From contig BDLO01000001.1 in NCBI GenBank assembly GCA_001950395.1, positions 1,153,979 to 1,217,978 on the forward strand: DNA of 64,000 nucleotides, in the 5' to 3' direction. The notes below the pieces were generated by a model. The model made no database searches and was not told the DNA's origin. It worked only from the letters and a program-made list of their open reading frames with translations. Below are positions 1 through 64,000 of this stretch, piece after piece (positions within the stretch are counted from its first letter, which is position 1; each line of letters begins with the position of its first letter). The translations under genes and the position numbers were made by a program. The stretch is from Coriobacteriaceae bacterium EMTCatB1. Its GTDB lineage: Bacteria > Actinomycetota > Coriobacteriia > Anaerosomatales > Anaerosomataceae.

Positions 1-60
1 CTCAGGGAACATGCGGTGCTCGAGCGCGGTCGCGCGCGCGATGTCGGGAAGCGACATCAT
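1..60 (-). CDS. 5'-truncated view of a gene: N-terminus of a possible GNAT acetyltransferase
   Basis: The minus strand reads 20 codons from an ATG at position 60 to the window edge (MMSLPDIARATALEHRMFPE). The pattern of a short helix ending in LExxxFPE resembles the N-terminus of RimI-type N-acetyltransferases. It begins 32 nt after the stop of the next minus-strand gene, so it could be its operon partner. No convincing Shine-Dalgarno is seen before either of the two adjacent ATG codons. The family guess is weak because only 20 residues are visible. Confidence 0.35.
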   Translation of the reverse strand, partial: MMSLPDIARATALEHRMFPE

Positions 61-92
61 GTGAGAAGCGTACGCGGGTGCGAGCGCAGACG

Positions 93-638
93 CTAGAGCG
101 AAGCGGTCGAGGCTGCGCCTTGCTGCGCGTCGTCCACCAGCTCGATCACCCATCGTGCCGCGAGCCCCACGAGAACGGCGCAGTGCGACCAGCGCTCTGG
201 CGCGCTCATGCCGCCGTGCCGTTCGGCGACCTCGTGGCACGTCGTCGCCTGCTCATAGGAGATCCAACGCCGCCTCAGCTCGGCCGCGGCGTCGTAGCTC
301 GGCTCCCAGGGATCGCTCGCGGCGCGCCTCCCAAGCACGATGCCCGAAGCCATCACCGCGCCCGCCAGGGCTCCGCAGATGCAGCGCGAGCCGCCAAGCC
401 CCTCGCAGAAGCCGGACGCCATGCGGTGCACGCCGTCTGGCATCGGCATGCCGAGCGCTTCGTTGACGGCCTTGACGACGGACTCGCCGCACCACAGGCC
501 GTTCTGGTAGTAGGCCGCGGCCACGGCCTCGGCCCGGTCCGCGCGGCTTGACGCGTTCAGCGCTCCAAGAGCCCGAGGCCGTTGGGGCGTCGCGGTCGAG
601 ACTATCGGCTCCGTACGCGGGTGATCTCGTGAAATCAT
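93..638 (-). CDS. C_GCAxxG_C_C family (putative redox) protein
   Basis: This 181-residue soluble protein carries the cysteine layout of the C_GCAxxG_C_C family: an N-terminal segment with NGLWCGESV, a central block with GFCEGLGG followed by CICGALAGAVMASGIVLG, and later single cysteines in TCHEV and HCAVLV. The family is of unknown activity but is often found near redox or metal-handling genes in anaerobes. The first 30 or so residues are arginine- and alanine-rich and do not look like the family core, so the true start may lie downstream of the ATG at 638. It is divergent from the osmolyte transporter operon and shares its upstream region with it. Confidence 0.72.
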   Translation of the reverse strand: MISRDHPRTEPIVSTATPQRPRALGALNASSRADRAEAVAAAYYQNGLWCGESVVKAVNEALGMPMPDGVHRMASGFCEGLGGSRCICGALAGAVMASGIVLGRRAASDPWEPSYDAAAELRRRWISYEQATTCHEVAERHGGMSAPERWSHCAVLVGLAARWVIELVDDAQQGAASTASL

Positions 639-650
639 ATGAATTCCGTA

Positions 651-678
651 TGTGACCGATTACTGTTTCCGATACAAT
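651..678 (+). promoter_or_regulatory. probable sigma-70-type promoter of the osmolyte ABC operon
   Basis: TGTGAC (651-656) is followed after 16 nt by TACAAT (673-678). The -10 is good and the -35 is imperfect. It lies about 65 nt upstream of the GTG of the binding-protein gene, in the divergent intergenic region. No operator was recognised. Confidence 0.45.
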
Positions 679-742
679 ACCGCTCATCGGCGAACAAGCC
701 AAGCGGGTACGAACTCGTCAGACCGAGGGAAAGGAGCACCAG

Positions 743-1705
743 GTGAGATCACGGTCGTTGCTCGTGCTGTTGGCAGCGGTGCTCGCTGCATCGATGCTCG
801 TCGGCGGCTGCGCAAAGCAGCAGGATGCGACCGGCGGCGGCGAGACCAAGAAGGAGGGTCCGACCGTCCGCGTCGCGTCGCTTCTGGACTCCGAAGGCGT
901 CGTGCTGGGCTCGATGGTCATCCAGATGCTCGACGCGAACGGCATCCCCACCGAGGACAAGACGAAGTTCGGTACTCCCGACGTGGTCCGCAAAGCGCTC
1001 CTCGCCGGCGACGTCGACGCCACGATCGACTACACCGGCTCGGGCCAGTACTACGTCGGACCCGAGGGCGACCCGCTGTGGAGCGACCCCGAGAAGGGCT
1101 ACCAGACCATCAAGGAGAAGGACCTCGAGAACGGTCTCGTCTGGCTCACTCCGTCTCCGGCGAACAACAGCGAGTACTTGGGCGTCAAGAAGGACTTCGC
1201 CGAGGCCAACGGCTTGCAGTCGATGGAGGACTTCGCTCGGTACGTGAACGGCGGCGGGAAGGTCAAGCTGATCGGCGACCAGTCGTGGATGGACAGCCCG
1301 GCGGGTCTGAAGGCGTACGAGGCCGCCTACGGATTCACCCTGCGCGACGATCAGAAGATCGGGCTTGCCAACGGCGTCACTGCGCAGTTCATCCAGGCGC
1401 TCGTCAACGGCACCGACGGCGTCAACGTCGCCGAGGTGTACGCCACGGACGGCGGTCTCGCGGAGCAGGGCATCCTCGTTCTCGCCGACCCGAAGAACAC
1501 CCCTCCCGTGTACCGGCCGACGCCCGTGTTCCGCAAGGAGATCATCGAGGCGTATCCTGAGATCGAGGCGATCCTCAAGCCGGTGTTCGAGTCGTTGACG
1601 ACAGAGACGCTCCAGGAGCTGAACCGCCAGGTCGCGTTCGGCGGCAAGTCCGGCAAGGACGTCGCGCGCGAGTACCTCGTGTCGAAAGGGTTCTTGCAGC
1701 AGTAG
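743..1705 (+). CDS. osmoprotectant (glycine betaine/choline-type) ABC transporter substrate-binding lipoprotein
   Basis: This 320-residue lipoprotein starts at a GTG preceded by AAGGAG at 731-736. It has a type II signal peptide with lipobox LVGGC. The mature part is a QAT-family (OpuAC/OsmF/YehZ) binding fold: an opening strand VRVASLLDSEG, then DVDATIDYTGSGQYY with the DYTG stretch typical of ProX/OpuCC, and EVYATDGGL in the C-terminal lobe. It should capture a quaternary amine outside the membrane and deliver it to the permeases encoded downstream. The ligand cannot be told from sequence; YehZ relatives bind betaine poorly. It is the first gene of a four-gene operon. Confidence 0.88.
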   Translation: MRSRSLLVLLAAVLAASMLVGGCAKQQDATGGGETKKEGPTVRVASLLDSEGVVLGSMVIQMLDANGIPTEDKTKFGTPDVVRKALLAGDVDATIDYTGSGQYYVGPEGDPLWSDPEKGYQTIKEKDLENGLVWLTPSPANNSEYLGVKKDFAEANGLQSMEDFARYVNGGGKVKLIGDQSWMDSPAGLKAYEAAYGFTLRDDQKIGLANGVTAQFIQALVNGTDGVNVAEVYATDGGLAEQGILVLADPKNTPPVYRPTPVFRKEIIEAYPEIEAILKPVFESLTTETLQELNRQVAFGGKSGKDVAREYLVSKGFLQQ

Positions 1706-1723
1706 CGCGGACAAGAGACGAGC

Positions 1724-2908
1724 GTGGACAGCCCCAGCCTCTCGCTTCACGAACGGGCCAGGGCCGTCGCGGCAGCGGGCGCAACGCTCGGCGTCGCGGC
1801 GGCTTGTGGCCCGTTCGGCTTGATCGTGCGAGCGAACCGCATCGCCCGTGGAGAAGCGATTGCGCTCGTCTCGGCGCTCGGCGGGTGGGGCATCGCGCTC
1901 GTCGCGTGCTGGGCGGCAGTCGCCGCGCTCGCGCTCTCACGCGCTCCGCTGCGGCTCCGCGGCGTCGCGTGCTCGCTCGTCGCTGGCGCCGTCCCGGTCG
2001 CGGCGTTGTGGCGGACCGGGGTTTTCGCCGCCGATTACGCCGACAAGGCGGGCGACCTGTCGCGCGTGTCGCTCGGGCTCGGCTTCTGGCTCACGGCGGC
2101 CGCAGCCTACGCCGCGGTGTTCGCCGCCACGGCCTGGCTCGAACGCGGATTCCTGCGCGGCGCCCTGACGTACGCACCGTTCGCAGGCGTTGCGGCGCTG
2201 CTGGCAAGCGGGGATCTGGCGTCCCTCGGCATCTTGAAGGAGTACGCGAACAACGCCGAGGCGTTCACCAAGCAGCTTGACCTCCACGTCGCGTACGTAG
2301 GCGCGTCGGTCGCAGTCGGGCTCGTCCTTGGGCTCGCGCTCGGACTGCTCTCCGCTCGCAAGCCGACGACGGAGCCTGCCGTCTTCGGCGTCTTGAACGT
2401 GCTCCAGGTCCTGCCGACGCTCGCGTTCATCGGCTTGCTGTACCCGCTGCTGACGAACCTTTCGCGCTCGGTCGACCTGTTCGCCGCGATCGGCGTCCGC
2501 GGCGTGGGGTGGGCTCCTGTGGTGATCGTGCTGTCGGCGTACGCGGTCTACCCGATCGCGCGCAACACGCACGCCGCGTTCGTGAGTCTCGACCCCGCCG
2601 TCATCGACGCCGCGAAAGGCATCGGCATGGGGCCGCTCCGCCTGCTCGCGGAGGTGGAGATGCCGCTCGCATTGCCGGTCATACTCGCTGGCCTGCGCGT
2701 CGCGCTCGTGCAGAGCACCGCCGGCGCCATCATCGCCGGTCTCGTGGGCGGCGGCGGGCTCGGGACGTTCGTGTTCCTCGGGGCGAGCGAGACCGCGAGC
2801 GACCTCATGCTCTTGGGTGTGCTGCCGATCGTCGCGCTCGCGCTCACGTTCGATCGCGGCCTGTCCGCTGTCGAGGCGGCCCTCACGGTGTGGAAGGAGC
2901 CCGCGTGA
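1724..2908 (+). CDS. osmoprotectant ABC transporter permease, long YehY-like type
   Basis: This 394-residue membrane protein has two parts. Residues 1 to about 180 hold about five hydrophobic segments with no transporter signature. Residues about 190-390 form a BPD_transp_1 permease domain, with the EAA-loop region visible as DAAKGIGMGPLRLLAEVEMPLALPV (written here only to mark position). The extra N-terminal membrane domain is a feature of YehY rather than of short OpuCB/ProW permeases. It starts at GTG 1724, 18 nt after the binding-protein stop, and its stop overlaps the ATPase start by 4 nt, so translational coupling is likely. Confidence 0.82.
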   Translation: MDSPSLSLHERARAVAAAGATLGVAAACGPFGLIVRANRIARGEAIALVSALGGWGIALVACWAAVAALALSRAPLRLRGVACSLVAGAVPVAALWRTGVFAADYADKAGDLSRVSLGLGFWLTAAAAYAAVFAATAWLERGFLRGALTYAPFAGVAALLASGDLASLGILKEYANNAEAFTKQLDLHVAYVGASVAVGLVLGLALGLLSARKPTTEPAVFGVLNVLQVLPTLAFIGLLYPLLTNLSRSVDLFAAIGVRGVGWAPVVIVLSAYAVYPIARNTHAAFVSLDPAVIDAAKGIGMGPLRLLAEVEMPLALPVILAGLRVALVQSTAGAIIAGLVGGGGLGTFVFLGASETASDLMLLGVLPIVALALTFDRGLSAVEAALTVWKEPA

Positions 2909-3864
2909 TCGAGATCGTCGGCCTCACGAAGTCCTACGGCGAGCACCGCGCGGTCGACGGTCTTGACCTGCGCATCGAGACGGGCGAGCTCACGGTCCTG
3001 CTCGGCCCCTCGGGCGCCGGCAAGACGACGGTGCTCCGCTGCATCAACCGGCTGATCGAGCCGACGAGCGGGCGCATACTCGTCGACGGCGTCGACGCAT
3101 CCACGCTCGACCCGGTCGAGCTTCGGCGCTCGATGGGCTACGTCATCCAGAACGTGGGGCTCTTCCCGAACATGACCATCCGGGAGAACGTCGCCGCCGT
3201 GCCGCGTCTGCTCGGCTGGGACAAGAAGCGCACAGCCGAGCGCGTCGAGGAGATGCTCGACGCAGTCGGGCTCGACCCCGCTCGGTATGGCCCCAAGTAC
3301 CCGCGGCAGCTCTCGGGCGGCGAGGCGCAGCGCGTGGGCGTCGCACGCGCGCTCGCTGCCGACCCGCCAGTGCTGCTCATGGACGAGCCGTTCGGCGCGG
3401 TGGACCCGCTCACGCGGGAGCGGCTGCAGAAGCTCATGCGCGACCTGCAGCGCCGCCTCAAGAAGACGGTCGTCTTCGTGACGCACGACATAGACGAAGC
3501 GGTGCTCCTGGCAGACCGCATCGCGCTCATGCGCGACGGCCGTCTGGAGCAGCACGACACCCCTGAAGCGATGTGGCGACGCCCTGCCAACGAGTTCGTG
3601 AGCCGCTTCTTCGGCGAGAACCTGGGGCTGCGCGTTATCATCCGCCACTGCCTGGCCGACGTTCGCCTGAAGCCGCTTCCCGACGGCGCTCCAGACCTGC
3701 CGCGGATCGACGCGGGCGTGTCGCTCAAAGAGGCGCTCGCTGAGCTCGTGGGCAGGCGCGCGCGAGCGCTCGTCGTCGTGCGCGACGGCAGCCCCGTCGG
3801 CCTGTTCGACTTCGACGTCTTGGTCGAGTCGCTCGCAGAGGAGAGCGCCTGCGATGCGCGGTAA
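2905..3864 (+). CDS. osmoprotectant ABC transporter ATP-binding protein (OpuCA/YehX-like)
   Basis: The 319-residue ATPase starts at GTG 2905 (GTGA overlap with the permease stop). The Walker A is GPSGAGKT near residue 34, the signature is LSGGEAQR, the Walker B is LLMDEP and the switch histidine is in VTHD. After the nucleotide-binding domain there is a C-terminal region of about 90 residues with a CBS-like half (LVVVRDGSPVGLFDFD), as in OpuA-type ATPases where CBS domains sense ionic strength. Only one CBS-like unit is evident, so gating by this domain is an inference. The gene overlaps the next permease by 11 nt. Confidence 0.9.
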   Translation: MIEIVGLTKSYGEHRAVDGLDLRIETGELTVLLGPSGAGKTTVLRCINRLIEPTSGRILVDGVDASTLDPVELRRSMGYVIQNVGLFPNMTIRENVAAVPRLLGWDKKRTAERVEEMLDAVGLDPARYGPKYPRQLSGGEAQRVGVARALAADPPVLLMDEPFGAVDPLTRERLQKLMRDLQRRLKKTVVFVTHDIDEAVLLADRIALMRDGRLEQHDTPEAMWRRPANEFVSRFFGENLGLRVIIRHCLADVRLKPLPDGAPDLPRIDAGVSLKEALAELVGRRARALVVVRDGSPVGLFDFDVLVESLAEESACDAR

Positions 3865-4600
3865 GTCGACACGCTCGGAGGCAGCCCGCTGGGTCGGCAT
3901 CGGCGCGCTCGCAGCCGCGACCGCGTGGATGACATTCGATACGAACGGCTTCGAGCGGCTCTTGCGCGCGCTCGCACCGAGCGAGTCCGCATGGCTGTAC
4001 CCCACCAAGCCTCTGACCACGCTCATGGCGGAGCAGATCTGGCTTGCGGCCGCCGCGAGCGTGCTCGCGATCCTTCTCGGCAGCGTGCTCGGCGCGGTGG
4101 CTCTCACGCGGTTCGGCATCGCCTTCCGCGACCTCGTGTTGAGTGCTGGCAACCTCGCGCAGACGGTGCCGACCGTCGCGCTGATGGCGCTGCTCGTGCC
4201 GCTGACCGGCTACGGGCCTGAGCCCGTGATCATAGCCCTCACGCTGTACGGCGTGCTGCCCATAGCGCTCAACGTCGTCGCCGGCATCGAGAGCGTCCCG
4301 CCGGAGGTGCGCGACGCCGCCACGGGCATCGGCATGCGGCGACTGCAGCGACTCGTGCGCGTGGAGCTGCCGCTCGCCATGCCGGTCATCATGGGAGGCG
4401 TGAAGAACGTCGTGGTCATCAACGTGAGCGCTGCCACCCTCGGAGCGGTGGTGGCGGCGGGGGGCCTCGGCATGCCGATACTGGCAGGATTCCACGACTA
4501 CAACGACGCATACATCCTCGAGGGCGCTCTGCCATCGATCACGCTCGCGCTGCTTCTCGACCGGCTGCTGACGACGCGCCCGAGGTGGGACCGGTCCTGA
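3854..4600 (+). CDS. osmoprotectant ABC transporter permease, short (YehW/OpuCB-like)
   Basis: This 248-residue permease has about six membrane segments and the EAA-loop pattern (DAATGIGMRRLQRLVRVE, then LPLAMPV). It starts at ATG 3854 inside the ATPase gene. Together with the long permease it would form a heterodimeric channel. Two different permeases with one ATPase gene matches the YehWXY layout. No clear terminator was found in the 72 nt before mqnE. Confidence 0.85.
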   Translation: MRGKSTRSEAARWVGIGALAAATAWMTFDTNGFERLLRALAPSESAWLYPTKPLTTLMAEQIWLAAAASVLAILLGSVLGAVALTRFGIAFRDLVLSAGNLAQTVPTVALMALLVPLTGYGPEPVIIALTLYGVLPIALNVVAGIESVPPEVRDAATGIGMRRLQRLVRVELPLAMPVIMGGVKNVVVINVSAATLGAVVAAGGLGMPILAGFHDYNDAYILEGALPSITLALLLDRLLTTRPRWDRS

Positions 4601-4672
4601 GTCTGGCGCGCCTCGCACGTGCGTCCTACACTGAGCAGCGTTTGCCGTGACCGAGAGACGAAGGTGATCTGC

Positions 4673-5779
4673 GTGTCTTTCTACCTGTCCGACCCTGCAC
4701 TCGAACCCATCGCCGAGAAGGTGCTCGCAGGCGAGCGCCTGACGCGCGAGGACGGCCTCGCGCTGTACGCGAGCAACGACCTCATCGGCATCGGCCAGCT
4801 CGCCGACACGGTCCGCCGACGCATCAACGGCGACCGGGTCCACTTCATGGTGAACCGGCACATCAACCCCACGAACATCTGCCTGAACCGCTGCAAGTTC
4901 TGCGCGTTCTCCCGCAACAAGGACCAAGAGGGCGCGTACGAGATGACGCTCGAGGAGATCGTCCGAGCGGCGCAAGACGCGGTGCCCGACGGCGCGCACG
5001 AGATCCACATCGTGGGCGGGCTGCACCCCGACTGGCCGTTCGAGTTCTACGTCGAGATGGTCAGGCGGCTGCGCGAGGCGCTCCCGCCGCACGTCATCAT
5101 CCAAGCGTTCACGGCCGTCGAGATCGAGCACTACGCGAAGATCAGCGGGCTTTCGACGCTCGAGGTGCTGCGGATCCTGAAGGACGCCGGACTCCAGGCG
5201 ATGCCAGGCGGCGGCGCGGAGATCTTCTCCGAGCGGGCGCGCCGGCTCGCGTGGGACAAGAAGACGTCGGCTGACGACTGGCTGCGCATCCACGGCGAGG
5301 CGCACTCGCTCGGCATCAAGACGAACTGCACGATGCTGTACGGCCACATCGAGACGCTGGAGGAACGCGTCGACCACCTGATCCGCTTGCGCGAGCAGCA
5401 AGACGCCTCCGGAGGCTTCCTCGCGTTCATCCCGCTCGCGTTCCACCCGCTCAACACAGAGCTCTCAGACCTGCCGCCGACGACCGGCTACGACGACGTG
5501 AAGACGCTCGCCATCGCGCGGCTGATGCTCGACAACATCCCGCACATCAAGGCGTTCTGGATCATGCTGGGGCTCAAGGTCGCGCAGCTCTCCACGGCGT
5601 TCGGGGTCGACGACCTCGATGGCACGGTCGTGCAGGAGCGCATCACCCACATGGCAGGGGCCTCCACGCCTGAGGCGCTGTCGAAAGACGAGCTCCTCGC
5701 GCTCATCCGCGAAACGGGGCACGTGCCGGTCGAGCGCGACACGCTCTACAACGTGGTGCACGTCTACGAGGAGGCGTGA
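4673..5779 (+). CDS. mqnE: aminofutalosine synthase MqnE (radical SAM)
   Basis: This radical SAM enzyme adds the adenosyl radical to 3-[(1-carboxyvinyl)oxy]benzoate to give 6-amino-6-deoxyfutalosine in the futalosine pathway of menaquinone synthesis. The cluster motif is C70-x3-C74-x2-C77 within HINPTNICLNRCKFCAFS. The GGLHP and PGGGAEI stretches are shared by MqnE/MqnC and CofG/CofH, and linkage to mqnA and mqnC settles the assignment. The start is taken as GTG 4673 because AAGGTGATCT at 4661-4670 is an excellent ribosome-binding match at 5-nt spacing; the frame stays open 18 codons further up. It overlaps mqnA by 1 nt. Confidence 0.9.
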   Translation: MSFYLSDPALEPIAEKVLAGERLTREDGLALYASNDLIGIGQLADTVRRRINGDRVHFMVNRHINPTNICLNRCKFCAFSRNKDQEGAYEMTLEEIVRAAQDAVPDGAHEIHIVGGLHPDWPFEFYVEMVRRLREALPPHVIIQAFTAVEIEHYAKISGLSTLEVLRILKDAGLQAMPGGGAEIFSERARRLAWDKKTSADDWLRIHGEAHSLGIKTNCTMLYGHIETLEERVDHLIRLREQQDASGGFLAFIPLAFHPLNTELSDLPPTTGYDDVKTLAIARLMLDNIPHIKAFWIMLGLKVAQLSTAFGVDDLDGTVVQERITHMAGASTPEALSKDELLALIRETGHVPVERDTLYNVVHVYEEA

Positions 5780-6609
5780 TGCGCCCTCGTCTCGGCCACA
5801 TCCAGTTCCTGAACTGCCTGCCGCTGTACTACGGGCTCGTCAAGAGCGGCGACCACCTCCTCGAGGTCGACCTCGTGAAGGCCGCGCCGCGCGAGCTCGC
5901 CGAGCGCATCTTGGCGGGCGAGCTGGACGTCGCGCCCATCCCGTCGATCGAGTACGCGCGCCACGCGAACGACTTCGTGCTCCTGCCCGACATCGCCATC
6001 TCCTCGGACGGCGAGGTGCAGTCGATACTGCTCGCGTCCACCGTGCCCGCCGAGGAGCTCGGGGGGCGCACCGTGGCGCTCACCAACACGTCCCGCACCT
6101 CTCAGGTGCTCGCGCGCATCCTGCTTTCCAAGCGCTGGGGGGTCGCTGCGTCGTACGTGGAGATGCCGCCGGACCTGCCCGCGATGCTTCGCGAGGCGGA
6201 TGCGGCGCTGCTCATCGGCGACGAGGCGCTGCGCACCTACTGGGAGCGGCCGGAGGGCGTCTTGCTCTACGACCTCGGGAGCGAGTGGACCGCATGGACG
6301 GGGCTCCCGATGGTGTACGCGGTCTGGGCGGTGCGCCGCTCGTACGCCGAGACGGACCCAGAAGCGGTCCGCGCGGTCATCGACGCGCTCAACGGTTCTC
6401 TCGCCTACTGCCGCGCGCACCTTGACGACATCAGCGAGTACGCCGCGCGCTGGGAGCACTTCGGACCCGAGAAGTTCCGCTCGTACTTCGACGCGCTGCA
6501 GTTCCGCTTCGAGCCGCGGTTTCGCGAAGGGCTCGCACGGTACTTCCAGGAGGCGGTCGCCGTCGGCGCGCTCGACGCCGTGCCCGCGATCGAGGTGTTC
6601 GGCGAGTGA
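5779..6609 (+). CDS. mqnA: chorismate dehydratase MqnA
   Basis: This 276-residue periplasmic-binding-protein-like enzyme removes water from chorismate to give 3-[(1-carboxyvinyl)oxy]benzoate, the substrate of MqnE. Family traits seen are the opening RLGHIQFLNCLPLYYGL, the DVAPIPSIEYAR segment and LTNTSRTS near the middle. The start is ATG 5779, with GAGGAGG ending 4 nt before it; a GTG 3 nt upstream would be too close to the ribosome-binding site. Its stop overlaps mqnC by 4 nt. Confidence 0.92.
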   Translation: MRPRLGHIQFLNCLPLYYGLVKSGDHLLEVDLVKAAPRELAERILAGELDVAPIPSIEYARHANDFVLLPDIAISSDGEVQSILLASTVPAEELGGRTVALTNTSRTSQVLARILLSKRWGVAASYVEMPPDLPAMLREADAALLIGDEALRTYWERPEGVLLYDLGSEWTAWTGLPMVYAVWAVRRSYAETDPEAVRAVIDALNGSLAYCRAHLDDISEYAARWEHFGPEKFRSYFDALQFRFEPRFREGLARYFQEAVAVGALDAVPAIEVFGE

Positions 6610-7703
6610 GCGACCTTGCCGCCATCGCGTTCGAAGCCGCCGCTGGCACGCGCCGCCTGACGCCTGAAGACGCGCTTGCGCTGCTCGAGAGCGCCGACAC
6701 GCTCGTGCTCGGAGCGGCCGCCTCCGCGATGCGCCGGCGGCTGCATCCGGCGCCCGAGGTCACCTTCATCGTCGACCGCAACGTCAACTACACGAACGTC
6801 TGCGTGAGCGGCTGCCGGTTCTGCGCGTTCTACCGCGACAAGGACGCTCCAGACGCGTACGTCCTGTCGCGCGACGAGCTCTTCGCCAAGATCGAGGAGA
6901 CGCTCGCGCTCGAGGGCACGGCGATCTTGCTGCAAGGCGGTCTGCACCCCGATCTCGGCATCGAGTGGTACGAGGGTCTGCTGCGCGACATCAAGGAGCG
7001 GTACGCGATCCACGTGCACGGGTTCGGCCCGCCAGAGGTCGTGCACATCGCGAAGGTCTCTGGCATCACGACCCGCGAGGTGCTCACGCGCCTGCGCGAC
7101 GCAGGGCTCGACTCGCTCCCGGGCGGCGGAGCGGAGATCCTCGTCGACCGGGTGCGCGGCCACGTCTCGCCTAAGAAGGCGACGAGCGCGCAGTGGCTCG
7201 ACGTCATGCGCGAGGCGCACGCCCTCGGGCTCTCGACGACCGCCACCATGATGTTCGGCGGCATCGAGACGCTCGCTGAGCGTGTGGAGCACCTCGCGCG
7301 CATCCGCGCCGTCCAAGACGAAGCCGTGGCTGCAGGCCGCGTGGGCTTCCGCGCCTTCATAGCCTGGAGCTTCCAGCCCGGCAACACCGACCTCGAAGGC
7401 GAGGTCGTCAAGGGCGCCGGAAGCGGTTGGCAGTACCTGCGGACGCTGGCGGTCGCACGGCTGTTCCTCGACAACGTCGTGAACCTTCAGGCGTCGTGGG
7501 TGACGCAGGGCCCGAAGATCGGCCAGATCTCGCTCGCGTTCGGCGCGAACGACATGGGCTCGACGATGATCGAGGAGAACGTCGTGGCCGCCGCAGGGAC
7601 GCGCTTTTCCATGGCGCGCGACGACCTCGTGCGGCTGATCCGCGACGCCGGCTTCACGCCCGTGCAGCGCGACACGCTCTATCGCGAGGTGCGCCGGTTC
7701 TAG
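6606..7703 (+). CDS. mqnC: cyclic dehypoxanthinyl futalosine synthase MqnC (radical SAM)
   Basis: This 365-residue radical SAM enzyme cyclises dehypoxanthinyl futalosine. The cluster motif C66-x3-C70-x2-C73 lies in NYTNVCVSGCRFCAFYR, the form typical of MqnC (NYTN instead of the INPTN of MqnE). It also has LLQGGLHP and SLPGGGAEI. It begins at GTG 6606 overlapping mqnA by GTGA, so mqnE-mqnA-mqnC is one coupled unit. The nucleosidase (mqnB) and mqnD are not here under their usual forms; see the MTAP-like and amidohydrolase genes at 10.7-12.8 kb. Confidence 0.92.
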   Translation: MSDLAAIAFEAAAGTRRLTPEDALALLESADTLVLGAAASAMRRRLHPAPEVTFIVDRNVNYTNVCVSGCRFCAFYRDKDAPDAYVLSRDELFAKIEETLALEGTAILLQGGLHPDLGIEWYEGLLRDIKERYAIHVHGFGPPEVVHIAKVSGITTREVLTRLRDAGLDSLPGGGAEILVDRVRGHVSPKKATSAQWLDVMREAHALGLSTTATMMFGGIETLAERVEHLARIRAVQDEAVAAGRVGFRAFIAWSFQPGNTDLEGEVVKGAGSGWQYLRTLAVARLFLDNVVNLQASWVTQGPKIGQISLAFGANDMGSTMIEENVVAAAGTRFSMARDDLVRLIRDAGFTPVQRDTLYREVRRF

Positions 7704-7707
7704 CCGC

Positions 7708-7851
7708 TCACTGCTCGACGATGAGCCGGCAGTCGTCCATCATCGCGTCGAAGCCCCACCCGAAGCCGTAGAACCGGACCTCGTCGATCCGCACCGGCCG
7801 TCGGGCCACCGTGCAGTGCGCCCGGGTCTGCGTCGCGCCCTCCGCTGTCAA
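7708..7851 (-). CDS. possible small ORF or gene remnant, unknown
   Basis: A 47-codon frame runs from TTG 7851 to TGA 7708, converging on mqnC. The second half (VRIDEVRFYGFGWG, then DDCRLIVEQ) reads like a real protein with aromatic and acidic residues instead of the usual Arg/Ala-rich antisense noise. No Shine-Dalgarno is visible before the TTG, so it may be the tail of a decayed gene. Function unknown. Confidence 0.25.
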   Translation of the reverse strand: MTAEGATQTRAHCTVARRPVRIDEVRFYGFGWGFDAMMDDCRLIVEQ

Positions 7852-7875
7852 CCCGCGTCAGCGGTCGTGTAGACT
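7846..7875 (+). promoter_or_regulatory. possible promoter of the glycosyltransferase gene
   Basis: TGTCAA (7846-7851), an 18-nt spacer and TAGACT (7870-7875) lie just upstream of the GGGAGG ribosome-binding site (7882-7887) of the GT4 gene. The -10 is reasonable and the -35 is weak. The leader would be about 10 nt. Confidence 0.4.
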
Positions 7876-7892
7876 TCGCATGGGAGGTGCGC

Positions 7893-9059
7893 ATGCGTAT
7901 CTTGCTCGTCAGCCACGCATACCCGCCCACCATCAGCGGCGTGACAGTAGTGGTCAGCAAGGTCGCCCACGAGATGGTGCGTCGCGGACACGACGTGCTC
8001 GTCGTCGCCGCGAGCGACACCGGCGCACCGTACGAGCACGACGACGACGGGGTCCACGTCGTTCGCGTGCGCTCGGCGCCCAACCCGTACTGGCGAGCGG
8101 GCCGCTTGCCCATCACGGGTTCCGAGCACCTGGCGGAGATCGTGTCGGGGTTCTCGCCGCACGTGGTCCACTCGCACGAGTCCGCGTGGCTGGCGTGGCA
8201 GCTTTCCCGGCTGCGCGAGGAGATCCCCCTGCCGCTGCTTGCGACGTGCCACTTCGTGCCGAGGTTCTTGTCGCACTACGCTGGCCGCGCGCTGAGAAGC
8301 GAGGCCCGCGAGCGCGTCGCGTGGCGCGTCGCCGTGCGGCTGCTCGACCGTTTCGACTGCGTGGTCTTCCCGACGGAGGCGCAGCGCCGGATGTACGTGG
8401 CAGCGGGGCTCGCCGCCCCGACGCGCGTGATCTCGAACGGCGTCGACGTCGCGCGTTACCGCCCAGGCCCGGCCGACGACCCGCCTGGCATCGAGCTCCC
8501 GCCTCGTCCGCGCGTGCTGGCGGTCGGGCGCGTGGCTCGCGACAAGCGCCTCGACGTGCTCCTGCACGCGTTCGCGTACCTGCGAGACACGGGCGCGTCG
8601 CTCGTGATCGCAGGCGATGGACAGGCACGCGGCGACCTGGAACGGCTTGCATCGGAGCTGCAGCTCGAGCGCAGCGTGGCCTTCACGGGCCCGGTCCCCG
8701 AGGCGGTCATGCCCCATCTCTATCGCGCGTGCGATGTCTACGCGATCACTTCGCTCGTCGAGGTGCAGTCGATCACCACCCTGCAGGCGCTCGCCACTGG
8801 GCTGCCCGTGGTGGCTGCGACGGCCGGTGCGCTGCCCGAGATCGTGCAGCACGGCGTCACCGGGCTGCTCGTCCCGCCCGAAGATCCCGCTGCCACCGCA
8901 GAGGCGATCCGCTCGTTGGTCGCGAATCCTGAGCGGGCTCGGGCGCTCGGCGCGAAGGGCGTCCGAGCCGCAGCCCAACACGACGAGCAGCGCACGTTCG
9001 ACGCCTACGAGAGGCTGTACCTCGAAGCAGCGGAGCACCACCCGGCGAGAAGGTTCTAG
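7893..9059 (+). CDS. GT4-family glycosyltransferase
   Basis: This 388-residue GT-B enzyme has an N-terminal acceptor domain opening with RILLVSHAYPPTISGV and a C-terminal nucleotide-sugar domain with AVGRVARDKRLDVLL. The loop ALATGLPVVAA is followed by GVTGLLVPPED. In the position of the EX7E motif the sequence has E followed by seven residues and Q, so the second acid is replaced. ATG 7893 is preferred over GTG 7887 because the GGGAGG site is 5 nt before it. The sequence resembles glycosyltransferases acting on lipids, but donor and acceptor are not known. A DUF2905 gene follows after 10 nt. Confidence 0.82.
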   Translation: MRILLVSHAYPPTISGVTVVVSKVAHEMVRRGHDVLVVAASDTGAPYEHDDDGVHVVRVRSAPNPYWRAGRLPITGSEHLAEIVSGFSPHVVHSHESAWLAWQLSRLREEIPLPLLATCHFVPRFLSHYAGRALRSEARERVAWRVAVRLLDRFDCVVFPTEAQRRMYVAAGLAAPTRVISNGVDVARYRPGPADDPPGIELPPRPRVLAVGRVARDKRLDVLLHAFAYLRDTGASLVIAGDGQARGDLERLASELQLERSVAFTGPVPEAVMPHLYRACDVYAITSLVEVQSITTLQALATGLPVVAATAGALPEIVQHGVTGLLVPPEDPAATAEAIRSLVANPERARALGAKGVRAAAQHDEQRTFDAYERLYLEAAEHHPARRF

Positions 9060-9069
9060 GGAGGTTGCC

Positions 9070-9297
9070 GTGGATCTGCAGACCTTCGGTAAGATCATCG
9101 TCGCACTCGGCCTCGGGCTGGCGCTCTTAGGCGCGTTGGTGTGGCTCGGCGGCCGCCTGGGACTCGGCTCGCTGCCAGGCGACGTCCGCATCGAGCGGGA
9201 CGGATGGGGCTGTTACGTGCCGATCGCCAGCTCGATCCTCTTGTCGCTCGTGCTGACGCTGCTCATCAACCTGATCATCCGCTTCCTCAACAAGTAG
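9070..9297 (+). CDS. DUF2905-like small membrane protein
   Basis: This 75-residue protein has two hydrophobic helices (residues about 8-25 and 50-70) separated by GRLGLGSLPGDVRIERDGW. The central LPGD(V/I)R pattern is the hallmark of the DUF2905 family of unknown function. It starts at GTG 9070 with GGAGGT ending about 4 nt before it, and is probably co-transcribed with the glycosyltransferase. Confidence 0.72.
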   Translation: MDLQTFGKIIVALGLGLALLGALVWLGGRLGLGSLPGDVRIERDGWGCYVPIASSILLSLVLTLLINLIIRFLNK

Positions 9298-9342
9298 TCT
9301 TGCGCACGTACGGGTAAGTACTGGCAGGACCGAGGAGGCCGC

Positions 9343-10602
9343 ATGCAGACCTGCACCAGCCCGACCGAGAAGCGCCGGATCGTCATCGCAGGCGGCGGAT
9401 ACGCTGGCACCACGCTCGCCGTGCGGCTCGCGAAGCGCATCCGGCCGAGCGACGACGTGGAGATCCTGCTGATCGAGCCGAACCCGTGCCAGCAGGCGCT
9501 CTCGGAGCTCGACTTGGTGGCTGTCGGGCCTCCGCGGCCGGAGTTCTGCGAGCTGTGGCTCCCGACGATCTTCAAGGACCTGCCGGTCACGGTGTGCTAC
9601 AACCGCGTCCACGCCGTCCTTCCTGACGAGCACGCCGTGCTCGTGGGTCCGCGCGAAGGGCCGCACGAGAAGGTCCCGTACTGGCGGCTCGTGCTGGCCA
9701 CGGGAGCCGTCGCGTTCGTGCCCCCGGTTCCGGGACTGAAAGAGCACGCCACCACGATGTGGTCGGTCCACGATGCCCAGAAGCTGCAAGAGCGCATCCA
9801 GCAGCAGTTCCGCGTCGCGGCCAAGACGGTCGACCGCGAGGCGCGCGCACGCGCGCTCTCGTTCGCCGTGATCGGCGGCGGCGCCACGGGGATCGAAATC
9901 GTCGGCACGATGGCGCAGATGCTCCCGAAGCGCATGCTCGACCACGGGCTCGACCCGCGCGACCTGCACGTGCACCTCGTCGAAGGCCGTCCCGACATCC
10001 TGTACGACCTGCCTGAAAGCCTTCGTCGCAAGGCCAAAGCGCGCCTCGCGCGTCTGAAGGTCGAGCTCCACTTGGGCTCGATGGTCTCCTCGGTCGACGA
10101 CGAAGGGATCACGCTCGAGAACGGCGCTCGCGTGCCCGCATCCGTCGTGGTGTTCTGCGGCGGGGCGAAGGCGGACCCCGATGCCACGACGTGGGGGCTT
10201 GCGGCGGACCCGTCGGGGCGCCTCACCGTCGACGAGTGGCTTCGCGCGAGCGGCAAGCCTGACATCTACGCCATCGGCGACGTCGCTGCCTTCCGCGACC
10301 CGGAGACGAAGCGCACGCTTCCGATGCTCGCGCAGTTCGCCATCCGCGAGGCGGAGCACACAGCCGACAACCTGCTCCGCGAATTGCGGGGACAGCCCAC
10401 CGAGCCGTTCCGCCCGCACATGCACGGCGAGTTCGTGAGCATCGGGCCAAGCTACGGGGTGGGATGGGCCTTCCGCTTCCACCTGAGCGGCATCCCCGCG
10501 ATCATCATGAAGCGGTTCACCTACGTGATGTACTGGTACGAGGTGGGCGGGATCCGCATCGCCTGGAAGCGGCTGCGCGAGATGCTCGCGATGCAGCGAT
10601 AG
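9343..10602 (+). CDS. NAD(P)H dehydrogenase (quinone), type II NDH-like flavoprotein
   Basis: This 419-residue FAD-dependent pyridine nucleotide-disulfide oxidoreductase has an FAD Rossmann motif near residue 13 (IAGGGYAG), an NAD(P)-binding motif near residue 175 (IGGGATGIE) and the C-terminal FAD contact YAIGDVA. The last 45 residues form an amphipathic membrane-anchoring tail rich in aromatic and basic residues (VMYWYEVGG, AWKRLREML). This is typical of type II NADH:quinone oxidoreductases, which feed electrons to menaquinone without pumping. Location next to menaquinone genes fits. The ATG is preceded by GAGGAGG. Confidence 0.8.
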   Translation: MQTCTSPTEKRRIVIAGGGYAGTTLAVRLAKRIRPSDDVEILLIEPNPCQQALSELDLVAVGPPRPEFCELWLPTIFKDLPVTVCYNRVHAVLPDEHAVLVGPREGPHEKVPYWRLVLATGAVAFVPPVPGLKEHATTMWSVHDAQKLQERIQQQFRVAAKTVDREARARALSFAVIGGGATGIEIVGTMAQMLPKRMLDHGLDPRDLHVHLVEGRPDILYDLPESLRRKAKARLARLKVELHLGSMVSSVDDEGITLENGARVPASVVVFCGGAKADPDATTWGLAADPSGRLTVDEWLRASGKPDIYAIGDVAAFRDPETKRTLPMLAQFAIREAEHTADNLLRELRGQPTEPFRPHMHGEFVSIGPSYGVGWAFRFHLSGIPAIIMKRFTYVMYWYEVGGIRIAWKRLREMLAMQR

Positions 10603-10656
10603 CCGCGGCTTCGCAGGTCGGCGGGCTTGCGGTACGCTTGTGCCGAGGAGGTTCCC

Positions 10657-11508
10657 ATGGCTGATGCACCCGTCCCCGCTGCCCAGTTCGGCGTGTGCGG
10701 CGGCTCCGGCTCGCTCTCGCTGGAGTTCCCTGGCGCGCTCGACGACCCGCGCGTCGAGGTGCTCGCCGAACGGCTCGTCTTCGACACGCCGTTCGGCCGC
10801 TCGCCTGCCTTCACGCACTTCCGCGTGACCGGGGAGCACGGCCCGCGCGAAGCGCTCGCGGTGAAGATGCACGGCTGGCGGCGCGGGGTGAAGCGCGCTG
10901 ACGCGAGCCTCCAGGTGTTCTGGGTCTTCCACCAGGCAGGCGTCCGCAAGGTGCTCGCAGACGGCGGCGTGGGAGCTCTCAACCACCTGCTCGACCCGCG
11001 CGACGTCGTCGTGCCCACCGACTTCGTCGACCTGTCCACCAAACAGGACATCTACGTGCGCGGCGACCACCTCCTGATCATGCGGCGCCCCATCTGCCCG
11101 GACCTCCACGCACGCCTCTACGCCGCTGCGAGCGAGCGGTTCGCCCGCGTCTTCCGGCGAGGCGTGTACCTGGTGACCGACGGGCCACGCTTCGAGTCGG
11201 TCGCCGAGATCGACTACATGAAGCGCTTGGGCGCGGACGTGATCGGGCAGTCGCTCGCGCCGGAGGTCTTCTTAGCGCGCGACATCGGTGCGTGCTACGC
11301 GGGTTTGTACATCGTCGTGAACCACGCCGAGGGCGTCGTCCGCGAGTGGGAGCACGACGAGCTCAAAGCGATCTTCTTCGACGAGTCCGAGAAGATCGCC
11401 TCCTGCGTGCTCGACGTCATCGCTGACGCGCCGCTCGACGCAGAGTGCGGCTGCATAGACCTGCGGAAGCCGAGCCTGCTTCTGCGAGCGGAGGAGCCGG
11501 GCGCGTGA
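10657..11508 (+). CDS. MTA phosphorylase-like (PNP/MTAP family) nucleoside phosphorylase
   Basis: This 283-residue member of the MTAP/purine nucleoside phosphorylase II family has GGSGSL near residue 12 (phosphate site), DFVDLST in place of the usual D(Q/F)xDxT, TDGPRFES and SLAPEVFLARD. These mark the fold, but the sequence is a diverged relative; for example the TCVGS-type loop reads ADGGVGALN. The start is ATG 10657 with GAGG before it. Its stop overlaps the amidohydrolase start by 4 nt. Two roles are plausible: recycling methylthioadenosine released by the radical SAM enzymes, or splitting (amino)futalosine in place of MqnB. The second is inference from location only. Confidence 0.7.
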   Translation: MADAPVPAAQFGVCGGSGSLSLEFPGALDDPRVEVLAERLVFDTPFGRSPAFTHFRVTGEHGPREALAVKMHGWRRGVKRADASLQVFWVFHQAGVRKVLADGGVGALNHLLDPRDVVVPTDFVDLSTKQDIYVRGDHLLIMRRPICPDLHARLYAAASERFARVFRRGVYLVTDGPRFESVAEIDYMKRLGADVIGQSLAPEVFLARDIGACYAGLYIVVNHAEGVVREWEHDELKAIFFDESEKIASCVLDVIADAPLDAECGCIDLRKPSLLLRAEEPGA

Positions 11509-12806
11509 TCATCGCCGGCGACTGGGTCGTCCCGGTGTCGGGTGCGCCGATCCGCGAAGGCGCGGTGGTCGTGCGCGCGCCGCTCATCATCGACGTCGGG
11601 ACTCTCGACGCGATGCGTGCCCGCTACCCCGAGCTGTCCGTGCGCGAGCATCCCGGCTGCGTGATAGCCCCTGGGCTCGTCAACGCGCACACGCACCTCG
11701 CGCTCACGTCGGTGGCGCGCGTCATCGGCCGAGCACCGTTCCCGGAGTGGCTCGGTCGGGTGGCCGCCGTGATGCGCTCCCTGGACGCCGACGACCTCGC
11801 GGCGTCGTGCACGCACGGAGCGCTGATGTCGATCCGCGCAGGCGTCACCACGGTCGGCGACGTCGCGTACGGACCCGAGGCGCCGGCAGCAGCCGCAGAC
11901 GTAGGGCTCGACGGCGTGTTCTTCTTCGAGGTGCTGGGCATCTCCCAGGACGAGCTTCACCAGCGCCTCGCTGAGCTCGAGTACCCTGCGGATGCCGAGT
12001 CGTGCAGGGCCGGACGCACGGTCTGCGGGCTTACCGCCCACGCGCCGTACTCGTCTGGCCCGGGACTGATACGGGGCGTCTATCGCGTGGCCCGCGAGAG
12101 AGGCGTGCCCTTCACGATGCACCTCGCGGAGTCAGACGCCGAGGTCGAGCTGCTCATGAGCGGCACGGGGTCGTTCGCGTCCCTTGCAGCGCGCCTCGCC
12201 CACGGGTTCACGCCGCCCGCGTGCCGACCTATCGAGTACGCGCACCGGCTCGGAGCCCTCGACGGAACGATCGCCGTCCACTGCGTGAAGGCCACGACCG
12301 AAGAGATCGGCCTGCTCGCACGCGAAGCCGCAGGCGTCGTCGTCTGCCCACGCTCCAACCGTATCCTCGGCAACGGCGAGCCGCCAGTGCGGGAGCTTCG
12401 CGCTCGGGGGGTCCGGCTCGCGCTCGGCACCGACTCGCTCGCGAGCAACGACGACTTGGATCTGTTCGCGGAGGCGCGGGCGTTGCTCGCGCTCGACCAC
12501 ACGATCGAGCCCGAGCGGCTGCTCGCCATCATGACCATCGAGGGAGCGTCGGTGCTCGGGCTCGCTGACCGCGTCGGGGCGCTCGAGCAAGGCCGCTACG
12601 CCGACGTGATCGCCGTGCACGTCGGGGCCACCGACGACCCCGTTCGCGCCCTCATCGAGCGCGGCTCGGCCGCCCCCGTCCGCACCGTGGTGAGCGCAGG
12701 TGTGCTGCGCGTGGTGGACGGGCGCCCCGCCATGCTCTCGCGACCCATCGAGAACGCAAGCGCGCGGGTCGCCGAGAAGGCAGCCCGCGCGCTTCGCGCG
12801 TCGTAG
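11505..12806 (+). CDS. amidohydrolase, MTA/SAH or aminofutalosine deaminase-like
   Basis: This 433-residue TIM-barrel deaminase of the ATZ/TRZ/cytosine-deaminase group has the metal pair HTHL (in PGLVNAHTHLAL), a further metal histidine in FTMHLAES, another in IAVHCV, and the catalytic aspartate in LGTDSLASN. The fold is sure. Substrates in this group include MTA, SAH and 6-amino-6-deoxyfutalosine (MqnX). Because it overlaps the MTAP-like gene and lies 4 kb from mqnEAC, aminofutalosine deaminase is an attractive reading, but not proven by any residue I can see. It begins at GTG 11505. Confidence 0.78.
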   Translation: MIIAGDWVVPVSGAPIREGAVVVRAPLIIDVGTLDAMRARYPELSVREHPGCVIAPGLVNAHTHLALTSVARVIGRAPFPEWLGRVAAVMRSLDADDLAASCTHGALMSIRAGVTTVGDVAYGPEAPAAAADVGLDGVFFFEVLGISQDELHQRLAELEYPADAESCRAGRTVCGLTAHAPYSSGPGLIRGVYRVARERGVPFTMHLAESDAEVELLMSGTGSFASLAARLAHGFTPPACRPIEYAHRLGALDGTIAVHCVKATTEEIGLLAREAAGVVVCPRSNRILGNGEPPVRELRARGVRLALGTDSLASNDDLDLFAEARALLALDHTIEPERLLAIMTIEGASVLGLADRVGALEQGRYADVIAVHVGATDDPVRALIERGSAAPVRTVVSAGVLRVVDGRPAMLSRPIENASARVAEKAARALRAS

Positions 12807-12832
12807 CGTCAAAGAGAAGTCCCTGCGCAGAC

Positions 12833-13543
12833 TCAGACTTCTCCGAGGTAGGTCTTGCGGACCTGCTCGTTGGTGAGGAGCTCCTTGCCGGTCCCAGTGA
12901 GCGCGATGCGGCCGGTCTCCAGCACGTAGCCGCGGTCGGCGACCGAGAGCGCCATCGCGGCATTCTGCTCGACGAGCAGGATCGTGATGCCTTCCTGGTG
13001 CAACCGTTCGATGGTCTCGAAGATGGTCTCGACCACCACCGGCGCCAAACCCATCGACGGCTCGTCGAGCATCAAGAGCTTCGGCTTGGCCATCAGCCCG
13101 CGCGCCATCGCGAGCATCTGCTGCTCGCCGCCAGAGAGCGTGCCGCCCTTCTGCTGACGACGCTCCTTCAAGCGCGGGAAGAGCTCGAAGACCATCTCTT
13201 TGTCGGCCGCGATGCCCTCTGCGTCGTTGCGCAGGAACGCACCCATCTCGAGGTTCTCTTCGACCGTCATCCGCGGGAAGATCCGGCGGCCCTCCGGCAC
13301 GTGCACGATCCGCTTCGCGGCCACCTGGTGAGCGGACATCCCTTGGATCTCCTCGCCAGCGAACACGATCTTGCCCTCGCGCGGGGCGAGCTGCCCTGAG
13401 ATCGTCTTGAGGGTGGTCGATTTGCCGGCGCCGTTCGCGCCGATGAGGGTGACGATCTCCCCTTCGGCGACCTCGACGTCGATGCCCTTGAGCGCCTCGA
13501 TCTGGCCGTAGAACGTGTGCAGGTTCTCGACTGTGAGCAGCAT
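12833..13543 (-). CDS. livF: branched-chain amino-acid ABC transporter ATPase LivF
   Basis: This 236-residue ABC ATPase has Walker A GANGAGKS near residue 33, signature LSGGEQQ, Walker B LLMLDEPSMGLAP and LVEQN in place of the H-loop region, a LivF trait. It is the last gene of the minus-strand livK-livH-livM-livG-livF cluster and follows livG after 5 nt. It energises uptake of leucine, isoleucine or valine, or related amides, through LivHM. Confidence 0.92.
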   Translation of the reverse strand: MLLTVENLHTFYGQIEALKGIDVEVAEGEIVTLIGANGAGKSTTLKTISGQLAPREGKIVFAGEEIQGMSAHQVAAKRIVHVPEGRRIFPRMTVEENLEMGAFLRNDAEGIAADKEMVFELFPRLKERRQQKGGTLSGGEQQMLAMARGLMAKPKLLMLDEPSMGLAPVVVETIFETIERLHQEGITILLVEQNAAMALSVADRGYVLETGRIALTGTGKELLTNEQVRKTYLGEV

Positions 13544-13548
13544 GGCTC

Positions 13549-14337
13549 TTACCCTTCCGCGGCCATGAGCGCTTCAGCGCCCTTGCCGAGATACGCCTCG
13601 ATGACCTTCGGGTTGCGCTGGATCTCCGCAGGCAGCCCCTCTGCGATCTTCTCGCCGAAGTCCAGCACCACGATGCGGTCGGCGATGTCCATGACGACCT
13701 TCATGTCGTGCTCGATCAGAAGCACGGTGATCCCGGCGTCGCGGATCTTGCCCACCAGCTTCGTAAGCTCGGCGCTCTCCTGCGGATTCATGCCTGCAGC
13801 CGGCTCGTCGAGCAGGAGCAGCTTCGGCTCCGTCGCGAGCGCGCGCGCGATCTCCAGCTTGCGCTGCTCGCCGTACGGCAGGTTCTTCGCCAGCTCGTTC
13901 GCCTTGCCAGCAAGCCCGACGAACCGCAGCCACTTAAGCGCCTCGTCGACGATGTGCTGCTCCTCGCGCTTGAACTTCGGCGTGTGGAGCACCGCGTGCA
14001 GCGGCCCTGCGGTCGTGCGCGTGTGCCGCCCCACCATGACGTTCTCCAGCGTCGTCATGTTCTGGAACAGCCGGATGTTCTGGAACGTGCGAGCGATGCC
14101 CATGCGGCAGATCGCGTGCGGCTTGCGACCCGCAAGCGGTTTGCCGTCGAAGAGCAGCGTCCCCTCGGTCGGCTTGTAGATGCCGGTGAGCAGGTTGAAG
14201 AACGTCGTCTTGCCCGCACCGTTCGGACCGATCAAGGCGACGATCTCGCCTTCGTCGATGTGAAAGTCGATGTCGCTCAGCGCTTTCAGCCCGCCGAAGC
14301 GCATCGTGATCTTGGTGGCTTCCAACAGTCGTGCCAT
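13549..14337 (-). CDS. livG: branched-chain amino-acid ABC transporter ATPase LivG
   Basis: This 262-residue ABC ATPase has Walker A GPNGAGKT, the long LivG-type insertion between the Walker A and the signature (VMVGRHTRTTAGP), signature LPYGEQRK in place of LSGGQ, Walker B LLLLDEPAAGMNP and LIEHDM. The YGEQR signature and the AGMNP stretch are diagnostic for LivG. It is followed by livF and preceded by livM with a gap of about 25 nt. Confidence 0.92.
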   Translation of the reverse strand: MARLLEATKITMRFGGLKALSDIDFHIDEGEIVALIGPNGAGKTTFFNLLTGIYKPTEGTLLFDGKPLAGRKPHAICRMGIARTFQNIRLFQNMTTLENVMVGRHTRTTAGPLHAVLHTPKFKREEQHIVDEALKWLRFVGLAGKANELAKNLPYGEQRKLEIARALATEPKLLLLDEPAAGMNPQESAELTKLVGKIRDAGITVLLIEHDMKVVMDIADRIVVLDFGEKIAEGLPAEIQRNPKVIEAYLGKGAEALMAAEG

Positions 14338-14362
14338 CGCGTGGCCCTTCCGGTCGGCCGTC

Positions 14363-15565
14363 TTATAGCTTGTGGGGCAGGTCGTGCTTGTGCTCGACCT
14401 CCCACAGGTCGGTGTTCTCTTCCTCGATGATCGGCTCTTCCGAGGTCAGCTCGCGCGCGCGCCGCGTGGACGGCAAGATGCCTTGCGGCCGCACTGCCAT
14501 CATCACCACGAGCAGCCCGCCGAAGATCAAGAAGCGGTAGTCGCCGATGCGCGACGCCTGCTCCGCGGTGAGGAACCTCGAGAGCGCAGTAGACTGCGCG
14601 AGCCCGCGGATGACCTCGGGCAGACCGGCGATGATGATCGCGCCGACGATCGAGCCGGGAATCGATCCCATGCCGCCGAGCACCACCATGCAGACGATGA
14701 GCACCGATTCCATGAAGTTGAAGGACTCGGGGCTGATGAACCCGACCCAGTACGCGTAGGTGATGCCGGCGATGCCGCCCCACATCGCCCCGAGCGAGAA
14801 CGCCCACAGCTTCGTGGTCATGATGTTGACGCCCGTGGCGGCCGCCGCGACCTCGTCCTCGCGCATCGCCACCCACGCGCGCCCGAGACGCGAGTTGTCG
14901 AGCCGGCGGATGACGAAGATCGTGAGCAGGCACAGCGCAACCACGACCGCGTACCAGAACAGGTCCTTCGAGAACGTGAACGTGGACGTGCTCAGGTTCA
15001 GGAACGTCCACTTCTGGCCTGCTGCAGGCACGATGAACTCGCCGACGCGCGGCAGACCCGCCGAGCCGTTCGTGAGCCCGAAGATGTCGTTCTGCAGCGC
15101 GATCCGGACGATCTCGCCGAACCCCAGGGTGACGATCGCGAGGTAGTCGCCGCGCAGACGAAGGACGGGCGTTCCGAGCGCGATGCCCGTGAGCGCTGCC
15201 ATCAGCGCCGCGACCGGCAGAAGCGCCCAGTACGAGAGACCCGCGAGCGGGGCATCGGGCCCGCCGACCACCTTCTGGAACACGTACCCGAGCAGCACGC
15301 CCGAGTACGCCCCCATGCCGTAGAAGGCGACGTAGCCCAAGTCGAGCAGCCCTGCGTAACCGACGACGATGTTCAGCCCAAGGGCGAGCATCACGTAGAT
15401 GCCCACGAGCGCGAAGATGCGCACCATGAACACGTTGCCGACGGATTGGAAGTACACGGGCGCCGCAACGAGGAACACGGCGATCGCCGCGTACAGAGCG
15501 ATCTTCTTCGGAGTGAGACGGGCGCTTTGGACGTTCGTCTTGATGTCGACTTTGCTTCCGCCCAT
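14363..15565 (-). CDS. livM: branched-chain amino-acid ABC transporter permease LivM
   Basis: This 400-residue permease has about ten membrane helices. The LivM pattern is seen in MLALGLNIVVGYAGLLDLG, where the GxAGxLxLG stretch follows the first helices, and in the coupling helix RAWVAMREDEVAAAATG. The C-terminus has a charged soluble tail of about 40 residues. It begins 3 nt after the livH stop. Confidence 0.9.
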   Translation of the reverse strand: MGGSKVDIKTNVQSARLTPKKIALYAAIAVFLVAAPVYFQSVGNVFMVRIFALVGIYVMLALGLNIVVGYAGLLDLGYVAFYGMGAYSGVLLGYVFQKVVGGPDAPLAGLSYWALLPVAALMAALTGIALGTPVLRLRGDYLAIVTLGFGEIVRIALQNDIFGLTNGSAGLPRVGEFIVPAAGQKWTFLNLSTSTFTFSKDLFWYAVVVALCLLTIFVIRRLDNSRLGRAWVAMREDEVAAAATGVNIMTTKLWAFSLGAMWGGIAGITYAYWVGFISPESFNFMESVLIVCMVVLGGMGSIPGSIVGAIIIAGLPEVIRGLAQSTALSRFLTAEQASRIGDYRFLIFGGLLVVMMAVRPQGILPSTRRARELTSEEPIIEEENTDLWEVEHKHDLPHKL

Positions 15566-15568
15566 GGC

Positions 15569-16582
<1,014 letters not shown>

Positions 16583-16642
16583 GGTCGCTCCATCCGTGGT
16601 TCACGCGCGACTGCACGGGGCTTGCCGCCTGACCGCACCGGA

Positions 16643-16666
16643 CCCGGGCGGGTTGCCCCGCCCGGG
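16643..16666 (-). terminator. perfect 10-bp hairpin between livK and livH (attenuator or mRNA-end hairpin)
   Basis: CCCGGGCGGG (16643-16652), a 4-nt loop and CCCGCCCGGG (16657-16666) form a perfect, all-GC stem of 10 bp. No T-run follows on the minus strand, so it is not a textbook intrinsic terminator. Its place after the binding-protein gene and before the permease suggests it stops part of transcription or protects the livK 3' end, giving more binding protein than permease. Confidence 0.55.
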
Positions 16667-16696
16667 CCACGGGTCGCGCATCGCTTCGAATCAGGT

Positions 16697-17902
16697 TTAC
16701 TGCTCGTACGGGACGAACTTGCCGCCCTTGACGATGTACGCGGTGATCGCCTTGTTCGTGGTGTCGCCGAACTCGTCGAACGCGACCTTGCCGGTCACGC
16801 CGTCGTAGTCGGTCTTGGCAACGGCGTCGATGATCGCCTGCTTGCCGGCCGGCGTCGCGAGCTTGTCGGCGCCCATCTCCTTGGCGACCTTCTTGATCGC
16901 CTCGACGATGACCATCGTGGCGTCGTACGCGTAGGTGTCGTACGCCTCGATGTTCGTGCCGGGGAACTTCTTCTCGAACGCGGCCTTGAACTCCTGGCCC
17001 TTCGGCTGCATGTCGAGCGGCAGGCCGACGGAAGTGGCGATGTCGCCCTCAGCGTTCGCAGCGCCAGCGATGTCGATGAACTGCTGCGTGTACAGGCCGT
17101 CGCCGCCCATCAGCGGAACGCGCAGGCCGGCTTCCTTGGACTGCTTGCTGATCAGGCCGCCCTCGGTGTACATGCCGCCGAAGTAGATCATGTCCGGCTT
17201 CAGACCCTGGATCTTGGTGACGAGCGCCTTGAAGTCCTGGTCCTTGAGCTGGATCTTGTCGCGCGAGACGACCTTGCCGCCGCGCGCCTCGAACTGCTTG
17301 GCGAACTCGTCAGCGAGACCGTCGCCGTACGGCGTGGAGTCGCTGATGACCGCGACCGTCTTGGCGCCCAGCTTGTCCACGGCGAAGTCGCCCGCGAACG
17401 AGCCCTGCACCGTGTCGATGGTGCACACGCGGAAGACGTTCTTGAAGCCCTGCTGCGTGAGCTTCGGGTTGGTGGAAGCCGGCGAGATCTGCACGATGCC
17501 CGCCTCGTTGTACTTGGCAGACGCAGGAATCGAGCAGCCGGAGTTCAGGTGACCGACCACGCCGACCACCTTCGGATCCGAGGTGAGCTGTGTGGCGCCG
17601 TTCACGGCGGTCTTCGGGTCGGCCGCGTCGTCCACGAACATGCCTTCGATCGTGATGCCCAGATCCTTCAGTTCCGGATCCGCGTTCGCCTCGTCGATGG
17701 CGAGCGTCGCGCCATTCTTGATGCCGAGGCCGAGCGCAGCGACGTCACCGGTGTACGGCGAGATCACGCCGATCTTGACGGTGACCGCCTGCTTCTCGCC
17801 ACCGGTGCCGCCCGTGCTCGTCTTGCCGCCGCAGCCGGCGACCACGAGCGCGAGCGCGGCGAGTGCCGCAACGAGTGCGACGAACCGCTTGCTTCTTGCC
17901 AT
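16697..17902 (-). CDS. livK: branched-chain amino-acid ABC transporter substrate-binding lipoprotein LivK/LivJ-like
   Basis: This 401-residue lipoprotein has a signal peptide ending in lipobox VVAGC, a Gly/Thr linker, and a type I periplasmic binding fold opening VKIGVISPYTGDVAALG. The region VVGHLNSGCSIPASAKYNEA, then ISPASTNP, is typical of LivJ/LivK ligand-site strands. The start at ATG 17902 has GGAGGAGG just upstream; the frame is open 41 codons further but those residues do not precede a signal peptide sensibly. Its own promoter lies at about 18.0 kb. Confidence 0.9.
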   Translation of the reverse strand: MARSKRFVALVAALAALALVVAGCGGKTSTGGTGGEKQAVTVKIGVISPYTGDVAALGLGIKNGATLAIDEANADPELKDLGITIEGMFVDDAADPKTAVNGATQLTSDPKVVGVVGHLNSGCSIPASAKYNEAGIVQISPASTNPKLTQQGFKNVFRVCTIDTVQGSFAGDFAVDKLGAKTVAVISDSTPYGDGLADEFAKQFEARGGKVVSRDKIQLKDQDFKALVTKIQGLKPDMIYFGGMYTEGGLISKQSKEAGLRVPLMGGDGLYTQQFIDIAGAANAEGDIATSVGLPLDMQPKGQEFKAAFEKKFPGTNIEAYDTYAYDATMVIVEAIKKVAKEMGADKLATPAGKQAIIDAVAKTDYDGVTGKVAFDEFGDTTNKAITAYIVKGGKFVPYEQ

Positions 17903-17977
17903 GCCTCCTCCTTCGCAACACACGACTTCCGCACGAGCCGGCATGGCGCCGGCGCGCGCACCGCCTGAGATTTCCGG

Positions 17978-18005
17978 AATGTAGCACAAATGACGGCTAT
18001 GCAAC
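17978..18005 (-). promoter_or_regulatory. extended -10 promoter of the liv operon
   Basis: On the minus strand TGC-TACATT (-10 hexamer at 17983-17978) is preceded by GTTGCA/TTGCAT (around 18005-17999) at a spacing of 15-16 nt. The TGN before the -10 makes it an extended -10 type. The predicted leader is about 70 nt before livK. Confidence 0.5.
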
Positions 18006-18067
18006 AGATGACGCAAACGATACAAGGCAACAGCGCGCGACAGCCCTGCAGGCGATCGTCCGGATGC

Positions 18068-18733
18068 TCAGCCCCTGATGCGGACGGTCACGAACACGTG
18101 CCCCTCCCGGACCGTCACGGGATACGTGCGCACGTCGGCGTCAGGATGGTCGGTGGTGCCGTCGCGCACGTCGTACCGCCAGCCGTGCCACGGGCACATC
18201 ACGTGGTAGCCGTCTAGGAAGCCATCGGCGAGCGGCGCGAACGCGTGCCGGCACACGTTCGACAGCGCGAAGAACTCATCGCCGACACGCGCCACCGCGA
18301 TGTCGGCCTTGCCGACCTTCACGTGCCGGATCTGCCCCGGTGGCAGGTCTTCGACGCGGAAGACCGGCACCTCGACCTCGCCCGAAGGCTCTTCGATCAC
18401 CCCGAAAAGCTCGCTCCCGTCCTCGACCTCCTTGAGGACGAACAGGCCGCACCAGCACTTCTTGATGGCGGCGAACTCGTCGCGGTGGAACGGGATGCAG
18501 GGGCAGATGATCTTGACGTCCTCTTTGGGGTCGCCAGTCCGCACTCGGCAGGGGCAGTACACGTCGCCGGTCTGCTCGAGTATCTCGAGCTCGGATGTGA
18601 GCACGTCGTCGACGAACCAGCTCTCGGTGTTGAACTTGTAGCCGAGCCGGTCGACGAACGGACCCATGTACTCCTTGAGGTCCTCGATGGTCGTGCCGGG
18701 AGCGAATCGCCGGCGAACCCTCGGCTCGCTCAC
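18068..18733 (-). CDS. ferredoxin:thioredoxin reductase catalytic domain fused to a Rieske [2Fe-2S] domain
   Basis: This 221-residue protein has two redox domains. Residues about 15-105 match the FTR catalytic (beta) subunit: CPC at 60-62, CPC at 77-79 and CWC at 93-95. By analogy with plant FTR, C62 and C95 would form the active disulfide and C60, C77, C79 and C93 would hold a [4Fe-4S] cluster. The third motif has Trp where plant FTR has the His of CHC, and the spacings are 14 and 13 instead of 16 and 8. Residues about 125-221 are a Rieske domain: C161-x-H163 and C180-x2-H183. It starts at GTG 18733 and overlaps the glutaredoxin gene by 4 nt. The fusion suggests electrons pass from the Rieske centre to the FTR site and on to glutaredoxin (inference). 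Confidence 0.85.
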   Translation of the reverse strand: MSEPRVRRRFAPGTTIEDLKEYMGPFVDRLGYKFNTESWFVDDVLTSELEILEQTGDVYCPCRVRTGDPKEDVKIICPCIPFHRDEFAAIKKCWCGLFVLKEVEDGSELFGVIEEPSGEVEVPVFRVEDLPPGQIRHVKVGKADIAVARVGDEFFALSNVCRHAFAPLADGFLDGYHVMCPWHGWRYDVRDGTTDHPDADVRTYPVTVREGHVFVTVRIRG

Positions 18734-18981
18734 AGCCCGAGCTCCTCCTTGATGCGCTTCTTGTTGAACCCCACGATGACGCTGTCGTCGTCGATTACGA
18801 TGACCGGGAACGCGGTGCCGCCCGATATGCGGCGCACTTCGTCCACGGCGGCCTTGTACTCCTCGCCTTCGAGCTTGTCGACTTCGACCACGTCGTACTC
18901 GACGCCGTTCTCGTCGAGGTACGCGCGGGCGGCGCGGCAGTACGGGCACGTCGACAGCGCGTACACGAACACCTTGTGCAT
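18730..18981 (-). CDS. glutaredoxin-like protein (CPYC)
   Basis: This 83-residue thioredoxin-fold protein has active-site CPYC at residues 12-15, the cis-proline region GTAFPVIVIDD and a C-terminal GFNKKRIKEEL. The length fits bacterial glutaredoxins/NrdH-like proteins. It is the upstream partner of the FTR-Rieske gene, overlapping it by 4 nt, and is a likely substrate or carrier for it. Confidence 0.85.
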   Translation of the reverse strand: MHKVFVYALSTCPYCRAARAYLDENGVEYDVVEVDKLEGEEYKAAVDEVRRISGGTAFPVIVIDDDSVIVGFNKKRIKEELGL

Positions 18982-18991
18982 GACGCTCCTC

Positions 18992-19342
18992 CTATGCGGC
19001 GATGGGGGTCGGCTCGGCCTTCTCCTCTTCGATCTTGCGCCAGTGATACGCGTAGATGGGGCCGGCGATCACCACGAGCGCGATATTCCCGACCAGGTTG
19101 ATGATCGCCCAGCGGCGCGACTGCTGGCGGCCGATCTCCTGCTGGCGCTGCCACTCCTCTTCCGTCATCGCCGGCTGCCCGCCCTCCGTCTTCGGCAGCG
19201 GTTCCATCATCGTCGGCTCGGGGTACACGAGCTCGACGCCGCTTCGGATGACGCCGACGGCTCCGACGATGACCATGATGAGCGTGATCAGGCACACCAG
19301 GTACAGGTAGATGTTGCGGAGCGACCACTTCGAACTCGGCAT
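18992..19342 (-). CDS. small membrane protein with two TM helices, unknown
   Basis: This 116-residue protein has helix 1 at residues about 11-33, a soluble loop rich in Glu and Gln (EEEWQRQQEIGRQQSRR), helix 2 at about 78-97 and an acidic tail. It resembles small proteins of the DUF5671 sort, but I cannot confirm that family. ATG 19342 with AAGGAGA upstream is chosen over earlier in-frame codons. It precedes the glutaredoxin gene by 10 nt, so it is probably in the same transcript. Confidence 0.65.
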   Translation of the reverse strand: MPSSKWSLRNIYLYLVCLITLIMVIVGAVGVIRSGVELVYPEPTMMEPLPKTEGGQPAMTEEEWQRQQEIGRQQSRRWAIINLVGNIALVVIAGPIYAYHWRKIEEEKAEPTPIAA

Positions 19343-19407
19343 CTCGCTCTCCTTCCGAGAGCGCCGCGTGAGCGACGCGTGACGTACCTTGATGATACCC
19401 TGTAGGA

Positions 19408-20238
19408 GTGACCTTCCCACGCCGCATCGGCAACGACCCTGCCGCGACCCTGCCGCGAGAGGGCATCGCGCTGCTCGCGTCGGGCTCCCACGGCAACGCT
19501 GCGCTCGTGTACTCGGGCAGCGCGGGCATGCTCATCGACTGCGGGCTTTCCGCCAAGCAGGTGCGCCTGCGCATCGCTGCCGCTGGGCTTTCGCACGTGC
19601 GCATCGAGGCGATCGTGCTCACGCACGAGCACGCAGACCACGTGGCGGGCGTCCGGGTGCTCGCCCGCCATCTTGGAGTCCCGGTGCTGGCGACTGGCGG
19701 AACGCTCCGGACGCTGCGAGACGATCTCACGGACGTGCCGGAGACCGACGCAATCCGCGCGGGGCACGCCGTACGGCTAGCCGGGCTCACGCTGCTGCCG
19801 TTCCGCTCCTCGCACGACGCTGCCGAGCCGGTGGGCTTCCGCATCGAGTTCCCATCGGCACGCGTGCTCGGCTACCTATCGGACAGCGGAGTCGTCGCGG
19901 CCGAGTGCACAGAGGCGCTCGCCGGATGTCACGTGCTCGCCATCGAGTCCAACCACGACGTCGGGATGCTCGAATGCGGGCCGTACCCGCCGTTCCTCAA
20001 GCGGCGAATCCGCTCCGCAGTCGGTCACCTGTCGAACGACGACGCGGCGGCTGCGCTCGTTGGGCTCGCGCACGACGGGCTTTCCACGGTCGTGGGTCTG
20101 CACCTTTCCGAGACGAACAACACGCCGCTCGCCGCGCTCGCCGCGCTCACCGCGGCGCGCGATCGCCTCGGGCTTCGCTTCGCCGTGGCAGCCGCCTTGC
20201 AACATGCACCGCTCGTGTGCGCGGCTGGCGCGCTCTAG
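19408..20238 (+). CDS. MBL-fold metallohydrolase, YycJ/WalJ-like
   Basis: This 276-residue metallo-beta-lactamase-fold protein opens IALLASGSHGNAALV, typical of YycJ/WalJ, and carries the metal motif THEHADH (HxHxDH), then further ligands in SSHDA and a C-terminal HLSETNN. WalJ-type proteins are 5'-exonuclease-like and linked to DNA replication or cell-wall control in Firmicutes; the role here is unknown. The GTG start at 19408 is almost adjacent to TAGGA, and GATACC lies 9-14 nt upstream, so the message could be leaderless. It converges with cobO, the stops overlapping by 4 nt. Confidence 0.8.
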   Translation: MTFPRRIGNDPAATLPREGIALLASGSHGNAALVYSGSAGMLIDCGLSAKQVRLRIAAAGLSHVRIEAIVLTHEHADHVAGVRVLARHLGVPVLATGGTLRTLRDDLTDVPETDAIRAGHAVRLAGLTLLPFRSSHDAAEPVGFRIEFPSARVLGYLSDSGVVAAECTEALAGCHVLAIESNHDVGMLECGPYPPFLKRRIRSAVGHLSNDDAAAALVGLAHDGLSTVVGLHLSETNNTPLAALAALTAARDRLGLRFAVAAALQHAPLVCAAGAL

Positions 20239-20768
20239 AACTCGATGCCCTTGCGAGCGGGCACGCCGCGCTCGAAGGGGTGCTTGTGCGAGCGCATCTC
20301 CGTGACCAAGTCGGCCGCCTCAAGGACGGCCTCAGACGCGCCTCGGCCGGTGAGCACCACTTCGACGTGCACGGGGCGAGCCGCAATCGCCTGAAGCAGC
20401 CGCGCCTCGTCGAGAAGCCCGTGAGCGGTCGCGACGCACGCCTCGTCGAGCACCACGAGGTCGTACGACCCGCTCACGATCGCGCGCTCGGCGATCGAGA
20501 GGGCCTCCTCAGCCGCACGCCGATCCTCGTCGGTGGCGCCCCCAGCCAGAAGCCCCGTCGATTCCCGCGCGGGACGCTCGACCGCGACGCCCAGCCGCTC
20601 GAGCATGGCGAGCTCGCTCGAGCGTTCGCCGCCCTTCACGAACTGCAAGAACAGCACGCGCAGCCCCGCGCCTGCCGCCCGGACAGCCAGCCCGACGGCG
20701 GCGGTCGTCTTGCCTTTGCCGTCGCCGGTGTACACCTGCACCAAGCCGACTCGGTCGTCCTCAGTCAC
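20235..20768 (-). CDS. cobO: cob(I)yrinic acid a,c-diamide adenosyltransferase (CobO/BtuR/CobA type)
   Basis: This 177-residue P-loop enzyme transfers the 5'-deoxyadenosyl group of ATP to cob(I)alamin or corrinoid precursors. The Walker A-like GDGKGKTTAAVG at the N-terminus, FLQFVKGG and LVVLDEACVA are the CobO marks. It starts at GTG 20768, overlapping btuD by 8 nt, and is the last gene of the btuF-btuC-btuD-cobO unit behind the cobalamin riboswitch. The association makes sense: imported B12 is adenosylated at once. Confidence 0.9.
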   Translation of the reverse strand: MTEDDRVGLVQVYTGDGKGKTTAAVGLAVRAAGAGLRVLFLQFVKGGERSSELAMLERLGVAVERPARESTGLLAGGATDEDRRAAEEALSIAERAIVSGSYDLVVLDEACVATAHGLLDEARLLQAIAARPVHVEVVLTGRGASEAVLEAADLVTEMRSHKHPFERGVPARKGIEF

Positions 20769-22038
20769 CGTGCGCCTCCTTCGTTTCGAGGTGCGCGAGC
20801 GCTGCCGCAAGCGCCTCGTCCTCGCTGGCAACGACGAGCGCCCCGTGCTCGCGCGCCTCTCGCACGAGCGTGAGCGCCTCGCCGCCAGTGTAGTCCCGTT
20901 CCGGCGTGACGTCTCCGACGAGCACCACCGGGGAGCCAGAACGGACAGCCGCGCGCAGGTTGGCGACGTTTGCGCGCCCGAACGGCGTCGGCGCCACCAC
21001 GACCGCCGCACACGCCGAGAACCGCTCCCGCGCCCACGCCTCGGCGGCAGCGTCTGCCTCGCCAAACGGCGGCAGGAGGTGGAGCTCGTGCCCGAGCGCT
21101 TGCGCGACAGCGGCGTCGACGTCGCCGTCGTTGAGCGCACCGCACACGGCGCGGCATCCCGCGCGCGCAAGCTCACGTTGCAGCCGCGCGCCCGCGCCCG
21201 AGCCGCACACCAGCCCGACAAGCCCGCGGTCGAGCGCCGCCACGTCGGCGCCGCGCACGATCGGGACGACGGCGACCGCTCCGGTGACCGGTTCGATCCG
21301 CACCACCGCGCGCACGTCGAAGACGCGGGAGAGCGTCTCGGCATCGAGCGCCTCTTCAGGCGGGAGCGGCTCGCTCACCGCGCCGTCGGCGACAATCGCG
21401 ATGCGGTCGGCGTAGCGGGCCGCAAGGTCGAGGTCGTGGAAGACCGCGAGCACCGCCGCGCCCGCGTCCGCTTCACGGCGCACGAGGTCGAGGATCTGCA
21501 GTGCGTGGTTGACGTCGAGGTGCGCGGTGGCCTCGTCGAGCAGGAGCACCTGCGGCTGCTGAGCGAGCGCCTGAGCGACCGTGAGCCGCTGCAGGTCGCC
21601 GCCCGACAGCGTATCGACGGTCTGCTCCGCCAGCCGGAGCGTGTCGGTGCGCCGCATGGCATCCTCGACGAACGCGGCGTCGGCCGGCCCCGGGCGCTCG
21701 AGCACGTCGAGGTGCGGGTGACGCCCGAGCTCCACGAAGCGCCGCGCCCTCATCGCGAACGGCACCGGAAGCGCCTGCGGCACGACTGCTGCCATCTTCG
21801 CGCGCGCACGCGTGGAGAGCTCCCTCACGTCCTTGCCGCAGATCAAGACCGCGCCGCGCTCGACGCGGGCAGCGCCCGTGACGGCCCGGAGTAGCGTCGA
21901 CTTGCCGGCGCCGTTCGGGCCCACGAGCCCGACCACCTCGGCGGCTCGCACGGCGAACGACACGCCTGCGAGCACCGGCGCTCCGCCGTAGCCCACGTGC
22001 GCGTCACGGAAATCGAGCAGCACGTCGCGCTCGATCAC
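20761..22038 (-). CDS. btuD: cobalamin ABC transporter ATPase BtuD with an extra C-terminal domain
   Basis: This 425-residue protein has an N-terminal FecE/BtuD-type ATPase of about 250 residues (Walker A GPNGAGKS, signature LSGGDLQR, Walker B LLLDEATAHLD, VFHDLDLA). A further domain of about 170 residues follows, with alternating strands and glycine turns (LVGLVCGSGAGA, VVVAPTPFGRANVAN, PVVLVGDV). It looks Rossmann-like and is not part of ordinary BtuD (about 250-260 residues). Long BtuD-type ATPases are known in archaea and some bacteria; the job of the tail is not known to me. The start is GTG 22038 with GGAAGGAG upstream, overlapping btuC by 4 nt. Confidence 0.87.
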   Translation of the reverse strand: MIERDVLLDFRDAHVGYGGAPVLAGVSFAVRAAEVVGLVGPNGAGKSTLLRAVTGAARVERGAVLICGKDVRELSTRARAKMAAVVPQALPVPFAMRARRFVELGRHPHLDVLERPGPADAAFVEDAMRRTDTLRLAEQTVDTLSGGDLQRLTVAQALAQQPQVLLLDEATAHLDVNHALQILDLVRREADAGAAVLAVFHDLDLAARYADRIAIVADGAVSEPLPPEEALDAETLSRVFDVRAVVRIEPVTGAVAVVPIVRGADVAALDRGLVGLVCGSGAGARLQRELARAGCRAVCGALNDGDVDAAVAQALGHELHLLPPFGEADAAAEAWARERFSACAAVVVAPTPFGRANVANLRAAVRSGSPVVLVGDVTPERDYTGGEALTLVREAREHGALVVASEDEALAAALAHLETKEAHGD

Positions 22039-23054
22039 GCCGCACGCTCCTTCCGCGTGAGCAGCCACACGAAGAAGGGCCCGCCAGCGAGCGCCGTGAC
22101 GATGCCGACCGGCAGCTCCACCGGCGCGAGCACCACCCGCGCGAGCAGGTCCGCGAGCACCACCACGACCGCCCCAACGAGCGCGGAGGCCGGCAGGAGC
22201 GTCCGGTGGTCGGGGCCGAGCACGAGCCGAACGGCGTGCGGCACCATGAGCCCAACGAAGCCGATGAGCCCCGACACCGACACCGCTCCCGCCACCACGA
22301 GCGAAGCGCACGCGAGCATCACGAGCGTGAAGCGGCGCGCGTCGAGCCCGAGCTGGCTCGCGCGCTCGTCGCCGAGCAGCATGAGGTCGAGGTCGCGGGA
22401 ACGCAGGAACGGCACCGCGCTCCCGCCGACGAGCACGGCGGCGAGCATCCCCACGTACGGCCACGAAGCGCGCTGTAGCCCGCCCATCATCCAGAACACC
22501 ACCGCGTGCATCGATTCGCGCGACACCACCATCACGAACGAGGTGAGCGCAGCGAGCGTGTACGAGACCGCGACGCCTGCGAGCAGCAGCGACGTGGATT
22601 CCAGCCGTCCCGCCCGCCCCGCGAGCACCACGACGAGCGCGATCGTCCCGAGCGCGCCTGCGAACGCCCCTGCTGGCACGCCGACGAGGACGCCGAGCGT
22701 CGTGGAGCCCGCGAGCACGAACGCGACGGTCGCTCCCAGGCCCGCGCCTGAGGAGACGCCGAGGATGTACGGGTCGGCGAGCGCGTTGCGGAACAGGGCC
22801 TGGTACAGCACGCCCGCTGTCGCGAGGCACGCCCCGACGAGCGCCGCCAGGAGCACGCGCGGGAGCCGCAAGTCGAGCACCACCGCGTCCTCGACGGGGC
22901 CCGGTGCGCCTGCGACCGCCCGGCCGATCGCTCCCAGCACCTCGCTGGGCGCGACCTTGACGGCGCCGAAGGCGACGCCCGCCACCATCGCGATGGCGAG
23001 CGCCGCCGCAAGCGCGGCCAAAGCCGCTGCGCGCCGTGTGCGAGAGGCGCTCAC
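22035..23054 (-). CDS. btuC: cobalamin/corrinoid ABC transporter permease BtuC (FecCD family)
   Basis: This 339-residue permease with about ten helices has the family stretches LRLPRVLLAALVGACLATAG, NALADPYILGVSSGAGLGA, and SGLIGFVGLMVPH before the coupling helix. It dimerises with itself and binds BtuD and BtuF. The start is GTG 23054, 9 nt after the btuF stop. Iron-siderophore permeases belong to the same family, but the upstream cobalamin riboswitch and downstream cobO support B12. Confidence 0.9.
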   Translation of the reverse strand: MSASRTRRAAALAALAAALAIAMVAGVAFGAVKVAPSEVLGAIGRAVAGAPGPVEDAVVLDLRLPRVLLAALVGACLATAGVLYQALFRNALADPYILGVSSGAGLGATVAFVLAGSTTLGVLVGVPAGAFAGALGTIALVVVLAGRAGRLESTSLLLAGVAVSYTLAALTSFVMVVSRESMHAVVFWMMGGLQRASWPYVGMLAAVLVGGSAVPFLRSRDLDLMLLGDERASQLGLDARRFTLVMLACASLVVAGAVSVSGLIGFVGLMVPHAVRLVLGPDHRTLLPASALVGAVVVVLADLLARVVLAPVELPVGIVTALAGGPFFVWLLTRKERAA

Positions 23055-23063
23055 GTCACCGCC

Positions 23064-23990
23064 TTAGAAGGCGTCGGGGTGCAGCGCTTCGGCGATCTGC
23101 CGGATGCCTTGGATGCAGCGCGGGCCCGGCCTGCTCACGAGGTTGTCGTCGAGCACGAACACGCGCTTCGCCTTGACCGCCGACAGCGCCGAGTACCCAG
23201 GCCGCTTCTCGATGTCGGCCGGGTCGCTCATCGAGCCCTTGGTGGCGAGGTACACGTCCGGGTCGTCCTTGAGGAGCTGCTCCAGCGAGTACGCGACGTA
23301 CCCTTCTTGCGTCACCACATTCTCGCCGCCGGCCTGGTCGATGAGGTCGTTGATGAAGGTGCCGGGGCCTGCCGTGTACAGCGGGTCTTGCGCGATCTCG
23401 ATGAAGCAGCGGACGGGCGCCTCCTCGATCGCGGACTGGATCGTTTCGAGCTCGTCTTGCATGCCTTGCACGACCTCGTCGGCCTTCGCTGGCTCGCCGA
23501 TGGCCGTGCCCACCAGCTTGATCGCGTCGTAAACGCCCTGCAGCGACTGCGGGTCGACCGCCACGACGACCGCACCCGCCTCTTCGAGCTTGGCGATGGT
23601 CTCGGACTGGACGCCGCCGGTGGCGAGCACCAGATCTGGCTTCGCTGCCGCGATCGCCTCCATGTTCGGGGTCATGAAGTCGCCGACCTTGGCGATCGAG
23701 GAGACCTCGGGCGGGTAGTCGTCGTACGTCGTCACACCCACCACGCGATCGAGCGCGCCGAGCGCGTAGACGATCTCGGTGTTCGCGGGCGCCAAGCTCA
23801 CGATGCGCTCCGGCTTCTTCGCGATGGTGACCTTCCGTCCGGCGTCGTCGGTGATCGTCACCGGGAACGACGCCTGCTTATTCTCGCCGCCTGACGCGGG
23901 CTGCTTCTTCGCGCACCCCGCTGGCGCGACGACGAGCGCTGCCGCCACCGCCGCCGCCGCAAGCGCTCGGACCCACTGTCGTGCTCTCAT
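23064..23990 (-). CDS. btuF: cobalamin-binding lipoprotein BtuF-like
   Basis: This 308-residue type III periplasmic binding protein has a signal peptide with lipobox VAPAGC, then ITDDAGRKVTIAKKPERIVSLAPANTE in outline, the common opening of BtuF/FepB domains, and GVTTYDDYPPEV. ATG 23990 is preferred (AGGAAGAGG upstream) although the frame is open 38 codons more, into the riboswitch terminator. It is the first gene after the cobalamin riboswitch. Confidence 0.88.
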   Translation of the reverse strand: MRARQWVRALAAAAVAAALVVAPAGCAKKQPASGGENKQASFPVTITDDAGRKVTIAKKPERIVSLAPANTEIVYALGALDRVVGVTTYDDYPPEVSSIAKVGDFMTPNMEAIAAAKPDLVLATGGVQSETIAKLEEAGAVVVAVDPQSLQGVYDAIKLVGTAIGEPAKADEVVQGMQDELETIQSAIEEAPVRCFIEIAQDPLYTAGPGTFINDLIDQAGGENVVTQEGYVAYSLEQLLKDDPDVYLATKGSMSDPADIEKRPGYSALSAVKAKRVFVLDDNLVSRPGPRCIQGIRQIAEALHPDAF

Positions 23991-24051
23991 GCCTCTTCCT
24001 TTCTCTCGCATCCGGGCCATGCTCCCCGAACAGCGCGGCCGAGAAAGCGAA

Positions 24052-24072
24052 GGACCCGCGATCAGCGGGTCC
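24052..24072 (-). terminator. intrinsic terminator in the cobalamin riboswitch expression platform
   Basis: On the minus strand GGACCCGC, a 5-nt loop and GCGGGTCC are followed by TTCGCTTTCTC. The stem is 8 bp and GC-rich with a T-rich tail. It lies about 80 nt after the riboswitch aptamer and about 60 nt before btuF, so ligand binding would favour this hairpin and switch the operon off. Repeated GAGGACTCGAGGAC/CGAGGACTTGAGG segments upstream may pair with it as antiterminator. Confidence 0.75.
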
Positions 24073-24149
24073 TCGAGTCCTCGGTCTCCCGGAAGCACGC
24101 GCATCGCGCGGGCGACTGGGCCTCAAGTCCTCGAAGGCCGACGTCGCAG

Positions 24150-24280
24150 GGATCCCAGGCAGGTCTCCTGACTTCGGGGCTTCACGCCCCGTCACAGTGG
24201 CGGGTCCGTGCCGGACTTGCACCGGCTTCCCTATTCTCCCGCCTCCGCACACGCCTCGGCGGGCACCTGGGACCGCTGTT
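24150..24280 (-). promoter_or_regulatory. cobalamin riboswitch (adenosylcobalamin/B12 element)
   Basis: The minus strand contains the conserved string of cobalamin riboswitches in order: GGTGCC near 24266, then GAATAGGGAAGCCGGTGCAA, then GGACCCGCCACTGTGACGG carrying the B12 box GCCACTG, and GAAGTCAGGAGACCTGCCTG at the end. Its two ends (CCCAGGT and CCTGGG) can pair as P1. A -10 hexamer TACAAT at 24298-24293 sits just upstream. The element heads btuF-btuC-btuD-cobO, with an intrinsic terminator between aptamer and btuF. Confidence 0.96.
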
Positions 24281-24473
24281 CGGTTCGAGGCGATTGTAGA
24301 CCGCGCGGCTGACGCGCGCCAGAGGCGACAACCGGGGAGCGCGCGGTGGGCGTCGTCGTGCCGCGCCGGCCCGGCGCAGCGGGTCCGGGTGCCTCATCGC
24401 GACCCGCTCGCAACAAAGCGGTAAAATCGTGCGGTATTCCGCAACCGGCCAGTCAAAGACGGACGGGAGATCC

Positions 24474-25664
24474 ATGGACATCTTCGGCAAGTGCTACGAC
24501 TACACTGAGGCGGACGAGGCGCGCGCTTCCGGCTACTACCCGTACTTCCGCGTGATCACCTCTGAGTCGGACTCGAAAGTGCGCGTGAACGACCGCGAGC
24601 TCATCATGCTGGGCTCGAACAACTACCTGGGGCTCACCACCCACCCGCACGTGCGTGAGCGCGCGCGCGAGGCGCTCGAGAAGTACGGCACCTCGTGCAC
24701 CGGCTCGCGGCTGCTGAACGGCAACCTCGACATCCACGAAGAGCTGGAGCGTCGGCTCGCCGCGTTCGTCGGCAAGGAGGCCGCGCTCGTCTTCTCCACC
24801 GGCTTCGGCACCAACATCGGCACCATCTCAGCGATCGTCACGCGGCACGACTACGCGGTGATCGACAAGGACGACCATGCGAGCATCTACGACGGCTGCA
24901 AGCTGTCGTGGGGCAAGACGATCCGCTTCGAGCACAACGATCCCGAGAGCCTGCGTGAAGCGCTCGGGCGCGTCGACTGGGAGCACGGCGGGGCGCTCGT
25001 CGTGGTCGACGGCGTGTTCTCGATGGAGGGCGACGTCGCGCCGCTTCCCGAGATGCTGCCGATCATCCGCGAGTACGGCGCGCGCCTGATGGTGGACGAC
25101 GCGCACGCTTCGGGCGTGCTCGGGCCGAACGGCGAGGGCACCGCCGCGCACTTCGGGCTCACGGACGAGGTCGACCTCATCATGGGCACGTTCAGCAAGA
25201 GCTTCGCGTCGCTCGGCGGCTTCATCGCAGGCGACGCGAAGGTCATCGACTACATCAAGCACAACTCACGACCGTTCATCTTCTCGGCTGCGATGGCTCC
25301 CCCGAGCGTCGGGGCGTGCCTGGGCGCTCTCGACGTCATGGAGAGCGAGCCGGAGCACCGCGAGCGGCTGTGGCGCATCGTGAACCGCATGCACGCCGAG
25401 TACCGGCGGCTCGGGTTCGACACCGGGAACAGCACCACGCCCGTCATCCCGATCGTGCTCGGCGACGAGATGCTCGTGTTCGAGTTCTGGCGCCGCCTGC
25501 TCGATGCCGGGATCTTCGTGAACCCCGTCCGGCCGCCCGCCGTGCCGCAGGGACGCGCGCTCCTGCGCACCTCGTACATGGCGACGCACACCGACGAGCA
25601 GATGGACTACGTGCTCGAGACCTTCGAGCGCATCGGCCGCGAGCTGGGCGTCATCGGCGCATAG
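24474..25664 (+). CDS. alpha-oxoamine synthase (PLP; serine palmitoyltransferase/KBL/BioF family)
   Basis: This 396-residue fold-type I PLP enzyme joins an amino acid to an acyl thioester with loss of CO2. Family marks are LGSNNYLGL, TGSRLLNGN, VDDAHASGVLG with the PLP-contacting Asp, and GTFSKSFASLGGF with the Schiff-base lysine. The TFSKSFAS(L)GG loop and the absence of a biotin cluster lean toward serine palmitoyltransferase or 2-amino-3-ketobutyrate ligase rather than BioF. The start is ATG 24474 with GGGAGAT upstream; TAAAAT at 24422-24427 may be its -10. It lies across from a lipid-type gene group, see findings. Confidence 0.82.
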   Translation: MDIFGKCYDYTEADEARASGYYPYFRVITSESDSKVRVNDRELIMLGSNNYLGLTTHPHVRERAREALEKYGTSCTGSRLLNGNLDIHEELERRLAAFVGKEAALVFSTGFGTNIGTISAIVTRHDYAVIDKDDHASIYDGCKLSWGKTIRFEHNDPESLREALGRVDWEHGGALVVVDGVFSMEGDVAPLPEMLPIIREYGARLMVDDAHASGVLGPNGEGTAAHFGLTDEVDLIMGTFSKSFASLGGFIAGDAKVIDYIKHNSRPFIFSAAMAPPSVGACLGALDVMESEPEHRERLWRIVNRMHAEYRRLGFDTGNSTTPVIPIVLGDEMLVFEFWRRLLDAGIFVNPVRPPAVPQGRALLRTSYMATHTDEQMDYVLETFERIGRELGVIGA

Positions 25665-25689
25665 GGCGAAACCTGAGCGGAGCGTGCGA

Positions 25690-25710
25690 GCGGCGGCCTC
25701 AGGCCGCCGC
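25690..25710. terminator. bidirectional terminator-like hairpin
   Basis: GCGGCGGCC (25690-25698), loop TCA and GGCCGCCGC (25702-25710) form a perfect 9-bp stem between two convergent genes. The loop is the stop codon of the minus-strand gene. On the plus strand it is followed by TTCTGTCGTG. It probably ends both transcripts. Confidence 0.55.
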
Positions 25711-26310
25711 TTCTGTCGTGCGGCCCCGACGCGCGATCGCCACGCCTGCCGTCAGCACGGCGATCGCGATCGACGCCACCATGCCCAGGAAGGTCGCGAT
25801 GTAGACGGTGTTGCCGGAGCGGAACACCGGGCTGTCGGGATGGAAGAGGTTCGGCAGCACGAGCACAAGCACCCACAGCGTCGCAGCGAGCAGCGCATCC
25901 AGCGCCGCCGGCGCCTTCGGCGAGTCCACGAGGAACTGCGCGGCGAGAACCACGAGCGCGCCTGCGAGGACCGCGAAGGTCATCAGCAGCCGGGGCTCGT
26001 TCCACAAGACCCCGCCCCAGATGAGCTTCATTGAGATGAGCCCGAGGATGGTGTTGACGACCCAGTGCGGAAGCGCCAGCCAGCGGAAGGCCTCGCCGTA
26101 GCGCTGCCAGCCGTTCGCGCCAAGGAGCGTGGCGACGCCTGCTGCTCCTGCGATGGTGAAGGTCACCATGTTCACCCAGGTCGAGGCGCCGTGGTACATC
26201 ACGAAGCGCACCATCGCGCCCAGCTTCTGGTCGGGCGGGGTGAGCAGGATCGCGGCAACGGAGCCGACCACTCCAATCGCCACAGCCGCCGCGAGCGTGT
26301 TTTTGCGCAT
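25699..26310 (-). CDS. polytopic membrane protein resembling CcmC (haem/cytochrome c assembly)
   Basis: This 203-residue protein has six hydrophobic segments. The first loop reads FVMYHGASTWVN, comparable to the FxxHVPxAW region of CcmC, and a later W-rich loop IWGGVLWNEPRLLMT occupies the place of the CcmC WWTWDARLT segment; LFHPDS follows as a further histidine loop. These suggest a distant CcmC/CcsA-type haem-handling protein, but the canonical WD motif is absent, so this is tentative. ATG 26310 has AAGGAGG before it. It follows the patatin gene by 44 nt on the same strand. Confidence 0.55.
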   Translation of the reverse strand: MRKNTLAAAVAIGVVGSVAAILLTPPDQKLGAMVRFVMYHGASTWVNMVTFTIAGAAGVATLLGANGWQRYGEAFRWLALPHWVVNTILGLISMKLIWGGVLWNEPRLLMTFAVLAGALVVLAAQFLVDSPKAPAALDALLAATLWVLVLVLPNLFHPDSPVFRSGNTVYIATFLGMVASIAIAVLTAGVAIARRGRTTEAAA

Positions 26311-26354
26311 GCGTCCTCCTTGCGTGTCGTCGCCCGTGACGGCAATCGCGCCGG

Positions 26355-27227
26355 TCACGGCAGTCTCAAACGCGCCTTGCGCGCGATGGCACGGGCGGCT
26401 GTCCGCCCGGCGCGCTCGCCCGCCGCGATGATATCGGGTGCGGCTAGGAAGTCGTAGCCCGTGTAGGTGTGCACGTCCGGCGAGATCACGACGTCGGCCT
26501 GCTGCAGCGCAGGAAGCGCCACGTGGCGCTCCAGGATCTCCGAGCTCGCGGAGAGCACCTCGAGCGCGGAGGTCCCGCGGCGGCGCTGGCGCGGCTCGCC
26601 GCGAAGGGCTGCGATCAGGTCGCGCACGACGCCTGCGTCACGCTGCCCGTCGTCGGGCACCACCGTCCCGGAGCCGCACACCTCGACCGCGACGACGACC
26701 TCAGCGCCGAGCCGCCGCGCGAGCAGCACCGGCACGGGCTCCGTGAGGTAGCCGTCCACGAGCACGTGACCGTCGCCCGTGACGGGCGCGAACACGACCG
26801 GGATCGAGATCGACGCCCGCACCGCCCGGCGCAGGTCGCCCGAGGTGTGCTTGACGCCATGGCCGGTCACCAAGTCGGTCGACGCGCAGCCGAACGGGAT
26901 CTTCAGGTCATCGAAGCGCTCCGGCAGGTGCTCGGCCAAGAACTCCTCGACCTTCTCGCCTTGGATGATCGCGCCGCGCTGCCACGCGATGTCGGCAAGC
27001 GAGATCAGCCCCTTCACGTCGTAGGCGGTGGCGAGCGCCTCCATCTCCTCGAGCGGCATCCCGGCGGCATACATCGCCCCGACGATCGCGCCCATGCTCG
27101 TGCCGGTCACGATGTCGGGTCGGATGCCTGCGGCCTCGAGCGCCTTGAGCACGCCGATGTGCGCGAGCCCACGCGCGCTGCCGCTCCCGAGCGCTATCCC
27201 GATACGCTTGGGACCGAAGAGCCCCAC
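26355..27227 (-). CDS. patatin-like phospholipase (RssA/YchK type)
   Basis: This 290-residue serine hydrolase has the oxyanion-hole motif GSGSARG at residues 14-20, the nucleophile elbow GTSMG near 42-46 and the catalytic DGY (replacing DGG/DGA) near 159. These form the Ser-Asp dyad of patatins. It probably hydrolyses acyl esters of membrane lipids. It starts at GTG 27227, 1 nt after the phosphatidyltransferase stop, so the two are one transcript. Confidence 0.85.
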   Translation of the reverse strand: MGLFGPKRIGIALGSGSARGLAHIGVLKALEAAGIRPDIVTGTSMGAIVGAMYAAGMPLEEMEALATAYDVKGLISLADIAWQRGAIIQGEKVEEFLAEHLPERFDDLKIPFGCASTDLVTGHGVKHTSGDLRRAVRASISIPVVFAPVTGDGHVLVDGYLTEPVPVLLARRLGAEVVVAVEVCGSGTVVPDDGQRDAGVVRDLIAALRGEPRQRRRGTSALEVLSASSEILERHVALPALQQADVVISPDVHTYTGYDFLAAPDIIAAGERAGRTAARAIARKARLRLP

Positions 27228-27228
27228 G

Positions 27229-27897
27229 CTACTTCCCCTCTTTGGCGAGCCGCACCGCGTGCGTCCACGACGCGCCCACGAACACCGCGCCCATCGCCAC
27301 CGCGAGCACGATGCCCACCAGGTCGAAGGGCTTGAGGCCCGGCGCGACCTCGCGGAGGAAGAACGGCTCGAAGAGAAGGATCGCGGTGTTCACCAGCATG
27401 ATGATGACGCGCATCTCCGTGGGGCCGAAGCGGCCGTACGAGATCTTGAAGACGCCCTCGACAGCCGTGCGGATGTAGACGTGCACGCTCATCAACAGGT
27501 AGCCGACGAGCGCGAAGGCCGCCACGTCCAGCCGCAGGTACGGCGACAGCCCGATGCCGATGATGGTGAGGAACTCCGCGACAGCGTCGACGGTGTGGTC
27601 GATGTAGAAGCCGAACTTCGGCCGCTCGATCTTGCGGTAGCGCGCGAGCGTGCCGTCGAGCGAATCGCCGAACCAGTTGATGACGAAGCCCGCGTTCACG
27701 AGCAGCAGCCACCACGCGCTCGCGTTGGTGAGCCAGTACCCGACGAAGATCATCACCGAGGCCGCGACCCCGATGCCGGTGAGCACGTCCGGCGTCACCC
27801 ACGCCGGCATGCGCGCGGCCAGCCACTGCAGGGCCGGCCGCTCCAGGAACCCGAGCAGCATGTCGTGCTCACGCTTGTGCTTCGCTATGTCTCCCAC
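27229..27897 (-). CDS. CDP-alcohol phosphatidyltransferase family protein
   Basis: This 222-residue membrane enzyme with about six helices carries the full CDP-alcohol motif D-x2-DG-x2-AR-x9-G-x3-D-x3-D (DSLDGTLAR, then GFYIDHTVD). It moves a phosphatidyl or similar group from a CDP-alcohol to an alcohol acceptor. The acceptor (glycerol-phosphate, inositol or a ceramide-like lipid) is not readable. The start is GTG 27897 with AGGAAGG upstream. It lies between an acyltransferase and a patatin gene. Confidence 0.87.
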   Translation of the reverse strand: MGDIAKHKREHDMLLGFLERPALQWLAARMPAWVTPDVLTGIGVAASVMIFVGYWLTNASAWWLLLVNAGFVINWFGDSLDGTLARYRKIERPKFGFYIDHTVDAVAEFLTIIGIGLSPYLRLDVAAFALVGYLLMSVHVYIRTAVEGVFKISYGRFGPTEMRVIIMLVNTAILLFEPFFLREVAPGLKPFDLVGIVLAVAMGAVFVGASWTHAVRLAKEGK

Positions 27898-27941
27898 ATG
27901 CGTCCTTCCTCGTCACCTGCGGAACGGCGCGCCGCCAGACA

Positions 27942-28817
27942 TCACGGCACCTCGACGTGCGGCCACACGGCGTGCGGCATGGCCCACTGCCGCGGCCGCG
28001 CGGCGATCATGCGCTCGGCCTCTGCAGCCAGGCGCTCGGCGTTGGCGACCGCGTCGTCGCCCTCCATCTCGATCGGCTCGGAGGTCTCGAGGCGGTAGCG
28101 GCCGTCCTCGTCGAGCGGCGCCGAGGCGACCACGACGGGCACGTTCGCCTTCATCGCGAGCCGCACGTGCAGAAGCGGCAGCGGCGCCGGCTCGCCGAAG
28201 AAGCGCACCTGCGCCTCGGGCTCGGGGATGGGGCGGTCGAGGCCGGTCACCACGACGCCGCCCTCCCTCAGCCGACGAGCCGCCTGGGCGAGCGAGCGCA
28301 CCGACACGGGCGTGACCTCGAGCCCTGCCTGACGCCGCATCTCGTTTTGCTGCTCGTAGGCGCCGTTCGGGTCCGGCACCGAGAGCACCTGCGCCCGCCA
28401 GCCCGCGTACGCGAGCGCGCGGCCGACGAGGTCGAAGTTGCCGAGGTGGATGCCCGCCACCACGAGCGGCCCTTCAGCGCTCAACCGCAGCAACCGCTCG
28501 AAGGTCTCGTCGCGCTTCACGAGGCGGAAGACCGCGTCCGCGCCTTCGGGCAAGTGGAACAGGTCGAACAAGAAGCGGCCAGAGTTCGCGAGCACCTGGT
28601 AGGCGGCCTGGTCGAGCTCGGCTGGCGAGAGCTTCCGGCCCGACACCACCCACTGGTTGGCGCGGATCGCGCGCGTCATCGGCAGCATGCGGTCTTTCGC
28701 CACGCGCCGCGCCACCCGCTGCGCCAGGGCGTAGCCCGCGGCGCGCGGCATCGCGCGGCTGGCCGAAAGCGCCATGCCGATGCCAAGCCGGCTGTTCGCA
28801 AGCGATTCGAAGTCCAT
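27942..28817 (-). CDS. HtrB/LpxL-PatA type lipid acyltransferase
   Basis: This 291-residue membrane-associated acyltransferase has the catalytic H-x4-D motif as IHLGNFD near residue 148, preceded by GPLVVAG, and a later GLDRPIP. This is the lipid A acyltransferase (LpxL/LpxM) and actinobacterial PatA family. Next to a CDP-alcohol phosphatidyltransferase it recalls the pgsA-patA pair of phosphatidylinositol mannoside synthesis, though no PimA-type gene adjoins it. The start is ATG 28817 with GAGGTGAGA upstream. Confidence 0.83.
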   Translation of the reverse strand: MDFESLANSRLGIGMALSASRAMPRAAGYALAQRVARRVAKDRMLPMTRAIRANQWVVSGRKLSPAELDQAAYQVLANSGRFLFDLFHLPEGADAVFRLVKRDETFERLLRLSAEGPLVVAGIHLGNFDLVGRALAYAGWRAQVLSVPDPNGAYEQQNEMRRQAGLEVTPVSVRSLAQAARRLREGGVVVTGLDRPIPEPEAQVRFFGEPAPLPLLHVRLAMKANVPVVVASAPLDEDGRYRLETSEPIEMEGDDAVANAERLAAEAERMIAARPRQWAMPHAVWPHVEVP

Positions 28818-28971
28818 GCACTCTCACCTCGTGGGTCACGCACACCCGATACAGTGTACCAGCCCGCCGCTCGCACGACGCTGCGCCGCCGGCGACCCAC
28901 GGTGCCGTTCGCGCCGACTGAGTGCTACCCTTGCGTGTGTCGTGCTGGCAACCGAAGGAGGCGCTTCCCGC

Positions 28972-30150
28972 ATGTCCGTGCCCGCATCCGGATCCTCCGA
29001 GGTCCGCATCGTGGAGATCCCGCTCGGCGACCCGCGCATCAAGGACTTCGTGGCCTTCCACTGGAAGCACTACCACGGCGACCCGCATTGGACGCCGCAA
29101 CTGGACGCCGACCTGCTCGGCAACAAGGTCCTCGGCGTGAAAGGGCTGCTCACTCCGGAGCACCCGTACCACCGCACCGCTGAGGTCACGCACTTCATGG
29201 CGTACCGCGGGAACGAACCGGTGGGCCGCACCTCGGGCGCAATCAACCACCGCTTCAACGAGTACTACTACGGGAAGTATGCGTTCTTCGGGTTCTTCGA
29301 GTGCGTGAACGACCAGGCAGTGGCGAACGCGCTCTTCGACGCGGTGCGCGCGTGGGCGGCGAAGCGCGGCGCTGACACGCTGCGCGGCCCTGGCGAGTAC
29401 TCGAACGCGACGCACGAGCGCCAGGCGTGCCTCATCGACGGGTTCGACACCGACCCGGTCGTGGAGCTCACGCACAACCCGCCGTACTACCGTGACCTCA
29501 TCGAGGGTTACGGCTTTGAGAAGGTCATGGACTACCACGCGTACATGATCGACTTGACGCAGCCGGTCACTGATCGGCTCCATCGGCTCGCCGAGGCGGT
29601 CCGCAAGCGCAAGGACCTCGAGACCCGGCCAGTGGACATGACGCGGTTCGAAGACGAGGTGCGGCTCGTCATCGACATCTACAACCAGGCGTGGGCGAAC
29701 AACTGGGGCTTCCTGCCGATCACGGACTGGGAGGCCGACATGCTCGCCGAGTCGCTCAAGCCGATCATCGACCCCGGGCTCGTGCGGTTCGCCTATCACC
29801 AAGGCGAGCCGGTCGCCGTGCTCGGCGCCTTCCCCGACCCCAACTGGGCGCTCAAGCCGCGCTGGAAGTGGTACGGGGACTCGGACTACGTGCGCATCGC
29901 CCGCCTGCTCGCCATGCGGCGCAAGATCCCACGCGTGCGGCTGATGTTCTTCGGCATCGTGCCGGGCCACCGCCGACTCGGCGCAGACGCGCTCCTCTTC
30001 GAGGAGGTGCACTCCTACGCGGTGTCAAAGGGCTACACGCAGTGCGACGTCTCGATGCTGCTCGAGCACAACGAGCTCATTCTGCGCGCGAGCGAGTTCA
30101 TGGGCGGGCACCGCTACAAGACGTGGAGGATCTGGGACTTGAAGCTGTAG
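28972..30150 (+). CDS. large GNAT-fold N-acyltransferase (YghO-like)
   Basis: This 392-residue protein opens VRIVEIPLGDPRIKDFVAFHW and carries a region RGPGEYSNATHERQACLIDGF, then GYGFEKVMDYHAYMID, both typical of the YghO-like acyl-CoA N-acyltransferase group. A second GNAT-like half follows with FGIVPGHRRLGADALLFEE. Bacterial ceramide synthase belongs to a GNAT-like group and, as I recall it, is close to this one, so N-acylation of a sphingoid-type base is possible but unproven. It is divergent from the acyltransferase operon, with AAGGAGG about 8 nt upstream of ATG 28972. Confidence 0.72.
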   Translation: MSVPASGSSEVRIVEIPLGDPRIKDFVAFHWKHYHGDPHWTPQLDADLLGNKVLGVKGLLTPEHPYHRTAEVTHFMAYRGNEPVGRTSGAINHRFNEYYYGKYAFFGFFECVNDQAVANALFDAVRAWAAKRGADTLRGPGEYSNATHERQACLIDGFDTDPVVELTHNPPYYRDLIEGYGFEKVMDYHAYMIDLTQPVTDRLHRLAEAVRKRKDLETRPVDMTRFEDEVRLVIDIYNQAWANNWGFLPITDWEADMLAESLKPIIDPGLVRFAYHQGEPVAVLGAFPDPNWALKPRWKWYGDSDYVRIARLLAMRRKIPRVRLMFFGIVPGHRRLGADALLFEEVHSYAVSKGYTQCDVSMLLEHNELILRASEFMGGHRYKTWRIWDLKL

Positions 30151-30158
30151 GGGTGGCG

Positions 30159-30195
30159 GGGTAAGCGGCCCGCGTGACACGTTAGCCGCTTACCC
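30159..30195. terminator. bidirectional terminator-like hairpin at the left edge of the island
   Basis: GGGTAAGCGGC (30159-30169) and GCCGCTTACCC (30185-30195) form an 11-bp perfect stem, with a 15-nt loop that itself contains CGTG/CACG. It lies between the GNAT gene (plus) and the first island gene (minus), whose stop codon touches the stem. It marks the boundary between core-like DNA and the island. Confidence 0.6.
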
Positions 30196-30635
30196 TAGCG
30201 GTTCACACGCACTTCCAAGCCGGTCTGGCCCTCGACGTCGGTTGCGATGACTTCGACCTTGTAAGCAGAACCGAGGTCCCATGTGTCGGTAGGGGAAGGC
30301 AGATCGACGAGCTTGCCGTCGCGCACAACCTTGAAGCCCGACTCCTCGCCAGGCCGTGACAGCCCCATCGTCATCCACTTCTCGATCGCTGAGCCGATCC
30401 GCTGGAGCTCGGACTCGTCGTCGATCCTGAGAAGCGACCCCTCATCGACGAAGTCCGCGTGCAGGACCAGCAGGCTCGCCGAAGGGCCGACGGCTTGTGA
30501 CGAGCTACCGTCGCGCTTTGCAAGCCCGTCCGCCAGCGCACGCAGCGCCCCCTCCCGGATCTCCTGCACGAGCTCCCGCGTCGTCCTTCCTTCGCGCGGC
30601 TCGATTCGGAACTGTGCAGCAGCGATACGATCCAT
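30195..30635 (-). CDS. hypothetical protein
   Basis: This 146-residue soluble, acidic protein is of no family I recognise. It opens IAAAQFRIEPREGRTTRELV and ends with strands DLGSAYKVEVIATDVEGQTGLEVRV in outline. It looks alpha-then-beta. The start is ATG 30635 with GAGGGAGGG upstream. It has lower GC than the genes to its left and is probably part of the island. Confidence 0.6.
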   Translation of the reverse strand: MDRIAAAQFRIEPREGRTTRELVQEIREGALRALADGLAKRDGSSSQAVGPSASLLVLHADFVDEGSLLRIDDESELQRIGSAIEKWMTMGLSRPGEESGFKVVRDGKLVDLPSPTDTWDLGSAYKVEVIATDVEGQTGLEVRVNR

Positions 30636-30863
30636 ACCTCTGCCCTCCCTCGTGTGTTCGTCCCGCGGTTGCACGAGGACGATCTTTTTGTCTTGCCGCG
30701 CGAATACTAGCAGCAGGGTCTGACATTTTCGGGGAGAGCATGAGCAGGGCCGAGGTCGGCACACGCAGCGATGCGGCGGACGCGAGGGCAGCGGCCTTTG
30801 CGAGCACGGTCGGAAACCGCTGGCAGCTCGTGCAGCCCACCGGCAGTCAGCGGGCAGTGGCGA
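30636..30863. other. intergenic stretch inside the island
   Basis: Between two minus-strand genes I see no convincing coding frame. An A/T-rich segment GATCTTTTTGTCTTG (about 30682-30696) and GAATACTAG near 30702 are candidates for the promoter of the 30195-30635 gene on the minus strand. No repeat or recombination site was recognised. Confidence 0.3.
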
Positions 30864-31655
30864 CTAGCTGTTGGCCGACCTCTCTCGCTCGAGCCTCGAA
30901 AGAGTCGCTTCGATCCTGCCTGCCAAGTCTATCGCTTCCGTCCAGCTCGATCCCGTGAGCTCCTGAATGTGGACGACCTCGTTCCGCAACTGCTCACAAT
31001 CCCTGAGGAAGGCCCTGGCGTTCTCCCTCGACTCACCGAACAAGGGCCACAGACCCGGGCTCTTGCAGATGATCTCCTTCTTGTCGCAGAACTGAAGGCA
31101 GTCGGCCAAATCGAGGTACTCGTTCCTACGCTGGCGATCCTCGAACAGCTGCTCGACCTTCTTGATGCGCTGCGCCTTGAGCAGCACACGCCATTCTTCA
31201 CCGGGGTAGGTCGCCCGAATCAGCCGCAGCATCTCCATCTCTAGCAGCGTCACGAGCGAGAACAGCCACATGCGGACCGGCGGTTTGTTCAGGTCGGCGC
31301 GAGTGATGATTCCGGTCGGCTGGCCAAGAGAGTTGACGAATACGAAGCCATCGGCGCTGGCCTTCCGCACCGCCTCGAGAAGCGAACCGCTGGCGGGCAC
31401 CGTACGCTCTGCGCCGATCGGCATTGCGGCCTCAAGGGTGTCGCTCGCCCCGCTCAGGTCATCTCGATGTACATACGCCTGCACGAGACCGTCCTGGCGG
31501 ATCCCAACCACGTCGAACCCGTGCTTTTCCAAGAACTGCAGGATCTTGCTGGGCGGTTCGTCTGCATCCAACGAAGCCAGCGGCTCGGCGATCGAAGAGG
31601 CCATTATCGACCGCTCGAACAGGTCATGCAGCTCGGCAATCGTGGTCTCCAGCAT
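30864..31655 (-). CDS. CBS-domain pair fused to a HEPN-like domain
   Basis: This 263-residue protein has two CBS-type units at residues about 20-75 and 78-125 (VVGIRQDGLVQAYVHRDDL, then FVFVNSLGQPTGIITRADL), and an all-helical C-terminal part of about 135 residues. Near its end it has R224-NEVV-H229, the R-x4-H motif of HEPN ribonucleases. CBS pairs bind adenine nucleotides, so a nucleotide-gated RNase is a fair reading (inference). The gene faces away from the DUF4338-NurA-HerA operon and could share control with it. No antitoxin gene adjoins it. Confidence 0.7.
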   Translation of the reverse strand: MLETTIAELHDLFERSIMASSIAEPLASLDADEPPSKILQFLEKHGFDVVGIRQDGLVQAYVHRDDLSGASDTLEAAMPIGAERTVPASGSLLEAVRKASADGFVFVNSLGQPTGIITRADLNKPPVRMWLFSLVTLLEMEMLRLIRATYPGEEWRVLLKAQRIKKVEQLFEDRQRRNEYLDLADCLQFCDKKEIICKSPGLWPLFGESRENARAFLRDCEQLRNEVVHIQELTGSSWTEAIDLAGRIEATLSRLERERSANS

Positions 31656-31893
31656 GTGATCCTCCCGAAGACGTACCGGCCCGAACCCTCAGAGCCCGCA
31701 GGTCTCGTATCATGCGACGCGAACGCACGGCAAGCAAGCAGGCCGCTAGGATGCCTTGCGCCGAGCGCGGCAGGCTGAGCCCAGCCAACTTCGGGCGGAC
31801 GACAGACCATACATGCCGCCAGCGTTCCCGAAAACATGTCAGCCCTTCGTGATATCGTACGAGTTGCTTCCGACCCCTCCGGGAGGCATCAGA

Positions 31894-33126
31894 GTGTCAA
31901 TTGCGGCAGGGCAAGAAGACATCGACAGCCCCAGCGACGCGGCTGCGTCTGCAGCGAGCTTCCAGGATGCGCGTCCGCCGACCGTTTCGCCCGAAGCTTT
32001 ACGAACTCGCATCCTGCAGTCTCTTGTCGACCAAGGCTTTGAGGTCCGGGCCGATGGCACGATCGTGGCTCCTGACGGCCGAGACAAGCACAGACTCCGT
32101 ATGCTGCACAGATCTGCGGTGACATCCAGCCGATGCCGTGCGGAGCGCTCCCTACGCCGTCACGAGGACTGGATTCTTCGGAGGTTTGCCAAGGGCTTGG
32201 ATATCGACCCCGAAGCAATCCAGCCAGAGTTGCGATTGGTTACATCTGGATCCAGTGATGAACTTCTCTTTCGCTACGCACGTCTACACTGGTCGATTCC
32301 TGTCTCAGCAGGATACGGCCGTCGTCTGAGATTCTTGGTCGTCGATCGCCAGAACAACTGCCTCATTGGAATCATCGGGCTGGGCGACCCCGTGATACGG
32401 CTTGGCGCTCGGGATCAGTGGGTCGGCTGGGACCGGGACAGCTTGCACCAGCGATTGCGACATGTCATGGATGCGTTCGTGCTTGGAGCAGTTCCTCCGT
32501 ACAACGACCTCCTGTGCGGCAAGCTCGTTGCGATGCTTGCTGCGAGCACGGAGGTGCGCACGGCGTTCAAGGAGCGCTATTCGGGCTCTGCCTCGCTCAT
32601 CAGTGGCCGGCCCTTCAACGGCGAACTCGCGCTGATCACCACGTTGTCAGCTCTTGGGCGCTCGTCGATGTACAACCGACTGGGCCTTCCTGGCGGTCCG
32701 CGCTTCATCTCAGCAGGCGAGACTCTCGGATCCGGCGAGTTCCAGTTCTCCAACGGCGTCTATGCAGAACTCCTTGAGTACGCGAGACAGCATGGCTCCC
32801 CTTCCGCCAAGAACAGCGCGTGGGGCGTAGGATTCCGCAACAGGCGCGAGGTGGTCCGGACTGCGCTGAAGCTTCTCGACTTGAACCCCGATCTCATGTA
32901 CCACGGCGTGCGACGGAGCGTGTATTGCGTTCCGCTGGCCTCCAACACGCGAGAGTTCCTTCGAGGCGAGCAAGACACTCTCGATTTCTGGACGCGAAAT
33001 GCCGAGGAGATAACAGGATGGTTCCGTGACCGCTGGTTGCTGCCACGGGCGGCTCGAATCACTCGCTGGCGCGACTTTGATCCTGAGTCGCTCAGACTGT
33101 GGCCAAGCGAGGGGGAGCGATCGTGA
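31894..33126 (+). CDS. DUF4338 protein (Druantia DruA-like)
   Basis: This 410-residue protein has the DUF4338 core in its middle: GYGRRLRFLVVDRQNNCLIG in outline, then GLGDPV, WVGWD and VMDAFVLGAVPPYNDLLCGKLVA. That pattern is the one found in DruA of Druantia type I and in stand-alone DUF4338 genes near defence or mobile DNA. Its biochemical activity is unknown. GTG 31894 is chosen because GGGAGG ends 8 nt before it; the frame is open 46 codons further up but without a good site. It overlaps nurA by 4 nt and is the first gene of the six-gene operon. No DruE-like giant helicase is present. Confidence 0.8.
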   Translation: MSIAAGQEDIDSPSDAAASAASFQDARPPTVSPEALRTRILQSLVDQGFEVRADGTIVAPDGRDKHRLRMLHRSAVTSSRCRAERSLRRHEDWILRRFAKGLDIDPEAIQPELRLVTSGSSDELLFRYARLHWSIPVSAGYGRRLRFLVVDRQNNCLIGIIGLGDPVIRLGARDQWVGWDRDSLHQRLRHVMDAFVLGAVPPYNDLLCGKLVAMLAASTEVRTAFKERYSGSASLISGRPFNGELALITTLSALGRSSMYNRLGLPGGPRFISAGETLGSGEFQFSNGVYAELLEYARQHGSPSAKNSAWGVGFRNRREVVRTALKLLDLNPDLMYHGVRRSVYCVPLASNTREFLRGEQDTLDFWTRNAEEITGWFRDRWLLPRAARITRWRDFDPESLRLWPSEGERS

Positions 33127-34268
33127 CGGACGAGCCTACCTTTGCCGACCTTCCGGCGTCACTTGTGAGCGATGTCATTGCAAGGACTGAGAGCGTGGCG
33201 CAAGAGATCCTGTCCACCTACCACGCGCTTGGTGCCGACCAGTCCAAGCTGCGCTCCCAGCTAGAGTCTTCAGGTCTCTTGCTGCACGAGTCATCTTTCG
33301 ACTTGCCTGTCGCCTGTACGACGTGCGGCGTGGATGGCTCGTTGGCCGTCGAAAGGCTGCTCGCGACCGATCTCGTCGCATGCGCAGCGGTAGCCGTCGA
33401 GGGGCTTACCCCGCCATCAGAGACGCGACACTGGGAGATGCCTCACCATCGCTGCTTCCTCGAGGCCGAGCGCCATCACGAGAAGACCGGCACTATATTG
33501 CGCGCAATCATGATGGGCTACGAGCTGCAGCTCGCTCTCGAAGCACCCCATGACGTCGTGATGTTCGACGGATCCCTGACATTGCCTGTGATCTACTTCA
33601 ACCCGGCACTGTCTGCTGCATCTGAAGCCCGCGAGCTCAAGACGGCCCAGCACTTCATCGAAAGCGCTATCGAGTCCCTATACGCGTACGGCCAGATTCT
33701 GCAATGCACTCGTGCAGACCGTCAGTTCGTCGGAATGCCGAAGTACACAACGCATCGCGAGATCGGACAACTACTGGGCTGGGACGAAGCGCACGACGAT
33801 CGGGGCCTGCTCAGCTCGCTGCTCAGGCCAGGAGAACTCACCAAGCCACAGCGACTCCATCAGCCAGACCAGGAATGGCACCTGAATGCGCTGATTGCCC
33901 TCGGCACCAGGAGCTCCCAGGCCGAGGAGCTGTTCGAAATCGCGCGCTCTGCACTGGCTCGAGTGCACATCCTGTACTACCGGCCCGCCGAGTGGATGCC
34001 CGCGCTCAGGGTGGAGCTGCCGGCCGCCGTCGCACAGACGCCCGCACGTCTTGCCACGGTGCTCGCCGCCCTCAAACAGCAGTGCGCGGCCCCCGGCATG
34101 TTCGAGCCGTATCCGCTCTACATGGCGGACCGCATGGTCAAGAGCCTCTCAAGATCCGTGCTGACATTCCGGCAGATCGCCACGCAGAACATCGCTGAGT
34201 CGTATGAAGGTGACATCGCCGAGGTCTTCTTCGGGATGCACGGTTACCGCACAGAGTCAGGAAGGTGA
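33123..34268 (+). CDS. nurA: NurA-domain nuclease
   Basis: This 381-residue protein has the NurA signature GVDGS at residues 69-73, with the metal-binding Asp71, and a second acidic strand VVMFDGS ending near residue 151. NurA is a 5'-3' DNA nuclease that assembles with the hexameric HerA ATPase for end resection, or in defence systems for degrading foreign DNA. It starts at GTG 33123 with a GAGGGGGA site upstream; herA follows 4 nt after its stop, the classic pairing. Confidence 0.85.
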   Translation: MTDEPTFADLPASLVSDVIARTESVAQEILSTYHALGADQSKLRSQLESSGLLLHESSFDLPVACTTCGVDGSLAVERLLATDLVACAAVAVEGLTPPSETRHWEMPHHRCFLEAERHHEKTGTILRAIMMGYELQLALEAPHDVVMFDGSLTLPVIYFNPALSAASEARELKTAQHFIESAIESLYAYGQILQCTRADRQFVGMPKYTTHREIGQLLGWDEAHDDRGLLSSLLRPGELTKPQRLHQPDQEWHLNALIALGTRSSQAEELFEIARSALARVHILYYRPAEWMPALRVELPAAVAQTPARLATVLAALKQQCAAPGMFEPYPLYMADRMVKSLSRSVLTFRQIATQNIAESYEGDIAEVFFGMHGYRTESGR

Positions 34269-34272
34269 GACG

Positions 34273-36078
34273 GTGTCAGACCAACTGAGAATGGACGCCC
34301 TCATCGCGCATGCCGAGCGGCTAGGCGTCGTCGGCTCGCCCTCGTCGACCTCTGAGCTCGCAGTCGACGTATTGGGGGTCGCGGCTACGCGCAAGCTCGT
34401 CGGTGAGCTCGCGCTGTTCGAGTTCCAGCAGGACGATGCTCGGCATTATGCGCTTGGCCAGATAACGGAAGTGCAGCTCAGAAACGTATGGCATGAAGAT
34501 CCCACGATGCGCAGCCTCATCCGGCAACGAGGTCGAGTCGATCAGGTAAGCGCACGTCAAGACACTCACCTCGCCAAGATGAACATCAGTGCGGTGTTCC
34601 GTGAGGGCGGCACTCGCGGCTATGAGCCGAGCATCCTCGGCACCGTTCCGGCTACGGGCACGTCGATCCACATCGTGAACGACGAGATTCTCGATGAAGT
34701 GCTGAAACCGTACAAAGACCAGCTCTTCTATCTCGGTCGCGTGTACGGCTCCAAGCCCAAGCTGCCGCTGTGGTTCAAGCACTTCGGAACGGGACCAGAC
34801 GGCGCTGGCGAGGCGTACCACATCGGCATCTTCGGCAAGACAGGCTCAGGCAAGTCGGTGTTGGCGAAGATGGCGCTTTGTGCCTACGCACGGCACGCTG
34901 ACATGGGGATCCTCATCATAGACCCACAGGGCGAGTTCGCCAGAGACATGAGCGGCAAACCCGTGCCCGGCGAGTTCGAGTTGCCGCTGAGCCGCGTCTT
35001 CCAGCACTACGGCAAGAGGCCGTTCGTGATGACGGTCAGGAACATCGTGCTCGACCGCTGGCAGCTGTTTGAGCAGATCATCTACGAGTCGCCTTTCTTC
35101 GAGCAACTCACCCTTCCGAAAGGTGACAACCGAGCGTTGGCAGCCGCCGAGCTCGCCCGACGCCTCGAGAAGAAGGGGGTGAAGCTGGGCGATTTGCACA
35201 CTCGCGAGGCGTTCGAGAAGGCATGGAGCATCCTGATCGACCCCAAAGTGCAGCAGATCATCTACAAGAGCGAAGGTCCTCGGGCTCGCTTGAACGCCGC
35301 ACTCGAGGAGGCTGATAGGAGTGAGTTCTACGCGGACTTCTGGAAGCCGGTGGTCGAACTCTTCACAGCCGACGGACGACCCGAGGCCAGAACAGTCGAG
35401 AAGGCTCTCGGGTGGCTCCTGAGCCCGGAGAGCACCGAGAAGCGCGCCCTGGTCATCGACCTTTCGCGCGAGATGGCAGGCGGACTGTACTGGAACGACG
35501 AGATTCAGGCGCTGGTGATCAAGCGAATCCTCGACGGGCTCGTCAACAGCGCAGAGTACTTCTACAGGGAGGGCCAGAGCCTGAACTGCCTCGTGGTCAT
35601 CGACGAGGCCCACCGGCTGGCTCCTAAGCGCATGGAGCGTGAGGAGAACGGGAACGCAACCGAGCGCGCCGTGCGCTCGACTCTCATAGATGCCGTGCGC
35701 ACGACCCGAAAGTATGGCCTTGGCTGGATGTTCATCAGCCAGACCCTGTCGAGCCTGCACACCGAGATACTGCAACAGCTCCGCATCTTCTTCTTCGGTT
35801 TCGGTCTCGGTCTCGGCCAGGAGTACCTTGCGCTGCGCGATCTCGTGGGCGGCTCCGGTCCGGCTCTGGACCTCTATCGGCTCTTCCGCGATCCGCACTC
35901 GGCCTTCGACACCGCAAGCCGCCAGTACTCGTTCATGACGATCGGACCGGTCAGCCCGCTTTCCTTCTCTGGAACGCCGCTCTTCTTCAACGCATTCAAT
36001 CGGGTTGACGAGTTCCTCGAGGAGAACGGGCTTACGGTGCTGACGACGTCTGATGCCGGCTGGACTCCGAGTACCTAA
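34273..36078 (+). CDS. herA: HerA-like hexameric DNA translocase ATPase
   Basis: This 601-residue protein has an N-terminal HAS-barrel-like region (residues about 30-160), then a RecA-type core with Walker A GKTGSGKS near residues 188-195, DPQGEFARD after it, Walker B CLVVIDEAHRLAP and an arginine-containing stretch near TRKYGLGWMFISQ. This is the HerA/FtsK-like fold (DUF87). It would drive DNA through a hexamer docked on NurA. The start is GTG 34273, with GAAGGTGA upstream. Confidence 0.88.
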   Translation: MSDQLRMDALIAHAERLGVVGSPSSTSELAVDVLGVAATRKLVGELALFEFQQDDARHYALGQITEVQLRNVWHEDPTMRSLIRQRGRVDQVSARQDTHLAKMNISAVFREGGTRGYEPSILGTVPATGTSIHIVNDEILDEVLKPYKDQLFYLGRVYGSKPKLPLWFKHFGTGPDGAGEAYHIGIFGKTGSGKSVLAKMALCAYARHADMGILIIDPQGEFARDMSGKPVPGEFELPLSRVFQHYGKRPFVMTVRNIVLDRWQLFEQIIYESPFFEQLTLPKGDNRALAAAELARRLEKKGVKLGDLHTREAFEKAWSILIDPKVQQIIYKSEGPRARLNAALEEADRSEFYADFWKPVVELFTADGRPEARTVEKALGWLLSPESTEKRALVIDLSREMAGGLYWNDEIQALVIKRILDGLVNSAEYFYREGQSLNCLVVIDEAHRLAPKRMEREENGNATERAVRSTLIDAVRTTRKYGLGWMFISQTLSSLHTEILQQLRIFFFGFGLGLGQEYLALRDLVGGSGPALDLYRLFRDPHSAFDTASRQYSFMTIGPVSPLSFSGTPLFFNAFNRVDEFLEENGLTVLTTSDAGWTPST

Positions 36079-36114
36079 GCGGACCGTCTGTTCTGGTTCC
36101 TGTCCGGAGGGCAC

Positions 36115-38982
36115 ATGCAGCTTGAGCTTCACCAGGCCATAGAAGAGCACTTCCCGACGCTGAACGATGACCAGCGCCGGGTCGTAGGCACCCTCGAGGG
36201 CCCGTTGCTCGTCATCGCTGGACCCGGCTCTGGCAAGACGCTATGTCTCGTCCTCCGCACGCTTAACGCGCTGCTGCTCGGCAAGGCTGAGCCTTCGGAA
36301 ATCATCCTCTGCACCTTCACGGAGAAGGCTGCACTTGAGTTGCGCGATCGGCTTGCGGAGGCTGCATCACTCTGCGGTTATCAGAGCGACCTCACCTCGC
36401 TCCGCACCGGGACCATCCACAGCATCTGCAACGCGCTCATCCAGGAGTACCGTCACCACACGCCGCTCGGAGCCGGGTTCGAGACGCTCGATGACCTCAC
36501 GCAGCTCCTCTTCATCTACGAGAACTTCACCGAGCTGCTGGGAGAGGGTGCGGAGCCGCCGTACCTCGGCAAGTGGGGCAGCAAGTGGGACACCATCCGC
36601 CGCCTCACCGAACGGTTCAACAAGCTCACGGAAGAGCTCGTCGATCCTGCTGCGCTGATCGCAGACCCCGATCCCTACATCGCCGAGCTCGGCCGCGTCT
36701 TCGACCGCTACGGGCAGCTGCTCCTGGAGCGCAACCGTGTCGACTTCTCGCACCAGCAGAAGGTCGCGTGGCAGCTCATGCAAGAGCCTCTTGTCCGCGA
36801 GCAGGTGGCTGGGCGCATCCGGTACGTCATGGTCGACGAGTACCAAGACACCAACTACGTGCAAGAGCAGCTCATGCTCGACCTCTCTTCACTGGCGGGC
36901 AACTTGTGCGTCGTGGGTGACGAGGACCAGGCGCTCTACCGGTTCAGAGGCGCCACCGTCCGAAACATCCTCGAGTTCGCCAAGCGCTTCCCCGAGTGCC
37001 CAGTGGTGAAGCTGCAGACCAACTACCGCTCCCACAGAGACATCATCGCCGCGTACGACCGCTGGATGGCATCGGCTCAGTGGCAGGATCGGTCCGGGCA
37101 ACGCTACCGCTACGACAAGACGATCGCCCCGCCGAAGGGCGAGAAGTTCGCCCACTACCCCGCAGTCTTCCAGATCTGGGGCACCTCAGCGCGGGACGAG
37201 GCCGAGCGCTTCGCCGACCTTGTCGTCTTCCTCAAAGACAACGAAGTCATCGAGGACTACAACCAGGTCGCGCTCCTTATGTACAGCGTCCAGAAGAAGT
37301 ACAGCAGCCCGTTCATCGAAGCACTCAAGAGACGTGGCATTCCCGCGTTCTGTCCGAGGGCGCGCACCTACTTTGAGAACGAAGAAGTCAGGCTCATGGT
37401 CGCGTGTCTTGCGACGGTGCTGGGCTTCTACGAGGACGGCCAGGGCGAAGGCGGAGGCCGCAACGCCGAGAGTATGCGCGCCTACGTCGACGAGTGTCTC
37501 GTGGAGCTGGCGGCGGCCGTCCAGGGCTCACCCGGTCTTCAGCGCCGGCTCCAGGAGTTCAGCGCCCAGGTGGAGGCGTTGCGCGACCGCGACTCGCTCG
37601 ACGTCCGCCTCGCCGACGTCTTCTACCGCTTGCTGGGCGAGGAGCCGTTCGTCTCATTCGTGAAGGACGAGAACCGGGCCCGCAATCTTGCGATGTTCTC
37701 CAGCATGCTCAGTACCCTCCAGGCGTACTACCACCTGAACGTCATCACGGGGCGCAACAAGCAGTACATGAAGTTCGCCCTGTTCGGGAGCATGCTGCCG
37801 GTCATCTTCGGGGCGGGCATGAACGAGTTCGAGGACAAGGACGCGCCATTCCCGTCGGGCTACGTGCAGATCATGACCATCCATCAGTCCAAAGGTCTCG
37901 AGTTTCCCGTCGTCGCGGTGGACAGCCTCACCGCGACGGCTGGCGTGGCCAAGCAGGTGGACCAGGAGCTCAGCCGCTTCTACCACCGGGAGCCGTACGA
38001 GCCAGCGGGCATGATCACCGAGTTCGACAACATGCGGCTCTTCTACGTCGCCTTCTCCCGTGCGCAGAACCTGCTCGTGCTGAGCTCGCACGAGCGACCG
38101 CACGCACGCTTCGCTCCAATCTGGGACGACCTGCAGCAGTGGCCGCATGTCGACCGAGAGACGCTCGCGAAACAACGCTGGAACGCACGCGAGCGCAAAG
38201 GCCCCAAGAGGCGCTTCAGCTTCACTGGCGACCTCAAGATCTACGAGACCTGTCCGCGCCAGTACGAGTTCTTCCGGCACTACGACTTCACGCCGTCACG
38301 CTCGGCGACGATCTTCTTCGGGCTGCTGGTCCACCAGACGATCGAGGAGATACATCGGCTGGTGCTGGAAGGGCGGCTGGGCGAACTCGACGACGCCCGC
38401 ATCACGCAACTCTTCGAGAAGACGTACGGGCTGCTCACCCTGCAAGACGTGCGACCGGTCGGTGAGGAGGCCAAGCAGGCGGCGCTCGAACAGGTGAAGC
38501 GCTACGTGCGGCTCAATCGGGACACCATGGCGAGAGTGGAAGAGACCGAGGTCGACGTCTCGGTCGAGAAGAACGGCTACATCCTGCATGGCGTCGTTGA
38601 CCTCCTGCTCGGGGCCGACGGCAAGCTGGAGGTCCTCGACTTCAAAGCATCGAAGCGGCCCGACGACGGCGACCCCATCCTGCGCGACTACGAGCGGCAG
38701 CTATGCACCTACGCGCACATCCTGGAGCGCCGTCATGGGCGTAGGCCCGATCGGTTGCTGCTGTACTGGACGGGCGAGGAGAGCCGCGAGCGAGCGCTCA
38801 TGGAGTTCCCGTACCGTGAGGAGCTGGTTGCGGAAGCCGCTGAGCACTTCGATGAGGTGGTGCGGCGCATCCTCGCGCGCGACTTCTGTGTGAGCGAGCG
38901 CCCCGACAGCTCGATCTGCAAAGAATGTGACGTGCGGCCGGTTTGCGTTGCAGACTGTTTGATGGAGAGAGTGGAGGCGTGA
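36115..38982 (+). CDS. UvrD-type helicase fused to RecB/Cas4-like iron-sulfur nuclease domain
   Basis: This 955-residue protein has an SF1A helicase part (about 1-680): Walker A GPGSGKT at 36-42, VDEYQDTN as motif II, YRFRGAT, LQTNYRSH and YVAFSRAQNLLVLSS as motif VI. Residues about 700-955 are a PD-(D/E)xK nuclease: an entry Cys in YETCPRQYEF, HGVVDLLL, LEVLDFKAS, QLCTYAHIL and a C-terminal triplet CKECDVRPVCVADC. The four cysteines match the [4Fe-4S] staple of AddB/Cas4-type nucleases. It resembles AddA-like enzymes without a partner gene. It lies 36 nt after herA and 1 nt before mod. Confidence 0.88.
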   Translation: MQLELHQAIEEHFPTLNDDQRRVVGTLEGPLLVIAGPGSGKTLCLVLRTLNALLLGKAEPSEIILCTFTEKAALELRDRLAEAASLCGYQSDLTSLRTGTIHSICNALIQEYRHHTPLGAGFETLDDLTQLLFIYENFTELLGEGAEPPYLGKWGSKWDTIRRLTERFNKLTEELVDPAALIADPDPYIAELGRVFDRYGQLLLERNRVDFSHQQKVAWQLMQEPLVREQVAGRIRYVMVDEYQDTNYVQEQLMLDLSSLAGNLCVVGDEDQALYRFRGATVRNILEFAKRFPECPVVKLQTNYRSHRDIIAAYDRWMASAQWQDRSGQRYRYDKTIAPPKGEKFAHYPAVFQIWGTSARDEAERFADLVVFLKDNEVIEDYNQVALLMYSVQKKYSSPFIEALKRRGIPAFCPRARTYFENEEVRLMVACLATVLGFYEDGQGEGGGRNAESMRAYVDECLVELAAAVQGSPGLQRRLQEFSAQVEALRDRDSLDVRLADVFYRLLGEEPFVSFVKDENRARNLAMFSSMLSTLQAYYHLNVITGRNKQYMKFALFGSMLPVIFGAGMNEFEDKDAPFPSGYVQIMTIHQSKGLEFPVVAVDSLTATAGVAKQVDQELSRFYHREPYEPAGMITEFDNMRLFYVAFSRAQNLLVLSSHERPHARFAPIWDDLQQWPHVDRETLAKQRWNARERKGPKRRFSFTGDLKIYETCPRQYEFFRHYDFTPSRSATIFFGLLVHQTIEEIHRLVLEGRLGELDDARITQLFEKTYGLLTLQDVRPVGEEAKQAALEQVKRYVRLNRDTMARVEETEVDVSVEKNGYILHGVVDLLLGADGKLEVLDFKASKRPDDGDPILRDYERQLCTYAHILERRHGRRPDRLLLYWTGEESRERALMEFPYREELVAEAAEHFDEVVRRILARDFCVSERPDSSICKECDVRPVCVADCLMERVEA

Positions 38983-38983
38983 A

Positions 38984-40798
38984 GTGGCGAAGATCGAGAT
39001 CACACGGACCGAGCTCGTGTGGCCAGGCAAGTACGACGAGGAAGGCCGGCTCGTGGAGCCTCCGCGGGTGAGCCTGCCATTCCAGGTTATCGAGACCGTG
39101 AACGAGAGTCGCGCAACGCGCGAAGCCAAGAAGAACCTCACATTGTTCGACTACTACGAGGGCGACGAGGGATCGACCTTCGAAGAGGGCTGGAAGAACA
39201 AGCTCATCTGGGGCGACAACCTGCTCGTGATGGGTTCGCTCCTGGACAAGTTCGCCGGCAAGATCGACCTCATCTACATCGACCCGCCGTTTGCAACCGG
39301 GGCAGATTTCTCGTTCGAGGCAGAGATTGGCGAGGAAGGTGAGTCGATTGAAAAGGCTCAGTCTGCCATCGAAGAAAAGGTCTACCGAGACACCTGGGCC
39401 GCAGGAATGGACACCTACCTCGCTATGCTGAGCCCCCGAGTGCACATTATGAGCGACTTGCTCACAGATTCTGGCAGCTTCTTCCTTCATTGCGATTGGC
39501 ACGTCAGTGGCTATGTCCGCGCATTGCTCGACGAAGTCTTCGGTTCCAAGCGCTTCAGGAACGAAATCGTATGGTGTTATCACGGACCAGGATCGCCTGG
39601 CATGCGCCAGTTTAACCGCAAGCACGATGTTATCTTCTGGTACACGAAGAGCGACAACTGGACGTTCAACGGCGATGACATACGCGAGCCTCTTTCTGGC
39701 AATCTGGGCGGGGGCTGGGAAGGCCTCGATGCCGAGACGCGACGATTGTATGCAGAGCGAGGCAAGATACCCGAGGACTGGTGGGAAATCGCAGTTGCCG
39801 CACGCCTTCGTGTCGACGGCGTTCAACGCACGGGCTACCCGACCGAGAAGCCGAATAAGCTGCTCGAGAGGATTGTAAAAGCAGCGTCTCGCCCAGGGGG
39901 TCTAGTTGCGGATTTCTTCTGCGGTTCTGGAGCGACGCTCTATGCCGCGGAACGTCTAGACCGTCGCTGGATCGGCTGCGATCTCGGACGGTACGCAATC
40001 CATGTAACGCGCAAGCGACTCCTTGGGACTGAACATTGCAAGCCGTTCGAGATCCTCAACCTCGGCAAGTACGAGCGGCAGTACTGGCAGGGAGTTACTT
40101 TCGGCGAGAAGGGCGAGCAGGCGCTCTACGAATACCTCGCATTCGTGTTGAAGCTCTACGCTGCGGAGCCGCTGACGGGGCTGGAATACATCCACGGCAA
40201 GAAGGGCACCGCTCTCGTACACATCGGGGCGGTCGACGCACCTGTCACGATTGACGAAGTCAACTCCGCGGTCGACGAATGCGTGAGCCTGAGGGCCACC
40301 GAGCTCCACGTGCTCGGCTGGGAGTGGGAGATGGGCCTCAACGACCTCGTGGTCGGCGAGGCCGCCAAGCGTGGCGTGAAGCTCGTGCTGCGGCAGATTC
40401 CCCGCGAGGCCATGGAAGCCGAGGCTGTCCGGAAGGGCGACATTCGTTTCTTCGAGCTTGCCTATGTGCAGATGGAGCCCAAGCCCGACGGGCCACGGAC
40501 GTATCGGATCGAACTGCAGGACTTCGTCCTCCCGAACACCGAGCTCATCCCCGAGGACGTCCGAGAGAAGATCACGAAGTGGTCTGACTACATCGACTAC
40601 TGGTCGATCGACTGGGACTTCAAGAATGACACCTTCATGCAGGGGTGGGTCGCGTACCGCACGCGCAAGAACCGCAAGCTGCCGCTTGTCTCGGATGCGC
40701 ATACGTACGACGAGCCCGGAACGTACCGTGTCCTCGTGAAAGTCATCGACATCTTCGGCAACGACACGACGCAAGCGCTCGACATCGAGGTGAGCTAG
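38984..40798 (+). CDS. type III restriction-modification methyltransferase (Mod)
   Basis: This 604-residue beta-class DNA aminomethyltransferase has catalytic motif IV DPPF at residues 100-103 (in IDLIYIDPPF), the target-recognition region after it, and the AdoMet motif I FFCGSG about 210 residues downstream, giving the IV-then-I order of Mod proteins. DPPF is a variant of the usual DPPY. It would methylate adenine at an asymmetric site and guide Res. The region 39330-40030 is clearly richer in A/T than the rest of the gene. The start is GTG 38984 with GGAGG upstream. Confidence 0.88.
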   Translation: MAKIEITRTELVWPGKYDEEGRLVEPPRVSLPFQVIETVNESRATREAKKNLTLFDYYEGDEGSTFEEGWKNKLIWGDNLLVMGSLLDKFAGKIDLIYIDPPFATGADFSFEAEIGEEGESIEKAQSAIEEKVYRDTWAAGMDTYLAMLSPRVHIMSDLLTDSGSFFLHCDWHVSGYVRALLDEVFGSKRFRNEIVWCYHGPGSPGMRQFNRKHDVIFWYTKSDNWTFNGDDIREPLSGNLGGGWEGLDAETRRLYAERGKIPEDWWEIAVAARLRVDGVQRTGYPTEKPNKLLERIVKAASRPGGLVADFFCGSGATLYAAERLDRRWIGCDLGRYAIHVTRKRLLGTEHCKPFEILNLGKYERQYWQGVTFGEKGEQALYEYLAFVLKLYAAEPLTGLEYIHGKKGTALVHIGAVDAPVTIDEVNSAVDECVSLRATELHVLGWEWEMGLNDLVVGEAAKRGVKLVLRQIPREAMEAEAVRKGDIRFFELAYVQMEPKPDGPRTYRIELQDFVLPNTELIPEDVREKITKWSDYIDYWSIDWDFKNDTFMQGWVAYRTRKNRKLPLVSDAHTYDEPGTYRVLVKVIDIFGNDTTQALDIEVS

Positions 40799-40800
40799 AG

Positions 40801-43611
40801 ATGGCTCGCAGCTTCATCGCCTACGATCGCGATCTACCTGAACTGGCAGACCGCGTACCCTGGCTGGAGCCCACGTCGCATCTGGTGAAGGACGAGGGCT
40901 CGCCGACTGGCTGGTCAGAGAAGCCGGGGCGCCGTCCAAGCGATCTGCTGCTGATAGAGAAGCTCCGCAGTGCGGTACACGATTGGCGCGAAGGCGGCTA
41001 CGAGGGCGCTGCGAAGAGCACTCAGGCGCTGTTTCGGTACTGGTTTGACGAGGAACACGAGGTATCGGGCTTTTCCGTGCCGTTCCGGTACCACTTCTGC
41101 CAGCGTGAGGCCATCGAGACGCTGGCGTACGTCGTAGAGGTCCTGCGCATTCGAGACGTGGCCGACGTCGTCAAGCGCTTTGCCAGCTCTCCACAGGGCG
41201 CGCTTTTCACGGAACCGGTAACGATCGAGGAGGTCGTTTCGGAGCTGGACGAGACGGGCCGGCCGCGACGCCGTGTTCGCCGTCAGAACCGTGAAGGGCA
41301 GGTCATCCAGCAGGATCTGCCGCCCGCCGACCTGCGCCGCTACGCCTTCAAGATGGCCACTGGCTCGGGCAAGACCTGGGCGATGGCCATGATGATGGTG
41401 TGGAGCTACTTCCATTCGTGGCGCGAGGAGCTCGGGCTGTCCCGCAACTTCATGCTCATCGCGCCGAACGTCATCGTGTACCAGCGGCTGGCGCGCGACT
41501 TCGGCAACGGCGAGCTCTTTCGGCAGATCCCGCTGGTCCCCCCTGGCTGGGACTTCAACCTCAAGATCATCGATCGCGACGACCCTTCGGAGCCCTCAGC
41601 TGCGGGCACGCTCTTCCTCACCAACATCCAGCAGCTCTACGCGACCGGGAACGAGGAGTGGAAGCCAGTCAACCCCATCGACGCCATTCTCGGTCGCAAG
41701 CCGGTGAAGGACTTGGGGTCGCACCAGCGCTCGATACTGGACCGCGTGAAGGCGCTGCCTGACGCGATCGTCATCAACGACGAAGCCCATCACGTGCACG
41801 ACGAGGACCTCGCCTGGAGCCGCTCGCTGATGGAGCTGCACCGCTCGCTTCCAAATGGTCTCGCGCTGTGGCTCGACTTCTCGGCCACCCCGAAGGACCA
41901 GAACGGCGCCTACTACCCGTGGACGCTGGTGGACTACCCGCTCGCGCAGGCGGTCGAGGACCGAATCGTCAAGCACCCCATCATCGTCACGCACGAGGAC
42001 GACCCCAACCGGCCCGACGACCCCGAGAGCGTCACCAAGGCCAACGTGGTCGAGCGCTACGGCTTCTGGATACGAGCCGCCGTGCAGCGATGGCGCGAGC
42101 ACTACGATGCGTACAGCGCGTTCGACACCAAACCCGTGCTGTTCATCATGGCCGAGGTGAGCGACCACGCGGACGCCATCGGGAAGTACTTGCGCCATGA
42201 GCCGGAGTTCGGCCTCTCCGAAGACGAAGTGCTCGTGATTCATACGAAGTCGACCGGCGAGATCACGCAGAATGACCTCGAGCTCGCTCGCACGGCCGCC
42301 AACGAAGTGGACTCGCCCCAGAGCAAGATCAAGGTCATCGTCAGCGTCATGATGCTCCGCGAAGGCTGGGACGTCCGCAACGTCAGTGTAGTTCTCGGCC
42401 TGCGACCTTTCACGGCGCGCGCTCAGATTCTGCCCGAGCAGGTGATTGGCCGTGGACTGCGCATCATGCGCGGCCTCGGCGAGGACCGGCTGCAGACGCT
42501 CGAGGTGCTGGGCACGAAGAACCTCCTCGACCTGCTTCGGCGGGAGCTGGAGCAGGAGGGCGTCGCGCCGGGCGTGACCGACAAGCCGCCCGCGGTTGTC
42601 CCGGTCACGGTCGCGCCGCTCAAGAGCAGAATGGAGTACGACATCGCGCTTCCGATCACCAAGCCTCGACTCTTCTTCAACGTTCGCCGCATAGACGACT
42701 TCGACGTCGATGCGCTGCGCCCGGTCTTCGAGGCCGACGAGCTGGATCGCGAGACAGCGCGGCAACTCAAGATGATCGCGGCCACGGTCGAGGCGCCCGT
42801 GGGAAGCGCGACCGTCGAGGCCGCCGTCCCACCGCTTGCCCAGGAGCTGGTCTCAATCGTCGTTCGCAAGGTGATCGAAGCGGCCCGGCTCACCGATGAC
42901 GCGTTCGCCAAGCTGGTACCGAAGGTGAAGCACTACCTGTCGGAGCGATGCTTCGGCGTCGTGGTGTCGCTGGATGACGAGCGCGCGCGTCGCGCCATCG
43001 CGCGCTCCAGTGACTCGATCGCTGCGTACCTTGCCGCGCAGGTTTCGCAGCTCGCCTACGAGCGCCGTGAGATCGAGTTTGAGCGCGCCGAGTTCAAACT
43101 CTCTGATACGAAGCCGTTCCCATGGCGGCGTAACCTGCCGCTCTTCCAGGCGCGCAAGACGGTCTTCAACTACGTTGCGTCTTACAACAACTTCGAGCGC
43201 GCCTTTGCGGAGTTCTTGGACGGGGCCCGTGACGTAGTGCGTTTCGCCGCGCTCGGCACCACTGCGCAAGGGGATTCGAACACGCAGTTCAGAGTCGACT
43301 ATCTCAAGCCGTCCGGTGCTCGGGCGTTCTACTATCCGGACTGGGTTGTGGTGCAGAAGACCGGCGCAGGTGAAGTCAACTGGATTGTCGAGACCAAGGG
43401 CCGCGTTTGGGAGAACACTGAGCTCAAAGACCAAGCCATGCGCGACTGGTGCGAGCGTGTACAGAAGCATGTCGAGAAACCGTGGCGCTTCCTACGCGTG
43501 AACCAGCACGACTTTGAACGGCATTCTCCAACTCTGTTCCAGGACCTAGTGAGACCGGACTCTCACCTTGTTGGCCCCGCAGACGATGACATGCTCGCGG
43601 CTGAGAAGTAG
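40801..43611 (+). CDS. type III restriction enzyme Res (SF2 helicase plus endonuclease)
   Basis: This 936-residue protein has an SF2 helicase with Walker A in MATGSGKTWAM, Walker B INDEAHHVHDED, motif III DFSATP and motif VI in IGRGLRIMRG, where arginines contact ATP. At the C-terminus FYYPDWVV followed by WIVETKGR is the PD...ExK endonuclease motif of Res subunits. Two Mod and one or two Res usually form the complex. It begins 2 nt after mod and ends the operon. The last 300 nt are more A/T-rich. Confidence 0.9.
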   Translation: MARSFIAYDRDLPELADRVPWLEPTSHLVKDEGSPTGWSEKPGRRPSDLLLIEKLRSAVHDWREGGYEGAAKSTQALFRYWFDEEHEVSGFSVPFRYHFCQREAIETLAYVVEVLRIRDVADVVKRFASSPQGALFTEPVTIEEVVSELDETGRPRRRVRRQNREGQVIQQDLPPADLRRYAFKMATGSGKTWAMAMMMVWSYFHSWREELGLSRNFMLIAPNVIVYQRLARDFGNGELFRQIPLVPPGWDFNLKIIDRDDPSEPSAAGTLFLTNIQQLYATGNEEWKPVNPIDAILGRKPVKDLGSHQRSILDRVKALPDAIVINDEAHHVHDEDLAWSRSLMELHRSLPNGLALWLDFSATPKDQNGAYYPWTLVDYPLAQAVEDRIVKHPIIVTHEDDPNRPDDPESVTKANVVERYGFWIRAAVQRWREHYDAYSAFDTKPVLFIMAEVSDHADAIGKYLRHEPEFGLSEDEVLVIHTKSTGEITQNDLELARTAANEVDSPQSKIKVIVSVMMLREGWDVRNVSVVLGLRPFTARAQILPEQVIGRGLRIMRGLGEDRLQTLEVLGTKNLLDLLRRELEQEGVAPGVTDKPPAVVPVTVAPLKSRMEYDIALPITKPRLFFNVRRIDDFDVDALRPVFEADELDRETARQLKMIAATVEAPVGSATVEAAVPPLAQELVSIVVRKVIEAARLTDDAFAKLVPKVKHYLSERCFGVVVSLDDERARRAIARSSDSIAAYLAAQVSQLAYERREIEFERAEFKLSDTKPFPWRRNLPLFQARKTVFNYVASYNNFERAFAEFLDGARDVVRFAALGTTAQGDSNTQFRVDYLKPSGARAFYYPDWVVVQKTGAGEVNWIVETKGRVWENTELKDQAMRDWCERVQKHVEKPWRFLRVNQHDFERHSPTLFQDLVRPDSHLVGPADDDMLAAEK

Positions 43612-43622
43612 GAACGCACGCA

Positions 43623-43960
43623 ATGTGGGTCGTCCACAAGAACATCCACACGGAGGGACTGGCTATATACACGATTGGCCAGCCCCGCTACGCAAGCGAG
43701 AAGTCGATTAGCCTGCTTGCGCCGTCACGACATCAAAGCTGTAGCTGACTTCCGGTCGCAGCCTTTCTCGCGCTACAACCCCAAGTTCAATAAGCCCGGG
43801 CCGGTAGCGGCCGTCCTCGTGAAGCGCATCCTACGATGGGCACCAGCACCTACACAGCAGCTAGCTCCGCGGACTCGTGCTTCTACGGCGTCACGTATCT
43901 GTTCGCACAACACTCCATCAGAAACGCAAACGGCCGGGACCCGAGGTAGCGAGCGAAGTT
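43623..43960 (+). pseudogene. frameshifted DUF488-family gene
   Basis: From ATG 43623 one frame reads LAIYTIGQPRYASEKSISLL, the start of a DUF488 protein (normally YTIGHS...). The following DUF488 block LRRHDIKAVADFRSQPFSRYNPKFNK in outline is in another frame from about 43717, and a third piece (SADSCFYGVTY) again shifts near 43860. At least two frameshifts are thus present and the 3' half is missing. DUF488 genes are common near restriction systems and islands; this one looks dead. Confidence 0.7.
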
Positions 43961-44133
43961 CTCGGCAAGCTCCACAGCCAGCTCGTTTCTCAAAGCCTTG
44001 TCAACGAACTGCCCGCTGATTCCTGTGTAGAGCTGCATGCGGTCTCCTCATCGGAAACGGTACAGCAGCAAGTCTACGAGCCGCGGCTGACATCACACAA
44101 CACGGGGCCCCAGCACTGCGAACGCCCTACCCC
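43961..44133. other. intergenic stretch, nothing recognised
   Basis: Between the DUF488 remnant and the ABC permease gene there is no gene I can support. The sequence is lower in GC up to about 44100 and then returns to the GC-rich composition of the core, so the right edge of the island probably lies here. No direct repeat or tRNA end was seen. Confidence 0.35.
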
Positions 44134-45405
44134 CTACCTCCGCCTCCCAAGCCGCATCGTGAGGATCCGGTCGCTCGCGTACACGCGCGCGGCGACCGCG
44201 ATGAACGCCACGGCCCACGCCGCCTGGTACGCAATCCCGAACCACACGGCGCGCGTGTCGCCCATGAAGAGCGCCGGGCCCGCGAGGAACACGTGCGTGA
44301 ACGGGATCGCCATCACCGCTGTCCGCACGCCTCCCGGCAACGCCTGGAGGTCGAGGAACAGTGAGAGCATGTACGGCACGAGCATCATCACCACGAGGGG
44401 CGTCAAGAGCGCCTGCGCCGATCGCGCGCTTTCCGCAAACGCCCCGAGCACCACCGCGATCGACAGCGCCACCAGGATGCCCGCGAACAGCGTGAGCCCG
44501 AGGAGCACGTAGTCCGCGGCGTCCAGCCGAAGTCCGAGCGCCTGCAGCGCCGCCTCCGGAGCTGCGCTCGCCTCCATGCCCGCACGCAGCCCCCCCTCGA
44601 TCCCCGCCATGTACTGCCGCATCCCGAGCATGTACGCCGCAGCCCCCACCAGCGCTACCAGCCCTGCGGCAAGCATCTTCGCCGACACGATGCTCGCGCG
44701 GCTCACCGGGCACGACAGCAGCGTCTCGAGCGTCTTGGACTCCTTCTCGGTCGCCACTGCAGAGGCGACCATCTGCGAGGAGAACATGATGACGATGAAC
44801 AGCACCACCGGGATGAACGTCGTCTGCTGAGTGACGAAGCCGAGCACCTGCTCCACCGACGCCTGCGCGGAGCGCTCTCCGACGATCACGTGCTGCTCAG
44901 GCACGACCGGACGCTGCATCACCGCCGGCGCCGTCCCAGGCGCGTGCTTCTGCGCTACCGCGGCCGCGACCGCTGCATTCGCACTCTCGACCGCCGCCAG
45001 CAACCGTGTGCCATGCTCGTTCCCGAGGAACGAGAAGCCGCGCACCTTGACCCACGTCGCCACCCGCTGCGGCTGCCCCGCGTCGATGCCGGCGGAGAAC
45101 CCCTTCGGGATCTCCACGAGCGCGAGCGTCTCAGCACGCCGCATGGCTGCCTGCGGTTCGTCCGGCTGCACGGCCACGACCTTCAGCCCGGCCTGCCCCA
45201 GCGCTGCCGCGAAAGCGTGCGCGTACGCGCCGCCGTCGCGGTCGACGAGCGCCACTGGCACCGTCGCCTCACGCTCCGGCACCACGGACGACATCAGCTG
45301 CCCGAGTCCGCCGAACGCGATCACCACGATCACGAAGGGCAGCAGCGCCTGCACGGTCACCAGTTCCGCGAGCTCCTTCTTGAGCAGCGCCACGAAGCGG
45401 TTCAT
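44134..45405 (-). CDS. ABC-2 type transporter permease (NatB/YhaP-like)
   Basis: This 423-residue membrane protein has one helix near the N-terminus, a large extracytoplasmic domain (residues about 40-190) and about five C-terminal helices. KESKTLETLLSCPVSRASIVSAKML in outline is the typical cytosolic loop of NatB/ABC-2 permeases. It works with the ATPase encoded by the upstream overlapping gene (4 nt). NatAB-type systems export Na+ or unknown toxic compounds; substrate unknown here. Confidence 0.85.
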   Translation of the reverse strand: MNRFVALLKKELAELVTVQALLPFVIVVIAFGGLGQLMSSVVPEREATVPVALVDRDGGAYAHAFAAALGQAGLKVVAVQPDEPQAAMRRAETLALVEIPKGFSAGIDAGQPQRVATWVKVRGFSFLGNEHGTRLLAAVESANAAVAAAVAQKHAPGTAPAVMQRPVVPEQHVIVGERSAQASVEQVLGFVTQQTTFIPVVLFIVIMFSSQMVASAVATEKESKTLETLLSCPVSRASIVSAKMLAAGLVALVGAAAYMLGMRQYMAGIEGGLRAGMEASAAPEAALQALGLRLDAADYVLLGLTLFAGILVALSIAVVLGAFAESARSAQALLTPLVVMMLVPYMLSLFLDLQALPGGVRTAVMAIPFTHVFLAGPALFMGDTRAVWFGIAYQAAWAVAFIAVAARVYASDRILTMRLGRRR

Positions 45406-46139
45406 TCTGCACCCCCTCCGGTCGCCACCCGCGCGAACACCTCTTCCAGGTTCCTCGCGCCGTGCGCTCGCTTGAGCTCCTCGGCGGTTCCGGAAGCCAG
45501 GATGCGACCGTTCGCGATGATGCCCACGCGGTCGGAAAGGAACTCGACCTCGAGCATGTTGTGGCTCGACAGCAGCACCGCCATCCCTTCGCGAGCGAGC
45601 CCGCGCACGAGCTCGCGCACCTCGAGCGCGTTCAGCACGTCGAGCCCGCTCGTCGGTTCATCGAGGATCGCAAGGTCCGGTCGCACCATCACCGCCCGCG
45701 CGAGCAGCAGCTTGCGGGTCATGCCCTTCGAGTACGTCCCGACTTTGTCGCGAAGCCGCTCGCCGAGACCCGAGACCTCGGCTCCGCGCTCGACCATCGC
45801 GTCCCGTTCTCGCGCGTCGTCTGCGAACAGCGCGGCAGCGAACCGCAGGTACGCGATGCCAGTGAGGTTCTTGTACACGCCCGCCTCTTCGGGCAAGTAC
45901 GCGATACGCTCGCGCACGCGCGCGGGCTCCTTGCGAGCGTCGATGCCGCACACTTGGAGCTCGCCCGCCGACGGCGTGAGGATTGTCGCGACCATGCGGA
46001 GCGTCGTCGTCTTTCCTGCGCCGTTCGGACCAATGAGCGCGAACACTTCGCCCGGCTCCACCGAAAAGTCGATGCCGCGCACCGCCTCGAGCTGTCCGTA
46101 GCGTTTCGCAAGGCCGCTGGCCTCCAACACCGGCTGCAT
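45402..46139 (-). CDS. ABC transporter ATPase (NatA-like)
   Basis: This 245-residue ATPase has Walker A GPNGAGKT, a degenerate signature YSKGMTRK (SKGM in place of SGGQ, seen in NatA-type exporters), Walker B LAILDEPTSGLD and SSHNM where H is the switch histidine. It overlaps the permease gene by 4 nt. ATG 46139 is about 115 nt downstream of tRNA-fMet on the same strand, after the terminator of that tRNA. Confidence 0.9.
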   Translation of the reverse strand: MQPVLEASGLAKRYGQLEAVRGIDFSVEPGEVFALIGPNGAGKTTTLRMVATILTPSAGELQVCGIDARKEPARVRERIAYLPEEAGVYKNLTGIAYLRFAAALFADDARERDAMVERGAEVSGLGERLRDKVGTYSKGMTRKLLLARAVMVRPDLAILDEPTSGLDVLNALEVRELVRGLAREGMAVLLSSHNMLEVEFLSDRVGIIANGRILASGTAEELKRAHGARNLEEVFARVATGGGAE

Positions 46140-46220
46140 GAGATCCCCCTCTGCTCCCGCGTCTCGGCACGCTCGTGCCGAATCCTATCAGAAGCGCTGG
46201 TGTCGCCCCCGAAACGCGAA

Positions 46221-46243
46221 CGGCCGGGACGTCGTCCCGGCCG
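46221..46243 (-). terminator. intrinsic terminator after tRNA-fMet
   Basis: CGGCCGGGAC (46221-46230), loop GTC and GTCCCGGCCG (46234-46243) form a perfect 10-bp stem. On the minus strand it is followed by TTCGCGTTT. It lies 10 nt beyond the CCA end of the tRNA. Confidence 0.75.
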
Positions 46244-46253
46244 CGTGTCGTCT

Positions 46254-46330
<77 letters not shown>

Positions 46331-46389
46331 TCGGTGAGCGAATGCGTATGCTAGCACCTGCGGCGGCGACGCGCAACCCCGAGAATGCT

Positions 46390-46450
46390 GCCGCTCGTCG
46401 CCGCATCGCGCCGCTTGTCGCTGCAGCAGCCGCTCGTCGCGCCGCTTGTG
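46390..46450. repeat. four short imperfect direct repeats
   Basis: GCCGCTCGTCGC (46390), GCCGCTTGTCGC (46410), GCCGCTCGTCGC (46429) and GCCGCTTGTG (46441) alternate C/T at one base. They lie between tRNA-fMet and the secreted protein gene, 70 nt before a candidate -10. They may be a decayed tandem repeat or protein-binding sites. Confidence 0.5.
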
Positions 46451-46541
46451 CCCTTCGGAACTTGGCTGCTCAGAGCGGTAATCTGCTGCAGCGCGGCAGC
46501 CGATAATACGTCATGGAGGTATGTCCTCAGAACGGAGCCGC

Positions 46542-47240
46542 ATGACGCTGTCTGCCCGCACACCGCTTCTCGTCGCGTTGGCCGTGGCGCTCGCAGTCAC
46601 GGGGTGGCTGCTGCTTCGCCAGGGCGCGCCCGCAGCCGGGCCGATCGGCGCCTCACCGGGCGCGCCCGCTGCTCCCGCGTCCCCCGCAGCCCCCACGCAG
46701 CCGGGCGCCGCGACCGTCGACCCCTCGGTCGCCGAGCGCCTCGCCGACCCGATCGCGGTGCCGCGCGACGCGGTAGCCGCGGCTGCATCGAAAGGCGTCG
46801 ACGCGCTTGGCGCGAACGAGCGCGAGGCGTACGGCCGTTACGTCGCCGAAATCGAAGCGGCCATCCGCAAAGACGCGCCCACGATCAAGTCCCTGATTGC
46901 CGACTACACCTCCGGGCTGATCGACAAAGACGTCGACGCACTCGCTGCGCTCTGGGCGACCGACGAAGGGGCCGACCCGCGCGCTGCAGCGGCAGCGCGC
47001 ATCGACTCGCTGCCGCAGATCGTGAGCTCCAAGCCCCAGCAGACCGTCACGGCGTTCGCCGTCGGATCGACCACGGTCTATGTCGGCTATGCCGTCGTGG
47101 TGTGGCGCGACTCCGGCGTCCACTCGGAGCACACCATCGCCGTGCCGATGCGTCGCACCGCATCAGGATGGCGGCTCACCGGGCTCGATCCCGCGCGCGT
47201 ACCGGATTCCCTCATTGTGACCACAGTCACCAGCATATAG
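46542..47240 (+). CDS. secreted or membrane-anchored hypothetical protein
   Basis: This protein of about 232 residues has an N-terminal hydrophobic helix (LLVALAVALAVTGWLLL), a Pro/Ala linker, and a C-terminal globular part of about 140 residues with helix-rich DVDALAALW and a beta section ending with VPMRRTASGWRLTGLD, which recalls the SnoaL/NTF2-like cystatin-type folds. No family is certain. ATG 46542 (AACGGAG upstream) is preferred over ATG 46521, which touches its own ribosome-binding site. A -10 GATAAT lies at 46502-46507. Confidence 0.65.
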   Translation: MTLSARTPLLVALAVALAVTGWLLLRQGAPAAGPIGASPGAPAAPASPAAPTQPGAATVDPSVAERLADPIAVPRDAVAAAASKGVDALGANEREAYGRYVAEIEAAIRKDAPTIKSLIADYTSGLIDKDVDALAALWATDEGADPRAAAAARIDSLPQIVSSKPQQTVTAFAVGSTTVYVGYAVVVWRDSGVHSEHTIAVPMRRTASGWRLTGLDPARVPDSLIVTTVTSI

Positions 47241-47243
47241 AAT
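47215..47243 (+). promoter_or_regulatory. strong promoter upstream of the multihaem cytochrome gene
   Basis: TTGTGA (47215-47220), a 17-nt spacer and TAGAAT (47238-47243) form a near-consensus sigma-70 promoter. It overlaps the 3' end of the upstream gene and starts transcription about 30 nt before ATG 47277. Confidence 0.65.
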
Positions 47244-47276
47244 GATGCGGATACGTTGCGACCGGAGGTGGGAAGC

Positions 47277-50200
47277 ATGAACGGCAACCAGCGGACCGCG
47301 CGGGTGATGCTCACGGCGATCGGCGTCGCGCTCCTGATCTCGCTCGCGGCTCCGGCGTTCGCCGCCACGCCGACGCAGCCCGTGCTGCGCGACGTGTTCG
47401 TCACGCCGCGCGCGAGCCTGCTCACCTCGCCGACCGTCACCGTGCAGTGGACGGGTTCCCGGACGCCTCCGGCCACGCCCTCGTGTACGACGTCTACCGC
47501 GACGTCATCCCGATCACCGGCGCGACCATCATCTCGCGCGGGCTCTCGCCCGTCGCCTCGGGATTGACCGGCACGAGCGCGCAGGTCAACGCGGCGTCTG
47601 CTGAGACCACGCAGTCGTACGTGTGGTTCTACGCGGTCGTCGCACGTGATTCGCTTGGGAACAAGTCGGCGCCCTCGTTCAGCATGGCACCGAACGTGCA
47701 CGGCAACCGCTCCGACCCGAACCAGGTGTCGTGCCCGCGCTGCCACCAAGTGCATGGCGCCTACCGCGTCGACTACCACCTGAAGGAGGCGTGCTACTAC
47801 TGCCACGGCTCCACCGGCGCTTCGTACGCGACGGGCGCCAGGAGCACCTTCAACGTCGAGGCGTCGTTCTTCGATACCGGCACGGTCACTGCCGGCTCGA
47901 AACACCGCAACGGTTACATGACCACGAACAAGCAAGAGTGCACCGCGTGCCACACGCCGCACCGGTCGCCGTTCTTCTACGACGCCACCGGCGTGTACGT
48001 GGCATCGCAGAGCTATCGGCGCATGCTCAGGATCGAGTACGCCACCAACACCTACGAGTACTACAGCCGCAACGACAACCCGGGCGGCAACGCGTTTTGC
48101 TTCTCCTGCCACGGCTCGACGACGGTGACGTGGAACGGCAAGACCATCAACGCGCAGCAGGCGATGGGCGTAGCCGGCGGGCCGAGCGCGTACGCGAACA
48201 CGGGCGGCGACCACAACTACGCCGGGTACGCGAGCGCGGCGCACGGCCCTGCGACGGTGCTCACGAACACCACCGAGCCCAACCCTGGCATCCAGTGCCT
48301 GGCGTGCCACAACAAGCACGCGAGCCGGGCGGACAAGCTCGTGGATTACCGGTCGCAGAACACGACCGCCTCGCAGACAGGCGGTGCGGACGTGTGCTTC
48401 GCGTGCCACTCCAATGCTTCCACCGACACGCGCATCTCTGGCTCCACGAAGCCGTTCGCCTGGAACAGCCGCGACGTGCAAGCGCAGTTCACCGACACCT
48501 CGACGTACAAGTCGCGGCACCCGTACCGGGTGGTGTCAGGTTCGTACGTCACAGATACGATGACAGTGCTCGCGCACACGACGCAAAGCGAGTTCAACAC
48601 CTACACGCTGGTGAACGCCGCCACCACGAACTCGTCCGGCGGCGAGGTGGTGCTCGCGCAGTACACGACGAGCATCCAGATTCCGGTGGTGTTCGGCAAC
48701 CAAGGCAGGACGACCACCTTTGACGAGTACACGCCTGGAACCGGGGCGTGGAATGACCTGCTCAATCCCGCGAACAGCGCCGTCGGCTGGAACCCAGACA
48801 CGGGCTCCAGCGCGTTCGTCGTGAACAACCGCGTGTACGTGACACGCGGTAACAACAACAGCGCACAGGCCTACTACGACATCGCGAACGACTCGTGGGC
48901 ATCCGGCCAGACCCTGCCAAACACAATCGGGCAAGGCGGCGACGCCGCGCTCAACACCCGCTCTGACTCCACTTGCGCGTACTACACGCGCGCCGGTGGC
49001 CAGACGGCGATCATGTGGTGGAACTACACGAACACGAGCACCGGCTCGTTCAACTTCCAGACCAGTGGCACAGACCGCCAGCTCGGCGTCGGTTCAGCCA
49101 TCGCGTTCGCGCCCGTCGCCAATCGGCTGTTCGTCATCTACCAGAACGGCACTGCCGGCGATGGTCGTCTGTACTGGCGCTCCGCGCCCGGCCGCGCGAC
49201 TGCAGACGCCGACTTCACCCAGGGCGTCCAGGTCACAAGCGACAACACGAACACGCGCTACGCTCGCATGACGTACTTCGTGAAGAACGGCACCGAGTAC
49301 CTGATGATCGTCGGCAGAGACACGAGCGACGCCCTCGACACCATCGTCGTCTCGAACCTCGCCGGCACGCCTACGGCCACCAACCTCAACATCGACCCGT
49401 TCGGCGCCGATCTCGGCGACGGTTGCGACCTTGAGTGGGACGGCGGCGACTACATCTACGCGATCCGCGGCGGGAACCAGAGCGGATTTGCGCGCATCCG
49501 CATCCCGGACACGCCCACGAACCCATCCTCGTGGGGTGCTTGGCAGTCGCTCACGGGTCCGGGATGGAACTGGAACACGGGCTCGTCGATCGCCCCTGCC
49601 ACCTACACGACAACCGGCCTGGCGTACCGCACCTCCGGCACCGCGACGACGCCTGATATCACGCCGGACGCTTCCGCACATCACTGGGGCACCGTGTCGT
49701 GGACGGAGGACGAGCCCGCGGGCGCCGACCTGCGCGTGAGCGTGCTCGGCTACAACGGCTCGTCGTGGACGACGATCGCGGCGTCTGCAGACAATGGCCC
49801 GGTCGATCTCACCTCGTACGCCACGAGCGCGTACCCGAAGATCCGGCTCGTTGCGCACCTCGCGACGACTGACAGTCTCGCAACGCCTGTCCTCTACGAC
49901 TGGACGGTCACCGCGCTCTACGACCGCTACGTGACCGCCACCGGCTCGCTCACCTGTGCCAACTGCCACAACGTGCACTACGTCGGGAAGGGCACGGCAG
50001 GCGTCGCGTGGAGCATGGCGCGCGCGAGCGACCCCGACAACACCAAGCTCGCCGCCCCGTCCTCGCCGACCGACTTCTGCCTGCGGTGCCACGACGGAAC
50101 ACCGCCGGCATCCTCAACCGACGCCTCCACGATCGTCCCGTACTCGGTGGCGTTCTCGGACGTGACGTCCCCGCTGTTCCACGGCTGGAACAAGGCGGCC

Positions 50201-51517
50201 TCAGGTGCGGACTTCGCCTCCAGCGGCCACAAGGCCACCACGATCCAGAAGCTCGCGGGACAGTTCGGATGCCAGACCTGCCACGACCCGCACGCGTCGC
50301 GGAACGCACGGCTGACCGCGATAACGCAGATCCCCGATGGGTCGACGAGCAGTGGCCACCTCAACGTCTCGCGCGACAACAGCACCACGTGGTCGGAGCA
50401 GGCGCTCTGCTACGGATGCCACGACGGGCGCAGGAGCGGTAGCTGCTCGTCTGCCGGTTGCCACAACACCGACATGAGCTGGCTTAACGTGCAGACCGCC
50501 TTCGCGCAGACCTACCGCCATCCCGTGGAGCGCTCTGGCCGCCACACCGACACCGAGACCGCCTCGCAACTGGGCGCGTCCAACCGCCACGCCGAGTGCG
50601 CAGACTGCCACGACCCGCACGCGGCGCGGCGCGGTCGCCACACTACGGGTAGCTCGCTCGCAGGCGAGGTCCTTCGCGGAGCCACCGGCGTGAAGCCGAC
50701 GGTGTGGCCGAGCAACTGGACCGCCGTCTCGTCCGCGAACTGGACGACGGCGCGGCTCGACGGCGGGAGCTCGGACTACGAGGCGTACCTGTGCTTCAAG
50801 TGCCACAGCTCGTACAGCGGCCAGCCATTCACCGCGACCCGCAGCGACAACACCAACTACACCTCGACCGACCAAGCGCTCGAGTTCAACCCGAGCAACT
50901 TCTCGTACCATAACGTGCTCGGTCAGAGCGTCGGCATGCAGTCGAGCTTCACCTTCGTCGACAGCGGCGGCACGACACGCAACGTCACTTGGGCCGTTCC
51001 CACCAACAGCTTCTTCGTGAGCGGCAGCTCGTGGACCGTGAACTCGATGATGACGTGCACCGAATGCCACACCAATTCGACCGCGAGCGCGAAGGGCCCA
51101 CACGGGTCGAGCGTGTCGTGGCTCCTCGACCCGGCGTACCCGACAGACTGGCAGACGGCATACTTGAGCAACAGCACGAACGGCATGAGCTCGACCACGA
51201 TCATCTGCGCGAAGTGCCACGACCTCAACGGCTCTTCGGGCGCCTGGTCGAACAACGTGCATTCGGCGGGCGATCATCAAGGCTCGTTCAACAAGGGCGG
51301 CTGCGTGAACTGCCACATCAAGATCCCGCACGGCTGGAAGCGGCCTCGTCTGCTGGTGCGCGTGGACGCTGACGGAGCGTACTCGGGCAGCACGTCCGGA
51401 CTCACCCGCATCGGCACCGCCAACATCACCCTTAACAGCGGCCAGGCCAACTGGAACAAGAACAACTGCTCGACCAACTGCGGCGAGCACGGCAGCATCA
51501 CACCCTACTGGCCGTGA
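47277..51517 (+). CDS. secreted multihaem cytochrome c with 16 haem-type motifs; reading frame broken near the start
   Basis: From ATG 47277 (GGAGGTGGGA upstream) a signal peptide is read, with cleavage after APAFA, then about 30 residues. The frame shifts near 47454: the remainder, open to 51517, is in the frame that starts at GTG 47447. Adding one base at ACGGG|TTC joins a smooth beta-type domain (TVQWTG + FPDASGHALVYDVYRD). The joined product is about 1,410 residues. I count fifteen CxxCH motifs and one CX4CH (CSSAGCH). Six lie in the first 350 residues, a long beta-rich insert of kelch or propeller look follows, and ten lie in the C-terminal half. It is probably extracellular and moves electrons across the cell envelope. 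Confidence 0.85.
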
Positions 51518-51541
51518 CGTTCGAGGCCCGCACGACCTCCC

Positions 51542-51568
51542 GCAGAGCCGGCGTTGCGCCGGCTCTGC
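51542..51568 (+). terminator. hairpin after the cytochrome gene
   Basis: GCAGAGCCGGC (51542-51552), loop GTTGC and GCCGGCTCTGC (51558-51568) form a perfect 11-bp stem 24 nt after the cytochrome stop. There is no T-run, so termination may need Rho or the hairpin may protect the mRNA end. Confidence 0.55.
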
Positions 51569-51612
51569 GCGCGCGTCCGCATGGCACGCGACGTGCTAGA
51601 GCCCGCACCGGT

Positions 51613-52734
51613 ATGCGTACGCAACACCGACACTCACAGCTCTTGAGACCGCTCGTCGCGTCGCTCATCGCGCTTGCGCTCGCGGCGCCAGCGTTCGCGC
51701 TGCCTGCTACCCCCGCGACGCCGCCTCCGCCGCGCGACCTTGCCGCGCTCCAAGCGCAGGTCGACGCGCTCAAGACCGAGCTCGACGCCCTCGACCGGGA
51801 GCTCGGCATCGCAGCCGAGGAGTACAACGCGGCCAGCGAGCAGCTCGCCCTCGCGCGCGCCCGCCAAGAGGCGGCCGTCGTCGACCTCGCTGCCGCCGAA
51901 GTCGCGCTCCAGGAGCAGCAGCGGCTGCTGGAGCAGCGCGCCGCAGCCATTTACCGCGATGGCGCGGAGCATCCGCTCGCGACTATCCTCGCGGCCGAAT
52001 CGATCTCCGACCTCATCGCACGCTTGCGCTTCCTCGGAGCCGTCGGCGAGGCCGACGCTCGCACCGCAGCCGCACTGCAGGCCCAACGCGACCTCGCGCG
52101 CCGTACGGCCCAGGAAGCGGAAGACGCCGCCAAGCGCGCCGAGGAGCTCGAGTTCGAGTTGGCCGCCCGCAAGATCGAGATCGAGCTGCGCATCCAGGAG
52201 CGGCAAGAGATGCTCGCCAACGCGCAGTCAGAGGTGCTCGCGCTGCTCGCGGAGGAATCCGCCGAGCGCCAGCGCGAAGAGGCCGCGTTCTTGCGACAGC
52301 TGCTCGCAGGATCCGGCGACGGGACCATCACGGTGCAGCCGGGCTCGCCCGTGGAGACGGCGCTCGCATACGTCGGTGTCCCGTACGTGTGGGGCGGCGC
52401 AAGCCCGGCAAGCGGCTTCGACTGCTCGGGGCTCGTCATGTACGTGTTCGCCCAGCACGGCGTCAAGCTCCCGCACTACTCGCGGGCGCAGTTCGCCCTA
52501 GGCGAGCGCATCGCACCGGCAGACTTGCGTCCTGGCGACGTGGTATTCTTCGGCAATCCGGTGTACCACGTGGGCATCTACGTGGGCGGAGGCTGGTTCG
52601 TGCACGCGCCACGCACGGGGGACGTGGTGCGCGTCGCGCGGCTCGCCGACCGCTCAGACTACGCGGGAGCCCGCCGGTACGACTGGAGTCTCCGGACGCA
52701 GCCGCCGCTGCAGGCGAGCGCCTCGCGGCCGTAA
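51613..52734 (+). CDS. secreted NlpC/P60 peptidoglycan endopeptidase with coiled coil
   Basis: This 373-residue protein has a signal peptide (to about APAFA), a long alpha-helical coiled coil from about 35 to 225, and an NlpC/P60 domain at about 245-360. The catalytic Cys is in FDCSGLV, the His in YHVGIYVG and the third polar residue in HAPRTGD. It cleaves stem peptides, and the coiled coil is the usual regulatory arm of RipA/CwlO-type hydrolases. ATG 51613 is chosen; the earlier part of the open frame is Arg-rich non-coding sequence containing the hairpin above. Confidence 0.87.
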   Translation: MRTQHRHSQLLRPLVASLIALALAAPAFALPATPATPPPPRDLAALQAQVDALKTELDALDRELGIAAEEYNAASEQLALARARQEAAVVDLAAAEVALQEQQRLLEQRAAAIYRDGAEHPLATILAAESISDLIARLRFLGAVGEADARTAAALQAQRDLARRTAQEAEDAAKRAEELEFELAARKIEIELRIQERQEMLANAQSEVLALLAEESAERQREEAAFLRQLLAGSGDGTITVQPGSPVETALAYVGVPYVWGGASPASGFDCSGLVMYVFAQHGVKLPHYSRAQFALGERIAPADLRPGDVVFFGNPVYHVGIYVGGGWFVHAPRTGDVVRVARLADRSDYAGARRYDWSLRTQPPLQASASRP

Positions 52735-52747
52735 CGAGAGGGGGACC

Positions 52748-54190
52748 ATGCGCGACATCGCCCTGGCAGCGCTGGACGCTGCCACGCTTGCTGGCGCTTC
52801 GTACGCCGACGCCCGCGTCGTGTTCGAACGCTCCGAGACCGTCTCGGTGCGCACGGGGCGCGTCGATGCGATCGGCTCGAGCGAGACCCTCGGACTGGGC
52901 GTTCGGGTGATCGCGGACGGCGCGTGGGGGTTCGCAGCCACGGCCGACCTCTCGCCCGACGCGATACGCCTGGCCGCGCGGGAAGCGGTCGCGCTCGCTC
53001 GCGCGGCCGCTCGGACGTGGAGCGCGCCGGTGCGGCTCTCCGACGCGCCCATTGTCACCGACGAGTGGCGCGCGCCGTGCGAGATCGATCCGTTCTCGGT
53101 GCCGCTGGACGAGAAGGTCGCCCTTCTGCTCGCCGCCGACGAGGCCATGCGCGCCGAGCCGCTGGTTTCCGTGACGGCCGGCTCGCTCGACGCGTGGTCT
53201 GTAAGCAAGGTCTTCGCGTCCACGGAGGGCTCCCTCATCGAGCAGTCGCACACCGAGGTCGGCGCAGGCATCGAGGCGATCGCCGTCACCGACGGCGAGG
53301 TGCTCACGCGCTCCTACCCCAACTCGCACGGCGGCCAGACCGTGCAGGCAGGCTGGGAGGCCGTGCTGGCGCTCGACCTCGTCGGCCACGCGCCGCGGAT
53401 CGCCGAGCAGGCAGCCGCTCTCACGCGCGCCATCCCCTGCCCCAGCACGACCACCACCGTCATCCTCGACGGCAGCCAGATGGCGCTGCAGGTCCACGAG
53501 TCCATCGGGCACCCGACCGAGCTCGATCGCGTGCTCGGCGACGAGGCCGCGTTCGCGGGCACCTCGTGGGTGCGCGCCTCCGGCCTCGGCACGCTCAGGT
53601 ACGGCTCCGAGCGCCTCAACGTCGTCGCCGACGCCACCACGCCGGGCTCGATCGGCAGCTTCGGCTACGACGACGAGGGCGTGCCCGCGCAGCGCTTCGA
53701 CGTCGTGCGAGGCGGCGTGCTCGCAGGCTTCCTCTCATCGCGCGAGTCGGCCGTGGCGATCGGCCGGTCGAGCACCGGCTGCGCGCGAGCCAGCGGCTGG
53801 GACCGCATCCCGCTCGTGCGGATGACGACGGTGTCGCTCGAGCCCGGCGAGTGGGACCTCGACGACCTCATCGCCGACACCCGCGAGGGCATCTACATGG
53901 AGACGAACAGCTCCTGGTCCATCGACGACAAGCGGCTGAACTTCCAGTTCGCGTGCGAGATCGGCTGGGAGATCAAGGACGGCAAGCTCGGCCGCATGAT
54001 CAAGAACCCGAACTACACCGGCATCACGCCGCAGTTCTGGAGCTCGCTCGACGCCGTGTGCTCCCCGAGGCACTGGCAGGTGTGGGGCGTGCCGAACTGC
54101 GGCAAGGGCGAGCCGATGCAAGTCGCGCACGTGGCGCACGGCGCTGCGCCCGCGCGCTTCCGCAACGTGCAGGTGGGGGTGGCGCGATGA
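52748..54190 (+). CDS. tldD: TldD metalloprotease subunit
   Basis: This 480-residue protein carries the zinc motif HESIGH (HExxxH) near residue 251, followed by TELDRVLGDEAAFAGTSW in outline, and the C-terminal GGKGEP-like region reads NCGKGEPMQ. TldD with TldE forms a filament-lined heterodimer which degrades unfolded peptides or trims modified peptides. The start is ATG 52748 with GAGAGGGG upstream. It overlaps tldE by 4 nt. Confidence 0.92.
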   Translation: MRDIALAALDAATLAGASYADARVVFERSETVSVRTGRVDAIGSSETLGLGVRVIADGAWGFAATADLSPDAIRLAAREAVALARAAARTWSAPVRLSDAPIVTDEWRAPCEIDPFSVPLDEKVALLLAADEAMRAEPLVSVTAGSLDAWSVSKVFASTEGSLIEQSHTEVGAGIEAIAVTDGEVLTRSYPNSHGGQTVQAGWEAVLALDLVGHAPRIAEQAAALTRAIPCPSTTTTVILDGSQMALQVHESIGHPTELDRVLGDEAAFAGTSWVRASGLGTLRYGSERLNVVADATTPGSIGSFGYDDEGVPAQRFDVVRGGVLAGFLSSRESAVAIGRSSTGCARASGWDRIPLVRMTTVSLEPGEWDLDDLIADTREGIYMETNSSWSIDDKRLNFQFACEIGWEIKDGKLGRMIKNPNYTGITPQFWSSLDAVCSPRHWQVWGVPNCGKGEPMQVAHVAHGAAPARFRNVQVGVAR

Positions 54191-55530
54191 GCATGCACGA
54201 GACGGCTGCCGAGATCGCCGAGCGGACGCTTGCGCTCGCGCGCGGCGACGAGGTCGAGGTGCTCGCCTCGGTGGAGCGCTCGGCGCTCACGCGCTTCGCC
54301 AACAACCGCATCCACCAGAACGTCGCGGAGCGCTCCGCGGGTGTGTCGGTGCGCGTCGTCGTCGGGACGCGCCAGGGTTGCGCCGCCACCGACCGCGTCG
54401 ACGAGGAGTCGCTCGAGCGCTGCTGCGAGCGAGCCCGCGAGGCCGCGCTGCGCGCGCCCGAGGACCCCTCGTTCCCGGGGCTGCCTGAGCCCTCGGAGGC
54501 GGCTGCCGCGCCCGCTCGCCCGCTCCCGGATCCTGACGCGTTCGGCCCAGACGCCCGCGCGGAGGCTGCCGCCGCCATCATCGCGCAGTCCGCCGAGCGC
54601 GGCCTTACCGCTGCCGGCACGGTCTCGGTGCGTGCGGCCGGCATCGCGGTTGCGAACTCACGCGGCGTCCGCTTAGCCGCCACGACGGGCGCCGCGCGCG
54701 CCACCGTGCTCTCGATGCACGCAAGCGGCGCGAGCGGCTGGGCGTCCTGGCTCGGGACCGACCCCGCCGAGCTCGCCGCCGACTCCCTCGGCGATCGCGC
54801 CGCGCTGCTCGCAGAGCGCTCGGTGGGCGCCGAGCCGCTCGAGCCGGGCTCGTACCCGGTCGTCCTCGCGCCCGACGCCGTCGCGGATCTGCTCGACTTC
54901 CTCGGCTACACCTCGTTCGGCGCCCGCGCCTACTTCGAGCGCTCGTCCTTCGTCGCGCTGCACGAAGGCGAGCGGCTCTTCCCCGAGACGCTCACGATCG
55001 TCGACGACGCGCTCAGCCCCGAAGCCGTCGGACTGCCGTTCGACTTCGAGGGGGTGCCGAAGCACCGGGTGGCGCTCGTCGAGCGCGGAGTGCCCGCTGG
55101 CGTCGTCACCGACTCGTACTGGGCGGCGAAGCTCGCTCGCACGAACACCGGCCACGCGCTCCCCGCGCCGAACCCGTGGGGGCCGATGCCGCTCGACCTC
55201 GCCATCGAGCCGGGCGACGCCACCGTCGACGAGATGATCGCCGCCGTCGAGCGCGGCGTGTACGTCACGCGCTTCCACTACGTGAACGTCGAGGACCCCG
55301 CAACCGTGCTGCTCACCGGCATGACACGCGACGGCACCTTCCTCATCGAGGACGGCCGGCTCTCGCGCCCGCTTGCCAACGCGCGGTTCACGCAAAGCGT
55401 CGTCGAGGCGCTCAAGGGGCTTCAGGCGATCGGCCGCACCCGCGAGCTCGTCGGCACCGAGGACGGCGGCGCCTGCCTTGCGCCAGCGCTCGCGCTCGCG
55501 TCTTGGCAGTTCACCGGCCAGACGGGTTAG
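54187..55530 (+). CDS. tldE: TldE/PmbA metalloprotease partner subunit
   Basis: This 447-residue TldD/PmbA family member has no HExxxH, as expected for the E subunit. ANNRIHQNVAERS near the N-terminus and TGHALPAPNPWGP, DEMIAAVERGVYVT and GTFLIEDGRLSRP in the C-terminal half are family stretches. ATG 54187 overlaps the tldD stop (ATGA). Its TAG stop (55528-55530) overlaps the stop of an atpD remnant on the other strand. Confidence 0.9.
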   Translation: MSMHETAAEIAERTLALARGDEVEVLASVERSALTRFANNRIHQNVAERSAGVSVRVVVGTRQGCAATDRVDEESLERCCERAREAALRAPEDPSFPGLPEPSEAAAAPARPLPDPDAFGPDARAEAAAAIIAQSAERGLTAAGTVSVRAAGIAVANSRGVRLAATTGAARATVLSMHASGASGWASWLGTDPAELAADSLGDRAALLAERSVGAEPLEPGSYPVVLAPDAVADLLDFLGYTSFGARAYFERSSFVALHEGERLFPETLTIVDDALSPEAVGLPFDFEGVPKHRVALVERGVPAGVVTDSYWAAKLARTNTGHALPAPNPWGPMPLDLAIEPGDATVDEMIAAVERGVYVTRFHYVNVEDPATVLLTGMTRDGTFLIEDGRLSRPLANARFTQSVVEALKGLQAIGRTRELVGTEDGGACLAPALALASWQFTGQTG

Positions 55531-55582
55531 CCGGCGTCAGCAGCGGCGTCCTCTGCTGCGCGCTGCTGCTCGAGCATGTCCT
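55527..55582 (-). pseudogene. displaced 3' end of an atpD (V-ATPase subunit D) gene
   Basis: On the minus strand QDMLEQQRAAEDAAADAG and a TAA stop are read. The first half repeats the C-terminus of the intact subunit D (KDMLEQQRAEEQRSAE), but after RA the two tails differ. The TAA overlaps the tldE stop, a compact convergent arrangement that looks original. It lies on the far side of the mntA-hepT pair, so it is probably the old 3' end of atpD cut off by an insertion. Confidence 0.6.
55558..55582. repeat. direct repeat, outer copy (25 bp)
   Basis: GCGCGCTGCTGCTCGAGCAT followed by GTCCT is identical to 56429-56453, 871 bp away. On the minus strand it encodes the conserved end of subunit D. 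It bounds the mntA-hepT cassette on its left. Confidence 0.8.
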
Positions 55583-55649
55583 GCGTGTGATCGACTGCCA
55601 GCGCCCTTCGGTCCGGCCTTGGTGCGTGGTCACCCGTTAGATGCTAAGG
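55583..55649. other. short spacer inside the cassette
   Basis: No gene seen. The sequence follows the outer direct repeat and precedes the hepT stop; AGCGCCCTTCGG and GGCCTTGGTG segments could form weak hairpins only. Confidence 0.3.
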
Positions 55650-56012
55650 TCAGGACGATTCGCCGACCTCGCCCAGTGCCCGCATCAGGTCAGCGCACTC
55701 GTCGCGCAGCACGGGCACATCTCGCTTCGCGATGCCCCAAACGATAACGTCGCTGACATTGGGGTACTCGTGGGTGAGCCGGTTGCGGAAATCGACGATA
55801 CGACGCGCATGGGAGATCGAGACGAATAGGTCGGGCGCAATCCGCGACAGCGCCGCAGCGGCTTCGCCGATGATGATGAACTCCCGCTCGACAGAAGAGC
55901 GCACGAGCCTGTTGGCTTTGTACGCGTCCAAGTCGAGCCCCTCAAGCGCGTACGCGATCGCGTCGCAACTTTCGAGGATGTCAGCTAGGTATGCGCGCGC
56001 GTCACGCGGCAT
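55650..56012 (-). CDS. hepT: HepT-like HEPN ribonuclease toxin (DUF86)
   Basis: This 120-residue all-alpha protein carries the HEPN motif RNRLTHEY at residues 76-83, giving R-x4-H-x-Y. The tyrosine is the residue AMPylated by MntA in characterised pairs. HepT cleaves RNA (tRNA in the studied case) unless modified. It overlaps mntA by 11 nt at its start and is translated after it. Confidence 0.88.
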   Translation of the reverse strand: MPRDARAYLADILESCDAIAYALEGLDLDAYKANRLVRSSVEREFIIIGEAAAALSRIAPDLFVSISHARRIVDFRNRLTHEYPNVSDVIVWGIAKRDVPVLRDECADLMRALGEVGESS

Positions 56013-56310
56013 ACATCAACCGCCTCGTACGTTCGATGTCGGCGGCGATGTAGCGGTTCTTTACCGCATCCGCCATCACAAGGTCGACGGGCGAATCAAG
56101 GATCCGCTCAAGCTCCGCAAGCAGGCCGAAGTACGCATCGACGAGCTCGAACGGCGACATGTCCTCGAACTCGACGAGCAGATCGATGTCGCTCGCGTGT
56201 AACGAGAAGTCGTCCCGAAGCGCAGAGCCGAACACGTACATGCGGGCGACCTTGAATCGGCGGCATGCCTCAGTTATCGCTTGCTTCTTCTCCTGGAGAA
56301 TGCTTGCCAC
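56002..56310 (-). CDS. mntA: MntA-like minimal nucleotidyltransferase antitoxin
   Basis: This 102-residue nucleotidyltransferase has FGSALRDDF followed by SDIDLLVEF: the GS at 28-29 and D41-x-D43 form the metal and NTP site, with 11 residues between S and D (usually 10). It transfers AMP to HepT to silence it. The start is GTG 56310 with GAGGAGGAG upstream. The cassette lies downstream of atpD in the same direction. Confidence 0.88.
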   Translation of the reverse strand: MASILQEKKQAITEACRRFKVARMYVFGSALRDDFSLHASDIDLLVEFEDMSPFELVDAYFGLLAELERILDSPVDLVMADAVKNRYIAADIERTRRLMYAA

Positions 56311-56347
56311 TGCGCTCCTCCTCTCGCATCCATCGTACCCGCGAGAG

Positions 56348-56366
56348 GCAGGCTCCGCCAGCCTGC
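56348..56366 (-). terminator. hairpin between atpD and mntA
   Basis: GCAGGCT (56348-56354), loop CCGCC and AGCCTGC (56360-56366) form a 7-bp stem about 40 nt after the atpD stop. There is no T-run. It may separate ATPase transcription from the mntA-hepT pair. Confidence 0.45.
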
Positions 56367-56403
56367 TTACGAGGCGAGGCGTCGAATGGAGTCTGAGGAA
56401 CTC

Positions 56404-57054
56404 CTACTCCGCGCTCCTTTGCTCCTCCGCGCGCTGCTGCTCGAGCATGTCCTTCACCTTCATGAGCCGCGTGAGGTTGCCTCGCTCGGCCTCGTCCAGC
56501 TTCATCTGCACGCTCTTGATCGTCTCGACGATCGAGGGTATGAGCACGTGCTCGAGCGCGTTCACGCGCCGACGCGTGCGCTCGATCTCGGCGGCCAGAA
56601 GCTCGATCGCCTTCTCGCGCTGCGCGAGCTCGATCATGAGCGGAAGCGTCTCGGCGAGCGCTTCGAGCGCCTCGTCGAGCACCGCTGGCATCGTGCCGAG
56701 CGAGTAGCCGCCCGGCTGCGGGATCTCCCCCGCCTCGATCTCTGGCACGCGCACGCTCATCACGTTGCGCTCTGCAGTCGTCACGAGGTCGGCCGGCTCG
56801 CCAGCGAGCAGCGCCTGCGCCAAGTCGGTGCGCCCTGCTTCCGCGCGCGCCACCGCGAGCAGCGCGTACGCGTGCGAGAGCCGCGCCTCGACCTCGCGGC
56901 GAAGCCGACGGCTGTCCGAGATGCGCGCCAAGAACTCCTTCAGAAGCTCGTCGAACTTGTCCTTGAGAAGCTTGTGGCCGCGCTTGGCGACGTCGCGCCT
57001 GCGCTTGAGCTTGAGCAGCTCCATGCGGTTGGGGTTCACGCGAAGGACAGACAT
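56404..57054 (-). CDS. atpD: V/A-type ATPase subunit D
   Basis: This 216-residue coiled-coil rotor stalk subunit has NPNRMELLKLKRRRDVAKRGHKLLKDK in outline at the N-terminus, the classic subunit D start, and a long helical C-terminus ending KDMLEQQRAEEQRSAE. It sits last in the operon. The C-terminal 25 nt (56429-56453) are repeated at 55558-55582. The residues after RA may derive from the inserted cassette. Confidence 0.92.
   Translation of the reverse strand: MSVLRVNPNRMELLKLKRRRDVAKRGHKLLKDKFDELLKEFLARISDSRRLRREVEARLSHAYALLAVARAEAGRTDLAQALLAGEPADLVTTAERNVMSVRVPEIEAGEIPQPGGYSLGTMPAVLDEALEALAETLPLMIELAQREKAIELLAAEIERTRRRVNALEHVLIPSIVETIKSVQMKLDEAERGNLTRLMKVKDMLEQQRAEEQRSAE
56429..56453. repeat. 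direct repeat, inner copy (25 bp) within atpD
   Basis: Identical to 55558-55582. It codes for the KDMLEQQRA region of subunit D. The flanking bases differ on both sides, so the identity ends sharply at 25 bp. Confidence 0.8.
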
Positions 57055-57058
57055 CTCG

Positions 57059-57271
57059 CTACCTCTTCACCAGCGCTGAGATGACGATGGCCGCTGCCAC
57101 GAGCAGCAGGATCGCGTTCATCACGCGGATGATGACCACGCCGGTGGGCGTGGTCGCGCCGGCCCGCTTGTACATGCGCGCCATGTACGCGTTGAAGCCC
57201 ACGAGCGCGAGGAAGAACAGCGCCATCCCCACGACGAGCGCGATGCGCAGCGATGCGACGAGCCCCCCCAC
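57059..57271 (-). CDS. small two-helix membrane protein in the V-ATPase operon
   Basis: This 70-residue protein has two hydrophobic helices (about 8-30 and 48-67) with ARMYKRAGATTPTG between them. It begins at GTG 57271, directly after the atpB stop, and ends 4 nt before atpD. It is not one of the standard subunits. It may be an assembly or regulatory peptide of the ATPase; no family recognised. Confidence 0.7.
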   Translation of the reverse strand: MGGLVASLRIALVVGMALFFLALVGFNAYMARMYKRAGATTPTGVVIIRVMNAILLLVAAAIVISALVKR

Positions 57272-58681
57272 TCAGCCCTCCTGGCTAGGCAGGTACTTCT
57301 CGACGTACTCGTCCTTGATGCGCTTGAGCTCGCTCCGCGGCAGCAGCGCGGCCAGCTCCCAGCCGATCGAAAGCGTCTCGGCCACCGAGCGCTCCTCGTG
57401 CTTGCCCTGCCGGATGAAGCGGTCCTCGAAGGCGTCGGCGAAGGCCACGAACGCCTTGTCGGTCTCAGACAGAGCCGCTTCGCCCAGGATGACGGCGAGC
57501 TCCTTGGCCTGCAGGCCGCGGGCGTACGCACCGAAGAGCTGGTTGGAGAGGTCGGCGTGGTCCTCGCGCGTCTTGCCGGGGCCGATGCCCTTCTGCTTGA
57601 GGCGAGAGAGCGACGGCAGCACCGCCACCGGCGGATAGATGCCGCGCCGGTGCAGGTTGCGGTCCAAGATGATCTGGCCCTCGGTGATGTAGCCCGTGAG
57701 ATCCGGGATCGGGTGCGTCTTGTCGTCGTCCGGCATCGAGAGGATCGGCACCTGCGTGATCGAGCCGTGCTTGCCTTTGATGCGGCCGGCGCGCTCGTAG
57801 ATGGTCGCTAAGTCGGTGTAGAGGTAGCCCGGGTAACCGCGCCTGCCCGGCACCTCCTTGCGAGCGGCCGAGACCTCGCGCAACGCCTCGCAGTAGTAGG
57901 TCATGTCCGTCAGGATGACGAGCACGTGCATGTCGCACTCGTACGCGAGGTGCTCAGCGGCCGTGAGCGCCATGCGCGGCGTCGCGATGCGCTCCACGGC
58001 AGGGTCGTCCGCGAGGTTCAAGAACAGCACCGCACGCTCGATGGCAGAGGTGGTCCGGAACTCATTCTTGAAGAACTCAGCGTCCTCGAAAGTGATGCCC
58101 ATCGCCGCGAACACGACGGCGAACTCGCCTTCCATCTTCTCGCCCACAACGTCCGGCCGGTCGCTTCGCACGAGCACCGCGCTCTGGCGAGCGATCTGGG
58201 CGGCAAGCTCGTTGTGCGGCAGGCCCGAGCCGGAGAAGATCGGCAGCTTCTGGCCGCGCACCAGCGGGTTCAGCCCGTCGATGGCCGAGATGCCGGTCTG
58301 GATGAAGTCGTCCGGGAAGTCGCGCGCCGTCGGGTTGATCGGCGAGCCGTGGATCGGCAGCCGCTTCTCGGGGATGATCTCCGGCCCGCCGTCGATGGGA
58401 CGGCCGAGGCCGTCGAACACGCGACCCAGCATGTCGCGGCTCACGCCGAGCTCGAGCGGCCGCCCGAGGAACTTCGCCTTCGTGCCCGCAGGATTCGAAC
58501 CGCGCGTCCCCTCGAACGCTTGCACGAGCGCGACCGAGCCGTTGACCTCCAAGACGTTGCCGAGCGAGCGGGTGCCGTCCGGGTACTCCAGCTCCACGAG
58601 CTCGCCGTAGGTGACGTCGACGACGCTGTCGATGAGCAGGAGCGGGCCGACGATCTCGCGCGTGGTCATGTACTCGCGCAT
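57272..58681 (-). CDS. atpB: V/A-type ATPase subunit B
   Basis: This 469-residue non-catalytic nucleotide-binding subunit has no intact Walker A; the equivalent region is [52 protein letters not shown] in outline and [21 protein letters not shown] are family stretches. Its start overlaps atpA by 1 nt (TGATG). It forms the A3B3 ring. Confidence 0.94.
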
Positions 58682-60471
58682 CAGCGCTCACCTCCCGCGT
58701 ACACCGAAGCTGGCTCCTCTTCCTCGCCGCCGACAAGCTGCGTCTCGATCTCCGACGCGATCGCCTCGAACTCGGCGAGGTCCTCAGCGCTCAGGTACTT
58801 CGCGCGTGCGATGCGCTCGCGCACCGGCGCCGAGAAGATCGCCTCCAGCGACGCGCCCCGCGAGAGCGCCTCGAGCGCCTTGTCGCGGAACAGCAGGATG
58901 ACCCGCAGAAGCGCGTCTTGCTCGGCGAGCGACGAGAACTGGTCGTCGTCACGGAAGGCGTTTTGCTGCAAGAAGTCCTCGCGGATCGACTTGGCGGTCT
59001 CCATGAGCACGCGCTCTTCGGGCGAGAGCGCCTCGACGCCCACCAGCCGCACGATCTCGGCGAGCTCCGCCTCGCGCTGCAGGATCGCCATCGCCTCGTC
59101 GCGCCGCGCGCGGAACTCCGGCGAGACGCGCTCCGCCCAAAACGGCGTCACCTTGTCGAGGTACAGCGAGTACGAGGTGAGCCAGTCGATGGCCGGGAAG
59201 TGGCGCTGGAACGCGAGCTGGTCTTGCAGGGCCCAGAAGACCTTGACGACGCGGAGCGTGTTCTGCACGACCGGCTCCGAGAGGTCGCCGCCGGGAGGCG
59301 AGACCGAGCCCACGACGGTAACGGAGCCCTCGCGCCCGTCGCTCCCGAGCGCACGCACCTTGCCCGCGCGCTCGTAGAACGACGCCAGCCGCGTCCCGAG
59401 GTACGCGGGGAAGCCCTCGTCGCCCGGCATCTCCTCCAGGCGGCCGGAGATCTCGCGCATCGCCTCGGCCCAGCGGCTCGTGGAGTCCGCCTGCAGGACG
59501 ACGTTGTAGCCCATGTCGCGGAAGTACTCGGCCATCGTGATGCCCGTGTACACGCTCGCCTCGCGCGCCGCCACCGGCATGTTCGAGGTGTTCGCGACGA
59601 GCACGGTGCGCTTCATGAGCGGCTGCCCGGAGTACGGGTCGGTGAGCTCGGGGAACTCCATGAGCACGTCGGTCATCTCGTTGCCGCGCTCGCCGCACCC
59701 GATGAACACGACGATCTCGGCGTTGCTCCACTTCGCGATCTGGTGCTGCGTGACGGTCTTGCCCGCGCCGAACGGACCCGGGATGCACGCCACGCCGCCT
59801 TTGACAACCGGGAAGAACGTGTCGATCACGCGCGTGCCCGTCACCAGCGGCTCGGCAGCCGAGACCTTCTCGCGGTACGGCCGCGGCACGCGCACCGGCC
59901 AGACCTGCATCATCGTGAGGTCGTGGACCGTCCCGTCTGCTGCCCGAAGCCGCGCCACCACGTCGGTGACGGTGTGCTCCCCCTCGCGCACTTCCACGAT
60001 CTCGCCCGCGAGCCCCGGCGGCACCATGATGCGATGCTCGATGACGACGTTCTCTTGCACGACGCCGATCACGTCGCCGCCTGCCACTGCGTCACCCGGC
60101 TTCACGCGCGGCTCGAACGCCCACAGCCGCTCGCGGTCGAGCGCGGGCGCCGACAGGCCGCGAGCGATGAACGCGCCGGCCTGCGCCTGCAACACGTCGA
60201 GCGGCCGCTGTACGCCGTCGTACACCTGCTCGAGCATGCCGGGCCCGAGCTCCACCGAAAGCGGCGCCCCCGTCGAGACCACCGGGTCGCCGGGGCCGAG
60301 GCCCTCGGTCTCCTCGTAGACCTGGATCGACGCGCGGTCGCCGCGCATCTCGATGATCTCGCCCATGAGCCCTTCGTCGCCCACGCGGACCAGGTCGTAC
60401 ATCTTGGACTCGACGAGCCCTTCCGCGACCACCAGCGGGCCCGCGACCTTGATGATGCGCCCTTGCTCCAT
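58681..60471 (-). CDS. atpA: V/A-type ATPase catalytic subunit A
   Basis: This 596-residue catalytic subunit has the Walker A GPFGAGKT (residues about 232-239), the catalytic glutamate region [31 protein letters not shown] and the A-type non-homologous region after residue 110. ATG 60471 is preferred to GTG 60474 because GAGGAAG stands at better distance. It overlaps atpF by 1 nt. Confidence 0.94.
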
Positions 60472-60800
60472 CACGCTTCCTCTTCCCGAATGAGTGTGCT
60501 CGTTCCAACGGCGCGCTCGATCGCGCGCGCGAGCTTCGCTTCCCCAACGCCCCCCGGGCTCCCGGCGCCCGGGATGACCGTCACCGCAGGCACGGGCCGG
60601 TCGGCGATCGCCGCGATCTCCTCGGCGAGCTCCGCGTACACCGGCTCGGTGACGAACACGATGCCGTACGCGCCGCTTGCCACCTCGGGCCAGATCGCGT
60701 GCGCGTCGGCGGGCTCGGCCACAGGGAACACCGCGACGCCGAGCGGGCGGAACCCGGCCACGCTCGTGGAATCGCCGATGATCGCGACCTTCTCAGCCAC
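60471..60800 (-). CDS. atpF: V/A-type ATPase subunit F
   Basis: This 109-residue Rossmann-like rotor stalk subunit opens VAIIGDSTSVAGFRPLGV and carries YGIVFVTEPVYAEL, then PAVTVIPG, as in other F subunits. It starts at GTG 60800, overlapping atpC by 8 nt. Confidence 0.88.
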   Translation of the reverse strand: MAEKVAIIGDSTSVAGFRPLGVAVFPVAEPADAHAIWPEVASGAYGIVFVTEPVYAELAEEIAAIADRPVPAVTVIPGAGSPGGVGEAKLARAIERAVGTSTLIREEEA

Positions 60801-61842
60801 GGCCCACGTACACCTTCCTCAGCCGCGCCCGCAGCTCCTCCGTGCCGAGTCCTGCGAGCTTCCCGATGAGCAGCACCCGCAGCTGCCGCACCTCCGCCTC
60901 GCGTGCGAGCACGTACGCGACCACCGGCTCCGCCCCCAGCGGCACCGCGCGGCCGGCGCGCATCATGCGCACCGCGAGCGCGTCTGTGGCCACGTCGAGC
61001 CGGTCGAGCGCGAGCAGGTCCTCGGCCTGCACCCCCCGAAGCGCGTGCTCCGAGGCGAGCCGCTCCGCGAGCTCCTCGAGCGGCAGCGCGTAAGCCGCCG
61101 CAAGACGCGTGCGCGGCACCCGCCCGCCGTCCAAGAGCGACGGCTCCACTTCAGCCAGCGCAGCGCCGCGCCGCTTGGCGCGGATGACGCGCTTGACGTT
61201 CGCGAGGTCGACGGAAAGCGCGACGTATTCGCCAAGGAAGTCGCTCTTCGACGCGCGCGCGAGCGAGGCGAGCTCGGCGTATTCCGCTCGCTCCACCACG
61301 CGGTCGACCGTCTCGAGCTTCGCAAGGGTGCTCACCTCGGTTCCGCGACGCTCGGCGTCCGCGTCGAGCGCCGCAAGCGCGTCGAGCGCTTCTGCCGCCA
61401 CGCGGCGCAGCGGCTCGGGCAGCTCCCGGACCGCCCCGGTGACGACCTCGATCGGAACGGTGCCGAGCGGAGACAGGTCGCGCTCGACGGAAGCGCCCAA
61501 CACGTCCGCTTTCAGGCGCGCTCGCAGGTTCGCGAAGTCGTGCCGTACGCGGAAGAAGCGCGTCATGCTCTCCGGCAACCCGAGCTCGGCGACGAGCCCG
61601 TACACGGACTCGAGCGCGCGTTCAAGCCCGCGCTCCACGTCGTCTGCGGTCTGCGCTCCCTCGAGGTACTGGCCGTAGGCGGTGTCGGAGAGGATGCGCA
61701 GCTGCTCGGCGAAGGTCGGCGCGTCCACGAGCCGCTCGTAGGCGGCGTCGCGGAGGACCCGCGCCTCCAGCGCACGCACCCGGCCGACCGCGTATCCGTA
61801 GCGGATCGAGTCCTTGACGGCTTTGAGCAGCGGGGGCCGCAT
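60793..61842 (-). CDS. atpC: V/A-type ATPase subunit C
   Basis: This 349-residue central-stalk cap subunit (AtpC/NtpC, d subunit type) opens RYGYAVGRVRALEARVL, the common start, and has the repeated helical bundles ending ELRARLRKVYVGRG. ATG 61842, 1 nt after the atpE stop, is chosen over ATG 61854, which abuts GAAGGAG with no spacer. It connects the K ring to D/F. Confidence 0.86.
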   Translation of the reverse strand: MRPPLLKAVKDSIRYGYAVGRVRALEARVLRDAAYERLVDAPTFAEQLRILSDTAYGQYLEGAQTADDVERGLERALESVYGLVAELGLPESMTRFFRVRHDFANLRARLKADVLGASVERDLSPLGTVPIEVVTGAVRELPEPLRRVAAEALDALAALDADAERRGTEVSTLAKLETVDRVVERAEYAELASLARASKSDFLGEYVALSVDLANVKRVIRAKRRGAALAEVEPSLLDGGRVPRTRLAAAYALPLEELAERLASEHALRGVQAEDLLALDRLDVATDALAVRMMRAGRAVPLGAEPVVAYVLAREAEVRQLRVLLIGKLAGLGTEELRARLRKVYVGRG

Positions 61843-61843
61843 C

Positions 61844-62458
61844 TTACCGGCCATCTCCTTCGCCCTGGGCGAACAGCGCCTCGGCGAATCGCGCAACCAG
61901 CCGGTCGCGCTCCGCCTCGATGAGGCCCTCAATGGACAGGTCGACGCTCTCGCGCGCTCCGCGCAGGACCACGCCGTGAGCGACTGGCGCGGGCTCGTCG
62001 ACGAAGCGCAGCGCGAGACCTTCGCGCCCCATCTCCCGCGCGACGGACTCCACCGCCTCCGGAAGCGCCGCAAGCCGGTCCCGGTCGGCCGCCGCCACCA
62101 AGACCTCCTCGCCGCCGCGCGCCGTCTTCACGATCCGTCGCGCGACGAACCGCGCGTAGCGCGACGGCTCGACCGCGACGAGCCCGGCGGCGGTCAGCCC
62201 GAGCGCCTCCTCGATGAGCGCCTGCTTCGCCGCCAGCGTGTCGTCTCGTGCCCGCAGGCGCGCTGAAGCCAGCAGCGCGTCCGCCTGTCGCCGCGCGTCG
62301 GCCTCTGCCTCCGCCACGATGCGCGCCGACCGCTCAGCCGCGCGCTTCTCGGCGTCGCGCCGGACCCCGGCGGCCTCCTCCTCGGCCCGGGCGATGATCT
62401 CGTGCGCCTCGGCCTCGGCGTCTGCCGCGATCTGCTCGAGGATGTCAGCGAGCGCCAC
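61844..62458 (-). CDS. atpE: V/A-type ATPase subunit E
   Basis: This 204-residue peripheral stalk subunit has an Ala/Glu/Arg-rich helix in the first 110 residues (IAADAEAEAHEIIARAEEEA in outline) followed by a globular part with LALRFVDEPAPVAHGVVLRG. It starts at GTG 62458 with GGAGGAG upstream. No separate subunit G/H gene lies inside the window; it may be upstream of atpI. Confidence 0.9.
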   Translation of the reverse strand: MALADILEQIAADAEAEAHEIIARAEEEAAGVRRDAEKRAAERSARIVAEAEADARRQADALLASARLRARDDTLAAKQALIEEALGLTAAGLVAVEPSRYARFVARRIVKTARGGEEVLVAAADRDRLAALPEAVESVAREMGREGLALRFVDEPAPVAHGVVLRGARESVDLSIEGLIEAERDRLVARFAEALFAQGEGDGR

Positions 62459-62466
62459 GGCTCCTC

Positions 62467-62964
62467 CTACAGCGCCTGCGCGGCGCTCTGCAGACCGAGC
62501 AGCATGAGAATCGTCACGATGAGCGCGAGCACCGCGTAGGTCTCGACGAGCGCCGGGAAGATCAGGGCAGGCGCTGGCTGGTCAGCGGCGACGATGCCCG
62601 CCGCGGCCGCGCCCGTCATGCCCTGGTAGATCGCGCTCACGAGCGCCAAGAACGCCACGGGCAGGCACGCGAGGAAGACCTTGAAGCCGATCGCCGCAGG
62701 CAGGTCCACCTTCCCGCCGAGGATGTTGAAGAAGATCACGACGAGCACGGCGGTGATGAACCCGTAGATGCCCTGCGTGCCCGGCATCGCTGCGAGCGGC
62801 AGCAGCTTGCCGAACTTGCTGCCGTCTTCGGACAGGATGCCCGATGCCGTGCTCGAAGCGGTCGTGATGCCGATGGCAGACCCGATCCCGCCGAGGACCG
62901 CGGCGAGGCCGGCTCCCAGCAGCGCCCAGTCCGTGCCCGACATGCCGAGTATTGCGTCCTTCAC
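62467..62964 (-). CDS. atpK: V/A-type ATPase membrane subunit K (double-hairpin proteolipid)
   Basis: This 165-residue protein has four TM helices, i.e. a duplicated c-type hairpin. The ion-carrying Glu141 is in the fourth helix (PALVETYA). T63 and Q64 in PGTQGIYG and Q114 in AIYQG occupy the positions of the Na+ ligands known in Enterococcus hirae NtpK (T64, Q65, Q110, E139), so Na+ coupling is plausible. It starts at GTG 62964, AAGGAGG being about 9 nt upstream, and overlaps atpI by 4 nt. Confidence 0.92.
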   Translation of the reverse strand: MKDAILGMSGTDWALLGAGLAAVLGGIGSAIGITTASSTASGILSEDGSKFGKLLPLAAMPGTQGIYGFITAVLVVIFFNILGGKVDLPAAIGFKVFLACLPVAFLALVSAIYQGMTGAAAAGIVAADQPAPALIFPALVETYAVLALIVTILMLLGLQSAAQAL

Positions 62965-64000
62965 GATCGTACGCCTCCTTCCTGCTGCGCCCCCGCGGGG
63001 TGCAGCACGACTGCCTGTGTCTTGTACCCAAGCGGGGCGAACGGCTTGCCGCCGTTGCCGTAGAACTTGCCGAAGAACTCCACGAACTGCAGGCGCGCCG
63101 GATGCACGAACGCGCCGAGCAGGTTGATCACCACGTTGAAGGTGTGCCCGCCCACGAACACGAGCGCGGCGAGCACTGCCACGATTGCTCCGAAGACGAC
63201 GCCCGCCGGACCCTTCGAGAACAGCCCGGAGGCGCCGCTCCACACGAGGTTCGCCAAGATGTTGAAGACCATGCCCACGAGCGCGCTCGACAGACCCAAC
63301 GCGGCCAGACGCGTGTAGCTCAAGATGTCGCCGAGGAACGACGTCATCCCGTACACGGCGTACGCGCCGCCAAGCAGCCCGGCGACCGCTCGCTTCACGC
63401 TCTTCGAAGCCGCGAGGCCGGCGACAGTCGCCGCGAGCAGCGCCCAGCCCACCGCGGCAGGCCCGCCGAAGGCAAGCGCCGCAAGCCACGCCAGGAAGAG
63501 CGCGAGCCACGCTCCTCCAAGCGCGCGGTCCCACGCTGGGACCCCTTCGTCCTTCGCAAGCGCCGCCTCGATCGCGTGCCCCTTGAGCAGCATCGTTACG
63601 CCAAGCCCGATCGCCAGCGCCCATCCTGCAGCGCCCCGAACCGCCGCCGCCACGCCGATGAGCACGGCGAGCAGTATCGTCGAGAGCTGGTCGCCTATCG
63701 CCGAGGCGTAGTCCTGCCGCTTCGCCGCGTCGTAGGCCGCCACGAGCACGCCGAAGAACACCTGGACGACGCCGATGACGATCGTGAGCACGAGGAAGTC
63801 CGTGAGCTGCCCCAAAGGATCGATGAGCCGCGGCACCGGCACCACTGCCCGAACCGCGTCGTAGTCGAGCGCGAAGTACGACCCGAACGCCGCGCCAGCG
63901 ACCGCCGCTCCCGCCCCGCCGATCATCATGAGGTCGCAGAACCGCTTCACGCCGGACGCGACGTCGATCCGGTGCTTGATGAACCAGAAGCCGGCGATGA
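62961..64000 (-). CDS. atpI: V/A-type ATPase subunit I (a-type), 5' part outside the window
   Basis: The visible 346 codons are the membrane C-terminal half of subunit I, with six to seven helices; the frame is open through the window edge (residues IAGFWFIKHRIDVASGVKRF at the edge). GMTSFLGDILSYTRLAALGLSSA in outline contains the conserved SYxRLxALGL motif with the arginine opposite the K-ring glutamate. The N-terminal cytosolic half lies outside. It begins the visible operon. Confidence 0.92.
   Translation of the reverse strand, partial: IAGFWFIKHRIDVASGVKRFCDLMMIGGAGAAVAGAAFGSYFALDYDAVRAVVPVPRLIDPLGQLTDFLVLTIVIGVVQVFFGVLVAAYDAAKRQDYASAIGDQLSTILLAVLIGVAAAVRGAAGWALAIGLGVTMLLKGHAIEAALAKDEGVPAWDRALGGAWLALFLAWLAALAFGGPAAVGWALLAATVAGLAASKSVKRAVAGLLGGAYAVYGMTSFLGDILSYTRLAALGLSSALVGMVFNILANLVWSGASGLFSKGPAGVVFGAIVAVLAALVFVGGHTFNVVINLLGAFVHPARLQFVEFFGKFYGNGGKPFAPLGYKTQAVVLHPAGAQQEGGVRS

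Follow-up and report, generated by a model that had tools for sequence, protein, structure and literature searches.

A Rieske domain fused to an FDR-type FTR catalytic domain and encoded with a glutaredoxin in the order Anaerosomatales/OPB41

Introduction

Enzymes of the FTR family reduce disulfides via a 4Fe-4S cluster, and the part that attached metal domains play in feeding this cluster is unsettled. Plant and cyanobacterial FTRs have the cysteine pattern CPC-x16-CPC-x8-CHC. In the FDR branch, the enzyme studied in 2018 reportedly reduces methanoredoxin, a glutaredoxin-like partner, and its rubredoxin is said to have been only postulated to feed the 4Fe-4S cluster. The structure 4TPU represents this FDR of Methanosarcina acetivorans (Prakash et al. 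2018, as cited in PMC7278568). A window of 64,000 nucleotides from Coriobacteriaceae bacterium EMTCatB1, the whole stretch of DNA analysed here, contains a related gene in which the metal domain is of a different kind. A preliminary description of the locus had measured it against FTR. The right comparison is FDR. There a rubredoxin is already built in, so the mere fusion of a redox domain is no novelty; what has changed is that a Rieske domain has replaced the rubredoxin.

Results

The fusion gene lies on the minus strand at positions 18068-18733, starts with GTG and encodes a single chain of 221 amino acids. Residues 16-106 (18416-18688, minus strand) match the Pfam family FeThRed_B (PF02943; E 1.2e-18, 67.5 bits against a cut-off of 22) and contain the motif C60PC62-x14-C77PC79-x13-C93WC95, so that both the profile match and the six cysteines of the CPC/CPC/CxC pattern place this half in the FTR catalytic domain superfamily. 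The second half (residues ~118-219; 18077-18382, minus strand) is a Rieske [2Fe-2S] domain that matches PF00355 over residues 122-204 (E 9.6e-20) and has the ligand motif C161-R-H163 followed by C180-P-W-H183, that is, the C-x-H and C-x2-H ligands of a Rieske ferredoxin in a Rieske fold. The fusion of the two domains and the completeness of the Rieske motif, both proposed from the first look at the sequence, are thus borne out. A 293-residue open reading frame listed from 18949 is a mere mechanical upstream extension of the 221-residue gene.

The fusion gene overlaps by 4 nt (18730-18733) with a glutaredoxin gene (18730-18981, minus strand, ATG start, 83 residues; PF00462, E 5.9e-17) that has its active site at C12-P-Y-C15, as had been described. 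The scores for all three Pfam families are far over the gathering cut-offs. Both starts are preceded by a strong Shine-Dalgarno sequence: AAGGAGGAG (18742-18750, minus strand) lies within the 3' end of the glutaredoxin gene, 8 nt ahead of the GTG of the fusion, and AGGAGGAG (18986-18993, minus strand) lies ahead of the glutaredoxin ATG and overlaps the stop codon of the gene upstream. This third gene (18992-19342, minus strand) encodes a small DUF5671 membrane protein (PF18920, E 4e-9) and stops some 10 nt short of the glutaredoxin gene, so the transcript probably comprises three genes. As a DUF5671 gene is adjacent in only 21 of 46 fusion loci by synteny count, its product is no obligatory partner.

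An AlphaFold2 model of the whole fusion chain reached a pLDDT of 92 and a pTM of 0.86 (pLDDT 89 for the FTR half modelled alone). The modelled FTR half matches the Grx/FDR fusion 7pwe from Desulfotalea best (Z 10.7, 102 residues, 3.0 Å), followed by M. acetivorans FDR 4tpu (Z 9.3, 101 residues, 3.2 Å), and stays under Z 8 with plant and cyanobacterial FTRs (1dj7, Z 7.9). Together with the x14 spacing, this identifies an FDR-type catalytic domain, and the CWC motif in place of CHC and the x14/x13 spacing rule out a plant-type FTR. The "altered spacing" of the preliminary description therefore holds against plant and cyanobacterial FTR but dissolves against the FDR class (x14, x12), from which the protein is one residue apart. 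What departs from FDR is the C-terminus, where a Rieske domain stands in place of the rubredoxin that is found in relatives. The modelled Rieske half superimposes closely on 2qpz (Z 19.2, 101 residues, 1.3 Å), matches dioxygenase-type Rieske ferredoxins and NirD at Z 16-19 (Rieske ferredoxins alone, Z 17-19), and is most like the Rieske ferredoxins of dioxygenases (1vck, 2qpz, HcaC-like). For the glutaredoxin, the nearest PDB sequences are 3nzn, 3ic4 and methanoredoxin 5cax, with the Grx half of 7pwe in fourth place. With its PF00462 match and CxxC active site it is a methanoredoxin/YruB-like glutaredoxin, although the label YruB is loose, since the match to TIGR02196 (59.5 bits) is below the equivalog cut-off of 88.6.

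A protein search covered 69 genomes of the order Anaerosomatales/OPB41 and found the FTR-Rieske chain in 58 of them, one of the 58 chains being truncated by a contig edge. When the same 69 genomes were searched with PF02943, every genome with a detected FTR domain carried the fusion. Loss of the Rieske ligands in close homologues had been named as a finding that would speak against the fusion; instead, all four ligands are invariant in 22 of 22 aligned members (64-90% identity to the window protein), as are the six FTR cysteines and W94. A motif-based genome scan, which is also the single source of coverage outside Actinomycetota, gave 46 fusion loci in named genomes. Nearly all of them are labelled Coriobacteriia, Actinobacteria/Actinomycetes or Anaerosomatales, and one (L114) has only 34% identity. 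A match in Polaromonas (L117) looks like chance, its frame not being a gene. Among the matches listed in a plasmid search the best were Rieske-only, and nowhere was 80% query coverage reached.

The glutaredoxin gene is directly upstream of the fusion in 45 of the 46 named loci, and the remaining locus ends at a contig end. The neighbouring genes, for a branched-chain amino acid transporter and for B12, differ by family; only the Grx-FTR pair is constant. Some families have a cysteine synthase gene downstream of the pair; because gene order is inconstant, we draw no functional link. Within its own 1.84-Mb genome the locus provides the only match to each of PF02943, PF00462 and PF00355. The genome encodes a full NADPH-type TrxB elsewhere, and other sequences in it match the pyridine-nucleotide reductase profile in part; a profile search of it found no MshC above cut-off.

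Across the phylum, PF02943 was found in 58 of 396 sampled genomes. From these we examined 30 FTR loci of other actinobacterial families, outside the order, and in all 30 a glutaredoxin gene is immediately upstream. Here the FTR bears one or two C-terminal rubredoxins (PF21349) or no extra domain, the latter in a single lineage (L139, L150, L157). Rieske and rubredoxin were never seen together on one FTR among the proteins compared. In one genome (L042/L128, positions 892-2134) the same parts are split into four near-overlapping separate genes for a Rieske protein, a glutaredoxin (CPWC), an FTR (CWC) and another Rieske protein. Domain type co-varies with several sequence features. The middle residue of the CxC motif is W in every fused Rieske protein and in the split FTR, Y with rubredoxin (CYC/CYU), F without extra domain and H in a separate paralogue; the second FTR spacer is x13 with Rieske and x12 otherwise; and the neighbouring glutaredoxin has a CPYC-type motif beside the Rieske form and mostly CxWC beside the rubredoxin form. 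Shared ancestry alone may suffice to explain this, rather than functional coupling. A tree built from 88 columns of 89 FTR domains, in which L114 and L042 form long branches, unites the fused Rieske proteins in one group (94/92) and places the split L042/L128 FTR as sister to that group (97/89).

Some members of the order have a second FTR-like paralogue (L036, L037, L038, L039) with the pattern CPC-x14-CPC-x12-CHC. It mostly carries a C-terminal extension of ~100 residues, has no Rieske or glutaredoxin gene beside it, and at some loci lies near genes that resemble 2-hydroxyacyl-CoA dehydratase activators. Two archaeal loci (L115, L116) encode stand-alone FTRs with CKC, beside which neither Rieske nor glutaredoxin was found.

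From homology to plant FTR, we take C60, C77, C79 and C93 to be the [4Fe-4S] ligands and C62-C95 to be the catalytic disulfide, with W94 between C93 and C95. This assignment is supported by relatives that have an in-frame UGA exactly at the position of C62 (one fusion homologue) or of C95 (five rubredoxin-type loci). The fusion homologue (L029, also recovered as L113; 1210-1845, minus strand), which is on a contig of low coverage, has TGA at the second cysteine of the first CPC (CPU) and, judging by its sequence, probably reads it as selenocysteine. A tRNA-Sec is present. After the TGA, the homologue reads RTGVYAED where its homologues have RTGDPKED, at the site of a bSECIS-like hairpin (16-nt spacing, GGCG-UGUA-CGCC) that is within the bSECIS limits quoted in PMC13188914. 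The folding energy downstream of the TGA is no lower than that of shuffled sequences. In-frame stops appeared in the matches of several relatives; in those inspected, they mostly result from the match overrunning the natural C-terminus, and L029/L113 is the exception.

The five rubredoxin-type loci (L136, L146, L149, L152, L153) are actinobacterial, have an adjoining glutaredoxin gene and carry the in-frame TGA at the last catalytic cysteine (CYU); several of the proteins bear two tandem rubredoxin domains. They are probably selenoprotein FDRs. Selenocysteine at the two redox-active cysteines of FTR has been reported (PMC2398784). The window genome has a tRNA-Sec gene (G000:C1:1720465-1720557, 74.8 bits), so it may make selenoproteins, though its own FTR-Rieske protein uses cysteine.

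Discussion

Together, these data lead us to propose, as the probable reading, that the protein is an FDR-branch disulfide reductase of a Rieske type, in which the Rieske domain replaces rubredoxin as the point of electron entry, ferredoxin is the simplest donor and the glutaredoxin is the substrate. Electrons would enter at the C-terminal Rieske [2Fe-2S] centre from a one-electron donor, in the simplest case ferredoxin reduced by pyruvate:ferredoxin oxidoreductase or hydrogenase. From there they would go singly to the catalytic [4Fe-4S] cluster, which would reduce the adjacent disulfide in two steps; C62 would then reduce disulfide C12-C15 in the glutaredoxin encoded alongside, and the reduced glutaredoxin would pass electrons on to client proteins. 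The Rieske domain would thereby fill the slot that rubredoxin has in other actinobacterial and methanogen FDRs, and its position most simply suggests rubredoxin's postulated role, the supply of single electrons to the 4Fe-4S cluster. The glutaredoxin was already suspected to be the likely substrate, and its place beside the FTR in all 30 loci examined outside the order and the natural Grx/FDR fusion 7PWE strengthen that suspicion. Two further expectations need correction. The built-in Rieske centre does not dispense with an external donor, since it is a relay that still needs one, and the pathway is not the cell's only thiol-reducing route, as TrxB is also present.

Those members of the order that have been cultivated live as obligate anaerobes by ferredoxin chemistry, possess pyruvate:ferredoxin oxidoreductase and lack complex III (PMC9686372). 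This favours ferredoxin as the donor. As no other Rieske domain was detected in the genome, the lack of complex III also means that the domain most likely serves the FTR; service to an oxygenase, a nitrite reductase or a bc1 complex is disfavoured on the same grounds.

Rieske ferredoxins of the dioxygenase type are usually near -150 mV and the FTR disulfide is at about -320 mV. Transfer from the Rieske centre to the [4Fe-4S] cluster would therefore be uphill, which is the main objection to the mechanism; rubredoxin in FDR faces it as well. Moreover, Rieske ferredoxins usually receive their electrons from NADH-linked flavoproteins, which makes ferredoxin as donor an assumption.

The same enzyme could accordingly be independent of ferredoxin, with an NAD(P)H-linked flavoprotein supplying the electrons to its Rieske domain, as happens in dioxygenase systems. 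As this is the normal reduction route for Rieske ferredoxins of this type, which the domain most resembles, we regard it as a serious alternative, if clearly the less probable one, and the partial pyridine-nucleotide reductase matches in the genome are consistent with it. The locus has no coupled flavoprotein gene, however, and the metabolism of these organisms runs on ferredoxin chemistry (PMC9686372). In its wider form, in which the Rieske domain links the [4Fe-4S] site of disulfide reduction to a flavoprotein or to some other donor of moderately low potential, we hold the proposal to be a tentative one of the same weight.

Less likely still, and in our view rather doubtful, is a Rieske domain that lies off the electron path altogether, as a sensor of oxidants (O2, NO or redox state) or as a docking or structural stand-in for the FTR variable subunit. 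The potential mismatch would fit such a role, and so would the lineage whose FTR lacks any extra domain, which shows that the extra domain is dispensable for FTR and glutaredoxin as such. Against it speak the invariance of the four ligands, the position in the rubredoxin slot and the mutual exclusion of the two domains. Reverse flow, in which glutaredoxin dithiols are oxidised and electrons exit via the Rieske centre to an acceptor (a thiol oxidase), would be favoured by a Rieske centre of relatively high potential; it is very improbable, because FTR/FDR chemistry is known as reductive, the fusion is the genome's only Rieske protein, and the hosts grown in culture lack complex III and are obligate anaerobes (PMC9686372). 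That two genes, which are indeed separate in L042, were joined through a frame error of assembly or annotation has a negligible probability and is ruled out by conservation in 58 genomes, 57 of them beyond our own and from many assemblies.

If the Rieske domain does feed the cluster from a flavoprotein or a comparable donor, it would be a third electron input for the FTR family, beside ferredoxin with the variable subunit and rubredoxin, and the type of metal domain would decide which donor is used. One catalytic core occurs naturally with a single rubredoxin, with two, with a fused or separate Rieske domain, or with no attached domain, always with glutaredoxin beside it in the actinobacterial loci examined, so that the ways of feeding the core can be compared directly. 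For the anaerobic order, the proposed FDR-branch reductase would provide a dedicated route to its single glutaredoxin, one that is possibly independent of low-molecular-weight thiols.

In the searchable open literature we found no description of an FTR paired with a Rieske domain, which is not proof that the pairing is undescribed. The finding is less exotic than at first look, since the FDR branch is already known to have metal domains built in and glutaredoxins as partners. It is nevertheless real, biologically coherent and better supported than could be known from the window alone. With M. acetivorans FDR (4TPU) the protein shares the FTR-type catalytic domain, the CPC-x14-CPC spacing and a one-electron metal domain at the C-terminus; it differs in having Rieske, CWC and x13 where the archaeal enzyme has rubredoxin, CYC and x12. 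In 7PWE of Desulfotalea psychrophila, which among solved structures is nearest to the FTR domain, glutaredoxin and FDR-type FTR likewise form a unit, but there the glutaredoxin is fused N-terminally and Rieske is absent, whereas here it is a separate overlapping gene and the Rieske domain is C-terminal. The actinobacterial operons of glutaredoxin and FTR with one or two rubredoxins (L129-L157) agree in gene order, partner and enzyme class and differ in their metal domain, in a glutaredoxin motif that is mostly CxWC instead of CPYC, and in the predicted selenocysteine (CYU) of some. Dioxygenase Rieske ferredoxins and NirD agree with the C-terminal domain in fold and ligand motif, but they are separate carriers that serve oxygenases or nitrite reductase, and the present locus is coupled to no such enzyme. 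Plant and cyanobacterial FTRs (1DJ7, 2PU9) share the catalytic fold and the six cysteines, but have a separate variable subunit, thioredoxin as substrate and no fused redox domain. The FTR-Rieske protein is thus a variant of FDR, and neither FDR itself nor a plant-type FTR.

Follow-up and report, generated by a model that had tools for sequence, protein, structure and literature searches.

How did a small toxin–antitoxin cassette, mntA-hepT, come to lie between two copies of the 3' end of atpD, a housekeeping gene, in the genome of Coriobacteriaceae bacterium EMTCatB1? The original prediction for this locus was a site-specific insertion into the end of atpD that restores the gene. We examined the 64,000-nt stretch of DNA that contains the locus (hereafter the window), together with the complete 1.84-Mb genome and a comparison set of 27 genomes of the family, four of them in the window's genus. 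The features of the locus are collected in Table 1.

Table 1. Features between tldE and atpD, in window coordinates
Feature	Position	Strand	Evidence and remarks
tldE, TldD/PmbA-family metalloprotease	54187..55530	+	PF19289 and PF01523; stop TAG 55528-55530; convergent with atpD
Remnant tail of former atpD end (A-E-D-A-A-A-D-A-G, TAA), severed from the gene	55527..55557	-	Homologous to G001 atpD tail
Outer copy of the 25-bp atpD sequence	55558..55582	-	Repeat comparison
Inferred illegitimate junction, occupied allele (hepT spacer) / empty allele (atpD end)	55582..55583		atpD similarity stops abruptly on the hepT side; spacer without counterpart in G002
67-nt spacer 3' of hepT	55583..55649	-	No relative found; no stem-loop beyond chance
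hepT, HEPN RNase toxin (by family)	55650..56012	-	PF01934, E 7.6e-17; RX4HXY intact (R76..H81.Y83)
mntA, minimal nucleotidyltransferase antitoxin (by family)	56002..56310	-	PF01909, E 2.2e-13; PDB 1wot; GTG start
atpD-mntA intergenic region	56311..56403	-	Common to G002
Present atpD tail (E-E-Q-R-S-A-E, TAG), G002-type end	56404..56428	-	Tail alignment
Inner 25-bp copy, within atpD	56429..56453	-	Repeat comparison
atpD, V/A-type ATPase subunit D, intact	56404..57054	-	PF01813, E 4.7e-55

The repeat is direct and perfect over 25 bp (GCGCGCTGCTGCTCGAGCATGTCCT, at 55558-55582 and 56429-56453) and extends to 32 bp at 91%. It codes for the ..DMLEQQR of V/A-ATPase subunit D, and its second copy is therefore not a matter of chance. 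Read on the minus strand, the outer copy continues as RAAEDAAADAG to a TAA (55529-55527) that overlaps the tldE stop (55528-55530), and the inner copy continues as RAEEQRSAE, followed by a TAG stop. With up to three mismatches allowed, the 25-mer matched the complete genome at these two places only; two congeners, G001 and G003, each had a single site, at the atpD end, and a third, G002, had the atpD-end site and one chance match with three mismatches. The pair is also the only exact direct repeat of at least 20 bp (spacing 0.1–8 kb) in the window, and a survey of a further 400 kb of the genome, sampled as twenty 20-kb stretches, found such repeats in two of the stretches. The repeat, its coordinates, the outer tail with its overlapping TAA and the lack of a visible recombinase between the copies, where mntA and hepT are the only genes, had all been described correctly in the original prediction, and the many chance occurrences that it had named as grounds for its own rejection were not found in the genome. 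Its '871-bp cassette' holds as the repeat period, measured from start to start, but the DNA between the two copies amounts to 846 bp.

The cassette itself encodes a PF01934 HEPN protein beside a PF01909 MNT protein in genes that overlap by 11 nt (56002-56012), an arrangement that matches HepT/MntA (HEPN-MNT) type VII toxin–antitoxin systems and bears out the gene identities first proposed. In systems of this type, HepT carries RX4HXY and MntA carries GSX10DXD (PMC7641770). The HepT motif is present here as R76-NRLT-H81-E-Y83 and is conserved in G002 and in a relative from G015. In contrast, MntA departs from the described motif: GSALRDDFSLHASDID reads as GSX11DXD, with the catalytic letters present at a spacing one residue longer, as in G002 and the G015 relative, and both proteins fall below the NCBIfam equivalog cut-offs. 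By these features mntA-hepT is a divergent HEPN-MNT pair, a member of a common type of system, and the locus gives no hint of a new function; its putative action, by family, would be that of an RNase toxin silenced by AMPylation. Two short inverted repeats, CTCTCGC..GCGAGAG and GCAGGCT..AGCCTGC, were seen by eye in the alignment 5' of mntA (window 56311-56360), the first of them also kept in G002, and may serve atpD or mntA as a regulatory element or terminator. G023 (L073:372-5000) has an mntA-hepT pair with 68% identity, in which hepT carries an in-frame stop. This pair lies immediately upstream of an integron integrase that is frameshifted and, apparently, followed by several toxin–antitoxin cassettes.

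We then compared the atpD/tldE junction among relatives. The two genes are convergent in many genomes of the family, and this order is probably ancestral. In G001, which lacks mntA-hepT, atpD ends MLEQQRTAEDAAADAG and its stop overlaps that of tldE, so that the empty site is the joined site expected without the insert. This agrees almost to the letter, including the overlap, with the atpD end that had been predicted for a cassette-free relative, and it supports the proposal that the outer copy marks the original end of the gene. The pair is missing from G003 as well, where atpD ends RAAAEGSQDA and some 20 nt separate the atpD and tldE stops. In G002, mntA-hepT occupies the same position, HepT is 88% identical in amino acids to that of the window, and both the atpD tail (RAEEQGSAG) and the intergenic region resemble those now present in the window; this occupied locus has neither the 25-bp repeat nor the outer remnant. 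Among the loci seen, no family genome besides the window's and G002 has the pair at this site. The genus comparison gave the tree ((window,G001),(G002,G003)). A second, divergent V/A-type ATPase, with a subunit D about 35% identical and its own atpB, is encoded elsewhere (G000:C1:29119-29763) and occurs in most genomes of the family.

Alignment of the sequences that follow QQR separated two kinds of atpD end. The inner tail of the window and the intergenic DNA behind it correspond to those of G002 and the outer tail to that of G001, with strong homology in both comparisons (none of 2000 shuffles was as good), whereas the inner and outer tails of the window do not match each other (p 0.63). The tail and downstream DNA of G003 are related to those of G002 (p about 0.001) and weakly related to the inner ones of the window (p about 0.04). 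Because the present tail is homologous to that of G002, which has no repeat, and related to that of G003, which has no pair, it has the appearance of an alternative atpD end native to the genus and not of a piece of a mobile element; for the same reasons, the comparison does not support the idea that the cassette carried in a replacement tail. Judged by its sequence, the stretch 55527-55582 is what remains of an atpD end of the G001 type. Of the six bases at which this remnant and the G001 tail differ, five fall at third codon positions (binomial p about 0.02), suggesting that the remnant was still coding in the recent past.

On the other side of the pair, the similarity between the window and G002 extends from atpD as far as the hepT stop and no further. 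The 67-nt spacer adjoins the outer 25-bp copy abruptly; nothing significant is shared between it and the right-hand spacer of G002 (about 120 nt), in which a search for the remnant returned as its best local alignment 26 nt at the spacer end (p 0.26). Across the family, the 67-nt spacer found chance-level short matches only, the best of them (in G009) within an unrelated long open frame, and a donor allele with this spacer was not found in the genomes compared. The whole structure can thus be described by a single illegitimate joint, at 55582/55583, where an occupied allele meets an empty one. By their site patterns, both flanks of the insert group the window with G001, a grouping favoured across the region, with no imported tract seen in atpD or tldE; the first informative atpD site, 56455, lies 2 bp outside the repeat. 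As atpD is G001-like from that site onwards, either little or no foreign atpD would have been brought in or the occupied allele was already resident. Between the window and G002, dS was 0.45 for mntA and 0.68 for hepT (values in the order given for the pair), against 0.21–0.57 for core genes. Values were similar for all pairs and gave no resolution for dating; since the divergence of the pair is about that of the core genes, the data do not support recent transfer from the lineage of G002, and the donor could be an unsampled congener.

The structure is chimeric, its genes are intact and both alleles occur in congeners. We consider it probable that the locus arose by recombination of an occupied with an empty allele, the two being joined illegitimately at the hepT spacer. 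One parent, exemplified by G002, would have carried atpD with an EEQ-SA- tail followed by mntA-hepT, and the other, exemplified by G001, atpD with an AEDAAADAG tail overlapping tldE. DNA of the occupied allele ending 67 nt past hepT would have been joined to the start of the conserved 25 bp of the empty allele, so that atpD stayed intact with one of the tails while the other was left stranded next to tldE. A congeneric fragment was probably taken up and then either recombined homologously at one end while joining illegitimately at the other, or was closed into a circle by end-joining and integrated by a single crossover within the 25 bp; in neither case would a dedicated recombinase be needed, and mntA-hepT would be a passenger. 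The route of recombination and the identity of the resident allele are what we infer from the finished structure. In homology-facilitated illegitimate recombination, an established route, a fragment is anchored by homology at one of its ends while the other joins illegitimately, usually with deletions, whereas linear fragments that circularise and integrate by a single crossover leave duplications instead (PMC3240628). Homology to the target is present at one side of the insert, the atpD end, as expected of a product of the former process, and the duplication left by circularised fragments (PMC3240628) matches the atpD case well. A crossover within 25–32 bp is short for homologous recombination and counts against the recombinant reading, which rests on four genomes of the genus. 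The core-like divergence of mntA and hepT also weighs against it, as does the failure to find, in the genomes compared, a donor allele against which a short microhomology at the joint would be visible.

The pair might instead have been present in the ancestor of the genus and have passed vertically to the window lineage and to G002, with losses in G001 and G003; an empty-type tldE/atpD end would then have recombined in later, or the empty site of G001 would be the product of excision between the 25-bp copies. Core-like divergence of mntA and hepT is what such descent would leave, the tree permits one gain and two losses, and recombination between the two copies would yield exactly the structure of G001. 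However, this history needs the extra losses, and two different atpD tails in tandem still require an import or an illegitimate joint. The coding-like substitutions between the remnant and G001 and the absence of any detectable similarity between the window and G002 in their right-hand spacers also speak against it, and we regard it as unlikely, though with a real chance of being correct.

A site-specific event that placed a minimal cassette in the 3' end of atpD, with the 25 bp as attachment site, a replacement tail on board and a recombinase acting in trans, appears improbable. It would account for the perfect identity of the 25 bp, the restored atpD, the predicted empty site in G001 and the G001-like atpD almost to the edge of the repeat, and the genome does have tyrosine recombinases, including a true integron integrase, as well as an island at tRNA-Pro flanked by a 27-bp repeat. 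Against it, G002 has the same pair and tail in the same place without repeat or remnant, G003 has a related tail without the pair, and the insert holds no recombinase gene. A flanking repeat longer than 14 bp was absent from all 41 further hepT loci in the class, and apart from G002 no other mntA-hepT pair was found at atpD. Neither the 25-mer in the viral contigs searched nor a relative of hepT in the phage records searched could be detected. A scan for attC sites (RYYYAAC ... GTTRRRY, palindromic, after a gene) found none at mntA-hepT while detecting sites in the integron of the same genome, which served as positive control; GTTAGATGC (55636-55644) is similar to an attC end, yet has neither partner nor fold. 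What stands of the original prediction of an insertion that restores atpD is therefore the old gene end at the outer copy and the empty site, and not the site-specificity or the cassette-borne tail. The boldest form of the site-specific reading, an 871-bp toxin–antitoxin circle without a recombinase of its own, which a host tyrosine recombinase would move in trans into and out of the atpD 3' end at the 25 bp and which would always supply a working atpD tail, strikes us as very improbable. An insertion by transposition or of the integron type, with 25 bp of target duplicated, would explain the direct repeat flanking the insert but has a negligible chance of being right; the insert has no transposase and no attC, no terminal inverted repeats were reported for its ends, and a target duplication cannot explain why it starts with a homologous alternative atpD tail common to G002.

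The integron of this genome is chromosomal, with its integrase at G000:C1:1726649-1727590 (L144:11634-12593; TIGR02249, 470 bits) and, found by a simple scan, attC-like sites (GCCTAAC...CGTTAGGC) between the small genes after it (L144:13600-19670). An integron integrase scored over the cut-off in 22 of the 27 family genomes, G001 not among them, and the literature naming both integron and Coriobacteriia yielded incidental mentions only. The apparent island at tRNA-Pro(ggg) measures 7.5 kb (L134:4731-12306; G000:C1:724731-732306), is bounded by a repeat that copies 27 bp from the tRNA 3' end and carries two P-type metal-ATPase-like genes, with an integrase fragment near the tRNA; it shows what a classical island event looks like in this very genome. 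The atpD locus shares with such integrative islands a direct repeat of about 25 bp derived from a gene 3' end and a gene that remains whole. Unlike them, its insert has no integrase and is only 846 bp long, and the second occupied genome, G002, has no repeat.

Close parallels are the effector–immunity arrays of the Vibrio type VI secretion system and orphaned Rhs 3' ends, where homology-facilitated illegitimate recombination is proposed to have left old 3' ends behind a newly inserted module (PMC5361080). As in those scars, a conserved flank would anchor the incoming module and the displaced old 3' end lies downstream of the new one; unlike in those scars, the host gene here is that of a housekeeping ATPase subunit whose product is kept intact, only 25–56 bp of the old end are left, and the locus shows a duplication and not a deletion. 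The best explanation is that the locus is a new example of a known process, largely an ordinary recombination scar and not a new mobile element. It also serves as a warning against taking a gene-end repeat on either side of a small cassette, by itself, as evidence of site-specific integration. With both parental alleles surviving in sister species and a scar that is short and fresh, the locus would offer a readable case of how a toxin–antitoxin pair can lodge beside a housekeeping gene without a mobile element.
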